Assembly (NCBI GenBank): GCA_004764695.1
Contig: SMSO01000031.1
Location: forward strand, 2,403,048-2,467,047
Reading direction: 5' to 3'
Origin: Schizochytrium sp. TIO01
Taxonomy: Eukaryota > Sar > Bigyra > Thraustochytrida > Thraustochytriidae
Length of the DNA stretch: 64,000 nucleotides
Each line of letters starts with the position of its first letter. Within the stretch, counting starts at the first letter, position 1. The notes beneath the pieces are model-generated. The model saw only the letters and a list, made by a program, of their open reading frames with translations, ran no database searches and had not been told where the DNA came from. Positions 1-64,000 of the stretch are shown piece after piece. A program made the position numbers and the translations under genes.

Positions 1-811
1 ACAGGTACTACGGTAGTACTTACTACAAACGAGAGAAAGAAGCAAAAGCAGGCCAGCTAGAAGGGACAGCTACGACGATGCATTTTCGATAGTTCATTGA
101 ACGAAGGCGTTAAAGCTTATAAACAAAAGTGCCCGCAAACCTAAAGTCCCCCGCCTCTCTCTGTTTCTTCCTCTGCTTGTTCAACCGCGGGATCTTTGCC
201 TGTCTTTCAACAGTTTGCTAGGGATGCTTTCAACTCTCTTGCGACTTTCTTTTCTCTCTGTCTTGAGACTTAGTTGCGTGCCTGTCTTTCTTGAATGAAA
301 CGCGAGAGCTAGCTAGCTACTAAGGTTCGCCCTAGAGAAGAAGGGACCATTTCTAGCATGTTTTGATCTGTTCTTGAAACAACGAGTCTTCCTCAAAAAA
401 GAAAGAAGCGAAGCAGGCATCGAAAGAGCCTGATTTTGGGAGCAGAGCAGCGAATTAAAGCGACGCCGCGGCAGTCGGCAGCTCATCAGTAGGCAGGTAG
501 CTAACTAGGTACGCGCACTGAGTGGCCGCAGGGCTCCCTCCTCTAAAGGAAGGTCTCCTGCGCCGTTTTTTGGGTGGAATGAGCCGAGAGAGAGCGAAAG
601 CTGTGTTGCCGATGCTCTTCTCTCAACGAGTGGCAAAAATGCTCGTTCTGAGGCAGCTTTGAGAAGCAAATCAGGAAGAAGTGTCCCCTCACAGCCGCGA
701 GTACCTCCTCTCGCCACAGTCAAAATATTTCGAGCCCATGTGGGGAGGAAGCAGAGAGGAAAGGATATCTTGAGTCTGTCGGCAAACTCGATGTTGATGT
801 GCGCGAGGGAT

Positions 812-886
812 AAAACAAACAAACAAACAAACAAACAAAACCAAACAAACAAAACCAAACAGACTGACTGACTGACTGACTGACTG

Positions 887-927
<41 letters not shown>
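812..927. repeat. Three abutting tetranucleotide blocks (AAAC, GACT, ACTT)
   Basis: An AAAC-type tract (812-860) passes into a GACT tract (861-888) and then an ACTT tract (887-927). Each block differs from the previous by one or two bases while the 4-base period is kept. This suggests serial slippage amplification of mutated units. Confidence 0.9.
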
Positions 928-1013
928 TCCAACACTCAAGTAAATATAACCAATCAAATAATCGAACAAACTTCTTTATTTTATTACAAACGAGAACCTC
1001 CGAACAGACAAAA

Positions 1014-1107
1014 ACAGACAGACAGACTGACAGACAGACTGACAGACAGACTGACAGACAGACTGATAGACTGACATAACAGACAGACTGACAGACTGAC
1101 AGGCAGT
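1014..1107. repeat. Dodecamer array CAGACAGACTGA
   Basis: About seven imperfect copies of a 12-bp unit, CAGACAGACTGA, itself built from related tetramers. The array is interrupted by a short ATAG/ATAA variation near 1066-1080. Confidence 0.85.
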
Positions 1108-1869
1108 CTGCCGAGTCAGCAGTTCATGATTCTCTTGGCGGTGCTTTGACCAACCTTGGCGGCTGTGGCAGTGAGATCAGTTGCATTTGGGCTTGCACTT
1201 GGTCCTTTTTGATCTTTTCTTGCGAAGATGCAGAAATGAGACTGTCGCTAAGTAATTAGTCGGCGTAATTCTACATTGATGAAGAACAAGAACAACGAAG
1301 CAAAGATTTCTTCTCGATTACATTTTATAAGGCATGGACTTTAGAAGTTGAAAGGACAACATTCCACTCTCTGCCAACATTTTCTGTACAGGTAAGTACT
1401 ACCTACCTATCGAGTGGTGGCTGTCGCAGTGTCGTGAGAATGACAGCTTTGTCAGAGAGTAGATTTTTCGAGTTCTTTGTCGGTTTAAGCATTAAAGATA
1501 TCGACTGAAGAGCTTGATGATACCCTATCGAATCAAGACCTCATGTTTTGTGAATCTAACGGCGCCAAGGTCTGATGAAAACAAGGGCATTGGAGGTTAA
1601 CTGCTACAATTCTTTTTGGCTGTAATATAAGAGTGCTCTATTTTTTGCTCAACTTTATTATATAATAACCCGAAAGCGGACATAGAGCAAGTTATGGCGG
1701 AGATTCTACTTATCGAAGTCTAACTTTTCAATTCCTATTTGCTTTGAATCTATATGAAACCTTCATTTTCTAGTATTTTTAAAGGTTTTGTTTCGAAAAA
1801 GGATAAAAAACAAAAATAAAACAAAGAAATATTATGTAAAAGTTAGACATTTTTAGTTATTTGATTAAT

Positions 1870-1934
1870 TTTTCTTTAAAAAAAAAAAAGGAATGAATGA
1901 ATGAATGAATGAATGAATTAATTAATTAATTAAT
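1870..1934. repeat. AT island ending in GAAT and TTAA repeats
   Basis: An A-rich run is followed by seven GAAT units and then by ATTA/TTAA units. It closes one of the recurrent AT-only islands. Confidence 0.8.
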
Positions 1935-2972
1935 GAGTAGGCCTAACTATCAGCTTGCCTAGGTGGCAAATCGACTCAGATTTTAAAATACAAATAGGCT
2001 ACTTCAAGGAAGGCGGAGCGAGAGGAAGCATTAATGATAACAATAAGTGCGCAAAAAAGCCTTCTCACCTCAGTGTGTAGTTATAAGATTGGCAAGTAAA
2101 CACTGGCAACAATAAAAGAGGGCACAACTAGCCAACAACTGCATAAGCAGTAGGTGCGTATGCAGATAGATAGGAAGAACCTTCCACCTGCTTTTAATCG
2201 CCCTCAGAAGCGCCTAAAAGCAGCAGCGAAAAACTAAAAACCAGCCATGCAAGCGTTGCATTTATAGAGCGCGTCAACCCGCAACGTTTCCAGCAGACCC
2301 ATCCGTGAGGAGAACCTTCTTCTAGCTACAGCCCGCAGTGCTCCTCCAGAGGCAGCTGAGAAGAAGCGAACGAGGCCTTTCCTCCGAGTGGAGACAGAGA
2401 CATTGGGTCCAGTGCAGACTTTCTCTCCCTCTCTCCCTGCCAGCAATCCAGTCAGCTGGAAAGACTTGAGTAATTTTTGCATAGAACAGACAGCACTGTG
2501 TCTGACTGAATATAGAAGTGACGGTAGAGTTGGCCGGAGCACCTGCACAGCGAAGCCAAACGACGGTCAAACAGAGGGAAAAGAGACCGCAGCAGCAAGT
2601 AAAAGTAGAGGCTTCAGAGGCTATGTATTGAGGGGCGGATATCCAACGGCGACAGAGAAGGATCGGCATGCATGCGAGCGAGAAGGTTGAGGCGTGCGTG
2701 GTCAACGGGACATGGCGGAGTCGCGTGGCAGCTCCTCGTGAGGCAAGTCTAGCTCTATAACGCTTCTCCTCAGAACAGAATCGGCAAAGTTGAAAGCTAG
2801 CTGTGGGGGGCAAGTTGAAGTGAGTGGCTCGTGCAGGCGAGCAGAACTTTATAAGTACAAGAAAGACAGAGAGGGGAGGCTGCTAAAAGAAGAGGCGAAA
2901 GAAGTACTATAAAACGGAGGTAGGCAGGCAGGCTCCTAGGGCCACGGTGAAGGGGGGATAGCTAGCTGCTGC

Positions 2973-3029
2973 TGGATGGATAGACAGATGGAGGGAGGGA
3001 GGATGGAGGGATGGATGGACGGATGGATG
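2973..3029. repeat. GGAT/GGAG tetranucleotide tract
   Basis: Degenerate GGAT repeats with GGAG and GACG variants. A CCAG tract follows at about 3177-3203. Confidence 0.75.
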
Positions 3030-3478
3030 CGTGCAAATAGATAGTTTGAGGACCGCCGTCGAGATGGCCCAAGAGAGCTCGAGGCCTTGGGCAAAAAGGC
3101 GCAGAAAGTCAGCAAGTCAGCCAGGGTATCAGGCAGCCAGCCAGTCGCCCAGGCCATCCAGCTAGAGAGCCTTCAGCCAGCCAGCCAGCCGATAACCAGC
3201 CAGGAGACCATCACTGTAGGCCGGAGAGAAGGTTCATTTCGAAAACTGTCGAGGTAGAGAGAGAATAATAGACGTACTTGCCAATTTCACGTTCTTAACG
3301 CTGTTGTAATTCCAGCCGTAATAGATGGGTCAGGCACCACAGGCATTTCATTTTCCTGGAGTGAGTAGCTATGTAAAAATGATCCTTTTTTTCAGACAAG
3401 CGGGTGTATATTATAACTAAGTTGCATTATTCAAAATCCAGAGTGGTATCGATTTTGGCGAAGAATCCGAGCCGTGCC

Positions 3479-3600
<122 letters not shown>

Positions 3601-3610
3601 CCAATTAGTG

Positions 3611-3834
3611 ATTTCTTTCATTCTTTCATTCTTTCATTCTTTCATTCTTTCATTCTTTCATTCTTTCATTCTTTCTTTCTTGCTTGCTATTCTTTCTTGC
3701 TTGCTTGCTTGCTTTTCTTGTTATTCCTTTCTTTCCTTCTTTCTTTTTTTCTTTGCTATTCTTGCTCTTCTTGCTTTTCTTGTTGTTCTTTTCTTGCTTT
3801 ACTTTCTTGCTTTATTTTCTTGCTATTCTTGCAA
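3611..3834. repeat. CTTTCATT octamer array grading into a pyrimidine-rich tract
   Basis: About eight CTTTCATT units (to about 3675) grade into CTTT, CTTG and TTCTTG units up to about 3834. The + strand is almost free of G and A over about 200 bp. The hydrophobic open frames read from it are translated repeat, not genes. Confidence 0.9.
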
Positions 3835-5840
3835 TCGCTGGACAATGGAACGCAGAAGAGCCTGACTAAAGTTAGGCTGTGGCGATATTTGCTCAGAACT
3901 TAGACAGAAAGTCAATGTCGTTTCTTCGAATACGCCGATGGGTTTAGTCTGCAGTCACAGTGAGGGCGGCAAAAGGTAGGCAGAATGGTAGTACTCGACG
4001 GGGAAAGAAAGTCCTTCCACTGCGGACTGCGGCGATTGTTTATTTCTCATTTTGGAATCTTATTTTAGTAGTATACTGTAGCAGAATTTCAGTCACGAAA
4101 GTTGAAGAAAGCTTGTGCAAGGACTACGTCGTAGGTACATACTTCCACCACTGCCTAAGGCGACACATACCTCAGCAGGTGAGCGAATGTCTATTTTCCT
4201 TATATAAGAAGGGCTTTGCGATGCGGAGCACATAATTTAGATACACCAAGGATTGAGTCGCCTCTAAGCTTTCATATCGAAACTGGCTTTTGTATGTAAT
4301 TATTACTCTCTTATTATTCTTTAGAAAAAGGAATAACTTTTTTTGCTAATTTTTTTTTATAATAGAGGGATAAAAATAGAGGGAGATATCATATAGCACT
4401 TTTTAAAATTGAGAGATGAATGCTAAAATAAGAAACAGAGAGAGGAGCACTTCGATTTGAGGGATCGTAAAAGCTTCTGTCAGCTGGGGCGTTTGTTATT
4501 TCTGTAAGGTCTAGTACTCATAGTATTCATTAGATTTGAAGATGTTTTTGCCGGCGGCAATCTACCTACCTTAGGCGCCCATAGGGGAAAAGTCAACCAC
4601 CTTCCCTGGCGGCGTTTTTGTTCCTCCTTTCTGTTTTGTGTCTTATAGAAAGTAATATAGTTTCAATCTGGACGAAATGAATGTAGAGAAGTCTTTAACT
4701 ACCTAGATACCTAAAAGCTCAACGTGCTGAAAGTTTTTAATATATATTTTTTTTGCAGTAGTAGCTGTTATCGTTGTAATTCAGCTCCCTGCAGTACACT
4801 CAAAATTTGGCCTTTCAGACTTCCATTAAAACTTATTTTGGTATACGCACTGCTCTGATACAATGCACACCACACGAGTTATGCTGACCTTGTATTTGCA
4901 GTTTTATAGCTTTTGAAAGAACAAAGGTGGAAGGAAGAAGGGCACGATCTTTTCTTTCTTCATTAAATGAAATCGAATAAACATATCATGCTCGTTCGGA
5001 ATCGAGCTAATTTTTGGATTTCTTGGATTGGAAAACACTTTTATTTTTATCTCTATTTTTATTCTTAAATACCGTTCGCAAGCCTGGAACTGGGTTCGCA
5101 CGCCTGGTATATATATATATATATTGTCTCTTTTGAATCGTTGGCTCTCTCTCGCTCTCTCTCTTTTCAGGACGATGATACCTATCGCCGTCAACCTTAG
5201 TTCAAACATCTTCCGTAATTTTAACAATAACATAACAAAGAAATAGTTGGTTTGGATGTCTTTAGACTGAGACAACTCAGGACCCCAAAGGCCCTTGAGT
5301 GCACGCGTGCCGCCAAAGCAAGCGCTGCGCTGCGCTATGCGGAGGACAACAAGCTGGTCGACCGGGTTTTCGCCGATTCCTCCGGCGATCTCTGTCGAAG
5401 TCGAACTCGAAGTCGAACTCGTTCTCGCAGTCAGTCAGTCACTCGGTCAGTCAGTCTGAGACTTCGTGAGCAGAGTCTGTCTCTGCTGCGGTCTGTGCCA
5501 AGATGGATGCGGAAGACCGCCCCGCCCGCTCAAAAGAGACTGAGGATTCGCAATTTTGCCGACACCTTAAGTCGGCCTGACCTTCCTGTTCAGGTTTCTT
5601 TCGGCAAATTAAGAAGAAACTTGAGGAGGCTGAGGAGGCGGCGCTCCAACAGGACGAGCAAGCATGTGGCGGGGCCGGCACAGGCCTGCCTCCGAAAGGC
5701 GGGGGACGAGAGGCTGCGAGATCTGACTGTTGAGGTGGAAGGCCGGCGCCGACCAGCAAGACGACGATGGCTTTGGGCCTTGCTTGGACGAAAGCTCGGG
5801 TTTTCTGGGGCGACGTGTGTTTATTTCCTTTTCTTTTACG

Positions 5841-5877
5841 GTTGTTTGTTTGTTTGTTTGTTTGTTTGTTTGTTTAT
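5841..5877. repeat. TTTG microsatellite
   Basis: About nine TTTG units ending in TTTATGATGATGA. The same motif, or its complement AAAC, recurs at 812 and 24244. Confidence 0.9.
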
Positions 5878-7000
5878 GATGATGAGGGAGGGCAAGTCGA
5901 GGAAGCTGGTCTTTCAGGTCTTTCGAGTTTCGTACGCAGCAAGACGTCTTTCATTTCCGCTGTAACGATTGCGAAAACATGAGAGTACTGGGAACTCCTT
6001 GCTAACAAACAGAGCGAAACTCGTTCTGAGAGTCGAAGGATCGCTGCCGACAGGGCTCTCCTCTTAATTTTGAAGTACTGAGGTCCTCGCATGTTTTCGA
6101 GGCTCGAGCTTACGGCACGGCCCTCCCTCCTCCCTAAATAAAAATAACTAATAAATAAATGAATAAATCAATCAAATAAATGAATAAATAATAACAAAGA
6201 AGGCTCTATTTCTTGAAATTCATGTTTTCCCACAGCCAAAATTCGAATTTGATATATAAATATGCGAAACAACGTGGTTCTTTGAATGCGAAGTTTCTGC
6301 GAAGTTTTAGAAATAAGCTAACAGGACAAAAGTTTATTCATTTTTGGAAAGAGTCGGAGAGCAGCACATTTTAGCTTTCGATAGATCTACCTCAAAAGAC
6401 TGCATTGTTTGCGGTGGCCGAGAGAGCAGGCACTACCATATTTCCCGTACTTGCTTTGCAAGTTATGCAGGTATTCTTGTTCTATCGCAAAGCATCAAAT
6501 GAATTGCTTTTTTTCGTTTCTATTCCCTCAAGTTGCTTTATACTGGTCGCACTGCTCTAACCGTCGTCTCGAGACCATGCTAGCGTTTCGCTATTATTAT
6601 TACTACTACCTCTACTCCTTCTACCAGTATCGATGCGTCCTAATAAACGGTAAATGTCGAATTCCACTGTTCATGCCTATCTTCAAAAGCAAGCATCTAC
6701 AAGCGCCCCCATGCTTGGCTAGTCAATCGCTTATGTAAGCATGGCAAGCCTTGCGCACCTCACTGCCATAAGAGAGAGGGAAGAAGAAAAACACCGACTG
6801 GTCAGCTTTATCTGCTACCACCTCTGGACACGCTGCTGAGATCTCTCAGCCGTCGCATTCCCTTTTCCTCGTTGAAACTTTTGAAAGCATTCGTATCATT
6901 AAAATGATAATAATAACCGTGGCTTCTTTCACACTCTAGGGTAGTATAGTTCCGACGCATCTCCTTCTTCCTACTGTTGCTAGCTAGCTACTAGCATTCA

Positions 7001-7085
7001 TTGAATTGAATTGAATTTTATTTGAGTTTGGTTTGGTTTGGTTTATTCTTTTCTAATCTAATCTAATTTAATTTAATCTAATCTG
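7001..7085. repeat. Pentanucleotide mosaic (GAATT, TTGGT, CTAAT, TTAAT)
   Basis: Successive blocks of five-base units change sequence but mostly keep the 5-base register: GAATT x3, TTGGT x3, CTAAT and TTAAT. It is one of several pentamer mosaics in the window. Confidence 0.8.
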
Positions 7086-7166
7086 TCTACGTAAAGCGCA
7101 ACACTCGAAAGGCAGTAACAGCATCGAAGCTGATGCCAACCAACCAATGCACAGACAGGGCTTTGG

Positions 7167-7267
7167 CCAGCCAGCCAGCCAGCCAGCCAGCGAGCGAGCC
7201 AGCCAGCCACCAAGCGAGGACTCCTGCCAAGGTTGCCAAGGTTGCCAAGGTTGCCAAGGTTGCCAAG
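7167..7267. repeat. CAGC tetramers followed by a CAAGGTTGC nonamer array
   Basis: CAGC/GAGC tetramers (7167-7209) are followed by four to five perfect copies of the 9-mer CAAGGTTGC (about 7225-7267). Because 9 is a multiple of 3, the array reads as a repeating tripeptide in any frame. This explains the spurious open frames on both strands here. Confidence 0.9.
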
Positions 7268-8584
7268 TCCCGTAGCCAAGTTGGCCTGGGTCGCGAAGGT
7301 GCCTCGTGCCAGTTCGCAGTGGAAGGAAATAAAATGTGCATTGCGGTGGGCAGTGTCAGAATAATAACAGCATTCATTCCTTCATCAAAGCCTGAGACTG
7401 CCTGGCATGAAGAACTTTGGGACACTTGGTGGTACTTGGAGTTAGATTGGCTTTAGATCTCGGGTGCTCTGCTCTGCTGTCAGGAGGCACATCGCCGCAT
7501 AAAAGGAATGGCCTCCCAGAGCCTGTCTTTTCGGCGAAATGAAGATCTCTGGAGGAATGAGTTTGCGAAGGCTTGCTGCATATGCAATCAGAATTGATGT
7601 TTTTATGTAGAATGCACGAGAATAACTTCAGACACACACTTTCGAAATGGGTCTGAGGGAGGCCTTGAAGAAAGGAAGTAGAAGAAAAATACCGGCTCAA
7701 CTGTCGTCGCTAAAGATCTCCAGAGATTGTGGGAAATAAATGAATGAATGAATGAATGAATAAATAAATAAATGCAAGGCGTGTTTTGCTGTTTGGGCCG
7801 CAGACCAACTAACTAGGCCTGGCCTCTGCTCCGGCCTATACCTCTGCTGCCTCCCCTGGGTTTGCTTCCCTTCTGCATGCACATTGCTGCCGCCCTATTT
7901 TAACACTCGCTCTTCCTTACAGTCGCTAGTTCTTCAAGATCTTACTCATTCACCCGTTTCCATTTTCGCATTGATACAATCAAAAGAATCGTTCTTCTTT
8001 TTCTTTTTTTTAATTAAGCCGTCTTACATGCAATAAATAAACCTCTGACTGTTTTTCGTCTTTGACCCTTTTTCGTCTTTGAAAGTTAAACCGCAAAAAA
8101 TCTTGAAAGGATGATGAATGAATCTTGGCCACGCACAAAACCCCTCCTCCATACCCGACGCTGATGCCCCCCCCTATCTCCAGAGCCGCCATCTCCCGCT
8201 CTCCTACCCGTCCACTCGCCCCGCCGTCGGCTTGCTCGCTTGCGTGCATACTCGCTCAGCCGTTGTAAGGCCTCGAAGAACTTTCTGAATAAATAAACAA
8301 TTAAATAATGTTAAATAAATGAACAAATCAATAAATGCCCTCCTGACTGGTCTAGTCTCTAGAGGCGCATTATATGCAGTGAGTGAGTGCTGCCTCGCTT
8401 CCCTGTAACAGCCAAGCTGTAGGTGCGAGAATGAGAGAGAGCGAGAGAGAGAATATGAGTGATGAGAGAGAGAGAGAGAGAAAGTGCGTCTCTCGCTCAA
8501 CCGCTACTCCACTCCGAGGAGAAGCCCCGAAAAGGAGGCCGCGACGCCTGCCTCTGCAGCATTTTGCCGACTTGGCCTCGTTGG

Positions 8585-8617
8585 CTACATACGTACGTAC
8601 GTACATATATATATACA
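8585..8617. repeat. ACGT tetramers passing into a TA tract
   Basis: ACGTACGTACGTAC followed by ATATATATATA. It is self-complementary and could extrude as a small cruciform. Confidence 0.7.
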
Positions 8618-8980
8618 GCAGGAATGGTCCCAGTACGCGGCAGAAGCGATGGCAACGAAACGAAGGCGCTCGCGAATTAGGACCTGAGATGATGGATGTG
8701 GTCTGAGTGGTGGTTACGGGTGTGGGCGGAGAAAGTAGAGCCCCAAGTTAAGCTAAGTTAAGTTGTTTCAGGCCCATCTAAGTCATGTTATGTCAAGTCA
8801 AGGCAGTTCTAGATATAACTTTGCAAAGTGGCGAGGTGAGTAAGGTTAGTTCAAGGCTCACAGAATAATAAGCTTGGAAGCCTGAGGTTTAGTAGACAAC
8901 TTGGCCAAGTTGTCGAAAAGGCTGGAAAGCGTAGGCATCGCAAATAAGCTAACTGGTGCAATTTCTTGCTCGCGTTGACT

Positions 8981-9061
8981 CAACTCAAGTTAGCTCAACT
9001 CAACTCAACTCAACTCAACTCAACTCAACTCAACTCAACTCAACTCAACTCAAGTTAGCTC
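8981..9061. repeat. CAACT pentamer array with 16-bp terminal direct repeats
   Basis: About ten CAACT units are flanked on each side by the same 16-mer, CAACTCAAGTTAGCTC (8981-8996 and 9046-9061, offset 65 bp). The flanks are themselves related to the repeat unit. Confidence 0.85.
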
Positions 9062-9195
9062 GTCTGACTTCAATCCGGAGGCGCAGAAAGAAACTACAGA
9101 CTTATTGCCCGGTACCGTGTGCTTGCTTGCTTTCTTGTAGCAGATCGAAGCAAATCTTTGCAGCAGATTTAGACATAAGCAACTCGCTGGCAGGA

Positions 9196-9240
9196 ATGGA
9201 ATGGAATGGAATGGAGTGGAGTGGAGTGGAGTGGAGTGGA
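9196..9240. repeat. Pentamer mosaic GGAAT then GGAGT
   Basis: Four GGAAT units switch to about five GGAGT units without losing phase. A single A-to-G change appears to have been amplified. Confidence 0.9.
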
Positions 9241-9501
9241 GGGAGGCGCTTAAAGCGGAACGGTAGGGTGACAGTTTTGGTCACTGCGGTTGAGTGCGGG
9301 CATGATTTGCTGCAGAGGACTCGATCCTGCCGCAGAGAACAGCACTTCTTCCGCAGAGTGCCTGCGTGGGGGGCTCGTGTTGGCCGGGGCCATCGCCCTC
9401 GCGGCAGGCAGTCGAGAGAGAGCTCTACGCGAAGGCGAGATGCAGCTTCTTCAAAGGTCCGTGCATTGAACCCCAACTGAGAAGGGCTTACGCCGATGAA
9501 G

Positions 9502-9513
9502 GAGCTCGTGCTT

Positions 9514-9552
<39 letters not shown>
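9502..9552. repeat. GTGCTC hexanucleotide array
   Basis: About eight GTGCTC units with one T-for-C variant near the start. Translation gives Val-Leu, Arg-Ala or His-Glu dipeptide runs on either strand, which inflates open frames here. Confidence 0.9.
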
Positions 9553-9828
9553 GTACTGCCGGAGAAGTTGGTGGTGCTCGTAAGGAGGACAAGAACGCGG
9601 AAGCGGGGGGGGTGGTCGTACAGGATGGCAGCAGAGAGCACCGACAGGAAAGACGGCGCAAGTTTGTTGGATGGGTTCGCGATGGGGACGTCCGCCGTAC
9701 GCTCTCCCTCTGCTGCCTCCGTCTCCGCCTCCGATTGGAGTTGGTGAGGTCGAGCGCAGAAGGTCTGCGCGAGGGTGCGCGGGTTTCCAGGAGTAGAGGA
9801 CGAATGATGCTTGTAACGGAGGGCTCTC

Positions 9829-9881
9829 GAATTGAATCGAATCGAATCGAATCGAATTGCATTGCATTGCATTGCATTGCA
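9829..9881. repeat. Pentamer mosaic GAATC then GCATT
   Basis: GAATT, then four GAATC, then GAATT and four GCATT units in one continuous 5-base register. Confidence 0.9.
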
Positions 9882-11234
9882 GACAACGCATGCGCCGTGG
9901 ATGGCCGGCCTGCCATGTTTGCTTGCGGACTTCTCTGCTCTGCTCTTCTCTTCTCGCCTCGCCAGGCTACTTTCTCGCGCATGGCGCCCCGGATCGTTGA
10001 ACGAACTGCCGCCCCAACCAATCCCAAAGCAGCTCGGTCAGAAACGATGCAAGATGGCCATGTCCTGCCTGCCTCTCGTTCTTCTGGAGGCGAAGGGAGA
10101 TAGATACCGTGCCATCGCAAAACAAGCAATGGCACAGAGCTGCGAATGGGCCACGAGGGGAGGAAAGGCGCGAAGCTGCGATGAACAGACAGAAGAGCAG
10201 AGTTCGGCAGTGCTGTATCTATCGATGTATCGATGTATCTACGTATCGACTGCGAGCATAAAGTCCAATTCGCTCGAAATCGCCTGCTCGTTCTGGGGCG
10301 CTTGGATAACTAACTCCTCAGGGTCTTTCGACCCCACAGTCGCTTCTAGGTTTGCATCCACACCACACAGCAAACTGCTACAGGGCCTACAGGGCCTACA
10401 GTGCCCCGCACTAGTGCGTAACGGCTCTGATGGATTGGGACGTGCGACCCCTCACGTTTGAAGAAGTTGAAAGAAAAACACCGAGGAGAAGCGGCTGATC
10501 TGATTCTTCTTACGTATACCGTTTCATGTGCAACACAGCCTTGTTGATACCGTTGACTTGGTTGAGGACTCTTTGAGCGCGATGACATTTTGTTGTTTGA
10601 GTCTATGGATTCGGGGAGCTCGACTAGTATTAAAGCTGCAACAAAATGAGTTGAAACGCTCGACATGGAGAGCATAGGGCTATGTGCAATGCTGCCAATG
10701 TGCGAGGAAGCAATGCCGCTCCGAAAGTTAACCCCTCTCAGAATCTCTTAGTCCATTGGTAATCCAGGCTCTCAAGGTGTATGCCCTTCAATGTGTATTA
10801 TTAATGTCTGTTTACTTTACAATTTTTTAGTAGTCACTGACGTTTAAGCACCAGGTACGAAGTTCTTTAAAGATCAGCTAGAACAGAAAAGGTGTGTATT
10901 TCTATGTTCTAACTCCTTGGAAAGCTATTCATCGGACTTTGCTCTACTTAACGTTCTCAGATTCCTCAAAGCGATCAATTGAACATGTAAAGTGGCTCTG
11001 ACCCTGGAATAGCTTCAGCATCATACTTACGTCACATATCTTGCATAAACACTGCACTCTGCTCATTTAATACCTGCATCAAAACCGCCGGTCGACCAGG
11101 TAGTACTGCCTTCCTTGGTGGCAGCACTGGCCTCAAATTCATACCTTTTTTTATGCTACTCAAAGGTTGTGGCCACCAGAGTCCTGGATTTTGTCGAGTC
11201 TCTTCCCATTTTTGGTCAGCATACATACGTTCTT

Positions 11235-13667
11235 ATGGTTGTCTTAGGGCGCATTGATGGAGCTTGGCAAGCACTCGATGTGACAGCCCATGATATTGAT
11301 ACTGGGTTCAACCAGGCTGCAACACGTGGTGCTAAGGCAGCAGAAAAAGCAGAAGCTCGGGAACGTCGAGATTGGATCAAGGCGCATGGCCCTGCAGCAC
11401 GGAAACGTCGCTACCTTGCGACCCGCGAAGCTTTGTGGACTTCTAGCTCTTTAGAGGCGTCTCCAAATCAAGAAATCTGCAAGACAAAAGCTCCACAACG
11501 TCTAAGCCCAATAAAACAGAACGTTGATCAACTGAATCCCTATCATCAAAATCTTGTAACAAACTCATATCGAAAGAAGAAGCAACGCTCCAAAGGTTCT
11601 ACAAAACTTTCAGGACCTATGATAGGGAAACCGCCGATCCAAGAGGCTCCTTCAAGTTTCCAAGATGTCCTTCAACAAGCAGCTTTTCGCGAAGTTGTTC
11701 TACGTGAAGCTCTCATGGATAAACTCCGAAGCCGACTTCGGAAAAATGACAGCGAGCATATTGCCACTTGTGTGAAGGAACCAAGCCTTCGTAGACTCAT
11801 CAGTGAACTACACGACAGTACTGTCCGATGCGCTCTATCAATTCAAAAATTTACGAATTGCTTTATTGAGCCTCAAGCCTTTTTCTACAATGGAGCAGAC
11901 TACGTTCAACACATGGCCTGCAGTATGGATTTCATGGTCAATCGCCCAGGCCTGTCGGAACTTTTTACAGGGCCTGGGCCACTGGGATTCTTGGCAGATC
12001 CAAGTCTTTTAGAACGAGAGACAAATGAGATCATTCGTGAGCACCTTCGCGACTTTTCTGCCCTTAGAAGAACGCAAATATGTGCATGGTGTGGAAGCTT
12101 GGGAGGAGCGGATGGTCTCTCCTCTTGCACAGATCGTCGGTGCGATCGCAGTAGATACTGTCGCTCCTGCATTGAAGTTAATTGTGGTGGGGTACAAGCT
12201 TATAAGCTCATCAAAGTCGAAAAATCGTGGAAATGCTTTTCTTGTGTTGCTACGGAACTTGAGATAAGAAAGCAAAAGCGAGAGGCTGCTCAAGCTCACG
12301 CTCGTGCAATAGTTAGGCGAAAGCGTCAAGCGGCAACGGATGCAAAAGCAGCTGCGAAATTAGAAAGGGAGCGTGCGCCTGAGAATGTTCGCAAGCGCCG
12401 TGCCGCAACACGTTTTCTTACAGAAAAAGTGCAAGCAGCTAAAAGTACTCTTTACGATCAACAAAAATCCCTACGTATATTAGCGTCACAAGCTAGGGCA
12501 GCGAAAAAGGTGTTCCAGGCTCGAGTTCAAGCTTTGGCATGGATACGCTCCTTTGCTAAAGAAGCCAAAGGTGAAATCGCAGCCATGGAGCAACTTCTAG
12601 CTGACCAAGAAGAAAGAGAGCTTGAACGTCAGGATGTTCTTCTAGAGAAGAGGGATCAAAAGCAGAAGCAAGCAGAAGCTGAAACTCGTGCTACTCAGCA
12701 CCGTCATAAAGATCCTACATTAAATAGTGAAGGCACCGCAATCGATAAGGACAAAAATGGTGAGAAATTAAGCCAAAACAACGAGTCTGCTCTACTCGAT
12801 TTGCCGAATTCTCTAGATTTACACGAACAGGATCAAAATATACGAGAAGAAATAAAGGTCCAGCGCCAATCCATTCAGGAGTTTGAAGCAGGTTGGCTGC
12901 AGCTTGGAGTTCCAGTACAGCTCAAATTCGCACTCCGCGTGTTACATTTCGAAGTATGTCTTATTAGTGTGACTTCTACAAGCAAAAACGCAGAGATTGT
13001 GGAGGTCCGGACGTTCATCCCCTCTGAGCAGCGATTCGTGGAACCATCAGTGCTTTTGCATAAATCACAAGTTGTTCATGACGTCCGCTCTGGTCCGTTG
13101 TTGCGACTTCTTCGTACAAGAGCCCATGCTGACTACACGAAGCGCGCGTCAGAGTGGTTGCGACACCAGGGCGCCCAGGCAAAGGGATTGCTTGAGCATA
13201 ATCGAAAGCAACACCATCTTCGTGAAGAACTCTGCGAACTTGCTTCCCGTGCGAAAGAGCATCGTGAGAAGCAGTGGTACGCACGCCAAGCTTTGGTTCA
13301 ACGTGGAAACCAAATTCGATTTCACCTTGCTGCTCAAGGCCAGGCGAAGAAGGACTTTCGTTGTCAAGCTCGTCTTATTTGGAGACATTTGGAGAAACAA
13401 GGCATGGCACAAGATGAAATTCGAAAACGTGTCCAGCAAATCCAAGAGCACTTGGAGCGTTCTCGTAGAAATCACCTTGAGCTTCGCGGTAGAGCAAAAC
13501 ATGTTGCGACTCATTTACAGGCCCAGCAGTTTGCTAAAGAGCAACTTCGTAGTCGTCACTCCAGTTATTCCCCCCTTCAGACAGATACCGACCTTGTGAG
13601 ACGGAACACGTCTACTTATGCAAGCTCTGAAGATTTGAACGAAACTGAGCCCCCCCCGGACAAGTGA
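11235..13667 (+). CDS. ADD/PHD-like zinc-finger coiled-coil protein
   Basis: The predicted protein has 810 residues. Residues about 283-337 carry eight cysteines spaced C-x2-C-x11-C-x4-C-x5-C-x2-C-x21-C-x2-C. This all-Cys spacing resembles the PHD half of ADD domains (ATRX/DNMT3), which read histone H3 tails. I do not see the GATA-like finger that normally precedes it. The remainder is rich in Lys, Arg, Glu, Gln and Ala, and several stretches (about 345-480, and 660 to the end) look like long helices or coiled coils. The open frame continues upstream to a TTG at 11115. The first ATG, at 11235, has a poor start context. A splice-acceptor-like CCCATTTTTGGTCAG ends at 11219, so a 5' exon may be missing. 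A nuclear chromatin-reader role is inference. Another treble-clef zinc finger is possible. Confidence 0.75.
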   Translation: MVVLGRIDGAWQALDVTAHDIDTGFNQAATRGAKAAEKAEARERRDWIKAHGPAARKRRYLATREALWTSSSLEASPNQEICKTKAPQRLSPIKQNVDQLNPYHQNLVTNSYRKKKQRSKGSTKLSGPMIGKPPIQEAPSSFQDVLQQAAFREVVLREALMDKLRSRLRKNDSEHIATCVKEPSLRRLISELHDSTVRCALSIQKFTNCFIEPQAFFYNGADYVQHMACSMDFMVNRPGLSELFTGPGPLGFLADPSLLERETNEIIREHLRDFSALRRTQICAWCGSLGGADGLSSCTDRRCDRSRYCRSCIEVNCGGVQAYKLIKVEKSWKCFSCVATELEIRKQKREAAQAHARAIVRRKRQAATDAKAAAKLERERAPENVRKRRAATRFLTEKVQAAKSTLYDQQKSLRILASQARAAKKVFQARVQALAWIRSFAKEAKGEIAAMEQLLADQEERELERQDVLLEKRDQKQKQAEAETRATQHRHKDPTLNSEGTAIDKDKNGEKLSQNNESALLDLPNSLDLHEQDQNIREEIKVQRQSIQEFEAGWLQLGVPVQLKFALRVLHFEVCLISVTSTSKNAEIVEVRTFIPSEQRFVEPSVLLHKSQVVHDVRSGPLLRLLRTRAHADYTKRASEWLRHQGAQAKGLLEHNRKQHHLREELCELASRAKEHREKQWYARQALVQRGNQIRFHLAAQGQAKKDFRCQARLIWRHLEKQGMAQDEIRKRVQQIQEHLERSRRNHLELRGRAKHVATHLQAQQFAKEQLRSRHSSYSPLQTDTDLVRRNTSTYASSEDLNETEPPPDK

Positions 13668-15085
13668 CTTTACTGAACTAACAGCAGACCATCATAAGGG
13701 AGTTGGTTTGTGTCCATGATCTTCGAGTAGATAAAAAATGCGAGAGACTCTGTCTGTCTAAATTAATATTTATAGTCAACACGCCAAATGATGATACTAG
13801 AGTAAAGCTAAGCAAATATGTGTTATTTTCAATTCGTTCTATGACTTGCTCACTTCAGCTATGCGAAAATTAACTGTTTTCAGAGTAGGTTCAAATGATG
13901 AAAAGCTTCGTTTCTCAAATCTTACAAGCCAACCCCTTTAAAGATTTGTTTTGTGCGGTTTGTGCCATTGCTTTCTTCTTCTGTCTCTTCTTTTCCTTGA
14001 GATACCGATGTAAATGAATAAATTAAACTTAGCGTCAAAGCATGCCCCCTTTATCCTGCTTGACGACTATGTTTTCGTCTACCTGACTTTTAATGCAAGC
14101 TTTGCCTAAGCACTGCTTTTAAATTAGGAGCTGAAGTTCGGATTAGGCATATTTCAGCTGAAATGCAGAAGACACGGAGTTTTATTTGAGCATGAGCAGT
14201 ATAGTTGGTCTCTATGCCTTGTTTCGTCTTAATCGACATCATGTTTCACTGAAATCAAGCTGATTCATAGTTGTGAGTTGTAGAGTAAAAATTTCGATGG
14301 TGTTTTGCAAACTTTTTTCACTGAGAGTCGTATGCCTTCTAGTAATTTCTCCTGTTTTATGAGGCAGTAGCTTTTATTTTAATTGGATTGACGTGTTGAG
14401 TGATTTTCTTCAGATATACGATGACTTTATCAATCTATATGAATCATAGAGCATATCAATCCTCAGAACTATCTTCTCTGGAAATCCTTCATTGCGAAAT
14501 GCCAGGATTAAAAAGCAAGGGTAACTATGAAGGGATTCACATATTTCTAAGAACGGATGGAGTGCTATCACTGATGTATGTGGGGGCTCCAGTAAGACCA
14601 AACTGCAACATCACCCACAAACGTTTCGTAAAATCCGAGATTAAAAGCTAAAATTCTACTTTTCCATGCAGCAAAATAACCTTATATTACATATAAATTT
14701 TTATAGAAGTGAAAATGAAAGAACTTGCCAGAGCCAACATATTGTAAGGTGTTACGATATGTTTTGAGCTTGTCTTTCTTTATTCTGGCCACTACTTAGT
14801 AGATTGTGAGTGTCCAAGGTCAGCGTCTCCCTACAAGAGAAGTCTAAAAGTCTGCCCAATAGTTAAAAACTAAACATCAATTTTAAGTTTTAGTTTGTCC
14901 ATGGAATTGATGCAAATAAGATCAAATTAGGAGGTCCGGCTTAGGTGAAGTTTAAACGCTGGTTGCTTTAGCATCCTTAAAACGTGAACCCTCATTCTTG
15001 CGTTCTTCCAGGACAACCTTGCAGAATTACTGACGTTGCAGTCTTAGGATGTCTGAGTGAAATATGTTTAACAAGGTTCGTATCA

Positions 15086-15412
15086 TCATTTATTTTCACA
15101 ATAGCAATCCTTGTAATCATCAATTGGCTTAGGAAGCACGAACCCAGTTAGATATCTGCAGGGAGTCTTTTCTATATTGTCATTGGTAGAGTCTTGCGAT
15201 TGAATTTGAATGAGGTGTTTCCTCTCGATGATATTTCGCCTCTGCTAAATTTCGTCTTTTTTTCTTTTCTTGAAAGTTTCATGGATACCTTCAACTGCAG
15301 AAGTATAGACAGGATAAGTACTTCCACTGTGCTAACATGCCAAACGAGAGATCGAGCCTAAAGGCTGTATTTGATTACACTTACGTTTCTCTCGTCTTAT
15401 TCGAGCGTGCTC
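15086..15412 (-). pseudogene. Decayed reading frame with two internal stops
   Basis: One minus-strand frame covers 108 sense codons with only two internal TAG stops and then ends in tandem TGA codons at 15083-15088. About six stops would be expected by chance at this base composition. The longest uninterrupted stretch (about 50 codons, 3' half) is polar and includes residues such as TPCRYLTGFVLPKPIDDY. I do not recognise a family. Other frames here are also fairly open, so chance is not excluded. Confidence 0.3.
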
Positions 15413-15631
15413 CTATAATCAGTCAAATAGATAATTCATTCATACCTTGTCCAATTGAAGTAAACTATTGTCACAAACTGGTGACACTGTGAGCGAAAAC
15501 AAACAATTAGTTAGGGGAAACTCCTCAGGAAAATCTACAGGTTGTGCATATCTACTTGGCGCCACGGAATTTCCAATCATCTGACTATGCTGGCGTAACA
15601 TCTCAGGGTTTTTGTATTTAAATTGTAAACT

Positions 15632-16572
15632 TTAATTCCATTCACCACAACCGGCACATTCCTTGTTGAAGAAAGAATTAAGTGCTTCTAATTTTTCTCT
15701 CTTTTCATTTGCAAGTTTGACTAGTTGTTTATCCTTAGTCCTTACCTGTTGTTGTATATCTTGATGGTCTCTTTGTCTATGTTGCTTACAGCGTTGGATC
15801 TCTGGCGCTCAGTGTAAGATCACTTGATCGCTCCTAAACATGATTTCCATGAGCTTGCTCACACGCCTTATACTCTGTATCCTGAGGCTCCTTTTGGTCA
15901 TCAAAGAGTTTTACTATGTGATTATCTTCAATTGAGTGTGTTGCCTGAGCAGATGCACTGAACTATGAAATGTCTCTGATCAATTTATCACACATTTTTC
16001 ATTTCATGATGTCTTATGGGTATGTAATTTTATGTACATTTCGTTAGTCTATTCAGCACTACTGATTAAATGATCCTCATCTTCTATAAGCTGCGCCAAC
16101 TATTTTAGATCATATAAATGCAATAGGAACATGATACAGAATCCAATATCTTTTGCTTCATCTTCGCCATACGTGAACGTGAGCTAGATAAGCTAGTTCA
16201 AACTTACGTGCTTTTGACTTTTCCGAAAATGGTAAGCCCTCAAATTGAGTAGACACATTGTTTCAAATGCTCCATAGCCAGTCTCTCTTCGCGTTTACGC
16301 AACATATAGTCACATAATTTGTTATGGGCCTCACATACAAGTACTTTCAAGTAGAAGGGATATTTGTTCTGAAACTACCTGCCTGAATCGTCCGCTACAT
16401 GCTCCAAAGCTCCTTCTGCTGGATGAATACCAAATTTTCGTCCGATGCATACTCTTTGAGTAAGAGGGTAATGTCGAGATCACATCTGCAAAGCTCTGGG
16501 CATGGAAGATCCCTCCCTAATACCATTATCAATAAACGCAATTGAGGCATCGTTGTAAGATTTTAGAGTAAA
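15632..16572 (-). pseudogene. Decayed protein gene in at least five frame segments
   Basis: Five protein-like open stretches follow one another on the minus strand, mostly abutting or overlapping but in shifting frames: 16572-16240 (two internal stops, at 16480-16482 and 16375-16377), 16259-16158, 16171-16049 (one stop), 15961-15786 (one stop) and 15808-15632. The last ends in a clean stop after a Lys/Glu/Gln-rich helix and a CAGC cysteine pair (ECAGCGEWN). Motifs on the way include NKLCDYMLRKREERLAMEHL and FSEKSKARKFELAYL. The simplest reading is one gene of about 300 codons disabled by several frameshifts and stops. Unrecorded introns are an alternative. No family is recognised. The clean genes nearby obey the standard stops, so recoding is unlikely. 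Confidence 0.45.
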
Positions 16573-17146
16573 CTAACCAGGGATTAACAGGCCAAAATTT
16601 CAAGTTGAGCTGCTTGCAAAAATTAAATGTCTAACTCTTGGTTGGTTTAGAACAGAACGATGTTATAGAACGTTTCATCGACCCTCCATACTAACTCATA
16701 GTCGCAGTTGGATGAGAGCGTGGCAGTCCAGCTCAAACATATGTTCGATACCAGCTGTAAAACATTGTCAATGCCCTCTAATCAAATACCCCTACGGTTT
16801 GCAATCATGCAGAACACACATGGTTTATGTATAAATTAAAATTTACTTGGAAAGGTTCACATGGTAGTGGTTAGTCTCATCCTTAGAGAGTAGCTAGATC
16901 TATTCTTTTTATTATTAAAGATGATTATAAGTAAGTACTATCTATGAGTTTCTTCAAAGAGAGAGAGGCCTATCATAACCCTACTAATTAGTTTAAATCA
17001 TACCTTTTCTCGTATTCCGTGGGGTCTATGTTAGGCCTTTGCTCCGCTCTCAAGTCTCTCCACGAAAGAAGCATCAAAACTATTACTCGCTTCTTCGACT
17101 GTCAGGCTACATCGGGCTTTGCCGCAGTCCACGAACCCACCAACCA

Positions 17147-17219
17147 GGTGCAGAACGTTGTGTGCTCCTACGAGAGGTTGAAGGTGCAGAACGTTGTGTG
17201 CTCCTACGAGAGGTTGAAG
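17147..17219. repeat. Perfect 36-bp tandem duplication
   Basis: Two adjacent copies of a 36-bp unit (17147-17182 and 17183-17218) show no mismatch that I can find. The length is a multiple of three, and on the + strand it encodes the 12-residue peptide VQNVVCSYERLK twice. No ATG-initiated gene clearly includes it. It lies about 190 bp upstream of the RING gene. Confidence 0.85.
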
Positions 17220-17411
17220 TAACGAAAGGGACGCTGGCACGTGCAGAGGCGACTCGTTCGATCTTATCACCAGCTAAGTGCGAAGGGTGAAGGGCAAGTC
17301 ATCGCGTTTTGTCCGGGCCGAGACTGCTGAGGCTGAAGTTGATATCTTGTCTTTTCTAGCTCTCCTTGTTAACCCTGTCCAAAGCCCTGGCTTGAATACG
17401 ACGAAATAGAA

Positions 17412-18065
17412 ATGCCGAGAAACGAAGACTGTAGCATCTGCTTGGAGAAAATAGAGAACAGATGGAGATGCCGCAAGTGCAAACAGAAGACTTGCCTTAT
17501 CTGCTGTATCAAGATTGTAAAATTTGAGGATCGGGGCTCTCGTGAACGCAAAAGTATAAAATACCTGCATTCTTGTCCATTTTGTAGAAATGTTTCGAAG
17601 TGGCTACGCGAGAACTTTTATTATCACTTTTACCTATCTGGGCTTCCCTCAATTACCAACAAGGGAGTAAGGAGCTCATCTGGTGACTCTAGAACGCTGT
17701 CACGTGTCGAAGGGCAGCCATTGAAACCTAAAATTTCATTAAAAAAAAGTGGACGGCGTTTGTCCGCGGCTCTTTCCAATCCTGTTGATGGTCCTTCTAC
17801 TTTTCGCGAGTTCATGCGGAGGCGTCTTGAAGAGCAAATGCTGATGCGGAGGCGTCTTGAAGAGGAAAGGCTGCTGCGGAGGATTCTTGATGAGCAAATG
17901 CTGCGGCGGAGGCGTCTTGAAGAGCAAATATTGATGCGTTCTAGAGATGCTTTGGACCAGAGGAGTCAACGGGAAGAAAGACTTGCCCATATGATGCAAG
18001 TTATCGAACAATTAACGACGGAGATCAATAGTCGATCTGGTCAAGACACCAACGAGCCTAGCTAA
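17412..18065 (+). CDS. RING-like zinc-finger protein with 10-residue repeats
   Basis: The predicted protein has 217 residues and an ATG with G at -3. Residues 7-58 carry a cysteine-only RING-like pattern: CSIC, then W-R-C-x2-C, KTC-x2-C and, after a 23-residue loop, CPFC. There is no histidine, so it departs from a canonical C3HC4 RING. The W-x-C-x2-C arrangement reminds me of compact RING fingers in large DNA viruses, but that is an impression. Residues about 135-175 are four imperfect decapeptide repeats (MRRRLEEQML, MRRRLEEERL and similar), encoded by 30-bp DNA repeats at about 17814-17937, followed by a helical C-terminus. The likely role is an E3 ubiquitin ligase or a protein-binding finger. 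Lineage-specific or viral origin remains open. Confidence 0.65.
   Translation: MPRNEDCSICLEKIENRWRCRKCKQKTCLICCIKIVKFEDRGSRERKSIKYLHSCPFCRNVSKWLRENFYYHFYLSGLPSITNKGVRSSSGDSRTLSRVEGQPLKPKISLKKSGRRLSAALSNPVDGPSTFREFMRRRLEEQMLMRRRLEEERLLRRILDEQMLRRRRLEEQILMRSRDALDQRSQREERLAHMMQVIEQLTTEINSRSGQDTNEPS
17814..17937 (+). repeat. 30-bp repeats inside the RING gene
   Basis: About four copies of a 30-bp unit around GCGGAGGCGTCTTGAAGAG lie in frame and encode the decapeptide Arg/Leu/Glu repeats of the gene at 17412-18065. Confidence 0.85.
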
Positions 18066-18317
18066 ACTCAATGTCATTAATTTGAACTTTTGCTAGGAAT
18101 GCTCGAGAGTTTCTTGGCGTGAGCTGCATATACTCGATTTCCTCCATACAATCAAAATGCACTTAGGCAATAAACAGACCCAGAATATAATAGAAGCTGA
18201 GTAGTTGGAATGAAATTACGCGACAACAATGATTCAGGATAACCCATACAGAATTAGAGTAAACTCGAAAACAAAGGTTCCCACAGTATTTCCATTTCTA
18301 GGAGAAATATAAATTTA

Positions 18318-20501
18318 TTAATTGACGCTCTTCTTAGTGTGCAAGGAAGAAAGGGCGGTCGCAAAACCCTGCAAGAGACTCATAGGGTGCTGCACGTCCA
18401 TAGTGAACTTGTTAACACCAACACGGCCATGCTGCAAGATAATGCGCTTGTGGTCAGGATCGCGGAGGGAATCAACAAGTTGAAAGTTCTTGACACTACT
18501 CCGAGTAACACGACCACCAAAGTTGAGTTGGTAGGCTCCCTTTGCCTTGTTAAAGGTAGGTGGTTTGTTGATCATAACAACAAGATCCTTTGTACTAATT
18601 GACTTGAGCGCCAGAAGCATGGGAGATTGCTTGACTCCCCCATCATGCTTCCAGGCTGCAAATTGGGCGTCATCGGTAATGCCTGGGATTGCCACCTTCA
18701 TCTTTCGCGGACCCTTACTGCTGACGCGGTTCTTCTCATACGTACAGGCAACAAGGTCCTTGGCCGCTCCCTGATGGCCAGCAACATTGTTGTGACAAAG
18801 AAAGGAGGTGCCACCAAAGTTAAGTTCGAGGTGCGCAATAGTGAGACCTGCGGTGTTACCCTGCAACTTGCCAGTTGTGTTCAACTTAATGTCAAAGAAG
18901 GTATGCACGGTGTGGTGGTGTCTAAAAGCAGCAAGGATAGGCGTATTAGAGTCCTCAAGGAACAGGCGGTAGACGTTGAAGTTCACATGCGAACCATCAA
19001 TATCGCGGCGGATGTAGCATTGAACAGTACCAGCATCTGGGTGCAGAGGACGCGTTACGAATGTGTACAGCATGGAACTGTACACACTTGGCTTAAGGTT
19101 TGCCGGAGATGGTGTTCCGGTAAATTCGGGTGCGAAGCCATCACCGTAAGTAATTTTTGGCACCTTGGCCTTTGTCTTCGATTTACCCTGAATGTTAGAG
19201 CCTGTGGATGATGACCGGGTGAATTGAGGGGGCTCAGGTTCGCCGATTTCAACGCGTTCCATATTAGGATCGGGGCTGCGTTCGTGGTTGCGACGCGGTG
19301 CCGGCGTAAGAACCACAGTGCGTTCGCCCTGAAACGCATTAGGGTCAAATCCAGGCAACATCGGGGGGGCACGGAATGCATTCTGCGGGTCAGGGTAAAC
19401 ATCCTTGAGTGGCGTCATGGTGCTCTTGCCATTCGCCAGGCGGACGAGGAGTTCTCCACCCATGTATCCAGCCTGATACCACGCAAGCATCTGTGGTGTA
19501 GTGAAAGGCCCAGTTTCTTCACCCTCTGCACCAACAAAAAACCAGTGAGATCCTCCTCGACGAGTAAGTCTCGGTGCCTCCACAAAAGCAGCTTCGGGTG
19601 ATCTGAACAGATCCCGAAGAATTTCCTCCTCGAAACCTGCATGTTCTCCAAATCCAGTCTCCATAAGAACCCTGGAATCGTCCTTGATATAGGTCCGATG
19701 GAGGCGATCTTTCATCTCGCTCGAGTTGAAAGGTCCTTGTTGGTCTCCAAAGTAGTCTCTGTAAAACCAGCGACGAGATGGCGGCTGCGGCGGGTCAATG
19801 CGACCTCCGAGGAGTTCTTCACGGTACTTCCATAGGTCAATTGAGATGAGCCTCTGATCAGCCTTGAACTTGGCCTCGTTCTGAACAACCGCTCTCTCTG
19901 CAGCTTGCGCATCAACTTGCGGGGGCTGAGGAGGCTGTTGCGGTTGTCCATAAGGATAATCTTGCGAAGAATATCCACTGTACGCCGAGGACGAATTCTG
20001 GCTTGTGTAGCTCTGCTGATGGTAACCGCCGTAGTTCGGGTTGATAGGGGGAGGAGGGGGAGGAGGGGAGGTTGAGGATGCCATATTTTGGGGAGGCTGG
20101 TAATCGTATGCGGTGGTGTGGCCGTCACCGTATGGAGCAGGAGCATGGCTTTGCATCTGGTCCTGTTGGTGGTGGGCCGAGGGATGGCCGTCGCCATAAG
20201 GAGCCGGGGCACCTCCAGACATGGAGTTAAAGGATCCATAGTTCACACCAGAGCCGATAGGAGGCGGGGGGGCGCGGCCTGCTGAAGAGGCACCAGTCGA
20301 CTGCACGTCAGATTCCACGAGGAAGTCGCTCGGGACGAAACCAGATTGATCTCCGAGCTGGACAAAGATCCATCCGGGGTTGTTCGGGTCCTCAGCCTCA
20401 AGGACAGTTACGTGATGGCCTTTAAGAACGGTTAGCTCGCCTTCACCTTCAGCGTGAAAGTCGTCGTCCACGACATACATTTTGCCGACTTCGAGCGGCA
20501 T
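18318..20501 (-). CDS. SH3-GYF-GYF-Tubby multidomain adaptor
   Basis: The predicted protein has 727 residues, counted from the first ATG; the open frame runs 12 codons further upstream to a GTG. Residues about 6-64 form an SH3 domain (hydrophobic core, PGWIFVQ, SGFVPSDFL). Residues about 77-195 are rich in Pro, Gln, Tyr and Gly, with a duplicated PAPYGDGH and PPPPPP runs. Two GYF-type domains follow: RRWFYRDYFGDQQGPF (about 243-305) and a more canonical WFF...GPFTTPQMLAWYQAGY (about 318-370). Residues about 474-727 are a full Tubby C-terminal domain: VQCYIRRD, YEKNRVSSKGPRKMKV, LNFGGRVTRSSVKNFQLV and a C-terminal FTMDVQHPMSLLQGFATAL. Tubby domains bind phosphoinositides, and SH3 and GYF domains bind proline-rich peptides, so a membrane-tethered adaptor is likely. 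I know of no described protein with this domain order. It is convergent with the RING gene, 252 bp away. Confidence 0.93.
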   Translation of the reverse strand: MPLEVGKMYVVDDDFHAEGEGELTVLKGHHVTVLEAEDPNNPGWIFVQLGDQSGFVPSDFLVESDVQSTGASSAGRAPPPPIGSGVNYGSFNSMSGGAPAPYGDGHPSAHHQQDQMQSHAPAPYGDGHTTAYDYQPPQNMASSTSPPPPPPPINPNYGGYHQQSYTSQNSSSAYSGYSSQDYPYGQPQQPPQPPQVDAQAAERAVVQNEAKFKADQRLISIDLWKYREELLGGRIDPPQPPSRRWFYRDYFGDQQGPFNSSEMKDRLHRTYIKDDSRVLMETGFGEHAGFEEEILRDLFRSPEAAFVEAPRLTRRGGSHWFFVGAEGEETGPFTTPQMLAWYQAGYMGGELLVRLANGKSTMTPLKDVYPDPQNAFRAPPMLPGFDPNAFQGERTVVLTPAPRRNHERSPDPNMERVEIGEPEPPQFTRSSSTGSNIQGKSKTKAKVPKITYGDGFAPEFTGTPSPANLKPSVYSSMLYTFVTRPLHPDAGTVQCYIRRDIDGSHVNFNVYRLFLEDSNTPILAAFRHHHTVHTFFDIKLNTTGKLQGNTAGLTIAHLELNFGGTSFLCHNNVAGHQGAAKDLVACTYEKNRVSSKGPRKMKVAIPGITDDAQFAAWKHDGGVKQSPMLLALKSISTKDLVVMINKPPTFNKAKGAYQLNFGGRVTRSSVKNFQLVDSLRDPDHKRIILQHGRVGVNKFTMDVQHPMSLLQGFATALSSLHTKKSVN

Positions 20502-22149
20502 CTTGAGATCAAATTGAAGTACCGAAACGAGCCGCACACAATGTCTAAAACGAACACGAAAGATTTAAAGAGACGAGAATGCGAAGCCTCGAATTTCCAG
20601 ATTTTCTGCTGTCCGCGCGCTGCAAGACAGTTCTTTCAAGGCGTAAATTTACTCTTTACGACAGTTAAACGAAGCAAATATACCCTGCCAATATCACAAT
20701 TAAACTCGGAAATGCGCAGAGAACAGTCCGAATACACCCAAATCAGCCAATCCAATTTGTTTTTTTCACAAACAATGTGAGTGAATCTCAGTTGACCGCG
20801 AACGTGCGACTGACCAATTGATAGATGATGCAGATAATAGATAGAAGATGTCTTTGGATCTCAGTCCAAAAAGCCGTGGTACCTGACTAAAAAAGCAAGC
20901 AAGCAAGCAAACAAACAAGGTATCTAGCTACTGAGAAAGTCCGGCTACAGACAATTTGTCGCGCTACGAGAGACTCGACTAGCGACGCTATCTGAAGCTA
21001 GGCCGGTGGCAACAAGGTTGAACAAACGAATGAATGAATAAGCGGCGAACGGAACAGGTCACAGAGCGAGACAGCGCTGAGAGAAAGAGTGGCTTGTCGC
21101 GCAAAGCGATCAGCCCACCTCTTGTCGCAGCTCCGCAGTTCTGCTACTGCCTCTGCCTACGCGCGAGCGTGAATCGATCCTCCGCTTCGCAGGGTCGTCG
21201 GCCTCGTTGTTTGGACTTTGTTTTGGCGCCTACATTATAATATATGAGAAGTAATGGCACTACCTTGGTACTACTAATGAGACTGGTAGGACTACTAGCG
21301 ACTCAGGGAGTAGAGATAATAAAGAGATATACCTAATTGGAGTAAGCCAAAGCAAATTGCTTGCTGGCAAGAGTCGGTATCAAACAAAGCAAAGCTGCTT
21401 TCAAAGTGGCGATTTGGTTTCTGAATGTTGCCACTATTTCGCATGCCAATGGAAAATTAAGCATTGTTCCAAAGCAGAGAAGGAGACCAATCGTGAGAGA
21501 TTCATTTTCCCCATTTCTTTGTTTTATTTGCTCATTGTGTAGTATCGAGAGGGTAGAGTATCTATTTATCAATCGACCTATGATCTGCTTATTTGTTTTC
21601 TAAAAAAGGATTAGAGAAAGAAAAAAGAAATCATTAGTTCGTTCATTCATTCATTATTCATTCATTCACGAAAGATGGAAAACAAGGAGGAAGGAAGGAA
21701 TCAGGGAAAACAAAGAAACTGCGGCGACGATCAAATAAATCTTGATCCAATGCCGCGATGAATTGCCTGCCTGTCAGAGGCCGCGTCTCTGGCTTTGTCA
21801 GCAGTCCATGCACAGACCGAGGGAGCTCCGGCGCTGCAACATTTGCCAGAGCTGGGTTCGAGATCTCGCGGCATGGTCGATTTGCCCACTGGATCTGTGA
21901 AAGCAGCCAACTATTAGGAGTTGACTAGGTATCATGTTTTCATCAAATCTGAAAGATAACATGTGGAAGATTAGAGCTCCTTCTTCTCGATCGATAAAGC
22001 TCTACATTTAGAAGATAAAAACATGGCCGAGTAGCGTATCTATCACACTGCGTTACGTGGTATACTGCACTTTACACAGTAGAGCAACGATGAGGCAAGT
22101 AGGTTATACGAGCAGAGGCACCATCAGAATAGAAAGTTTGCTTCAGGTA

Positions 22150-22235
22150 TACTTTTTCATCCTAATTTTAATTAATTTACTCATTTTTATTTATTTAAAA
22201 AAAAAAAAAAAAAAAAAAAGTATCCAAAAAATCAA
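22150..22235. repeat. AT island with a run of about 23 adenines
   Basis: An AT-only segment runs into about 23 consecutive A residues (22197-22219). The A run resembles the tail of a retroposed sequence. I found no flanking target-site duplication or recognisable parent, so I leave it as a low-complexity tract. Confidence 0.7.
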
Positions 22236-24028
22236 TTAATTTGAAGGGAGGACGAAGAAGAGGCCACTATGATTGCTGCGCTCCCGACCGCAACCGAGAG
22301 AAAAGGCCTCGCGCTCGTACTCAAGGGGTGTCACGAGGCCTCGTTTAAGCCCTCGAAGCGGCGCCTCAGCGGTTCTCCAGCGGAGGGGCGCGGCAGCAGC
22401 CTGGCGGGAACAGACCGCCGGATAGACAGATAGACAGACCGCTCCTCCTTCTGTATATCTATCGCCTAATTTCTCCATTTGCAGTATATTATGACATCCC
22501 TACAAATCCATATTATCTTTCCTTCTCCTATGGATTTTTAATTAAAAGTCTATCATTCGTACTATATAAACAAATACCCTCACCTTACTAAGTATTGCTA
22601 TTATTAGTTTCCTCTTCTTCGTGTCCTTCTTAAAGGACCAGGCGCACACTGCGGATCCTTTTCAGCTGTGAAGCGGTCTGCCTGCCTTTCCCGAATGAGG
22701 CCTGGTCTCGCGTGCCATACGGAGCCTCGTGGCGCTACGCATGTGTCGCCGGCAATCGCTTGTGGCCGATCCGCCGTGGAGCCGCCGCCCTCCCGCCAAA
22801 GCCGCCTCCTGTCAGGGCCCGAGACAGCCTCGGCTGCGCTCTGTCATGCGGTCGCGACCTCCTCGTTCAAGCTAGCTAGCTAGCTCTGCTTTTCCCTCCT
22901 TTTCCTCCTCCTTCCGTATGATGATGTGAAGCCTATCCTCGATCCTATTTAAAACGCTAGGGGCGAGGAGCGAACGAATGAATGATTCATCGTTCACAGC
23001 ATTTCTTGTTCTTTTATTATTTATGATTTTTTTTTATTAAATTTAAATCCACTGGAATACACCGTTTCCTGTGCACCACGGCGCCTGATGAAGATAATAT
23101 CTCAGTCCTAGTGTTTTGCATAGGAGGCGCGTACCTGTGTGCCTCTCAGGGGAGGGAGGGAGGTCCATCGTTTCGCTTGGCTTCCTTCATCGAATTCCGC
23201 CATAGGAATGAATGAATGAATGAATAGAAAGAATAAAAGCGGATGAACTGTGCTGTCGATGTGCTTGCTCGTTCATTCCAAAGGAGACGGTGCTGCAGCG
23301 CGGGAGGAGATGAGCCAGAGCTTCGTGGCACTGGCCGATGAAACCGGAATGGAATGGAATGGGTTGTTTATTTGTTTGTTTCTTGTGCGTTACTCCCGGC
23401 CTTTACTTTTTCGCACCTCCTCCTTCTTCGAGTTCATATGCGCTGTCTGATCTATCTATCTATCTTTCTAAAGAGTCCTTTCCTTTCCTCTGTCATTTGT
23501 TTTCAATATTGCGAATCAATCAATCATTCCCCCAGAAAGACAGGAAAAAGAAAGACCACGCAAAAATGAAGTTTTCGCCTGATTTGACTTCGCAGACTCG
23601 GTTTGACTCCCATACTGCGTGATGACCATTGCGGTTAGCAGCATCCCCACAGCGCCACGTGCTCATCTGCCGCAGCTGTGAATTAGCTTCGAAGCAAATC
23701 GCGGAGATGACCTCAAGAGACGCTGTGACTTTTCGCCACGAATAGGCCAAGCAGTAAAGCTTAGCAACACCCGGTAGCACCTCCACCTACTAGTAAAGGG
23801 ATAGAGAGGTACTAAGAGGTCGTCCTTCTAACCAATACTGCTAGCAGCGCATTACTAGATAGCGTTAACTATGGCCATAGTGCTTCCTGTAGAAAAGAAA
23901 AGAAAAGAAAAGAAAAAAGTGAGGCGAACACAATTGCAGCATTGGTAACAACAACAACAACGTTGGGCTCTGATTTTTCAATTTGGATCATCTGGTTCAA
24001 CAAAGTTGATCCATTTGTTTGATTTTGG

Positions 24029-24152
24029 CTTTGCTTTGCTTTGCGTTACGTTGCTTTGCGTTACGTTGCGTTGCGTTTCTTTGCATTGCATTGCATTCAA
24101 TTGCGTTGCTTTGCGTTGCTCTGATCTGCTCTGCTCTGCTCTGCTCTGCTGT
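24029..24152. repeat. Long pentamer mosaic (GCTTT, GCGTT, ACGTT, GCATT, GCTCT)
   Basis: About 24 consecutive five-base units keep one register while the unit changes stepwise from GCTTT through GCGTT, ACGTT, TCTTT, GCATT and CAATT to GCTCT. Cys/Leu/Ala-rich open frames on either strand here are translated repeat. Confidence 0.9.
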
Positions 24153-24243
24153 GCGAGTGCCAATTGCCTTGATTTGAAGGCTCCTCGCAGGGTCGCTATT
24201 TGGGTGTTTGCAGAATCGTTTGTGTGTTTTCTGAGGGCTTCGG

Positions 24244-24317
24244 CGTTTGTTTGTTTGTTTGTTTGTTTGTTTGTTTGTTTGTTTGTTTGTTTGTTTGTTT
24301 GTTTGTTTATTTGTTTG
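24244..24317. repeat. TTTG microsatellite
   Basis: About 18 TTTG units with one TTTA variant near the end. Opposite-strand frames read as Lys-Gln-Thr-Asn repeats. Confidence 0.95.
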
Positions 24318-24518
24318 GTCGTTGTGTGCAGGGCGGCGTGGGCATGCACGCTTATCGCTGGACCTCGAGATGCAGGGGTGAGTGAATTCGCTGTTGGCAG
24401 AGGTCCTCGCAGCCGCCAGTCGTTCGCTCGCTCATTCGCCTTCGAGCAGGCACCCGTCGCCGCCGCAATTCATCCGTGGCGGTGGCGTACGCCGCTCACA
24501 GGAATGAATGCCCGGCCT

Positions 24519-24566
24519 AAGCAAGCAAGCAAGCAAACAAACAAACATACAAACAAAGAAACAAAC
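24519..24566. repeat. AAGC units switching to AAAC units
   Basis: Four AAGC units are followed by AAAC units with ATAC and AAAG variants. It is complementary in type to the TTTG array 200 bp upstream, so the two could pair within one single strand. Confidence 0.85.
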
Positions 24567-25782
24567 CGCTCAGCACGTTTCCATGGGCCCGGTCTGCGGA
24601 CACCGCCGTGGCTTCTGTCCAGACGAGCACGCCAGCAAGCAAGCAGCTGGCACCCGCAGAACAGCGTACACGCACGCGCTGTGTGTTTGCGACGCAAGAT
24701 GGAGCGAGATTGAGGCCGAGGCGAATGAATGAATGCCAAAAACGAGGTGCCACGCTGCGGAGCCCGTGCTTTCTTACGGCGAGCAAATTCGAATGGACCT
24801 GCAGAACTGCTTCAAGCTTGGATGGCGAGGACTGCTGCCGTGGCCTGAGTGGGGTCCAGGACGATGATGCTGGTGCACTGACTGAGAGAGGCACGGGCTG
24901 ACGGACTGAGCTTGGATCAGCTCCCGCGATTGTTTCCTCGTGTGACGGCGAGGCTCGCTTGTATCGAACGCAGCAGTGACTTGTGGGACTCGAGGCGGCC
25001 ACAGCAGCTCCACAGAGCGTAGGCTCTCTCTCGCACGGCTATTCTTTCACGCTGCAATTGGTTGAAATGAACGTCGTCGGCTGAGCAGGCGACATCATCA
25101 AATGTGCGGAGTCCTTCTGCACGAAATGAATGAGTGGTTGGTTGGTTACAGAGGACATGCATCCAAGCTGTTTCCTGAGTCACAGGATGGACTATAATCG
25201 CTGTCGCTGTCTTCTCTTCTCCTGAAACCGATCTTCACAAGGGACAATAGTAGGTACTAGGCTCTTAGTAGCACGTTCATACCTACTACTGGCAGGTAAT
25301 TACTACTACTCTAGAGATGCATGTGATCATTTCGATCATTTATTGCTTTTCTCTTTTCGCCCCCTTTTTTATACTTTTAAAATTAAATTTCATTAAAATA
25401 AAAAGTTTATAGTAATAGGGAAAAGAGGGACGCGACAGCAAAGGAAATACAGGACCTGGTGCTCTTCCTTTCCGTTTGCTGGTATGCTTTCGCTGTTGGT
25501 GCACGTGACCATCGATCCATATGTACGCACTGGTCATTCGCAGACTCATCCAATCGTAGCACTTATGAGACTACGTTTTGCTGTGAGTCTTCGCCCTCTC
25601 TGTTTTAACTTGCCTACTTTTTCGAGCCTAAATCAGTGTTCTAATCTCGAAAGATGATGGCGAAGAACGGGCATAATAGAACGTCAACTACTAAGAGTGA
25701 TGGGACAGATGAGAGAGGAGGTAGTAGTAGTAGTGGGCACTTAGCAATTAATGTAGTACATAGGCTCCTGTCTTTGATCGAA

Positions 25783-25868
25783 AGATAGAGATATAGAGAT
25801 ATAGAGATATAGAGATATAGAGATATAGATAGATAATTCTAAAGAGAAAGAAAGAAAGAAAGAAAGAA
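25783..25868. repeat. ATAGAGAT octamer array and GAAA tract
   Basis: About six ATAGAGAT units (25783-25834), then after about 15 bp a GAAA tetranucleotide tract (25849-25868). Confidence 0.9.
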
Positions 25869-26736
25869 ATCGCCAAAAATTAAACGGATAGATAACTACC
25901 TTAAAAGCACTATTAGTGGAGCGTGCCGACACGCGCCGATTAAGGGTCATCTTCTCCGAGTCTCATCTCGTCGCCGTGTCAGTCCATCATTACCAAGAGG
26001 ACGCGGCGAGCGAGGACCTGCGAGCGGTCCATGCCTCTTCACTCACACCAAGGGGTTCTTTCTCCGCACCTAGCAGTGCATGTACCCATGTGCGAGAACC
26101 CAGTCCTCCTGTCCAAAGAAACGAGGCCTTTAGCCAAGATTTGCGGCGCGAACGGAACCTCGCTTGGCATTCATTCGTTCATTTATTCACTCATTCATTC
26201 ATCCAAATTCATCCATTGCATTACACCCCATGAATGCCTATAATAAACGCTATGAAGCTGCTAGGGGCGCGAGATCGTGCTACAAGCTAGTAGTACCTAC
26301 GAGGCACCTACAGACACATACACAAATTGCGATTTTGGCCTCGAAGCCTGACTCAGCTTTTCAAGATGCGAGGTGCCATATGCCGGGGATCCTCGGCGCC
26401 ATGCACTTCGCCCTCTCCGCCGCGGCGCCCCGTGGCGACGTGCTGCGCAGACACGTAAGCAAGCGAACAGCCTGAAGCAGGCGCAAGGGACTCAGACAGA
26501 ACAAATCAATCGAGAGATAGAGAGATGGAGAGAGGTAGGTAGGAGTTATATAGGGGCTAGTAGAGAGAGATAAATGGAGAGGGGAAAAACCCAACGACTA
26601 GAAGTGCCTAGCGTATTGGGTATCTGGTGCGTTCTAAGGGGAAATAAAGAAGATCCCTGACGAAGAAGAAACACCGCGCCGCGCCGTTCTTTACCGCTGT
26701 TCTAACGATCAGACATTTGGAACGAAGGCAGGGGGA

Positions 26737-27000
26737 TTAAGGTGGAAAATAAGGTCGAGGTGGCTTGTTTCTAAGCGGTAAGTAGACCATGCCGTGTGTA
26801 TTGATATGGAAGAGAGTAAGGTGGATCAGAGGCAGACGGTCGATCCTGGTGACCTCTTTATTTTTCGCTTCTTTTCGCTTATTTCTTAATTTCTTGACTT
26901 CGTAGAGCTCATTCTTGTTTGCGCCGCGCCCTCCCTGCGGAGCGCGTGAGCCGCCGCTCGCGGAAGAGGCGGAGGCGAGCCGCTGAGAGCGGCCAGCCAT
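26737..27000 (-). CDS. Candidate small basic protein, function unknown
   Basis: This 87-codon ORF begins at an ATG with A at -3 and G at +4, a good eukaryotic start context. Its start lies 203 bp from the divergent G beta start. The N-terminus is rich in Ser, Ala and Gly. The middle is strongly basic (NELYEVKKLRNKRKEAKNK). The C-terminus is hydrophobic and ends PPRPYFPP. No family is recognised. It could be a real small protein, the first exon of a spliced gene, or a chance ORF in the G beta promoter region. Confidence 0.25.
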   Translation of the reverse strand: MAGRSQRLASASSASGGSRAPQGGRGANKNELYEVKKLRNKRKEAKNKEVTRIDRLPLIHLTLFHINTHGMVYLPLRNKPPRPYFPP

Positions 27001-27203
27001 CCTCCTTGTGCGACTCTGGGTCCTTGCGGTTGGGAATCCAAGTCAAGCTCGCTGACTTAAGGCCATCCATTCGCGCCACGTGAGGTCAGCCGTGCGCCCA
27101 AAACCAACTCCTCACTGTGCAGCACCAGCATCGATCTTTCCCGTTGTATCATCAGACTGTGTGTTAAAATAATCTGAGCAAGGGTGTAGCAAATATCGTG
27201 AAA

Positions 27204-28400
27204 ATGCTGGCCACTAGCGGATCAGGCGACGACAATGCGGTCAACAACAATACCAACAACGAATTTAACAACATAGCCGCTAAAGGCGCAGAAAATGCCA
27301 GGGACGGCTTTAAGGATGTAGATTTGGGACGAAAAACCAGCTCTGGAGGGGCTTCAATCTCTGGAAGTGCTTCAGATAAACTCGCTTCACTCAAGGACCA
27401 AATCAAAAGCGAATTAGCAAGCAAGACTCAGAAATCCGGACCTGATGAATGGTGGGAAGGTAATCAGGGAATGCGGAGCTTACCTACGCAAAAGCAGCCG
27501 CAAGTGCTTCGTATCTTGAAGGGACATTTTGGAAAAGTATACAGCATGCACTGGGCTGGCGATAATAGGCATCTTGTAAGTGCTTCACAGGATGGTAAAT
27601 TGATTGTCTGGAATGCAACTACCACGAACCGTGTGCAAGCAATTCCTCTGCGGAGCTCATGGGTTATGACGTGTGCTTATGAACAGACCCAAGACCAACT
27701 GGTGGCCTGCGGAGGCCTCGACAACATATGTTCGGTATACAAGCTTAGCACAGAGGGTGGCATGAGCGTAACTCGAGCGCATCGAGAACTTGCTGCTCAT
27801 GATGGATATCTCTCGTCTTGTAGATTCGCGGGACCAGGGCAAATTATATCTGCCTCTGGAGACTCCACATGCATCCTTTGGGATGTAGAAACTGGGTCAG
27901 CCCTACATACATTTTCAGACCACGCCCAGGACGTAATGAGCGTGGCAGTTAGCCCAACCCAGTCACACATTTTTGCCTCAGGATCTATTGATGGAACAGC
28001 TCGCATATATGATACACGTGCCAGGAGGTGCATATTTAGCTTCAATGGCCACGAAAGTGACATCAACTCTGTTTCCTTCTTTCCTGATGGTAACGCGATT
28101 GGCACTGGATCAGATGACTCCACGTGTAAACTCTTTGACATGCGGGCATGCCGAGAGATCTCCTCATATAGTGCTGATTCTATCGTATGCGGCATCACCA
28201 CTGTTGACTTTTCTGTATCTGGAAGAATTCTGTTTGCTGGTTACGATGACTTTGCTGTCTATGGTTGGGATGTGACAAAGAAAGACCGGCCAATGATGCT
28301 CAAGCTGCATGAGAACCGTGTCGCTTGTTTGCAAGTTAATCGTGAGGGATCTGCGCTGGGCACGGGTAGCTGGGATACTCTTTTGAAGGTTTCTGGATGA
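27204..28400 (+). CDS. Heterotrimeric G-protein beta subunit
   Basis: The predicted protein has 398 residues. The frame opens at a GTG six bases earlier, and I use the ATG at 27204. After an Asn/Ser-rich N-terminal extension of about 55 residues comes a helix suited to G gamma pairing ([19 protein letters not shown]). Seven WD40 blades then match animal G beta closely: [60 protein letters not shown] and [11 protein letters not shown]. The protein should pair with G gamma and G alpha at the plasma membrane downstream of seven-helix receptors. Animal subunits have about 340 residues, so the extension is the main length difference. The C-terminus is odd: GSWDTLLK is followed by VSG-stop, where the family has a conserved Trp near the end (for example KIWN). 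Confidence in the family is very high. Confidence 0.96.
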
Positions 28401-28719
28401 TGATGATGATGGAGTTGAAGATAATTACCAGGCGTGCTCCTCGATTGATTTGTCACTATACATTTCTTCAAAGTGACAGATCGGTTAAATGAAAATGACG
28501 CTTCTCGCTAACCACTCTATGTTTGTTTGGTTTAGCCCTCCCCTCCCCTCCCCATCGTCCCTTCTATACATTCTGTTCTATTTCTTTCTTCGTCCACTCT
28601 CATTACCACTCCCATATACTAGCCAAATCCCACTTTACGTACCTTTTTTTTTGCTTGCTTATCTGGCTTTGCATATGAGTAATCTCTGCGTGACACTGGG
28701 AGGCTTGTTGCCTCTTGGC

Positions 28720-28757
<38 letters not shown>

Positions 28758-29826
28758 TCATCGGATGACATTTTCTGCTCAAGTCTCTTTCGGTAGAGCA
28801 TTTCTTTTCGTTTTGATAGCTTCTTCTTGGCATCCTCTAAAAGAAGAAAAGAGAAAAAACTTAAAGTCTTGCGGTCAGTAGGGAGAACACTAGCTCTTTT
28901 CGCAACCATGTATTTATCAGATCCTGTCAGCGCCGAACATACCTCATGAGCGCATGTGACAAGTTTTAATAAACAAGAAAGAAAACTCGTCCTTCTCAAC
29001 CCACTTCTGTCCTTTCACACAAACTAATATCAACAACAAATACAAGCCCTCTTATAAAACAGATCGATCTAGCTAGTCAGGAAGCATCCATTCTTGACAC
29101 CTACGTGATTCTCACCCAAGCTTATCATGCCGAGGTTTGCCTGCAAGCATACGTAAACCCCATTTTGTCATCCACATGGGAGAGAGATGCCAAATTTGAA
29201 TGACCTCTTTATTTTTCCTGTGTCTCTATAAAGTCCCTTGATTTCGTGCCTCTTCCTAACTAAAGACGAATATTATTCTTGGTATCTTCTTTGTTTGCGA
29301 CTATCCCGTTTTTGTTGTTTTGCATAAATCATCTCTGGTTTTGCACATTGATGCATTTATGTTCGCTCCATTTTCCTGTTGTTGCAGGTGATTCACAATC
29401 ATCTCTAATTCTACAAGTTGAAGCATCTCTGTTTTGTTCTAGTGCATCGATCCTAATTCCTCAACATCATCAATATGCTGATCTATCATAGAAGGAAACT
29501 GTCAATGCGAAAAGACACAATTGTCTTGTTTGGTTTCATTTGTTGATTTTGGAAAGACATTTAATCTTCGTGCCTAATCATTTACTACAAGAGATCAAAT
29601 GGCCCCTGAAGAGCTCGCAGAAGGTCATCCCATCGGTTCAGTTGTAATATCTGGGAGAAAAGAGACTCACTTAATTTAAACAAAGAAAAAGATATAAAAA
29701 GAAAGAAAATACGGTTTCTGTGAATTAGGCTGTGTCATTAAAGCGGAAATCGAAAGACACAGCACATCGCGATAAAGGTTTGCTGAGTCGTTCCGTGTTT
29801 AGTTGCTAGAGATTTTACTCTTTTCG
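28401..29826. other. Convergent intergenic region between G beta and RPC2
   Basis: This 1.4 kb region holds both 3' ends. A GAT run directly follows the G beta stop, a pure CT tract lies at 28722-28754, and pyrimidine-rich DNA surrounds it. No gene is supported. The longest frame (from 28489, +) is translated pyrimidine repeat. Confidence 0.6.
28722..28754. repeat. CT dinucleotide tract
   Basis: About 33 bp of pure CT repeat. This homopurine-homopyrimidine tract could form a triplex, and it lies between two convergent genes. Confidence 0.95.
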
Positions 29827-32800
29827 TTACAAGTCTTGCAACGTCAGCTTCGGAATGATGTTCATGGAGTGCAACTCCTGAAAGAGAAGCTTGCAAGCAT
29901 ACGGAATGCTCAATGATGTCAGGTGTGCGCCTGTGCGGCAGTTTTGACAGCGCACAGGATTGGCTAAAAAGCCACACTTTAGGCAGACGTTAGCCTCGAA
30001 GATATCAGACGAAATCATCAAACGCTCAATGAGCAAGTTTGAAGCACCATAGCCAATTAGACAATCACGCTCCATCTCACCGAGACGCAGACCACCATCA
30101 CGAGAACGACCTTCAGTAGGCTGACGGGTCAAAACGGCACGCGGACCACGAGCACGAGCGTGCATCTTATCTGCAACCATGTGTTTCAGACGCTGGTAGT
30201 ACACAGGACCAAAGAAGATGTGCGCCTCCACAGTCTCTCCATTAATACCACTTGTCACAACCTCCTTACCGTGGTAAGAGTGACCATGACGGACCAACGT
30301 TTCTTGGCAAGCCTGTACGGGGTTCTCCGCAAAGGCCGTACCATACTGACGAACACCACTCACAGCACCGGCCTTTGAGCAAATTAGCTCCATCAACTTG
30401 CCAACAGTCATACGACTAGGGAAACCGTGAGGGTTCATGATAATGTCGGGCACAATACCACTATCTGTGAAAGGCATATCGACCTGTGGAACGATGAGTC
30501 CAACAACACCCTTTTGGCCGTGACGCGAAGAGAACTTATCACCCAATTCAATCATACGGACCTCACGCGTCACAACCTTGATGATGTGAGACTCAAATTC
30601 AGAAGAAGAGATCATCACCTTGTCTACACGAGCATCGCCAGGACCCTTGTAGCAGAGCGGCGAAGGTTTGTAGTCACTCATCATGCCGTTGCCTGGTCCG
30701 CCTGCTGATACCATAAGATCGCTGGTGTTTGTAGGCATCTCGCGGTTCACAAGGACACCATTCTTGTCAACAGGGCTGCCAATTTCAATAACACCATCCA
30801 AGCCAACACCAGTAAACTTGCCGGTGGTAGCAGGCTGCCCATTTGGCGCGCAGAACGGCGAGGGAGCAAGGCGATCCATTGTGTTGTTTGCATAAGTCTT
30901 GAGCTGGGTCGCGTACTTGCGCATTACCATACAGCGCGCGAATCCGCGCTCCATGCTCATCTTATTGATGATGATGGCATCCTCAATATCATATCCTGAG
31001 TATGACATAACTGCCACAATAGCATTCTGGCCGGCAGGCACGCAGTCAAAGTTCACCAACTCCAACGTGCGAGAGTGCACCAAAGGCTTGTGCGGGTAGC
31101 ACATGAGATAAAGCAACGTGTCGATGCGCTCTAGCTGGTTCATGCCGATCGTACCGACCGCTTGCTTACCCATAGCGCACTGATAGGTATTACGTGGACT
31201 CTGGTTATGGTGAGGGAAAGGTACCAAGCCAACAACAATTCCCAGGATTGTGAGAGGATCAATTTCCAGGTGAGTTGCCTCACGCATAGTTGCGCCTCCG
31301 CCACCCTCGCCCTCGACATCAGAAAGGGCCACCATGGTGTTGTTCGACTCGTTTACATCAATATACTCGATAAGACCTTGTTCAAGCAATTGGTGGAACG
31401 CCATCGTTCCCTCCCGCAACATACGCAAGTGCTTGTTACGGACCTTACCACGGTGTGTCGCCTGATCCACAAGAATCAACGGGCGACACATGCGACCACC
31501 ATCAGTAGCAATCTGCACAGTAGCCTTATCGCGATTCAGAAAGACGGACACATATTCACCAAGTCGTCCGGCGCGACGAAGCTTACGGAGCTGGTCTGCT
31601 AAAACTTCAGGTTCAGGGGTCAGACCCAGAATTTCACCGTTAAGCATAACAACGTATGCACCTTCAGAAAACACCTCCTCACCACTCAGCAATTTAATGT
31701 CTTCAACACCAAGGCGAAGTACAAGCTTACGGACAGGACCTTCCTCTTCGTCAGAGGTGACATGAGTAAGAAGGGCAAGGTTCTTAACCAAACCACAAGA
31801 CTCACCTTCGGGTGTATCAGAGGGACAGAGCATACCCCACTGGGAAGGCTGGAGAGCACGTGGACCACTGACTTTACGAGTCTTCTCGAACTGAGAGGTA
31901 ATACGTGTCATGTGACCAATGGCGGACATGAAAGACAAGCGGGAGAGCTGCTGAGTAACACCAGCACGTTCCATCTTAAAACGTTTCAAGGACCAGTTAC
32001 CAGTGGAAATGGCCTGTACAAAACCGTTGGTGATAATATTCTGACTCATGTGCTTCATGATGTCAAATGCGTCCGCTTGATTAGCCTTTGCCAGAACACG
32101 CTCCGCCTGGAGTTTGAGCTCAGTGTTAAAACGTTTGAACAAATCTTCAAAGAGTAACCCAAGGAGTTGACCAGCCAGTTCCAAACGTTTGTTACCGTAG
32201 TAATCTTTGTCGTCAAGCATACCAGGGTTAGCATCAGCCTGGCAACACTGGCGCACCATGTACATGAGGTAAAAGGCCTTGTCACGGAAGTCGTAGTTGT
32301 TGACAGGTACATGACCAAGGACCATGAGAGCCAGGACATCCTTTGCCTCATCAGAGCGGTTCGGTGCAGACTCGTCACGCTTGGAAGTACGCGAGAGTTT
32401 AATGTACTGACCGATGAACTCGAGTGCCTGGTCACGTGTAAAGATTCCTGCCCGGGCTGCTTCTTCTGCGGAAGCCACCAAATACGGGCGAATCGTGCTC
32501 GTTCCGGAGATCATGTAGTTGATAAGAAGCTCTGATTCACAGTCCATTGCTTTGAGGACAATGAAGATTGGGATATCAGCATTAATCGAGTTGTGTTTAA
32601 GATAGACGCGGCTGTTCTTGATATAGACTGCCGTACGACTCTTGCGCTCGTGCGTAGAACTAGTGACGCTAGCGGTGGTTTGTTTTTTAGAATCCTGCTC
32701 AATAATGATACGGTTCTTGCTCAGCTGCTCCTGGATGAGAATGACCTTTTCAGAGCCCTTGACGATAAAGTAACCACCAGGGTCATACGGGCACTCCTTG

Positions 32801-33657
32801 AGCTTTTCGAGCTCTGCAATCGACTTGCCACGAAGGCGGCAGCGCGCGCTCTGCAACATGACAGGGATGCGCCCAATCTGCAGCTTACGCTTGCGAAAGA
32901 CACCACGTCCACGCGTGAAGCATACGTCCACATAAATGGGCGCTGCGTAAGTAAGGTCACGAAGTCTGCACTCTTGAGGGGTGACCGTGTAGGTAATGAG
33001 ATTCTGGTCGATCTCCGGCATACCCACATAAACATCCTCATACCGGAGGAAAAAGTTGTGGTTGTTGTCACTGCGGATCTCATTGTTCATCTTTGATGCA
33101 ACAATTTTCTTCATCTCCACCTCCACGAAGTGGTTGTATGAGTCAATATGCTGCTTTACAAGACCACGCACTTTGAGAAACTCAGGGAGAAGTTTCCATT
33201 TGTTCTGAGCAGGAGCTTCGTCCATTGCACGTTGTTTCTGCGTCATGAGCGAAGGTGAAGGTGTCGGTCGCAACAATGCTTCACCCATTGGCATACTGAA
33301 TCCACCTGTTTTGGACTCTTCTTCAACGCCTTGCTCACCATTAACGCCCAAGGAAGATGATGCAGCCAGACTCGCACTTGATATTTTTACGTCTGAAGAA
33401 GACTTTGCATCAGATTCTGTTTCCATGCTAGAGTTTTCCTTCGAACTTGTTACCTCTGCGCCCAAACCCGCGTTTACGGCCTCCTTGGACTCAATTTCCG
33501 TAGGATGAGGGTCCGCATCCACCTCCATCTTGGCATCCGAGGCCACAGGGCCAGCCTCGGCGCCGGCAGGGCGGCCCCCACGGCCGCGACCACGGCCACG
33601 ACCGCGGCCTCGGGCCGCAGGCTGCGGCTTGCGCCGGCCTCGCGAGCCGGGCAGCAT
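29827..33657 (-). CDS. RPC2: DNA-directed RNA polymerase III second-largest subunit (RPC2)
   Basis: The predicted protein has 1276 residues and starts at an ATG. It is the beta-like catalytic subunit of RNA polymerase III, which makes tRNA, 5S rRNA and U6 RNA in the nucleus. Family hallmarks include WKLLPEFLKVRGLVKQHIDS (about 153-172), the active-site acidic motif GYDIEDA (888-894), GDKFSSRHGQKGV (1039-1051), GEMERDC (about 1193-1199) and a C-terminal zinc clamp, CLKC/CQNC (1225-1240). The choice of Pol III over Pol I or II rests on RPC2-type sequence: QCAMGKQAVGTIGMNQLERI, RIDTLLYLM, PAGQNAIVAVMSYSGYDIED and LTRQPTEGRSRDGGLRLG. Human and yeast RPC2 have about 1130-1150 residues. The excess is an N-terminal tail of about 150 residues with an RGRGRGRGRGRG run followed by an acidic, Ser-rich stretch. 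No introns are visible. The gene is convergent with G beta and divergent from ZMAT2. Confidence 0.97.
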   Translation of the reverse strand: MLPGSRGRRKPQPAARGRGRGRGRGRGGRPAGAEAGPVASDAKMEVDADPHPTEIESKEAVNAGLGAEVTSSKENSSMETESDAKSSSDVKISSASLAASSSLGVNGEQGVEEESKTGGFSMPMGEALLRPTPSPSLMTQKQRAMDEAPAQNKWKLLPEFLKVRGLVKQHIDSYNHFVEVEMKKIVASKMNNEIRSDNNHNFFLRYEDVYVGMPEIDQNLITYTVTPQECRLRDLTYAAPIYVDVCFTRGRGVFRKRKLQIGRIPVMLQSARCRLRGKSIAELEKLKECPYDPGGYFIVKGSEKVILIQEQLSKNRIIIEQDSKKQTTASVTSSTHERKSRTAVYIKNSRVYLKHNSINADIPIFIVLKAMDCESELLINYMISGTSTIRPYLVASAEEAARAGIFTRDQALEFIGQYIKLSRTSKRDESAPNRSDEAKDVLALMVLGHVPVNNYDFRDKAFYLMYMVRQCCQADANPGMLDDKDYYGNKRLELAGQLLGLLFEDLFKRFNTELKLQAERVLAKANQADAFDIMKHMSQNIITNGFVQAISTGNWSLKRFKMERAGVTQQLSRLSFMSAIGHMTRITSQFEKTRKVSGPRALQPSQWGMLCPSDTPEGESCGLVKNLALLTHVTSDEEEGPVRKLVLRLGVEDIKLLSGEEVFSEGAYVVMLNGEILGLTPEPEVLADQLRKLRRAGRLGEYVSVFLNRDKATVQIATDGGRMCRPLILVDQATHRGKVRNKHLRMLREGTMAFHQLLEQGLIEYIDVNESNNTMVALSDVEGEGGGGATMREATHLEIDPLTILGIVVGLVPFPHHNQSPRNTYQCAMGKQAVGTIGMNQLERIDTLLYLMCYPHKPLVHSRTLELVNFDCVPAGQNAIVAVMSYSGYDIEDAIIINKMSMERGFARCMVMRKYATQLKTYANNTMDRLAPSPFCAPNGQPATTGKFTGVGLDGVIEIGSPVDKNGVLVNREMPTNTSDLMVSAGGPGNGMMSDYKPSPLCYKGPGDARVDKVMISSSEFESHIIKVVTREVRMIELGDKFSSRHGQKGVVGLIVPQVDMPFTDSGIVPDIIMNPHGFPSRMTVGKLMELICSKAGAVSGVRQYGTAFAENPVQACQETLVRHGHSYHGKEVVTSGINGETVEAHIFFGPVYYQRLKHMVADKMHARARGPRAVLTRQPTEGRSRDGGLRLGEMERDCLIGYGASNLLIERLMISSDIFEANVCLKCGFLANPVRCQNCRTGAHLTSLSIPYACKLLFQELHSMNIIPKLTLQDL

Positions 33658-35778
33658 GGCGAACGGAGTTTGTTTGTTGCTTCTTATTCACTCATTTCGT
33701 TCCTATGATTCCATTCATTTCATTTCGCTCATTCGCCCACGTATATCTCACTTGTGGTGCCGTATTCTCTATTTTGAGACAACAAAAGCTTTATTAAAGA
33801 GTGATTTAACCCACTTGTGCTTTGTATAACTGACTTGCGCGGTGGTTTGTTTCACTATTCTAGTTTAATTAATAGGGCTCTTATAACACATGAGTTGAGA
33901 GATATGGCTGATCATCTATCACTCCCTGTGATAGCGTGCATGTCGGTGGCATAGCTGCATACTGTGCTGAGAGTATGTCTCAGCACGTCTGGTAGGATGA
34001 GTTTAGATCTTCAAAGGCTAGTTCTGCTGGAGATTGAACGAGATGATGCGAGAAGTGGTAGTAGCAGCAGGATTGCTGGATGGGTGGTGGGAAGGCTTGC
34101 AACTGGATAAGAGAGGGGATACTCTATTTGGAGGGGTACACTTATAGTAGACAATAGATTCATAAAGTGAAGTATACGGAGGTCAAATAGAGTATTCTAT
34201 ACAATGGCATAAGGTAGATTCGGCGAATAGGAGGGGATATTGCGTTGAAATGAGCATGAGCTTTAATTCAATACATCGATAATTTGACGGAGGACGACGA
34301 AATGTCCTCAGCAGAATAGAAACTCCTCTATTGCTCGCTCATCGTTGCAAGTGCGATTACAATGTAAACGTGTTCCGCATCAAGCCTGCGATGATACAGA
34401 AGTAATAGTTTGATGGGTTTTTGCCGATATCATAAGGAGATTTCTGAAACCTTCTCAAGATTGCCTTAGTTTCTGTATTCTTCACATATCAAGGGCCTTT
34501 GACAGAAGAGCTGAGGTTTGATTTGACATTTTTTTTCAAATTAAACAATTGTTTGGAAGAGTGAGAGTGGGTCTTTGATCTGTCTACGAGCTGTCGAAAA
34601 GAGGAGTGTTTGAAGAGCAACGCTATAGTCCCCCTCTATAGTTTGACGAAAGAGTCAATTCTTTTGTTTAAATGGAAAACATCTTTGATATGTAAATTGT
34701 TATTTTTTTCACAAGTAATGAGTACTTCAACATCAAAACTCCATCAAGTTTCACAAAATAATCCGCATCATCTTGCGTTCGTTTAAATATGGGAATTTTA
34801 TTTGTCAGGTGGCTTCTTGAGTAACACAACGCACCATTTCCTTTTTCCTTGACTTACTCGAAATAAGCTTTTCTAACAATCATTTCTACTAATCCAAAAA
34901 ATTATGTTGTGTCTTATAAACATGTAATTTGCATAAAATCTAAAAAAGGTGCCAGTTCACTGCGAAGCTCAACTGCCGTTCTAAGCAACGTTCTTTTCAA
35001 ATGCTAAAATCTGAACTCTTGCGATTGAGCTAGGCTTATCAACGCAAAGTTTGACAGCTGTATTTCTTGATGTGTACAAAATCTTCTATAAGATGTGTTC
35101 CATTCTTACTCGTTTGTATTTTCGACAATGTAGCGTTGAACCACATTTTATCTCAAGTCTTTCAAACTTTGCTATTAATGAATAGGCTTTGAGTTAGGAC
35201 CCTCGCAAGTACGATTCCCTATGCGCTGATGTTCCCTGCTCAATCTGAATATGTTGAACGTGGAAACCCATGAAAGCTGTGCATGAATAGTCGATCGCCT
35301 TATACAAGTTTGGACAACTTTTACAAAGCTAAATTCATCAGAGACTAGGAATGTTCAACTGCTTTTAAAAAAACAGAACAAAACAAAACTCCTAGTTTAA
35401 TTGCTAATTACTGAGTACTGTGATTGCTGGTGAACCCGAAACGAGCTAGTAGACAAACAAAACACCTTTCCTTGTTGGGCGCTCCCACCTTCGCATGAAG
35501 GATACAACAACGTTAGATTACGTCGACCCTCTTACCACACATACCGTACTTTCATTCAAGACTGAACAATCAAAACCGACGTCAAGGTTAGGTTGTTCCT
35601 CCAGCCATCTGTCAATCCTTCAACTTGAACTTCATCTGAGCCTTGCAATCCGCAGATTTCCCTCAGGCAAAGACGCCTTTGCAACCGACTCTGTGCCCAC
35701 CCGTAGAAGGGTATATCCGCATCTGTAGAATAGTAGTGTTCTCACCGACCCAATCGTTGATTAGCGATTATATTGAAA
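33658..35778. other. Divergent intergenic region between RPC2 and ZMAT2
   Basis: This 2.1 kb of AT-richer unique sequence lies between two divergently transcribed housekeeping genes, so it should contain both promoters. An AT-only stretch is near 34525-34550. I saw no supportable ORF, RNA gene or long repeat. Confidence 0.55.
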
Positions 35779-36477
35779 ATGGTCAAGTCTTCGGAGAGTG
35801 GCACACGTGGTGTGTCAAATATAGAGAGCCGCAGTTGGGATGCTGCAGAATATGAACGGCGAGCACTCGAGCGTGAAGATCGTGAACGCGGTGCTGTCGC
35901 AGCAGCTATTCGCCGCAGAATTGCTGAACACCAAGACGCCGATGACTTCTTGAATAGTCGTACCGAAGCCTTAGATTTCTTGAAGGATGTAGGCTCACGC
36001 AGGATGATTGACCTCGAGGCTGACGGTGCTTTTACGCGCCAAGGCTACCATTGCGAGCTTTGTCAGCGCACGTTCACAGACAATAAGTCGTACATTGTGC
36101 ATATCAACTCAGCCCAGCACCAAAGTAGACTTGGCAAGTCTATGGCTGTTCGTAAGGCCACGCTCAGCGAGGTACGCCAGCGCATTCGTCAGCGTATCGA
36201 AGCAAAATATGCTAAACGCAACCGTCTTCAGGCAGCGACAACTTATGATTTTGAAGCACGCGTGCATGATCTTGAGCGAATTGAACAGCAGCAAATTGAG
36301 GCGCGGGCTGCTCGCAAGAAGCAACGTAAGGAAGAGCATAAACGAATTAAGGAGGCTGCTCGCAAAGCTGCTGATGATGCTACAAAGAAGGATGCCCCTA
36401 TCTCTGACGATTCTGAGGAACAAGAAATGATGGCAGTACTTGGGTTCTCAGGTTTTGGCTCTTCAAAACAATCGTGA
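35779..36477 (+). CDS. ZMAT2/Snu23-like spliceosomal zinc-finger protein
   Basis: The predicted protein has 232 residues. The frame opens at a TTG six bases before the ATG I use. Residues 92-114 form a matrin/U1C-type C2H2 finger, C-x2-C-x12-H-x5-H, inside YHCELCQRTFTDNKSYIVHI. The N-terminus has the ZMAT2-like SRSWDAAEYERRA segment. After the finger come LGKSMAVRKATLSEV, the conserved YDFEARVHDLERIEQQ helix, and a C-terminal EMMAVLGFSGFGSSKQS that closely parallels human ZMAT2. In other eukaryotes this protein belongs to the U4/U6.U5 tri-snRNP and acts with Prp38 in spliceosome activation. It implies that the organism splices introns, although the genes in this window look intronless. Confidence 0.93.
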   Translation: MVKSSESGTRGVSNIESRSWDAAEYERRALEREDRERGAVAAAIRRRIAEHQDADDFLNSRTEALDFLKDVGSRRMIDLEADGAFTRQGYHCELCQRTFTDNKSYIVHINSAQHQSRLGKSMAVRKATLSEVRQRIRQRIEAKYAKRNRLQAATTYDFEARVHDLERIEQQQIEARAARKKQRKEEHKRIKEAARKAADDATKKDAPISDDSEEQEMMAVLGFSGFGSSKQS

Positions 36478-36906
36478 AGGTGCCCAGGCGGTGCATTCCT
36501 CCATGTAACCTGTTTTTCAAATCATAGGTCTTCTAGGCAAGCCATAGCTTCTACCATGACGAGGCGAATGATCACAATTTAACAAGGACTGTGTGTCTTG
36601 ATATTTAATATTTGTTTATGAAAGGAGTATTTTATTATGCTGACTACACTAGAATGATTGAAGGAAGGACCGATTAAATTACCAAATCGAGTTCATTTCC
36701 TTCGGTTATAATTCATACTTTATTTTTTTGTATCTGTATTTTTTGCACATTTCTCTTGCAAGCTGTCTTTACGTTGAGAACAATCTGTTATGACCATTGT
36801 AGGTTTGATTCTTTCTGCAGTCCGTTTCTTTACAATACTATAAAAATATCCGACTCTACACATGACTTTCCATATGTTCTCAAAAGTTCTCCTAGGACTT
36901 CTCCTT
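36478..36906. other. Convergent intergenic region between ZMAT2 and the HAD gene
   Basis: This 429-bp region contains both 3' ends. It is AT-rich, and I recognise no feature other than generic T-rich and A-rich stretches. Confidence 0.5.
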
Positions 36907-38940
36907 TTACACCGATGCAGCCGCACGATCAAACAATACAACCCTAAGTTGTGGAAGCGTTGTTCGAATAGTATTTCGAATACTTGGAGTAAGAACTTCT
37001 TGCCAACTATCATCAACAAACACAGCGGTCTGGTTCTCTGCACCAGCCATAATACTACGAATGATGTCAGCCTTATCCTGTGCTTCTGGAATGTGACGCA
37101 AGCTATGAACTTCAACATGCTCGAAACCACGCTCTGCAAGAAATTGCTCAATCTGACGAAGGTGGGAATTGCGGGTGACGACATGTACAGAACCACGGGG
37201 GCGCCCACTAGCGATAGCAGAGAGGTGAGGGTCAAGGGTATGCTCAATGCCATTCTTAACAACTAACGGGTCTGAACCACTGCGTGTCGAAGCCAATGTC
37301 CTATCAAAATCGAACAGGAGAAAGTCAGGGTCAAGCTCCTCTGCGAGCGCCTCCATACCAGAGCCGTCAAGACGTACAGCATTGCACATTTCACAAGTCC
37401 AGTCATCACATACAAAACAACGATGCGCGTGAGGGCACATTGTTGGCATCATGGGCTTGGAACCACCTTTGGGTACACAACGAAGTTGGAGAGTGCATGG
37501 CAAAAGAGTTCCGTTCTTGAGCGCCTCGTCAGTAAGCTCGCCTGCAGCGTCAGCAGCAGCTTGGCGGGCAGCCTTCTCGCAGAAGTAGCACAAGCCATTG
37601 TTAGCAACAAACGGTTTACTATATTGCACCTTGCAACGGGAGCATTTTTTGCGGCCCTTGAGAAAAGGCGCGTAGTCTGGATTTTCAGGATCGCTCAGAC
37701 GAGCCTCCAGTTTCGGTCGCCACTTCTCCAACACATTCTCAAGGGAATCATAGATAGTCTTGATTGCGTCGAACCCTGGTGGAACGATCAGACTCGCACT
37801 AGCAGATTGATCATGAGCTACAAACCACAACTTGTTTGGTTCCTCGCGGATGCGTTTCATCCATGTGAGAAGATCAGTAAGGACAAGTGAAGAAGCTTCG
37901 AGCTGACGGATAAACTTGGCCATCTTGTAAAATGAATGAGGCGAGCCTTCAGTCTCTTCTTTCAGCCTTTTTTGAGTTGCAGAAAACTCATCGATAAGCT
38001 CTTGCAAGCCTTGCTGCACTCTTTCCTCCTCGAGATCAATACGCAAAGCCTTTGATACTCCACGAGCCACACAAGAACACTTGATGAATTTGCGAAGTGA
38101 AGCATTATCCTTGGCATCTAAAGCACCAAGGATATCGTCTACCAGATCGTCAAGCAAAACACGGGCTTGGCGATCAGAAGGGCTTTCTTCAGGCTTGGCT
38201 GTTGTTCTCACAGTTTGCAGAAACGCTAAGCGCTCCTGGGCCAGCTGCTCATCGACGAGACCCTCACTCTCCTTGGACATGTCCAGAATAACTTGAGCAC
38301 TCCAAAAAGTGGCAGGCATGCGCTGCAGGTCAAAACATGTCGGCTTGAAAGGGTGTCTCGGCACACAGCATATCCGTTTGATAAATGTACGCGCATCCAA
38401 GACTGAAGCCAGAGTTCCTTTGCATTCCTGAAGTGCTTCAGAGACCTCACGGTACAACGCCGCTCCGGAGTTCTGAGTCGGCCGTCGCCAGGTATCAAGA
38501 GCCTCTTCCTGTATAAGGTGCTCGTACCAGTTTTTTCCATCGACATAGAAGAGGCATGTGTACTGATTGATACGTTTTTCCAGCTCCTTGCCAGGGGTGT
38601 AGAGATGAAGGTATACCTTCTTCAGGTTTACCAAATTGCGTCGAAGGCCAAATACATGGTCCATACGAGGTTTTACGACATCTTCAACTCGCTGCAAAGC
38701 TTCGCTACCCAATACCTTTTCAATGTCACTTGCTGTGAGTTCCCACCTCCCGGAGAGAAAGGATTGGAGTGAAGGTGTTCCGTCTAGCACAGCCAGGAGT
38801 TCGTCTGCTTCAGCGCCAAGCCTTTGCTTGATTTCATCCTCGCTGATGCTCTGAGGGGAAGGGAAGCTCAATGCGACAGGGTCAGAGGCGCCCTCAGTCG
38901 AGCCTGCTGGGCTGTGGGTCTCTGATGCAAGTGCCGCCAT
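36907..38940 (-). CDS. Zinc-binding protein with C-terminal HAD-like phosphatase domain
   Basis: The predicted protein has 677 residues from the first ATG; the open frame starts at an upstream TTG. Residues about 1-420 have no recognised domain and are mostly helical. Eleven cysteines follow: a ribbon-like C433/C436/C451/C454, then C482, C488, C502, C508, C511, C516 and C519 with H504/H506, which suggests two or three zinc sites. Residues 540-677 form a compact HAD-superfamily domain with all four motifs: DFDRT (nucleophile Asp544 and Asp546), VVTRN (Thr589), Lys623 in KADII, and VFVDDSW (Asp643/644). It is probably an active aspartate-based phosphatase with little cap. The substrate is unknown. 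The zinc region could recruit protein or nucleic acid. I recognise no named family for the whole protein. Confidence 0.82.
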   Translation of the reverse strand: MAALASETHSPAGSTEGASDPVALSFPSPQSISEDEIKQRLGAEADELLAVLDGTPSLQSFLSGRWELTASDIEKVLGSEALQRVEDVVKPRMDHVFGLRRNLVNLKKVYLHLYTPGKELEKRINQYTCLFYVDGKNWYEHLIQEEALDTWRRPTQNSGAALYREVSEALQECKGTLASVLDARTFIKRICCVPRHPFKPTCFDLQRMPATFWSAQVILDMSKESEGLVDEQLAQERLAFLQTVRTTAKPEESPSDRQARVLLDDLVDDILGALDAKDNASLRKFIKCSCVARGVSKALRIDLEEERVQQGLQELIDEFSATQKRLKEETEGSPHSFYKMAKFIRQLEASSLVLTDLLTWMKRIREEPNKLWFVAHDQSASASLIVPPGFDAIKTIYDSLENVLEKWRPKLEARLSDPENPDYAPFLKGRKKCSRCKVQYSKPFVANNGLCYFCEKAARQAAADAAGELTDEALKNGTLLPCTLQLRCVPKGGSKPMMPTMCPHAHRCFVCDDWTCEMCNAVRLDGSGMEALAEELDPDFLLFDFDRTLASTRSGSDPLVVKNGIEHTLDPHLSAIASGRPRGSVHVVTRNSHLRQIEQFLAERGFEHVEVHSLRHIPEAQDKADIIRSIMAGAENQTAVFVDDSWQEVLTPSIRNTIRTTLPQLRVVLFDRAAASV

Positions 38941-40458
38941 GGTCTTGTTGTTCGTCCGCAATGGGATGGAATTGACTCTACTAGTCTGATGAGAAATAGT
39001 GCTTTCGCTGGTTGCAAAGCAAAGACCTCAGTAACTTGGATGGTCTCGCACCTTCCCTTTGTTCCCAATCCACTTCCTTAGGAGAAGTATAGTGGAGACA
39101 TAGTAGAAGAGTTTCCTCTTGCTAGTTTGCAAACCTTCCATCCGACAGGGCTGCCACATGTTAACATCAGATCTTTTCAAACCAAATCGAACACAATCAA
39201 GCTTGCTCTACTGAAACAGGCAACTGGCATAACTAAAGAATTAGGATGAAGGTTGTTTCCTTTTCAATTGTTGCTTTCTTAGTAACTTTGAAAACTAAAG
39301 CAGCTCTTTGAAAAAAATAGCCCCATAATCATTTGAAAACAGACTGATAGATTGAGCATGTAGATTCCTTGTTGCAGCATGCTGGCCGGAATTTATAGTC
39401 TGTTCAGCAGTCCAATATTTGATTGTCTAGAGATTGAGGACAAAGACGCAATTGAACAGAAATGAAAATCGAATTGTTCTTTGCAGTTTCAATTATGAAA
39501 CTTCATTTGGCAAGGGGTTCTCCTCTACGCAAGCGCTCTCATATGGCTCAGATTCAACTACGGTGAGCTGGCGTTAAATAGAAGTAGTTTCGAAATCGCA
39601 GAGACGTAACAAGCGATTGGGCACTGGCAACCCTGACAACATTTGTTCAGTCAAGACAAGCACAGTAAACTTTACATGTTGGCGTCAACTGGGTCCCAGA
39701 GCGAAGTTCATAGCCTTTGTATCTTACTGATAGAGCTGAGAAACATCACAAGTGCTATCAGCAGGATCGCAAGGAATAAAATCAACAAATTAAGGAGGGA
39801 ACTTCTGTAGACTGGGTAAAATAATTGGCCGGAAGAGCTTACATCATAAAGAAAATTCGCCAGGTTTTAGTGATCTATACGGACAAGTTGATAGCCATTG
39901 AACCTCCCAAACGACAGGTTCTGAGGGAGTATGTGCTACAGTGTGGTAAAACAAAAGGTAAATGAATATTTAAGTGTATGTGATGGCGTAAAATTGCACC
40001 AATCGAGCTAAGTTTGACTGTATACACACATTGGACAGACAAAATACTATTGCTCAACCACAGTGGATTGCCCAGTTCACAAGCACAAAGTCGGCAATAT
40101 AAACCCCTTGTTGAAGAAAAGCTTAAAGCATGACTGATCTCTCCAAGTCCAAAAGAAGAAGAAAGGAAAAGCGTGTGTAGATGTATGGAATAACAAACTG
40201 ATTTATTGAATGAATATGTGCATTGAACTGGCTGATGTAAACCTTGGACTTTGATCGGATTGCTAAACGTGGGCAACTTCCGGACTTATAAAAAGGTTCT
40301 CAGAACATTGATCTAATGGTAACAAACATGGGATCAGTGTTGATACTCTTTCGAGTGTCTTATATAGAAGGGTTGGTTTGTTTTCATTTTCTGGAGGATT
40401 GTTTTGATGTTTTTCGGTTTTGTTTTGGAATTATTGCAATAGAGCAAGACTCAAGTAT
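38941..40458. other. Intergenic region between the HAD gene and BCCT 1
   Basis: This 1.5 kb of unique sequence includes the HAD promoter and the BCCT 1 3' flank. A 133-codon minus-strand frame (39875-40276) begins at a TTG and has no early ATG, so I do not call it a gene. No repeat or RNA gene was recognised. Confidence 0.5.
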
Positions 40459-42873
40459 TCAGATATCATGATCAGATGCTGAGTAGCCTTCCGATTCATC
40501 AATATCTTGCACTTGGATGACAAGCTGGGCAAGGAGCTGATAGTACGCAAGAAGACCGGCACCAATATCTTCAGCAACGTTACCCATGATGTGGTAGCGA
40601 CTGCGCACGATGCTTCGCAGAGCACCGAGAAGGAACGCCTGCATAAAGTAGCAGAGCCATCCAAAAGCAGCGATGCCCTCGACAGAGACCACAGACGCAA
40701 AGAGAGCCACCCAGCCCACAAAGAATAACTGTATCAAAGCAGCAACAGAGATCTTGCAGAATGCCACAATGCCACCTCCGGGAAACAAGTTGTTTGCAAC
40801 AATCATCGTTGACCATCCAGGCAAAAAGAATGCCCGAAGGGTCTCATAGTGGGTGCGCGCGTCAGGCACGGTGACGAAGTTGCGTTCAGGGTGTGTAAAG
40901 GTACCGCCCAAGGAGAAGATGAGATCAAAGTAGTGAAAGACACCACCACCAAAGTGCATCTTGAATTCCTTGTGCGAATAGTACCATTCTGGGTGGACTG
41001 CTTGCATAATAAAGCGCCACAGGGCAATGCAGCTGGTGCACATGAGGGCAGTGAAGGGAAGACCAGCGACAATCATTGCAGCTTGCAAAGCACTGAGAGC
41101 ATCAGTCTGGCCACGACCTGCAACCAAAAGAGCAGTTGCGACAGCTCCCTCGGTAACAGACCAGAAGATACGCTGGATGAAGTAGCCATTTTCGTCATTG
41201 CCGTTGCTAGCAAGCTTGTCGACTACAAGAGAACCAGAGTCGGCCGAGGTGACGAAGTAGATTGCGAGAGCGAATACAGCAATCCAGGAGAGAACGTGAC
41301 CAAAGCTGTAGTATGACATAAGGACGTTCCACCATGATGCATTACCAATAGCTGTGCAGACAGGGGTGATGCCAGGGTAGTCGTTGACAAAATCCCAAGT
41401 GGCACTTGCACCAGTCTTGTCAGTGAAGGTAATTGTGATGGGTTCAGTGGGAGGTGCGTAGCAATTGGTGGAGCCAGGGACAAGGTACATGTCGGCATCA
41501 CCGAGGAAGGTTCCCAGCTGGATCACCTCTTCGGCACGGCGGTATGCACGAAGACCAGCACCACCAAAGACGGAGAACCAAGCAAACGCGTAAATCAGGG
41601 GACCAGCGAGGGTGAAGTTAATGACTTCACGAATAGTGCGGCCACGGGAAATCTGAGCAATGAAGAGACCCACAAAGGAGGCCCATGCAGTCCACCAGGC
41701 CCAGTAGTAGATAGTCCATGCATTCATCCACCAGGAGGCAGCACCGAGGCCCTGGTATTGGTCACCATCAATACCACGGCCGTTACCGCGGGTCAATTGG
41801 CCGAATGCATCGGTTGCAAAGAAGATCTCGAGGATGTTGCTTTGAAAGTACCAGCCAACAGATTCAACCATGAGGTTAAGCATGAACTTGGTGTCGTCCA
41901 AAAAGAGTACCAAGAACCAGAGAATGAATCCGAAGATAATTGCAATGACGGAGAGAATACGAATGCCCAAGTCGAGACCAGAAACGACGGAGACAGTAGC
42001 CATGGCTGTCACAATCCAAATGCAAATAACTTGGGCGTTACGGGTACCTTCCTCTCCAGCATTTGCGGTGGAGTCGATAGGGAGACCTGTGAGTCTGCTA
42101 ATACCATCGCACAGCTGAATGGCACCAAGACCAAGGGATGTGCAGACACCAGATACTACGACAACAATACTAAACCCATCAATTGCGTCACCCCAGAAAC
42201 CCCAAATGTACTTGCCAAGCACAGGGTAGAAGCAAGAGCGCATGGTCAAAGGGAGCTTTTCGCGGAAAGCAGCAATACCAGCAACTACACCAATGCAGAC
42301 ATAGCCTGTCCATGCACCAAAACCCCAGTGGTAGAGAGTAAGAGTAATTGCGTGAATGTTGTACTCTGCCACGGAGTGAAAACCGGTGTCGAAGCGGTTA
42401 GTTGTCAGGTGGTAAAGAGGCTCACTGACACCATAGAAGAAGAGGCCAACAGCTACACCAGCGGAGAAGAGCATAGCAAAGTATGTGGGGCCGCTGTAAT
42501 CGGGCTTGCTATCTGGGTCACCGAGCTTCTGGTCGCCATAGAAAATGTAAAGGTATCCCATGAAGAAGAACATGAGCGGAGTAGTTACAATGTAAAACCA
42601 TGTGAAAATATCAGTGATTGCAGCTTGGGCCTTTGTAAGATCTTGATAGGATCCTTCAGGGTCCACCATACACCAGATTGCGATACCCCACAGGACAACA
42701 ATGCCAAAGAAGCTGGTGACCGGGTTACAGAAAACACCCTTGGTAAAAGGGAGGGGAACACGCATTTCACGCATTGGCCATTTTCCGGGAGTATATTCTT
42801 TGGTGTGCTTGAATGAACCTTGCGGCGAGTCGGGCCCTTCCGAGATGTTGGGTTCAACTTGCTCCGTAATCAT
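40459..42873 (-). CDS. BCCT-family (betaine/carnitine/choline) transporter 1
   Basis: The predicted protein has 804 residues from a clear ATG. About twelve hydrophobic segments begin near residue 52. The unwound TM3 region reads FSAGVAVGLFFYGVSEPLYH (about 136-155); BetP has a GMGIG-type glycine motif in the equivalent place. The TM8 signature, YWAWWTAWASFVGLFIAQIS (about 390-409), keeps the aromatic box tryptophans and continues into SRGRTIREVI. BCCT carriers move quaternary-ammonium compounds or DMSP, usually with sodium or protons, often as osmoprotectants at the plasma membrane. The protein is longer than bacterial members (about 500-700). The excess includes an insert of about 70 residues after TM8-9, with cysteines and a GASATWDFVNDYPG segment, probably an extracellular loop. 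The substrate cannot be read from sequence. It is a paralogue of the gene at 54717. Confidence 0.92.
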   Translation of the reverse strand: MITEQVEPNISEGPDSPQGSFKHTKEYTPGKWPMREMRVPLPFTKGVFCNPVTSFFGIVVLWGIAIWCMVDPEGSYQDLTKAQAAITDIFTWFYIVTTPLMFFFMGYLYIFYGDQKLGDPDSKPDYSGPTYFAMLFSAGVAVGLFFYGVSEPLYHLTTNRFDTGFHSVAEYNIHAITLTLYHWGFGAWTGYVCIGVVAGIAAFREKLPLTMRSCFYPVLGKYIWGFWGDAIDGFSIVVVVSGVCTSLGLGAIQLCDGISRLTGLPIDSTANAGEEGTRNAQVICIWIVTAMATVSVVSGLDLGIRILSVIAIIFGFILWFLVLFLDDTKFMLNLMVESVGWYFQSNILEIFFATDAFGQLTRGNGRGIDGDQYQGLGAASWWMNAWTIYYWAWWTAWASFVGLFIAQISRGRTIREVINFTLAGPLIYAFAWFSVFGGAGLRAYRRAEEVIQLGTFLGDADMYLVPGSTNCYAPPTEPITITFTDKTGASATWDFVNDYPGITPVCTAIGNASWWNVLMSYYSFGHVLSWIAVFALAIYFVTSADSGSLVVDKLASNGNDENGYFIQRIFWSVTEGAVATALLVAGRGQTDALSALQAAMIVAGLPFTALMCTSCIALWRFIMQAVHPEWYYSHKEFKMHFGGGVFHYFDLIFSLGGTFTHPERNFVTVPDARTHYETLRAFFLPGWSTMIVANNLFPGGGIVAFCKISVAALIQLFFVGWVALFASVVSVEGIAAFGWLCYFMQAFLLGALRSIVRSRYHIMGNVAEDIGAGLLAYYQLLAQLVIQVQDIDESEGYSASDHDI

Positions 42874-42967
42874 CTTGTTTGTTGATTAAGGAATTTCTTC
42901 TCAAGCCTAAGCCAAAATTTGTATGTTGAAAGTTCTTGGTGTGCTGCCCTCTAAGCAGGCAGCGACA

Positions 42968-42980
42968 AAGATATATAGCT
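42968..42980 (-). promoter_or_regulatory. Possible TATA element of BCCT 1
   Basis: On the minus strand the sequence reads GCTATATATCTTT, about 100 bp upstream of the BCCT 1 ATG. A similar CTATATATTAC lies upstream of BCCT 2. Position and shared core are the only support. Confidence 0.2.
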
Positions 42981-42991
42981 ACGCTTGCTGT

Positions 42992-43033
42992 CAGCAGCAG
43001 CAGTAGCAGTAGCAGCAGCTGCGGCGGCGGCGC
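42992..43033. repeat. CAG/TAG trinucleotide tract passing into CGG
   Basis: CAGCAGCAGCAGTAGCAG-type repeats followed by CGGCGGCGGCG, immediately upstream of BCCT 1. Confidence 0.85.
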
Positions 43034-43213
43034 TTGTTCGAGTTTTGGTTTTGCTGACCTGCTGGTCGCGTTTCAGATTTGTTGTTGTGCTGCATTGTCT
43101 CCTCTAGCCTGCTCCTCTGTTATGTTATCTTTTCTTTTCTTCTCCTTTTTAAAACTAGTACTTTCACTGCTTAGACTGTTTTTTTCTTCTTATTGAGCAA
43201 AGTGGAAACAGGC

Positions 43214-43273
43214 AAACAGACAGACAGGCAGAGAGAGAGAGAGCGCGCGCGAGAGAGAGAGAGGGAGAGAGAA
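43214..43273. repeat. CAGA and GA tract with an embedded GC alternation
   Basis: ACAGACAGACAGG passes into GAGAGAGA, then GCGCGCGC, then GAGAGAGA. The GC alternation inside a purine tract could favour Z-DNA and triplex structure side by side. Confidence 0.85.
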
Positions 43274-43760
43274 CGTACTCTTACGTTTCCTCCTAGCCGG
43301 CGAGCGAGTAGAGTCCACCCTAGTGATGGAGAAGGAAGAGCTTTGCTGCTTACTTTGCTTTAAAAAAACGATCTATCAAGCGAGCTAGTTCCAGTGCACG
43401 TTGGTCTCTCAGTCCCCGTATCATAGAACGGGAAAGACCCCCATGCCGCGTGAGCAGGAGGTCCTGTGCCAGTGAGAGAGGACACGCAGAACCTCCTAGC
43501 AAGCCGCTCTCCCTCCAGCGTCAAAGTGTTCATCTTCCCTTTGCTACACGTCGCACGTGAAGAAAGAACCGTCGCAGGCACTTCTCTTTGTATCGACAAA
43601 CAAACAGCTTTCATTAAGTTTTGGAAATCGTTTCTTTATAATCGAAAATTCTTTTTGTTAAGCGCTTTGCTTTTCTTTCTTCTCCTTCTTTTGAAATTTT
43701 ATGAAAATTCAAAACATGAAATGAAATCGAAATCAAATCAGATCAGAGGTCAGATCTGAA

Positions 43761-43985
43761 CAAAACAATTCAAAGCAAACCAAAGCAAAGCAAACCAAAG
43801 CAAAACAAAACAATTCAAAGCAAAACAATTCAAAGCAAACCAAAGCAAAGCAAACCAAAGCAAAACAAAACAATTCAAAGCAAAACAATTCAAAGCAAAG
43901 CAAACCAAAGCAAACCAAAGCAAAACAAAACAATTCAAAGCAAAACAATTCAAAGCAAAACAATTCAAAGCAAAACAATTCAATC
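43761..43985. repeat. CAANN pentamer array with a 60-bp higher-order period
   Basis: There are 45 consecutive five-base units, all beginning CAA (CAAAA, CAATT, CAAAG, CAAAC). The first eight units of each 60-bp block repeat almost exactly (from 43801, 43861 and 43921), so the array has a twelve-unit higher-order repeat. Cys-Phe-Ala-Leu open frames on the minus strand are translated repeat. Confidence 0.95.
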
Positions 43986-45331
43986 CGGTAGTTCGTAGAG
44001 CAGCAAGGACTCAACATTGATCTATCTATACAGCAAGCAGCCTTTGAAGAACCTCAGGTTTCCATTTTCGACTGTCAGGCCTCCAGAATCGCCAAGCTTT
44101 CATGAAACTAGTACAGCTGGCAGGGATTGTCAACATCCGTCATCGACACCGATGGAGTTCTCTGTCTCTTTGAAAGCAGCGTTCTGCTTTGATCTTTCTT
44201 TGCCCAAGAGAGGAGAGCGCCAAGTCAGTTGGCCACGCGGTCGAGTTCAATGACCCTCTTCTCGCTTTCTGCATTCGAGCGGAGCGGCTGTCCAGGCGAC
44301 CTCGAGCCTTCCTGGACGCCGCTTGCTTTCCCGCTTGCTTTCTCGTTTGCTCCCGCGGCTGCGAATGCGCATGAAGAGCCAAGCTTTTGCCCACGCTTTG
44401 AACCACAACTCTAGCCAGCAACTTCTCGAAGAAAGAAAGACTCGTGGGCAATTGAGTGCCTTCTTCGAGTCCTCTCAACCAGCAGTTTCAATCCATTCAT
44501 CGGGCAGGAATGCTCGCTCTGCTTCTGCTGCTGCTGGCTGCTCGCCAAAGCTTTTGTCCGCAGCTGTTCGGCCTTGATTAACTTCATTCAATTGAGCGAC
44601 CCTGATCAACACGAGATCCGACGGATCTTCGATGTTTTGGAAACAAGCACTTTCCAACTACGAAACAGCCATTTATTTATCACTCACCACTCTCGAAGTT
44701 CTGCCTGCTTGCTGTTCCTCTATTATGGTGTAAATTTGGAAATGGTATGTAGGAAATAGAAGAACAATTTTTTATTTTATTTCTTTAGTTTTTAGTTTTT
44801 TAGTTTTTTTTAAAGTTTTTTTTGGTTGAAACATCGTTCCGAACAAAGAGCGGAGAGTTTGACGGTCTTTCTGCCCTTCGCTTCCAACCCATCCATGTTC
44901 CCTGCTCCTAAACTGCACAAAGGCAAGCCAAGCTAGTCCGAGGCCGCACAGAGTCGCCTGTCCGCGGCTCCAAGCTCCAAGCCCAAGCCCTCTCTTTCAG
45001 GCCCTCAACGTCAGGCCCTCTCTTTTCCTTTTCTTTTTCAAACCCATAGGGATTTCCTGCCTTTGCGGCGAAGGGGTCACGCCTTCTCTTCCTCTCTTTC
45101 TTTTTAACAAAACCCAGTAAACAAGTTCGTCCATCTGCTTTCCACTAGGCCTGCATAAGTGCTTCTTACCACCGCCGAAGGGGCTTGCTTGACTAGTCTG
45201 AAAAGTGAAGGGGCCAGATAGGCAGATAGGAGTTACCTACCCAGAGGTTAGTGTTCGCACAGTGTTGTTGGTTGCCTCCACGCGCCCACTTCGAAGTTAA
45301 AAGAAAAAAGGGGTTTACTCTTCGCCCGCGC

Positions 45332-45448
45332 TCCTTTTCTTTTCTTTTCTTTTCTTTGCATTTCATCTCCTTTCCTTTCCTTTCCTGTCCTTTCCTCCTC
45401 GTAGTGCTGACAGTAGGCAGGTAGGTAGGTGGTAGGTAGGTAGGTACC
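45332..45448. repeat. CTTTT and CTTTC pentamers followed by a GTAG tetramer tract
   Basis: CTTTT pentamers, then TTTCC-type pentamers (to about 45400), then GTAG tetramers (45412-45448). Lys/Glu/Arg-rich minus-strand frames derive from this. Confidence 0.85.
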
Positions 45449-45639
45449 GAAGGGTAACTCCGCGCCAATGGTAACGCCTGCTCGCCTTTTTATTTTGGCG
45501 AATCGAAAGGTGGGCTCCAGCCACAAGCCCTTGTTGTTCAAACATTTTATTTCTCATTTTCCGAGAGAAAATTTAATTGAAATTAAATTAAATTTCAACT
45601 AAATTTCAACTAAATCGAAGAAACGAAGGGAGAACATAG

Positions 45640-45640
<1 letters not shown>

Positions 45641-45688
<48 letters not shown>
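45641..45688. repeat. GATT microsatellite
   Basis: About 12 perfect GATT units. The same unit dominates the 300-bp array at 46498. Confidence 0.95.
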
Positions 45689-45689
<1 letters not shown>

Positions 45690-46497
45690 CAGTTAATTGA
45701 CTGGAAAGCTAGTCAGAAGAAAACAGAAGGAGCGAGAGAAAGCCATTTCGTCGCGGTTTGGATTTGGAACGGGTCTCCGTTCTCTCAGAGCAGCTGCATA
45801 CGCTCTGCCTCCTCGCGGCTGCCCGCTCGCGACCAGCCGTGCCGTGCAGCCTTTTGTTCCGTATGCGCGCCTGTCTCAGCTCCTGCGGGCCCGGCTCTCG
45901 AGGGTACGAGACTCTCGGCATGCGAGGGAAGAGGGAGAGAGGATAGGAGGAGACTCGTGGACATGGCCAGCTTCCTGTGCATGCTCCCATTACCCAACAC
46001 TCTCACGTGTCGATCATTGTTCAAAGAAAAACCTCACATCCTCAACTTCAAAGCTTCTTTCAAACGATTCTCTGACCTAAGCGCCGCTAGCAGTTCCCTA
46101 CCCAATTTTTTTTTTAATCATTTGTTTTAGTGTTTAAAAAATATATAAATAAAACTTTTTAAAAACTTTCAACTTTCAACTTTCAACACAACATTGGACC
46201 AACAAACAGACTGTTAAACCAAAGCAAATCAAAGCTTTTTTATCTTCTCCGCTCTGCGCTCTCACGTGATCGACTGATCAATCGAAAAGGAACAGGAAAC
46301 GGCGATTGATGCCATATCTACCTACCCAATAGGCACTACTACCTGCTAGGTCCTGGCCTCTCTATCTTCCTCTCCCATCTGGGTTTGATCTTAGTAAATG
46401 CTGGCTAGCTATAGCTAAGCGAGCTTAGCTAGCCAGGCTCGCACTCCCTCCCTTACAGTGAGAGTGAGCTGCTGCTGGCAGACTGTGAGAGAATTGA

Positions 46498-46537
46498 CGA
46501 TTGATTGATTGATTGACTGATTGATTGATTGATTGAC

Positions 46538-46606
<69 letters not shown>

Positions 46607-46798
46607 CATTCATTCATTGATTGATTCATTCATTGATTGATTGATTGATTGATTGATTCATTCATTCATTGATTCATTCATTCATTCATTGATTCATTCA
46701 TTGATTGATTCATTCATTGATTGATTCATTCATTCATTGATTGATTGATTGATTCATTCATTCATTGATTCATTCATTCATTCATTCATTCATTGATC
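46498..46798. repeat. 300-bp GATT/CATT mosaic microsatellite
   Basis: About 75 tetramers of only two main kinds, GATT and CATT, with occasional GACT. The first 100 bp are nearly pure GATT. The rest alternates blocks of GATT and CATT in an irregular, phase-preserving pattern. Confidence 0.95.
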
Positions 46799-48907
46799 AA
46801 TCCATGGATACCCAATCGCTCGATCGCTCGATCTGCCGACTGACCGTCAGCTCTCGCTCTCTTCCTCTCTCTTGAAAGCTGCCGCTTCGGCCTCAGAGCC
46901 CACACACGCAGGCAAGTTGAGTCTGCGGTGGCGAGAAGAGGAAGTCGAACTCACGCCTCGAAGAAGGAGTTTCGGACAAAGCTAACTGGAACCCCTCTGT
47001 GTTACTGCGCTCAGGCTGGCAGAGAAGTAAGTCCCACTCCCAATAGTTGGAGGGAATAACTTCAAGTCTTTAGCCCGGGCCAAAGCTCCAGTCAGTCAAA
47101 GCTCTCTCATTCAATTTGGAGAAATGCGTACAACTAGCCATAGCTAGTAGTCACATAGCAGGCATGCACGCGACAAAACTGACGGACGTAAGCAGTAGAA
47201 AGCTCATAAGGCACACTAGGTATGATGTAAAGCACTCAGTCTGTTCAACTCGTAATCGACTGATCTGTCATGCTTATAAGCTACTTTTTCCCTTTACTTT
47301 ACTCTGATTTTTTATTTTCTTAAAAATAGGAATCAACAATCCCCGCCAAACTTCCACATAAGACTATCAACTACCTAACTGCTGTTACTCGGTACTAAGT
47401 CAGCTTGCGAATAGTGTGAGACCACGACATAAAAATACTGGCTGACTGTTTGGCCGGTTGATAAAACAACTTTCAATTTTGTTTACCTAAAAGAGGTGAT
47501 GTTTTTTCAAGAAAGAATTCAACCAACTTTTCGGGCAGCGCCGCCCCCGAGAGAGAGCCAAGAAGCCGCTCCAGAGGCGCGAGGAGATGAGACTCCGCGA
47601 GCAGCCGCTGAGCAGCGTCAATAGTACGGGGCCATCCTGAAGTGCTCGCGAGCTGCTCGCCCCGTGCTTCTCAGCAACGTCTCTGCCGCCGCCTCGCGAG
47701 CCGAGACGTTCCGGCTCCGGCTCTGCTCAGACAGAACCGGGCCTCGTCAGATAACACCACCACGTCCTCGCTCGCTCGCTTGGAGACACATGCGGTCGGT
47801 CGGAGGGCGACTCGCTGTCAGTTGCTGTATCATTTACTTTTGGGAGAAGGGGCGAAGAAAGAACCACGCCATGAGCGGTTCCGGCAGAGAGCAGTTACTT
47901 GGCTATGGCGGAACCCGCTTGGCGGCACTCGGTTTTCTATTTATTCTCCATGGACTAGCCAGGCAGGCAAGCGGGCAGCTTTTCGTCGGCGAAAGAGCTG
48001 AAGCGGCTCTGCTATCGACAGCCTCAAAGAACCGCCAGCGACTCCAAAGTTGTTGCTCTGGAACCAACATAACTCAGTTTTCGATTTTATATAGATATTT
48101 TTTGAAACTTATTAAAAACCATTTTGTGAGAAAGGTTTTTTTAGTTGTTTAAAAATTAAATCATAAGAAATTAGAAATTAGAAATTAGAAATAAATCAAG
48201 ATAAATCATAGCAACACATCATCCATACAGACGAACCCCCGTAAGTGGCTTTTGAAGGCACAGTCGCAGAACAAACAATCAGTGTGACCTGGCTGTGAAA
48301 CCATCACTCGTCGTTCCAAACCCCCCGCCCCGAGAGCTCTTTTGGAGCCTGGCTGTGGTTTTAGCATCCTTCTTCGCGGCTTTCCTCCAACTGTTTAAAG
48401 GTTGAACTTCCTTTTTTTCTGGAGCCGCAAAGATTCAACTCCCACAAGAGGAAGGTTTGTCTGTCTATCTGCGCGCTTGCTTCTCTCTGTCCCCTGTTCT
48501 TTATCTCACAGCTCCTTCCCTTCCGCCTGAGTGGTAAGCAAAGTAAAGATAACCTTGTGCTTTTGGTCTAATTACATCTTTGACAATCTGCAAAACACAC
48601 TCACTCATTCATGTCTGCAGGCGCTGAGACTGCCCAGCTGCGTTCAAGCAAGTCCTTTGGAGGTGGATCTCAAACACGCCTCAGCCCCTGAGATTTCAGG
48701 ATGATTCTTGACCATCCTCGGCATCATCGCCGGAAAGGAAAGGAAGGGCCACCTTTCTATTTCTTTCAGCAAGCCTGCCTCATCGCGCGGCGAAAACCGA
48801 GCTTCAGCCGCACTCCCATCCGTCGCAAGTCTCGCTACTTCTCTTTCATGGAGTTCCCGAGGCGAGCTCAGATCTGGAACCAAGCCGAGCAGCGCCTTAG
48901 AGACTCC

Positions 48908-48909
48908 AC

Positions 48910-48960
<51 letters not shown>
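48908..48960. repeat. CTG/CAG trinucleotide repeat, about 16 units
   Basis: Nearly pure CTG, which reads as poly-Ala, poly-Leu or poly-Ser in different frames. No gene with a proper start includes it. Confidence 0.95.
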
Positions 48961-48961
<1 letters not shown>

Positions 48962-50165
48962 GAAAGAAAACAAGAAAATGGCGAAGACTTTGAAGCAGTT
49001 CAAAACGTTTCTCTCAGCGTTAGCGAGTGAGCCAAAGGTGAAGAGAAGAGAGGGAGACCGGGGCAAACTTTTCAATCACCTCTCGCCCAAGGTGATAGAA
49101 GAACAGGCTCTTCGACACCTCAAAGCTCACTTCGCACGAGCTTGCTTTCAAGTCCATCTTTCACCGGTCTCTTCGCCGCGGCCTTAGTGCGATATGGAGC
49201 AAACACTTTGTTGGAACGGGGACCCGCTTTGGCCATCTTACGGAACGTCCACTGCAGCAATCAATGGGAGCTGCGAAACCCATTTCCTGACTTGCTTTCC
49301 TCCTTGGAACAGCTTTCTGCCTCCAGCTTCAACAAGGACAACCCACTTTTGAAATCATCCACAGCGAGAGAATCAAGCAGAGCAAGCAAAGTCAAGGAGC
49401 GAACGGAAGCCGAGCTGGCCCAAGCCAAGGAAAGCCGTGCTGGCAAGTTGATCATCATCATCAGCAGCAGCAGCAGCAGTGGATTGATCTTCAAAAACTA
49501 GGCAGCTGCTGGACGCGGATCTTTCTGCGAGGCGGCCGAGATCAAATTCGAAGCTGGTGAAGCACGCATTCGAAAGCACGCACTCCCATGCCACGGCGTC
49601 TCGCCTTCAGATTTAGGACAACTCGCCTCGTGCCCCAGAATCGTCCCCTCCTTCGCATCCATCGCACCCTTTGAATTTTATCTGTCCAACCGTTCCCCAT
49701 CTCACCCGAATTCAGATAAGCGCAGATTCTTTACATTTTTCTCGCCCATCTGCGGAAAGGAAGTCCAACTCGATTGTGCGCTTCCTTCAGTCTCACAGCC
49801 TGAAGCTTCTTCTTCCTTTGCCTAAGCGCTGCCGGCTTTCGCATTGCCTGAGAGAGTGGGAAGCAGAGCAGAGCAGAGCAGAGCAGAGCGACTCTTATCT
49901 GCTCGGAGAACTGAGATCCCAAACGCCAGAGAAACGAGAGGGCTCCATCCGGCTATCTAGCTGGCCGCCTGTGATAGATCCAGCGCAGGCGTGCTTTGCA
50001 GCTCCAGAGGACCGCCGTAGAGCCCGAGAGGCGTCCTCTGCCTGCCTATCTTCTATCGATGTCCTTCTGCTTCAGGGGTGAGGTGACGGAGGGATCTCTG
50101 GAGAAGCACTGAAAGTTCGAAGCTCCAAGAGCACCGCTTTCAGGAATGCACGCCCGAGCTTTACA

Positions 50166-50279
50166 GCAGACAGACAGACAGACAGGCAGACAGACAGGCA
50201 GGGTTCCCTCACGCTCCAGAGTCCGAGCAGGTCTTCGAGCAGGTCTTCGAGCAGGTCTTCGAGCAGATCTTCAAGCAGG
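50166..50279. repeat. CAGA tetramers and a GAGCAGGTCTTC dodecamer array
   Basis: CAGA/CAGG tetramers (50166-50201) are followed by four to five copies of the dodecamer GAGCAGGTCTTC (50224-50279). The last copy carries substitutions. Confidence 0.9.
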
Positions 50280-50643
50280 CTTCTGTGTGAGGCTTCGCTC
50301 GGCCCCAGTCTCAGTCTCAGCTCAGAGGTCCTCCTTTGAATACTTATTCCCCCTCCTCTCCACGAAGCCGCTCTTCGCTCTGACGAGATAACACAATGAG
50401 GCGATGCTCATGCAATCCCTCCCAGTGAATGAATCAATGAATTAATCAATGGATTGTCTTTTGTCGTTGATATATCATCGCATTCTTAGGGACCAGCCAG
50501 CTCCAGGTCGACGATAACCGCAAGGAACCACAAGAGCAAGCGGGGCCGCGCGGCCTTGAAGGCTCGAGCTGCCGGCCTCGTGGCAGTAATCGGTGGCACC
50601 CACAGCGTAGCAAGCGAGCACTGAGGCATGTGCTGCGGCATGA

Positions 50644-50693
50644 CGAGCTGGGCTGAGCTGAGCTGGGCTGAGCTGGGCTGGGCTGGGCTGGGC
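50644..50693. repeat. Pentamer mosaic GAGCT/GGGCT
   Basis: About ten five-base units alternate between GAGCT and GGGCT in one register, ending in four GGGCT. Confidence 0.9.
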
Positions 50694-51540
50694 TCGCTGC
50701 TTTTCTTTTCTCGCGTTCTCTAGCTTGCCGGGCCTCCTTTCTACTCAGCCCAAGCAGGCAAGCAAACTTCACGGCGCCTTCGCAGGTTATACGCGCCAGA
50801 GGAACCGCCGCATGGCGCCTTGGGCCTGTCGGAGACTCTCTTTTCAGCCGCGCCTTTGCTTCGCTGGGCTGTAAGACCCGCGGGATACCATGAAAATATT
50901 CACTATTCTTTCTTTCCAAAAATCGCCAGCAGAAGTAAAGAGGCTATTTTGCACATTTTTAAAATCATTATTTTAAAAAAAATGGAAAATTAAAAAAATA
51001 GACAGTTAAAAATGATTTGAGTAATTAAGTGTTTTAAGTTTTATCCAACATTGATCAAATTAAATCTGTTGCTACATTTGGGTTGAAGTCTCCTCACCTC
51101 TGTAAAAATGGGAGCCCGCCTTTAACGCAGGAGCCAACAGGCATGCGGAGAGCTTGAAGATAAGACCAGACGTACTGCAAGCAAGCAAGCAAGCAGAGAA
51201 CTAAGCGAGCAGTAAATCTTGCGCGAAGAGACTTTACTGGCGGGTCCTGGAGGGTTCATGCGGCGAGTCCAAATATCCAGATCCGTGAGAACTTTTGCGC
51301 CGTGACCGTGGTTTGCTTTTCTTTTTTCCATCTCACTACGCGCTTCTTCATCAGGGAGACCTGGATTCGCTGCCGACCGCTTTTAAGCAGCTTGCAGCGG
51401 CGGCGTTTGACCTCGCGACTTCACGCTCGTCTCGCGGCGAGTTTCCCGGCAAGATCATCTTCTTCTTCATCATCATCCAGCTCATCCAGCTTGAACGAGG
51501 GCTCGTGCTCGGGTTCCTTAACTCGCATTCAGAGTTCCTT

Positions 51541-51595
51541 GAATGGGATGGATGGGATGAATGAATGAATGAATGAATGAATGAATGAATGAATG

Positions 51596-51646
<51 letters not shown>

Positions 51647-51736
51647 TAATCAACGAACGAACGAACGAACGAACGAACGAATGAATGAATGAATGAATGG
51701 GATGAATGAATGAATGAATGAATGAATGAATGAATG

Positions 51737-51775
<39 letters not shown>

Positions 51776-51899
51776 TAATCAATCAATCAATCAATCAATC
51801 AATTAATCAACGAACGAAGGAACGAACGAACGAACGAACGAATGAATGAATAAATGAATGAATGAATGAACGAATGAATGAATGAATGGATGAATGAAT
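51541..51899. repeat. 360-bp tetramer mosaic with a duplicated block order
   Basis: Two successive supra-units each read GGGATGAATG, then GAAT units, then CAAT units, ATTAATCA, then GAAC units, then GAAT units (about 51554-51698 and 51699-51890). The same block order appearing twice indicates duplication of a composite array, followed by unequal length change. Confidence 0.92.
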
Positions 51900-52481
51900 T
51901 AAAGAACGTCCGTATTGTGTGTGAGTGTTCGTTGGCGTGCCTGGCGAAGCGATACCTCGAGGGCCCGAGAGCTTGGCCGGCGCAACGCTCGCTCTGCTGG
52001 ACAGGCTTTAGACTCGATATTCCGTCGCCCGATTACCAGCTTGGAAAGCACTCGGCCGATCTGAATGTACTCAGAGAGAGTTTGAAATCAACTTCAAGTT
52101 TGCAGGCACCCATGCACGAAAGGAGAACCGAGCGGCGTTTTTTCTTTTTTTGCGCCAGCGAGGTTAGCGACGCGCTGAGGTACTGGACTCGCCAAGACGA
52201 GTTAAGCTGCCTTTCAGGCGGCCCGAAGGAAGGAGGGCTGACTCGCTGGCGAGTTGAAACCATCAATTCGAGGCAATATCGTGGTTCTTTGACGAAGAAC
52301 AGCAAAGATAGGACTTGTAACAAGAATCCGAACTATGCGTGAGATCGATCTCCTCCTTTTACCCATTCTTACGAGTCAGACGGAAGTTCGGCACTCTCTT
52401 TCCAAAATCAAAAGGAAAAAAGAGAAGGAAAAAGAAAGATTATGGCCTACTACGTGATTTATTTTATCTTTAAACTTTTAG

Positions 52482-52525
52482 AAAGAAAGAAAGAAAGAAA
52501 GAAAGGAAGGAAGGAAGGAAGGAAA
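52482..52525. repeat. GAAA then GGAA tetramers
   Basis: Five to six GAAA units switch to four GGAA units in phase, directly after an AT-rich stretch. Confidence 0.9.
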
Positions 52526-54123
52526 AAGATCAATACAATTTGCGAGTTTCAATTACGGCTGGTGGTCCGCTTGTTAAGCAGGCTTCGGCGGCTGGCAGGG
52601 AGGATCCCGAGGCCAGGCAGGGTGTTCACGCACGGGTAAGCATTCGCATGTGCCTCGAGCTGCGGCGGGGGAAGCGCGGAGGCGCCTCGGCCTGGAGATA
52701 TCAGTCTGAGCAGACAGACAGCAAGCAGTAGACAGCGAAGAAGAGACTCAACTGCCTCGGTGGATTTTCCAAAACATGCGCGGACTTGGAACTTTCCCCT
52801 TTTGAGTTCCTTCGGAGTCACGCTCACGCCGGCTCTTGTTGGAAGCGCCTGCTTTTAAGTACCTTGATCTAGCTAGCTAACTAGCTGAGCTGTTAAGCCT
52901 TGAAAGCCACAGTGGGCTGGCAGAGAAGGTCGATCTCGAACAGGCTGAGGCCGCGACAGTGCGAGCAAGAGGAAGTGCTCAGCTGGCGAGGGCTGATGCA
53001 CCTCCAGAAGATGATCTTACGTCACTTTGCTTGGCTGCATTCATTCTTGAGTTTTTGCTTTGTTTTGTAATTCTATCTTTCTTTTATTAATATCTTTCTT
53101 CTGTTTTAAATAATACTAAAAGTTTATAATAATATAACTTAGTGGTCTTAATTAAAATCCGAACGATGCTATCTTTGAAAGTTCCAAGAGCCAAATGAAC
53201 CGAAAGCGCTAAAATTCGCAGATGATGGAGAAGAGAAAGAACTCAGAGGTGTATGACTGTCCTTGCAGCCGTTACAGCCACGACTCGACTTCCCTCGAAA
53301 GGATCCCTTCTTTACCCACGTGCACCTCAAGTTGACGAAAGAGCGGAGGAAATGGGAAACTTTTGGCTGGACTCCTTCTCTTTCGCCTGTAGGAACCTGT
53401 TGTCAGATATATAGTAGAAACTTTTAATTCAAAAAATAATTTAAAAAAAACTCTTGAGAAAGATCGCTTATATGTCGTAAGCAAAAGGTAATGCAATGCA
53501 CGTAAAACTCCTATCACAGTCGAAGGGACAAAGGCTCTGCGGTATATTGGTGCAATGGTGAACCAGATCCTTGATTGAGAAGATATATAGTACGTAATAT
53601 AGCAGGTGGGAAAGTATTTAGTCTTAGTGCTGCGCGAGTTCGTTCTATGAGAGTGCAGAAGGATTTCAAACTTTGCTGAAAGATTTAAGCGTTCTCTCTG
53701 TGCATAACCGCTGCTTGTTTGTCCATCAATCACCAGTCCCTCATAATGCTCATGGTCGCGTGACCACTTGATTGGAGTAGCAGCCAGAAAGCATTGCAAC
53801 GCCTTCGACAAAGACCAGCTAGTCATGAGTGCTGCCCAGCGCATACGAAGGAGATGAAGACGACATGAGGCGAGCCACGGGCTGAGTGAGACCTTGGCTT
53901 CTCTTTAGTCTGCTTTCTTAGCACAACCAACAACTTGGAGTGCCATGGTTTTGTTGAAACATGCAGACATGCCTGGATAGCTAGCGAGACAGCTAGCGAG
54001 TCAAAGGAACGATGGAGCGAAGGCAAACGTGAATGGTTAAAGTCTTACTTGCCGAGGAAAGGACCGACAAGGGCGAATGGAGGGATGCATCGAGCTATAT
54101 CCATGCACAAGAAGAAGAATACT

Positions 54124-54228
54124 GCCTGAAAGTAACGAGTACGATTCAAATCCCTTTTGGCTCTGAATTGAAGAAGATTGCCTGAAAGTAACGAGTACGA
54201 TTTAAATCCCTTTTGGCTCTGAATTGAA
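54124..54228. repeat. Near-perfect 49-bp direct duplication
   Basis: The segment at 54124-54173 recurs at 54180-54228 (offset 56 bp) with a single C/T difference, separated by a 6-bp spacer. The unit begins GCCTGAAAGTAACGAGTACG and is unique, not simple, sequence. It lies about 500 bp downstream of the BCCT 2 stop codon. Confidence 0.9.
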
Positions 54229-54716
54229 GGGCTTGAAGGTGAAAGAGGCCGATTAAGTCAGATACAGGCACTAAATCCATTTTTTCAGAGACAGCGATCC
54301 CTTAATCACTTTACCACGCGAGTGTTCTCTAGAAACTGATGCTCTTGCACAGCCAGGTAAAACCAAAACGATGTGACAAGCCCAAAGTCTTCAAGATAGA
54401 CAGTTATGAAATCGAGATGGTCTGGATTCTTTGACAAAGTAGGTGTCTGTCAAGAGCAGGAGCGACCAGGTATGATAGAAATGATCAAGAGAAAGGGAGT
54501 GAGTTCTAAGCAAAATGGAATATCGAACGTGATAAATGATTACAGTTTTCGTCCTATTCATTAACTCAGGATTACAATGTCAGCTTCTAGGCGGTGCATT
54601 CACTACAGGCGTGTAGCTCAAGTGTCGATCCGAGAGAGATCTCACAGATTCACAATATAGTTTTAGCAACCCATCGCAAGAAGTAGGGAGAGCAAGGTTG
54701 CATTGTGATGTCAAAT

Positions 54717-57224
54717 TTACACAGACGATGACGTCTTGGTGATCGAAGACTCAGAGCCCTCGCCACCACTTGTGGATTTTGCAGAAGATTCGTCCCCCTC
54801 GTAGTTCTCAGTTTGAATGACCATTTGGGCAAGAACCTGGTAATAGGCGAGGAGAGATGCGCCGATATCCTCGCCAAGGTTACCAAGAATGTTGTACTTG
54901 CTGCGGATTTGGGAGCGAAGGATTGCCAGCAGAAAGCCCTGGTTGAAAAAGCAGAGCCAGCCAAAAGCCTCAATGCCAGGTCGAGCCACAACAGAAGCAA
55001 AGAGTCCAATCCAGCCAAAGAAGAAGAGCTGCACAAATGCAGTAAATAGAATGTTAACCGGCATGTTCTTTTTCTTATGGAAGACACGGCTCATGACAAT
55101 GTAAGTAGACCAACCAGGGCACACGAAAGCACGAAGAGTTTCGAGGTGAGTCTGGGCATCGGGAACCTTGATAAAAGAGCGCTCTTCGTGTGTAAAAAGG
55201 CCACCGAATGACCAGAAGAGATCAAAGTAGTTGAGCACACCGCCACCAAAGTGCAATTTGAATGCATTGAGACTACGGTACTTCTCTGGCTCCTCATCCA
55301 TCTTGATGAAGCGGTAGAGACAGATACAAATAGAGCAGAGCAAAACGGTGAACGGGAGACCGGCAATAATAGCGGCTGCCTGAAGAGCACTGAGAGCATC
55401 GGATTTACCAGCAGAGAGAAGAGCAGTTGCCACAGCACCTTCGGTACAAGCCCAGAAGACGCGTTGGATCCAAAAGCCTTCCTCGTCACGTCCGTTGCTA
55501 GCCAAATGATCCACAACAAGCGAACCAGAATCGGCAGAAGTCACGAAGTAGATCGCGATTGCGGCAACAGCCAGCCATCCAAGAAAGTAGCCGTAATCGT
55601 AGTATTGCATGAGGACATTCCACCACGACATGGTGCTGATTGTAGTACAGACAGGAGAGATACCGGGGTAGTTGTTAACAAAGTCCCAGGTTGCGTTTGC
55701 ACCAGTCTTATCGATAAAAGTCACAGTGATAGGATCGGTAGGTGGGTTGTAGCACTCAGTCGAACCAGGCACAAGATACATGTCAGGGTCACCAAGGAAT
55801 GTACCGAGCTGGATAACTTCGAGAGCACGACGGTAAGCGCGGAGACCAGCACCACCAAAGACGGCAAACCAAAAGAAGGCATACACGAGAGGACCGGCTA
55901 GGGTGAAGTTGATTACTTCGCGGATGGTGCGGCCACGGGAAATGCGAGCGATGAAGAGACCAACAAAGGAAGCCCATGCAGTCCACCATGCCCAGTAGTA
56001 GATAGTCCATGAGTTCATCCAGTCTGCAGTGGCACCGAGCCCCTGGTACTGATCACCATCAATTCCACGTCCATTACCACGTGTAAGCTGGGCAAAAGCA
56101 TCAGTCGCAAAAAAGACCTGCACGATGTTGTATTGGAAGTAACTACCGATCGACTGCACAGCAACGTTGAGAAGGTACTTTGTATCATCAAGGAAGAGAA
56201 TGAGAAACCAAAGCGAGAAGCCGAGGATGATAGCAAGCATGGAGAGAATCTTGATACCAAGATCCAGGCCAGAGACCACGGACAATGTGGCCATTGCTGT
56301 CACAACCCAAATACAGATGATGCGAGCAGTGTTCTCTTGGTCACTGCCGGTCTCAAAGCTGAGGTCGGCAAGAACATTGACACCATCAATAAGCTGAATG
56401 GCACCAAGACCGAGCGATGTACAGACACCAGCAACAACAACTACAATGCTGAAGGCATCGACAGCATCTCCCCAGAAGCCCCAGGTGTATTTTCCAAGGA
56501 TAGGGTAGAAGCAAGAACGCATTGTAAGAGGCAGATTCTCACGGTACGCTGCAATAGCCGCGGTAACACCGACCAAAACATACCCAGTCCATGCACCCAA
56601 ACCCCAGTGAAAGAGAGTAAGGTTGATAGCGTGGCTATCGTATTCCGCATCAGAGTGGTAGCCAGTATCAAAGCGGTTACCGGAAAGGTGGTAGAGCGGC
56701 TCGCTAACACCATAGAAGAAGAGACCAACAGCAACACCAGCAGAGAAGATCATGGCAAAGTAAGAGCCAGCGTCATAAGCAGGCTTTTCGTGGGGAAGAC
56801 CAAGCTTCTGGTTGCCGTGGACAATGTAAACATAGGCCATAAAAAAGAACATAATTGGGGTGGTCACAATGTAGAACCAAGTAAAAATCCGTGTCACACC
56901 AAGCTGAGCACTAGTGAGGTTCTCGTAGGAGCCCTCGGGATCTACCATACACCAAATGGCAAGACCCCAAAGCACTGCGAAACCGAGGAAGAAAGTCACC
57001 GGGTTACAGCGCACTCCCTTTGTGAACGGGACGGGGAAGTGATACTCGCGCATGGGATAGAGAGGAGCTTCTTCATCCATTGCTCCAACCTCTGCTCCTT
57101 CACTATCACTGCCGATGCTGTGAGAGCAGGAGGCGTGAGGACCAATACCAATGGCATCGTTCGTTTCCTCTGCCTTTCTTTGCCTGTTGTATGTAACTAC
57201 ATCGTCTTCATCTTCGCGCAGCAT
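54717..57224 (-). CDS. BCCT-family (betaine/carnitine/choline) transporter 2
   Basis: The predicted protein has 835 residues from a clear ATG. It aligns by eye along its whole length with the carrier at 40459-42873. It has the same TM3 segment, FSAGVAVGLFFYGVSEPLYH, the same YWAWWTAWASFVGLFIARIS aromatic-box signature followed by RGRTIREVI, and the same inserted loop (GTFLGDPDMYLVPGSTECY). Differences are concentrated in the acidic N-terminal tail, which is about 27 residues longer (MLREDEDDVV...), and in the Ser/Thr-rich C-terminal tail (KSTSGGEGSESSITKTSSS). Both tails are probably cytoplasmic and could be regulatory. It likely imports a quaternary-ammonium or sulfonium osmolyte. The pair looks like a local duplication with later divergence in the tails. 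Confidence 0.92.
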   Translation of the reverse strand: MLREDEDDVVTYNRQRKAEETNDAIGIGPHASCSHSIGSDSEGAEVGAMDEEAPLYPMREYHFPVPFTKGVRCNPVTFFLGFAVLWGLAIWCMVDPEGSYENLTSAQLGVTRIFTWFYIVTTPIMFFFMAYVYIVHGNQKLGLPHEKPAYDAGSYFAMIFSAGVAVGLFFYGVSEPLYHLSGNRFDTGYHSDAEYDSHAINLTLFHWGLGAWTGYVLVGVTAAIAAYRENLPLTMRSCFYPILGKYTWGFWGDAVDAFSIVVVVAGVCTSLGLGAIQLIDGVNVLADLSFETGSDQENTARIICIWVVTAMATLSVVSGLDLGIKILSMLAIILGFSLWFLILFLDDTKYLLNVAVQSIGSYFQYNIVQVFFATDAFAQLTRGNGRGIDGDQYQGLGATADWMNSWTIYYWAWWTAWASFVGLFIARISRGRTIREVINFTLAGPLVYAFFWFAVFGGAGLRAYRRALEVIQLGTFLGDPDMYLVPGSTECYNPPTDPITVTFIDKTGANATWDFVNNYPGISPVCTTISTMSWWNVLMQYYDYGYFLGWLAVAAIAIYFVTSADSGSLVVDHLASNGRDEEGFWIQRVFWACTEGAVATALLSAGKSDALSALQAAAIIAGLPFTVLLCSICICLYRFIKMDEEPEKYRSLNAFKLHFGGGVLNYFDLFWSFGGLFTHEERSFIKVPDAQTHLETLRAFVCPGWSTYIVMSRVFHKKKNMPVNILFTAFVQLFFFGWIGLFASVVARPGIEAFGWLCFFNQGFLLAILRSQIRSKYNILGNLGEDIGASLLAYYQVLAQMVIQTENYEGDESSAKSTSGGEGSESSITKTSSSV

Positions 57225-57383
57225 TGTGTATACAGGGAAAGGAAAGGACTAGTTACTCAACGAAGCGAGATTTGTCCTTGTACAGTTTGTTGAGTTTGGG
57301 TTTTGGATTTGGATCAGTTTAGCTAAAGCTTCACACGACACACGTATGAGGGAAGACACACAAGATTTTTGGTTTCTCCCAAG

Positions 57384-57396
57384 TAATATATAGATA
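57384..57396 (-). promoter_or_regulatory. Possible TATA element of BCCT 2
   Basis: The minus strand reads TATCTATATATTA about 165 bp upstream of the BCCT 2 ATG. It shares the CTATATAT core with the element proposed for BCCT 1. Confidence 0.2.
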
Positions 57397-57836
57397 CGTG
57401 ATTTTAACTTCGATAAAAACGCTGACGAGCAGTAATAGCCGGTATGTACCTAGCTATGTCACTGTAGCAGTCCAGAAACACAATTGACTTGTGCTTCGTC
57501 GATATCTTTTGTCTTAGTGGACTTGCTGTGGTCGGGCGTTTGAGGTTTGCTTTCTTTTGGATGGCGATATATTATGCTTGCTTGTTCTTCGCTTCGTCTC
57601 GTATAGCAGAGTGCTATGTTAGCACCAGCGCCATTAAGAGTTCTATAAAGTTCTTCCTAGGAATCTCTTTGGAAGTGAGCGCTTCTTTCGGTCGCAGTGG
57701 TTCCTAGAAGAAGGAGGAATATGGCAGATCTTGCCGCAGCGTTTTCGGTTCTTCCTAGTTCAAATAATGAGGAGACCACTTACATACCTCCGCACTTACT
57801 TTTTTTCTTCTACTTTATGATTTTTTAATGATTTTT

Positions 57837-57872
57837 ATTTTAAATATTTATATATATATATATATTTAAAAT
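57837..57872. repeat. 36-bp AT-only near-palindrome
   Basis: ATTTTAAATATTT and AATATATTTAAAAT arms flank a TA run. The outer 11 bp on each side are perfectly complementary. It sits inside one of the AT-only islands and could extrude as a cruciform or act as an unwinding element. Confidence 0.85.
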
Positions 57873-60800
57873 ATTTTTAATTCTCGAAAACTCGCCCCCA
57901 CTCCCTGATATTGCCATGGAGGAACTAGAGCAACTATTTTGCTTGTTGCTGATTTCTTTCTCTACTTGTCATGTCGCTGGGTTCTGAGATAGGGTACATA
58001 TGTCTGTTGCTTGAGGCTTTCCCGTTCCGCGTTGGGCAAGAAAGTCTCCAATGACGGCCCTGTTCTGCGCTCGCCACTCCCTGTTGCGATGTTCAAGTGC
58101 CTATCACAGAACCCCGAAGGTCAGTGCACTTGTGGGAAGGAAGGAAGCAACCTTTGATCTTTTCTTCTTCGTTGCCGTGGCCTTCTTTTTATTACCACCT
58201 ATCAAAGACAGGAACGGCATCGGTACTTTAAACGAAATTGCATTTCGTCATAAACCCCCATCCATCATCGAACATTTTTGTTTTCATTTTGTTCAAGAGC
58301 AGAAAAGGATACCTCTTGTAAGAGTTACTTCTTTCTGTGAGGCGAATCGAGGCGAATGATGGGATAAACAGACCACTCCCAGGCTGGTACATCTGCTAAA
58401 AGCAATTGTTCTCAGCGCTTTCGCTTCTCGTCTCGTTTTTCAGCTGAAGGTCAGCACGGTTCGCCCTTGCGTCGATGCTGCGTACGCTGCCTTGTTTTGG
58501 TCATCATTCCTCCTCGTTCTGAGCCGAAAGGAAACGGAAAGCGCAGGAACACGCACGGCTGCTTGTTTTCCGGCCTGCTGCTCGTCCATTCCCTTTCGCC
58601 TCGTGCATCGCAGCAGCCGCCGTGACTCTTGCTCGCCGACTTGCAACGAAGCCTGGGAACCCTTGCCTTTTCAACATCTGCTTTGCAAGGATGCACTGCT
58701 GCAGACTTTTGCTTGCTCAGGAGTGCTGCTTTCTCGCCGGTTCCCGCATCGATCGCGGTGGCGATGCGTGCTTCAACTCCCCATCGGTTGGTTGCTTGCT
58801 TGCTCGTACTTCTCCTTCTCCCTGGCGCCGCGAAATACAGGACCGGAGCAGAGCGCGATGAAACACCCGCGGCTCAAGACGAAGCGGACTCTAGAGTTCC
58901 CCTATTCCTGCTGGCCTCAAAGCGCCGCAATTTTCAATCCTGCCATTCATTCCTCTTCTTCATGTATAATTTATTTCATTTATTTATTTTTAACATTAAA
59001 ATTTAATTTGTTTTAATATATAGATCAGAGAGTACGATCTGTACAATGGAAATACTTTTCAATGGAGAACTCGCTACATCACTCGTCATAATAATCCAGC
59101 ACCCAGCCACTTCCAAGTCTTCCTCGATTCACCTTCTCTCTCACCCGTTGGCTAATTAATCGATACTTTGTACTATCATACTCTATTACCTATCGTCGTA
59201 CATGGTAGACAGGTTTGGGTTAGTAAAACATATACAAATAAATTTATACATTACAAACTAAAAATTCCTGTTCCCACGAGCTAGGAAAACAGTTATGACT
59301 TTCAGTAGAAGGATAACAGCCTCGCAGTTCCTTTCCAATTCGCCTGCCTGGCCAAGGGCGAAGGCATAGTCACGCCTAGGACATTGGTAGTCTCAGCTTC
59401 CTCCTGCTTTCCTCAACCCATCAGAGAGAGACACGAGACTTCCCACGCGCTTCCATAACTCGTAGGCTTCCACAAGCATCCTTTCGCTACTCATTCAAGG
59501 TAGCAGGTACCTAGAGCATGCTAGTCCCTAGGTACTTGAAAGAACACGCTTCCTTTCCCAGTGAATTCTTTAAAACTACTAAAACTGGACTTTGCAATTT
59601 AAGCCCTCCGTAGTGCTTTTAGAGCTCGTGGCCTCTTCTTCTAGGCGCAATTGGCCTTCGCTTGAGAAACTCGAGAAACTTGCCGATGCTATCAATCGAT
59701 CTCTGTATCGTGGAGCCAAACAAACTGCTGACTGACAAGTGATATCTCAGCCAGCGAGAAGAGACTCAGAGCGCATGAGCAGCTGCGATTGACGATGCTG
59801 GCGCTGCTCGGAAAGGGCCGATGAACCTCAGAACGGGTCAGAAAGCGGGCTGAGCTCTGGCCGCACCACAGCCTTCCTTTCCATGCCAGCGAAGCCGCTC
59901 CGTCGATAGCGGAATGGCTTCTTTCAGGAGGACCAAGGAAGGTGAACGAGTGAGTTCGAAAGCGAAAACGAAAACGCGCAACAAATCTATGCACGTTCAA
60001 AGTTTTGCTCAGGTGTTCCTTCGACCAGCTCTGCCACTTTATCTTCGAGGCGACCTCGCTCGAGCGAGCTAGCGAGCTTGCCCGGCTCTAGATCGATCCA
60101 CCCTCCACGCGGGGGCTCGAGGAGGTCTGAAAGCCTTGGGCTTTGCCTGCGCTGTGCTTTCATCGTCGCTGTCAGCCATGGCGGTCGATGGCTTTGCAAA
60201 GAAAGCTTTTGAGGCGGCTGTTTCCCGCTTCGTTCATCTCATTCCACGCCGCGCGTTCGAGCTCAGTGGGCAAGAGAGGAAGGCGCCAGCTTTCTCAGCT
60301 CTTAGCGCCTCGTTTTTCAATCGCCAGCCCCTGTGTCCCCAGAGGGACTACTCCCCCTCCGCCCCTCAGGGAAGTTCCCCTCTGGGCCAGCTTTTTTATT
60401 TCGTCGCTCAGCCTCATTTCCTCACAACTACACTGAAAGCGTGAGTGCCAGTGGTGAATGACTGCCGAGATTCCCACGGCCTCCCGATTGGGTCAGGCGT
60501 TGTTGCCCTCTGTAGGAAAAGCTTGGAGGCCTGTTAAGAAGGCAGTATTCATACAAATAGCCAATCAATCAACCATTCGACTTACGCCCATATTGAGTCC
60601 ATCATTGGTGCCGGTGTGTAGTGGTTGCTCTTTTGTTTCGTTGGATAAGTTCATATAATCTAATCTCTGTGAGTGAATGTTCGGGAAATTATTATGTTAA
60701 CCTCGCGTTCATTTTTTATTTTTTTATTAATTTTGAAGGACAGTATGATAAATCAAAACAGTATAATTTTTTAAAAGATAAAATATGGAAGAAAACCCAT

Positions 60801-63541
60801 CCCTACCTTACCTAAGCGATATTTAAGTATGGGCTCTCTCCAAGCCTTCCCGATCGTGATTTAGATAAGGCCTAACTCTGGCCACACATCCTTTTGCCCC
60901 TTCTAGCTTCCACAATGGCTTGCAATAGCAAGCAACTATATTCGGCGCATAGGCCTATCATGGTGATGCTGCTATTTACCACTATTTATAATGATTTTAG
61001 AATTAAAACTTACTTTCCTTTCTTTAAAAAAATAAAAATAACAAATTAAAAGTTTTCCTGGCGCCTCCCTTTTTCTTGAGCTTGTTCTTAGTAGTGCCGA
61101 ATCCGCAGTGATAGCTTTTTGGAAGTGCACTCCTAACATGAGAAGCTTGTGGCGGTGAGACCATCTCGTAGCGAGCAATCCGTCAGAAGCTTAGTGGAGC
61201 AGCGCATTGGCACATAAGCTCGGTCATTGAGCGGCACGGTACAGAGGAAGCTGATCATGAGAGGGCTGTGACGTGACAGACATGCATTTAAGTCGGAGCG
61301 ACTAACAGCCACACAGAGAGAGGCCAGGCAAGCTGATAGATAAAGCAACAGCAACTCGTAGGAAGAAACAGAACGCGCAAAGTCTTTGCTCAAACGATCT
61401 GAACACCGAACTAAACTGATTTCCTCACATTGAAATTTGAGTTCCTCTTTTTTTTTTTCTTCTTTCTTTTTTTTTTCCCCTATTTTAAAAACGTTTTTCT
61501 TTTTATATGAGAATACCTTGACTATATATTATTATCATTAAATCATAATAATAATATCGTTTTATTTATTTTTAAATATATATATATAAGAAAAAAAGGT
61601 TAGTAGGCTCTGCGATCACATCCAAGAGCTTGTCTAACTATGATATGGAACGGTTGCTTGGCCTTGGGCCCTCAAGTTATGCTACTAGTTCCGACGCGGA
61701 TTCTCACGAGCAGCCAGGACCACTTGTAAACCGGCTTGCGTTTCACTTGTTTCTCACTAGAAAAGTCTCTTTTTAGTATTAGATTTCCTTAAATTTAGTA
61801 AATGTTGCCCCTCAACTTTTGACTTGTGATGGAAAATCTAAGTCTAACTCCAGCATCACAAAGACTCCAGGGTCGTTTAGAGAGATTGACCGCGCCCTTT
61901 GAGGAGCCTGGCCACCAGCCTTTCGACGAGTTGTCGCTCAGCCTCCGCAACTAAATAAGGCCCACAATGTAACTTTTATTGGGAAACTGTCTTTTTCCCT
62001 GTGTCACCTGAAAAACCAACGGTTTTGCTTGATTCAAATATTGCTTCAAATCGAACGTAGATTAAGCCCATTCTGCAAAGGCAACCCTTACATTTGACAA
62101 TACATAACTTCAAGAGACGACTGGTACAAGGCATGCGGTCTTTTTGCTTGAAGCGAGAACTTACCTAAACCCCCCTCTAGTTTCGCACGAACAGTGTCAT
62201 GATGAAAAAGCGCCTGGCGCTTCAAGGCTTTTTTCTTTTGACATAGCCAATTGCGGTCGGAAAACATCACCTTCAATAGAAGCAGTTGTGCAATTATGTA
62301 TAACGAATACAAACCGAGAAGTAGGGGGCTCGCAAATAGTCTCGAGGTGGATTAGCTCCCAGCTCACAACGCAAGCTCAACGATAGAGTACTCTGGCGTA
62401 AAATCACTTCATCTTAAGGCAGAATGTATCCCGGCTTTCGACAAAGCATGTGGCTTGAATTCAACACGCACTGACAAAAACCGTGTATGCATTCTCTCTG
62501 CTGAGGAACTAAACAAATGGGGCAGGGCCAGCTCGCAGAACTGTTGGCGATGCGTACGAGTTGGAGAAAGGGAAATGAGTGGCAGTTCAGAGATTTCATA
62601 AGATCTACGAGAGTCTCAGCTCAACCTTGCTCGAGAAGACATCGTCGTTCTTGGTTCTTGTGCATTCTTTTCCAAGAGCATAAATAGTTGAGACCTTGAG
62701 TAAATTCAGAGTGGGCCCGAAGACCGCAGTTTGGTCAGAAAGCGACATCTTCTGTGCGGTGGTGGGACCAGAATCGCCGACTCGGAGATGTCATACACCT
62801 CGCAACGAACAGTTTGAGAGATTAAAAACACGAATAAGATATCTCCTTCATCGTTCTTCAAGGCCAAAAGGTATGTTGTACTTCATTCCAGAGCACTTCA
62901 TCTACACTTTACAAATAACTACATAGTCAATTGTGCTTCTTTCAGTGGTCAAGATGCAGAGGTTTCCTCAGAAACGTCGTCCATATATTGTAAAATAGAT
63001 TGCCATCTAATTCCGGAGGGTGCTGGTCTGCCAACCCTGAGACGTCTTGATGATTTCAGCACGATGCAAAGATTTAATTAAAATAATTATAAAAAAACTT
63101 ATGAGATTTATACGAAGAGCTCTGCCTCGAACAAGGACACCATGTGACGTATCATCATTGAGCAGCCTAAAAGACTAAATCCCTGTCACCAAGAGATTAC
63201 AATCCCTGCTTCGAAGAGGTTTAGAAGCCGTCACCGGACTGCGAGCGTACTTTAGGTTGAGAGACGCTGAAGTCCCGTTCCGACTGGCTGTTTGGGCGCT
63301 TGCATATCTGCAGAGGGAACCAAACTTTTAAAGCAGAGCTGAGCTAGAATCCGGGCGCTGCTCTGGGTAGGGTTTTGCGTTGTTCTCTAATATTCGCCTA
63401 ATACTAGGCAGATCAAAAGACGCTTGCTAATGCGTTCAAAAGTGACATAGGCGAGTAAAATCATTGCTGGAAACCCAAGACCTATAGCGAAACGAAAGTG
63501 GGTGCTGCGTCAGCTGCTGCCGCGGGAGCACGCAGATCAAC

Positions 63542-63949
63542 ATGGACCTAGGAAGAAGAAGAATAAGTGATGGAAAGTCTCACAGGAAGCATGATCCTTT
63601 GTTAAGCAGCAAACAAAATGAAACAAAACAAACAACCTTTGAAAAAGTCCATTTCTTTATATTGATGGACTTTTTGAGAAACGAAAATGCCGGCGTGGCT
63701 GAATTCGTTACGCTTCCTGGCTTTATGATAAGCGTCAAAGGTGGAGGAGAAGAGGAGCCGCCGCATTCTCGTCAAAAATCGTCACCTTCAAGAGTTAGGA
63801 GATACAGCAAGAATCACACAGTTTTGGAGAGGCTTTTTCCAGAGTCACAAGTAAGACCGAAGAAGAGCCAACCCGAGGATCTGCATACAACGAACGAACT
63901 TCAGCAGATCGGGCTTAAAGCTCGCTTCCCGTCACTACAAGGCTACTAA
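63542..63949 (+). CDS. Orphan ORF near the window end, function unknown
   Basis: This 135-codon ORF starts at an ATG with A at -3 and G at +4. The protein is basic and polar. A moderately hydrophobic centre (FILMDFLRNENAGVAEFV, then TLPGFMISVKGGGEEEP) precedes a Ser/Arg/Lys-rich half. It has no signal peptide, clear membrane segment or recognised domain. It is free of simple repeats, unlike most chance ORFs in this window. It may be a lineage-specific protein, or one exon of a gene continuing past the window. Confidence 0.3.
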   Translation: MDLGRRRISDGKSHRKHDPLLSSKQNETKQTTFEKVHFFILMDFLRNENAGVAEFVTLPGFMISVKGGGEEEPPHSRQKSSPSRVRRYSKNHTVLERLFPESQVRPKKSQPEDLHTTNELQQIGLKARFPSLQGY

Positions 63950-64000
63950 TCGCTCAAGATCGAGCTGACTCGAGCAGGCGCATGGCCTTCCGAATAAACG

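Follow-up and report, generated by a model that had tools for sequence, protein, structure and literature searches.

A thraustochytrid protein family joining SH3 and tandem GYF domains to a Tub domain with a replaced K330/R332 pair

Plant F-box tubby-like proteins (TLPs) are modular and end in a C-terminal Tub domain, as does the thraustochytrid protein described here, and Tub domains in general are commonly treated as PI(4,5)P2 readers. The tubby domain of mouse serves as a PI(4,5)P2 biosensor (PMC10445746). The PI(4,5)P2 pocket of mouse tubby includes K330 and R332, and binding is weakened by R332H and by KR330/332AA (PMC10445746, PMC6366083); R332H lowers the affinity, while K330A/R332A lowers it still further and almost entirely abolishes membrane clustering (PMC10445746). 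A second PI(4,5)P2 site was located at residues 301-305, and Y343F left the affinity without substantial change (PMC10445746). In TLPs an F-box is combined with a K/R lipid site, e.g. K187/R189 in AtTLP3 and K190/R192 in MdTLP7 (PMC6366083). GYF domains have the signature GPF-x4-[MVI]-x2-W-x3-GYF, with SMY2-type domains preferring PPG-phi motifs (PMC12249416); in PSIG1, the Y575A and W570A/Y575A mutations abolished GYF binding (PMC5657617).

The window considered here is a stretch of 64,000 nt from the genome of Schizochytrium sp. TIO01, in which an Rfam scan gave 0 matches. A frame running from 20501 to 18318 on the minus strand, intron-free and uninterrupted by stops, encodes a protein (P0001) with the following features.

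18318..20501, minus strand: single-exon gene encoding the SH3-GYF-GYF-Tub protein, 727 codons plus stop
20310..20489, minus strand: SH3 domain, residues about 5-64
19917..20303, minus strand: Pro/Tyr/Gln-rich linker, mostly disordered, with polyproline runs, residues 67-195 (pLDDT and motif list)
19812..19910, minus strand: predicted long helix ahead of GYF1, residues 198-230 (pLDDT about 70-84)
19773..19790, minus strand: PQPPSR, a motif of SH3 class II type at the edge of GYF1, residues 238-243 (motif list)
19566..19790, minus strand: first GYF domain (GYF1), residues 238-312, signature Trp replaced by Arg (profile, best fold matches)
19368..19556, minus strand: second GYF domain (GYF2), residues 316-378, with signature GPF-x4-M-x2-W-x3-GYM (profile and motif)
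19092..19367, minus strand: second linker, residues 379-470 (pLDDT <50 at residues 398-445)
18321..19091, minus strand: Tub domain, residues 471-727, Pfam match at 488-722 (profile and fold)
18825..18833, minus strand: His-Leu-Glu, residues 557-559, aligned to K330-L331-R332 of mouse tubby (alignment)

The Tub domain scored 169.9 bits against PF01167 (cut-off 27), covering positions 6-256 of the 256 in the profile, and its tubby barrel fold was confirmed. The SH3 domain was supported by both profile score and fold; GYF1 scored above the Pfam GYF cut-off (27.8 bits against 25.7), and the best matches of its putative fold were GYF domains. Thus, the original prediction of SH3, GYF, GYF and Tub in one frame was borne out, with the gene now placed on the minus strand. 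In the structure model the first linker had pLDDT <50 at residues 67-106, 108-117 and 125-189.

Convergent with this gene is a plus-strand frame of 217 aa at 17412-18065, which begins with a RING-like stretch rich in Cys, contains repeats rich in Arg and Glu and had no Pfam match at 0.001. The window also carries a G-protein beta frame at 27198-28400 (plus strand), a gene for the second-largest subunit of RNA polymerase in one frame at 29827-33657 (minus strand) and two paralogs of BCCT (betaine/carnitine/choline) transporters at 40459-42873 and 54717-57224 (minus strand).

Two earlier protein searches had returned eight proteins each, P0001 included. As Pro/Gln-rich words had probably filled the list of 7993 candidates, the later query was limited to residues 205-727; 7990 candidates were scored, giving 503 matches, and the best 120 were examined. 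These 120 were split by score: P0001-P0024 had at least 201 bits and P0025-P0120 at most 167 bits. GYF together with Tub was carried by 21 of the upper 24, while precomputed Pfam annotation gave Tub alone for the lower group, with one additional EF-hand family in P0107. An own-genome paralog, L017 (876 aa), with SH3-GYF-GYF-Tub order was found at a separate locus on contig C6, making P0001 one of two full paralogs of this kind found in its genome. Counted over the best 120 of the 503 matches and the own-genome paralog, the family has at least 25 members: P0001, 23 relatives and L017. A scan of viral contigs for relatives produced one pattern match, which was not confirmed.

In an unrooted tree of Tub domains with 67 rows, where outside proteins were represented by every third of 94 outside matches (32) plus mouse tubby, all 25 members fell on one side of a branch with support 100/100. 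Within the family we distinguished subfamily A (18 rows including P0001, 100/99) and subfamily B (7 rows including L017, 100/98). Three own-genome paralogs had branches longer than 2, and their placement is unsure. Most likely, judging by the sequences, the fusion arose once and was duplicated afterwards.

Both GYF domains were present in 22 of the 25 members and an SH3 match (precomputed, or with E ≤0.01) in 20, being under the Pfam cut-off in five of these (P0002, P0004, P0017, P0019 and P0020). SH3 was not seen in five shorter proteins of 402-533 aa (P0007, P0016, P0018, P0022 and P0023), of which P0016 begins within GYF1, while P0018, P0022 and P0023 do not have the GYF pair. We regard these five as cut records, although P0022 and P0023 may be genuine Tub-only forms. 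The named members include P0002 from Hondaea fermentalgiana, with 69% identity to P0001 over the full length and 93% in the Tub domain, and P0004 from Mucochytrium quahogii, both Thraustochytrida (Labyrinthulomycetes) by the source names in the database. One SH3-GYF-GYF-Tub protein, P0024, came from a 560-kb contig labelled as the chytrid fungus Batrachochytrium salamandrivorans BASA81; it falls in subfamily B next to P0021 (100/99), and we suspect a protist contaminant or a mislabel. As far as named records go, the family is labyrinthulomycete and perhaps confined to this group.

The same records bear on whether the locus is one gene or two. That an error of gene model or assembly fused two genes, or that the gene also yields Tub-only transcripts, is hardly credible. 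It is true that Tub occurs without SH3 or GYF in two members of subfamily B: P0023, a 500-aa MMETSP record labelled complete, and P0022, of 424 aa, from a 97.7-kb contig. Both could be truncated or wrongly joined sequences or else genuine Tub-only proteins, and they concern subfamily B, not directly the P0001 gene. On the other hand, the frame of that gene is free of stops, and its domain order is identical in relatives, including P0004, for which the source is a transcriptome (MMETSP) and which has all four domains, SH3 slightly under the Pfam cut-off. This record argues against separate transcripts, and with the shared order and the second locus, L017, we rejected an artefactual fusion. The predicted single transcript is thus favoured by the four-domain record, while the Tub-only MMETSP record in the sister subfamily speaks against it.

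To compare lipid sites, mouse numbering was taken from the 1i7e chain, with the letters at 330, 332 and 343 used as a check. Of the 96 outside Tub matches, P0096 and P0107 were left out for gaps at the site, leaving 94. The equivalents of K330 and R332 were both basic in all 94 of these vs none of the 25 family members; P0001 has His and Glu. At position 332 we observed E or D in 18/18 of subfamily A and I, Q, T or M in 7/7 of subfamily B, while position 330 is Lys in seven members of A (P0012-P0018) and Arg in two of B (P0019 and P0023). Asn310, which we take to be part of the tubby lipid site, was seen in 91/94 outsiders vs 0/25 members, P0024 being gapped there: it has a deletion adjoining the site, and its alignment in this region is unsure. 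A search for N310 in PMC10445746 and PMC6366083 gave 0 occurrences. Close to the site, positions 303, 343, 344 and 346 have changed, the new residues being fixed or common in the family. His is found at 303 in 21/25, at 343 in 25/25 (in place of Tyr), at 469 in 92% and at 499 in 96% of members, positions where other Tub matches have mostly Arg, Tyr/Phe, Phe and Asp, respectively. Position 302 is Arg or Lys in 25/25, and 303-305 in subfamily A are mostly His, Ser or Gly.

The mean net charge of the whole Tub domain is +10.4 in A, +16.1 in B and +9.3 in other matches; for the region 296-340 the means are +0.6 in A (-3 to 2), +2.6 in B (0 to 5) and +5.2 in the others (1 to 9), with overlapping ranges. 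As the domain is still basic overall, binding of acidic lipids on another face is possible, and the Lys or Arg at 330 in some members leaves a remnant of the basic pocket. Nevertheless, canonical PI(4,5)P2 binding by the Tub domain of the family appears unlikely, and the phosphoinositide-binding module of the original prediction is probably wrong as regards the known site, with the K330/R332 pair replaced throughout.

The genome of Schizochytrium sp. TIO01 shows a Tub expansion, with 16 Tub matches at 15 loci. A motif filter gave frames for 10 of these besides P0001, L012-L015 staying outside further analysis. Among the 11 loci aligned (P0001 included), only L016, a canonical Tub gene, keeps N310, K330 and R332 intact; as other own-genome paralogs also have no such pair, its loss extends beyond the fusion. 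Four paralogs (L010, L011, L018 and L020; grouped with 100/99) have a RING-like zinc-finger stretch ahead of Tub, seen as a RING_2 match under the Pfam cut-off in L011 (7.8e-6), L018 (2.2e-5) and L020 (1.4e-4) and by eye in L010. They could be E3 ligases, paralleling plant F-box Tub proteins.

Of the two GYF proline readers proposed originally, the second keeps its signature and the first is doubtful. GYF2 matches the signature in P0001 from residue 331, with GYM replacing GYF, and its signature Trp is kept in all 22 members with both GYFs. The Trp of GYF1 was found in none of the 22, being Arg in 21 and Lys in one; GYF1 is thus probably not a proline reader. Since this pattern is seen in both subfamilies, it is probably older than the split between A and B. 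An open frame of 260 aa at G000:C6:1031545-1031964 (L024) has two GYFs with 31% identity to residues 242-381 and may be a relative or source of the tandem GYF of the fusion; other own-genome GYF frames, by our reading, presumably resemble GIGYF (C34) and CD2BP2 (C24).

Trp44, together with the Pro and the last aromatic residue of the ligand face, is kept in the SH3 domain of P0001 and likewise in 18 of the 24 other members (pattern search); the SH3 of P0020 is weak (E 0.009) and does not have this pattern. In the SH3 motif ALYDY, one Tyr is Asp in P0001 (alignment by eye). Self-association through the PPPPPP runs, originally suggested as possible, finds no support for GYF2: its class prefers PPG-phi, and the motif list has none in P0001 (PPGV occurs in 2/25 members), so that we rejected this idea. 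A contact in cis between the SH3 domain and the PxxPxR motif at 238-243 is possible. The motif is present at this place in all eight of P0001-P0008.

Considering these observations together, we favour, with a probability of about 0.55, a cytosolic multidomain adaptor that would work through SH3 and GYF2 and have a repurposed Tub barrel. This reading draws on the replaced K330/R332 pair, the Trp kept in GYF2 and lost in GYF1, the canonical L016 kept separately and the 100/100 grouping. The SH3 domain would bind PxxP motifs and GYF2 PPG-phi motifs of different partners, thus bringing the partners together; GYF1 would be a structural or protein-contact module that does no proline reading. The Tub barrel would no longer be anchored to PI(4,5)P2 via the canonical pocket and would bind a different ligand, with a protein as the most likely candidate. 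If SMY2/GIGYF and PSIG1 are a guide, one could guess that the GYF2 partner comes from the mRNA-control or ER-vesicle machinery. A role in the ectoplasmic network is not argued for P0001, since the main text of a thraustochytrid proteome study of this network (PMC12221091) does not contain the terms ‘SH3’, ‘GYF’ or ‘tub family’.

Alternatively, the protein could be a membrane adaptor tethered by its Tub domain, in which a remodelled pocket or a different basic surface would recognize another phosphoinositide or an anionic lipid. The high positive charge of the domain, the Arg or Lys always present at 302, the basic residue at 330 in 9/25 members and the second mouse site at 301-305 (PMC10445746) are in line with such tethering; still, we hold it rather unlikely given the residues at 303-305 and the acidic 332 in subfamily A, as well as the lower charge of the 296-340 region, its overlapping ranges notwithstanding. 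The SH3 domain of p47phox is the model for an autoinhibited switch, and p47phox chains were the best matches of a 20-row profile of the family SH3. In a similar switch, SH3 would stay docked at the PxxPxR motif, where GYF1 begins, until displaced by a competing partner. The motif of P0001-P0008 would suit such docking; the switch is still quite unlikely, as the motif was not found at that place in P0009-P0015, P0017 (P0016 starts after it), P0019, P0020, P0021, P0024 or L017, and the full model, with pTM 0.48, neither shows nor excludes the contact. Very unlikely is the combination proposed originally, in which a Tub domain that binds PI(4,5)P2 is linked to proline readers of two kinds: the Tub identity is clear from both fold and Pfam score, but the basic pair and Asn310 (with P0024 gapped), universal and nearly universal, respectively, in the 94 outside matches, are not seen in the family.

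Returning to the adaptor with a repurposed barrel, we tentatively suggest an extension that the residues themselves bring to mind. The acidic 332 fixed in one subfamily and the His residues fixed or common at 303, 343, 469 and 499 might mean that the barrel was rebuilt from a lipid reader to a new ligand pocket, in which case the protein could be a lineage-specific hub reading two kinds of proline motif and a third signal. A family that keeps the fold while having replaced lipid-site residues and added SH3/GYF domains is a natural experiment on other uses of the Tub barrel, and thraustochytrids gain a testable adaptor family.

The SH3-GYF-GYF-Tub architecture is apparently a real, shared family that was not previously described. 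The original prediction knew of no Tubby protein with SH3 plus GYF; among open-licence PMC papers, judged by titles and the starts of abstracts, none was about a GYF-Tub protein, and none was found with tubby and thraustochytrid together. Relatives with the same order exist in sequence data, and for none of them was a description found. The closest named one, the Hondaea fermentalgiana ‘Tubby protein-like’ protein (P0002), shares the order and the identity given above; it was named after the Tub domain alone, and no description of its SH3-GYF-GYF part was found.

From Tubby/TULP proteins (PF01167; 1i7e, 1s31, 2fim, 3c5n) P0001 differs by the N-terminal SH3-GYF-GYF part and, with its family, by replacement of the canonical PI(4,5)P2 pair. 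An identity as an F-box Tub protein was rejected: no F-box appeared among the 10 Pfam families listed for P0001 up to E 10, and the K/R lipid site of AtTLP3 and MdTLP7 is not kept. On the GYF side, the best solved matches by sequence were GIGYF1, GIGYF2 and SMY2, and GYF2 shares the GYF signature with proteins of the SMY2 type (SMY2, GIGYF1/2, PSIG1), with Met for the last Phe; the marker Asp of this type is Gly in GYF2 of P0001 and Asp in many relatives (read by eye). Unlike SMY2-type proteins, P0001 has GYF domains in tandem, the first without Trp, joined to SH3 and Tub.
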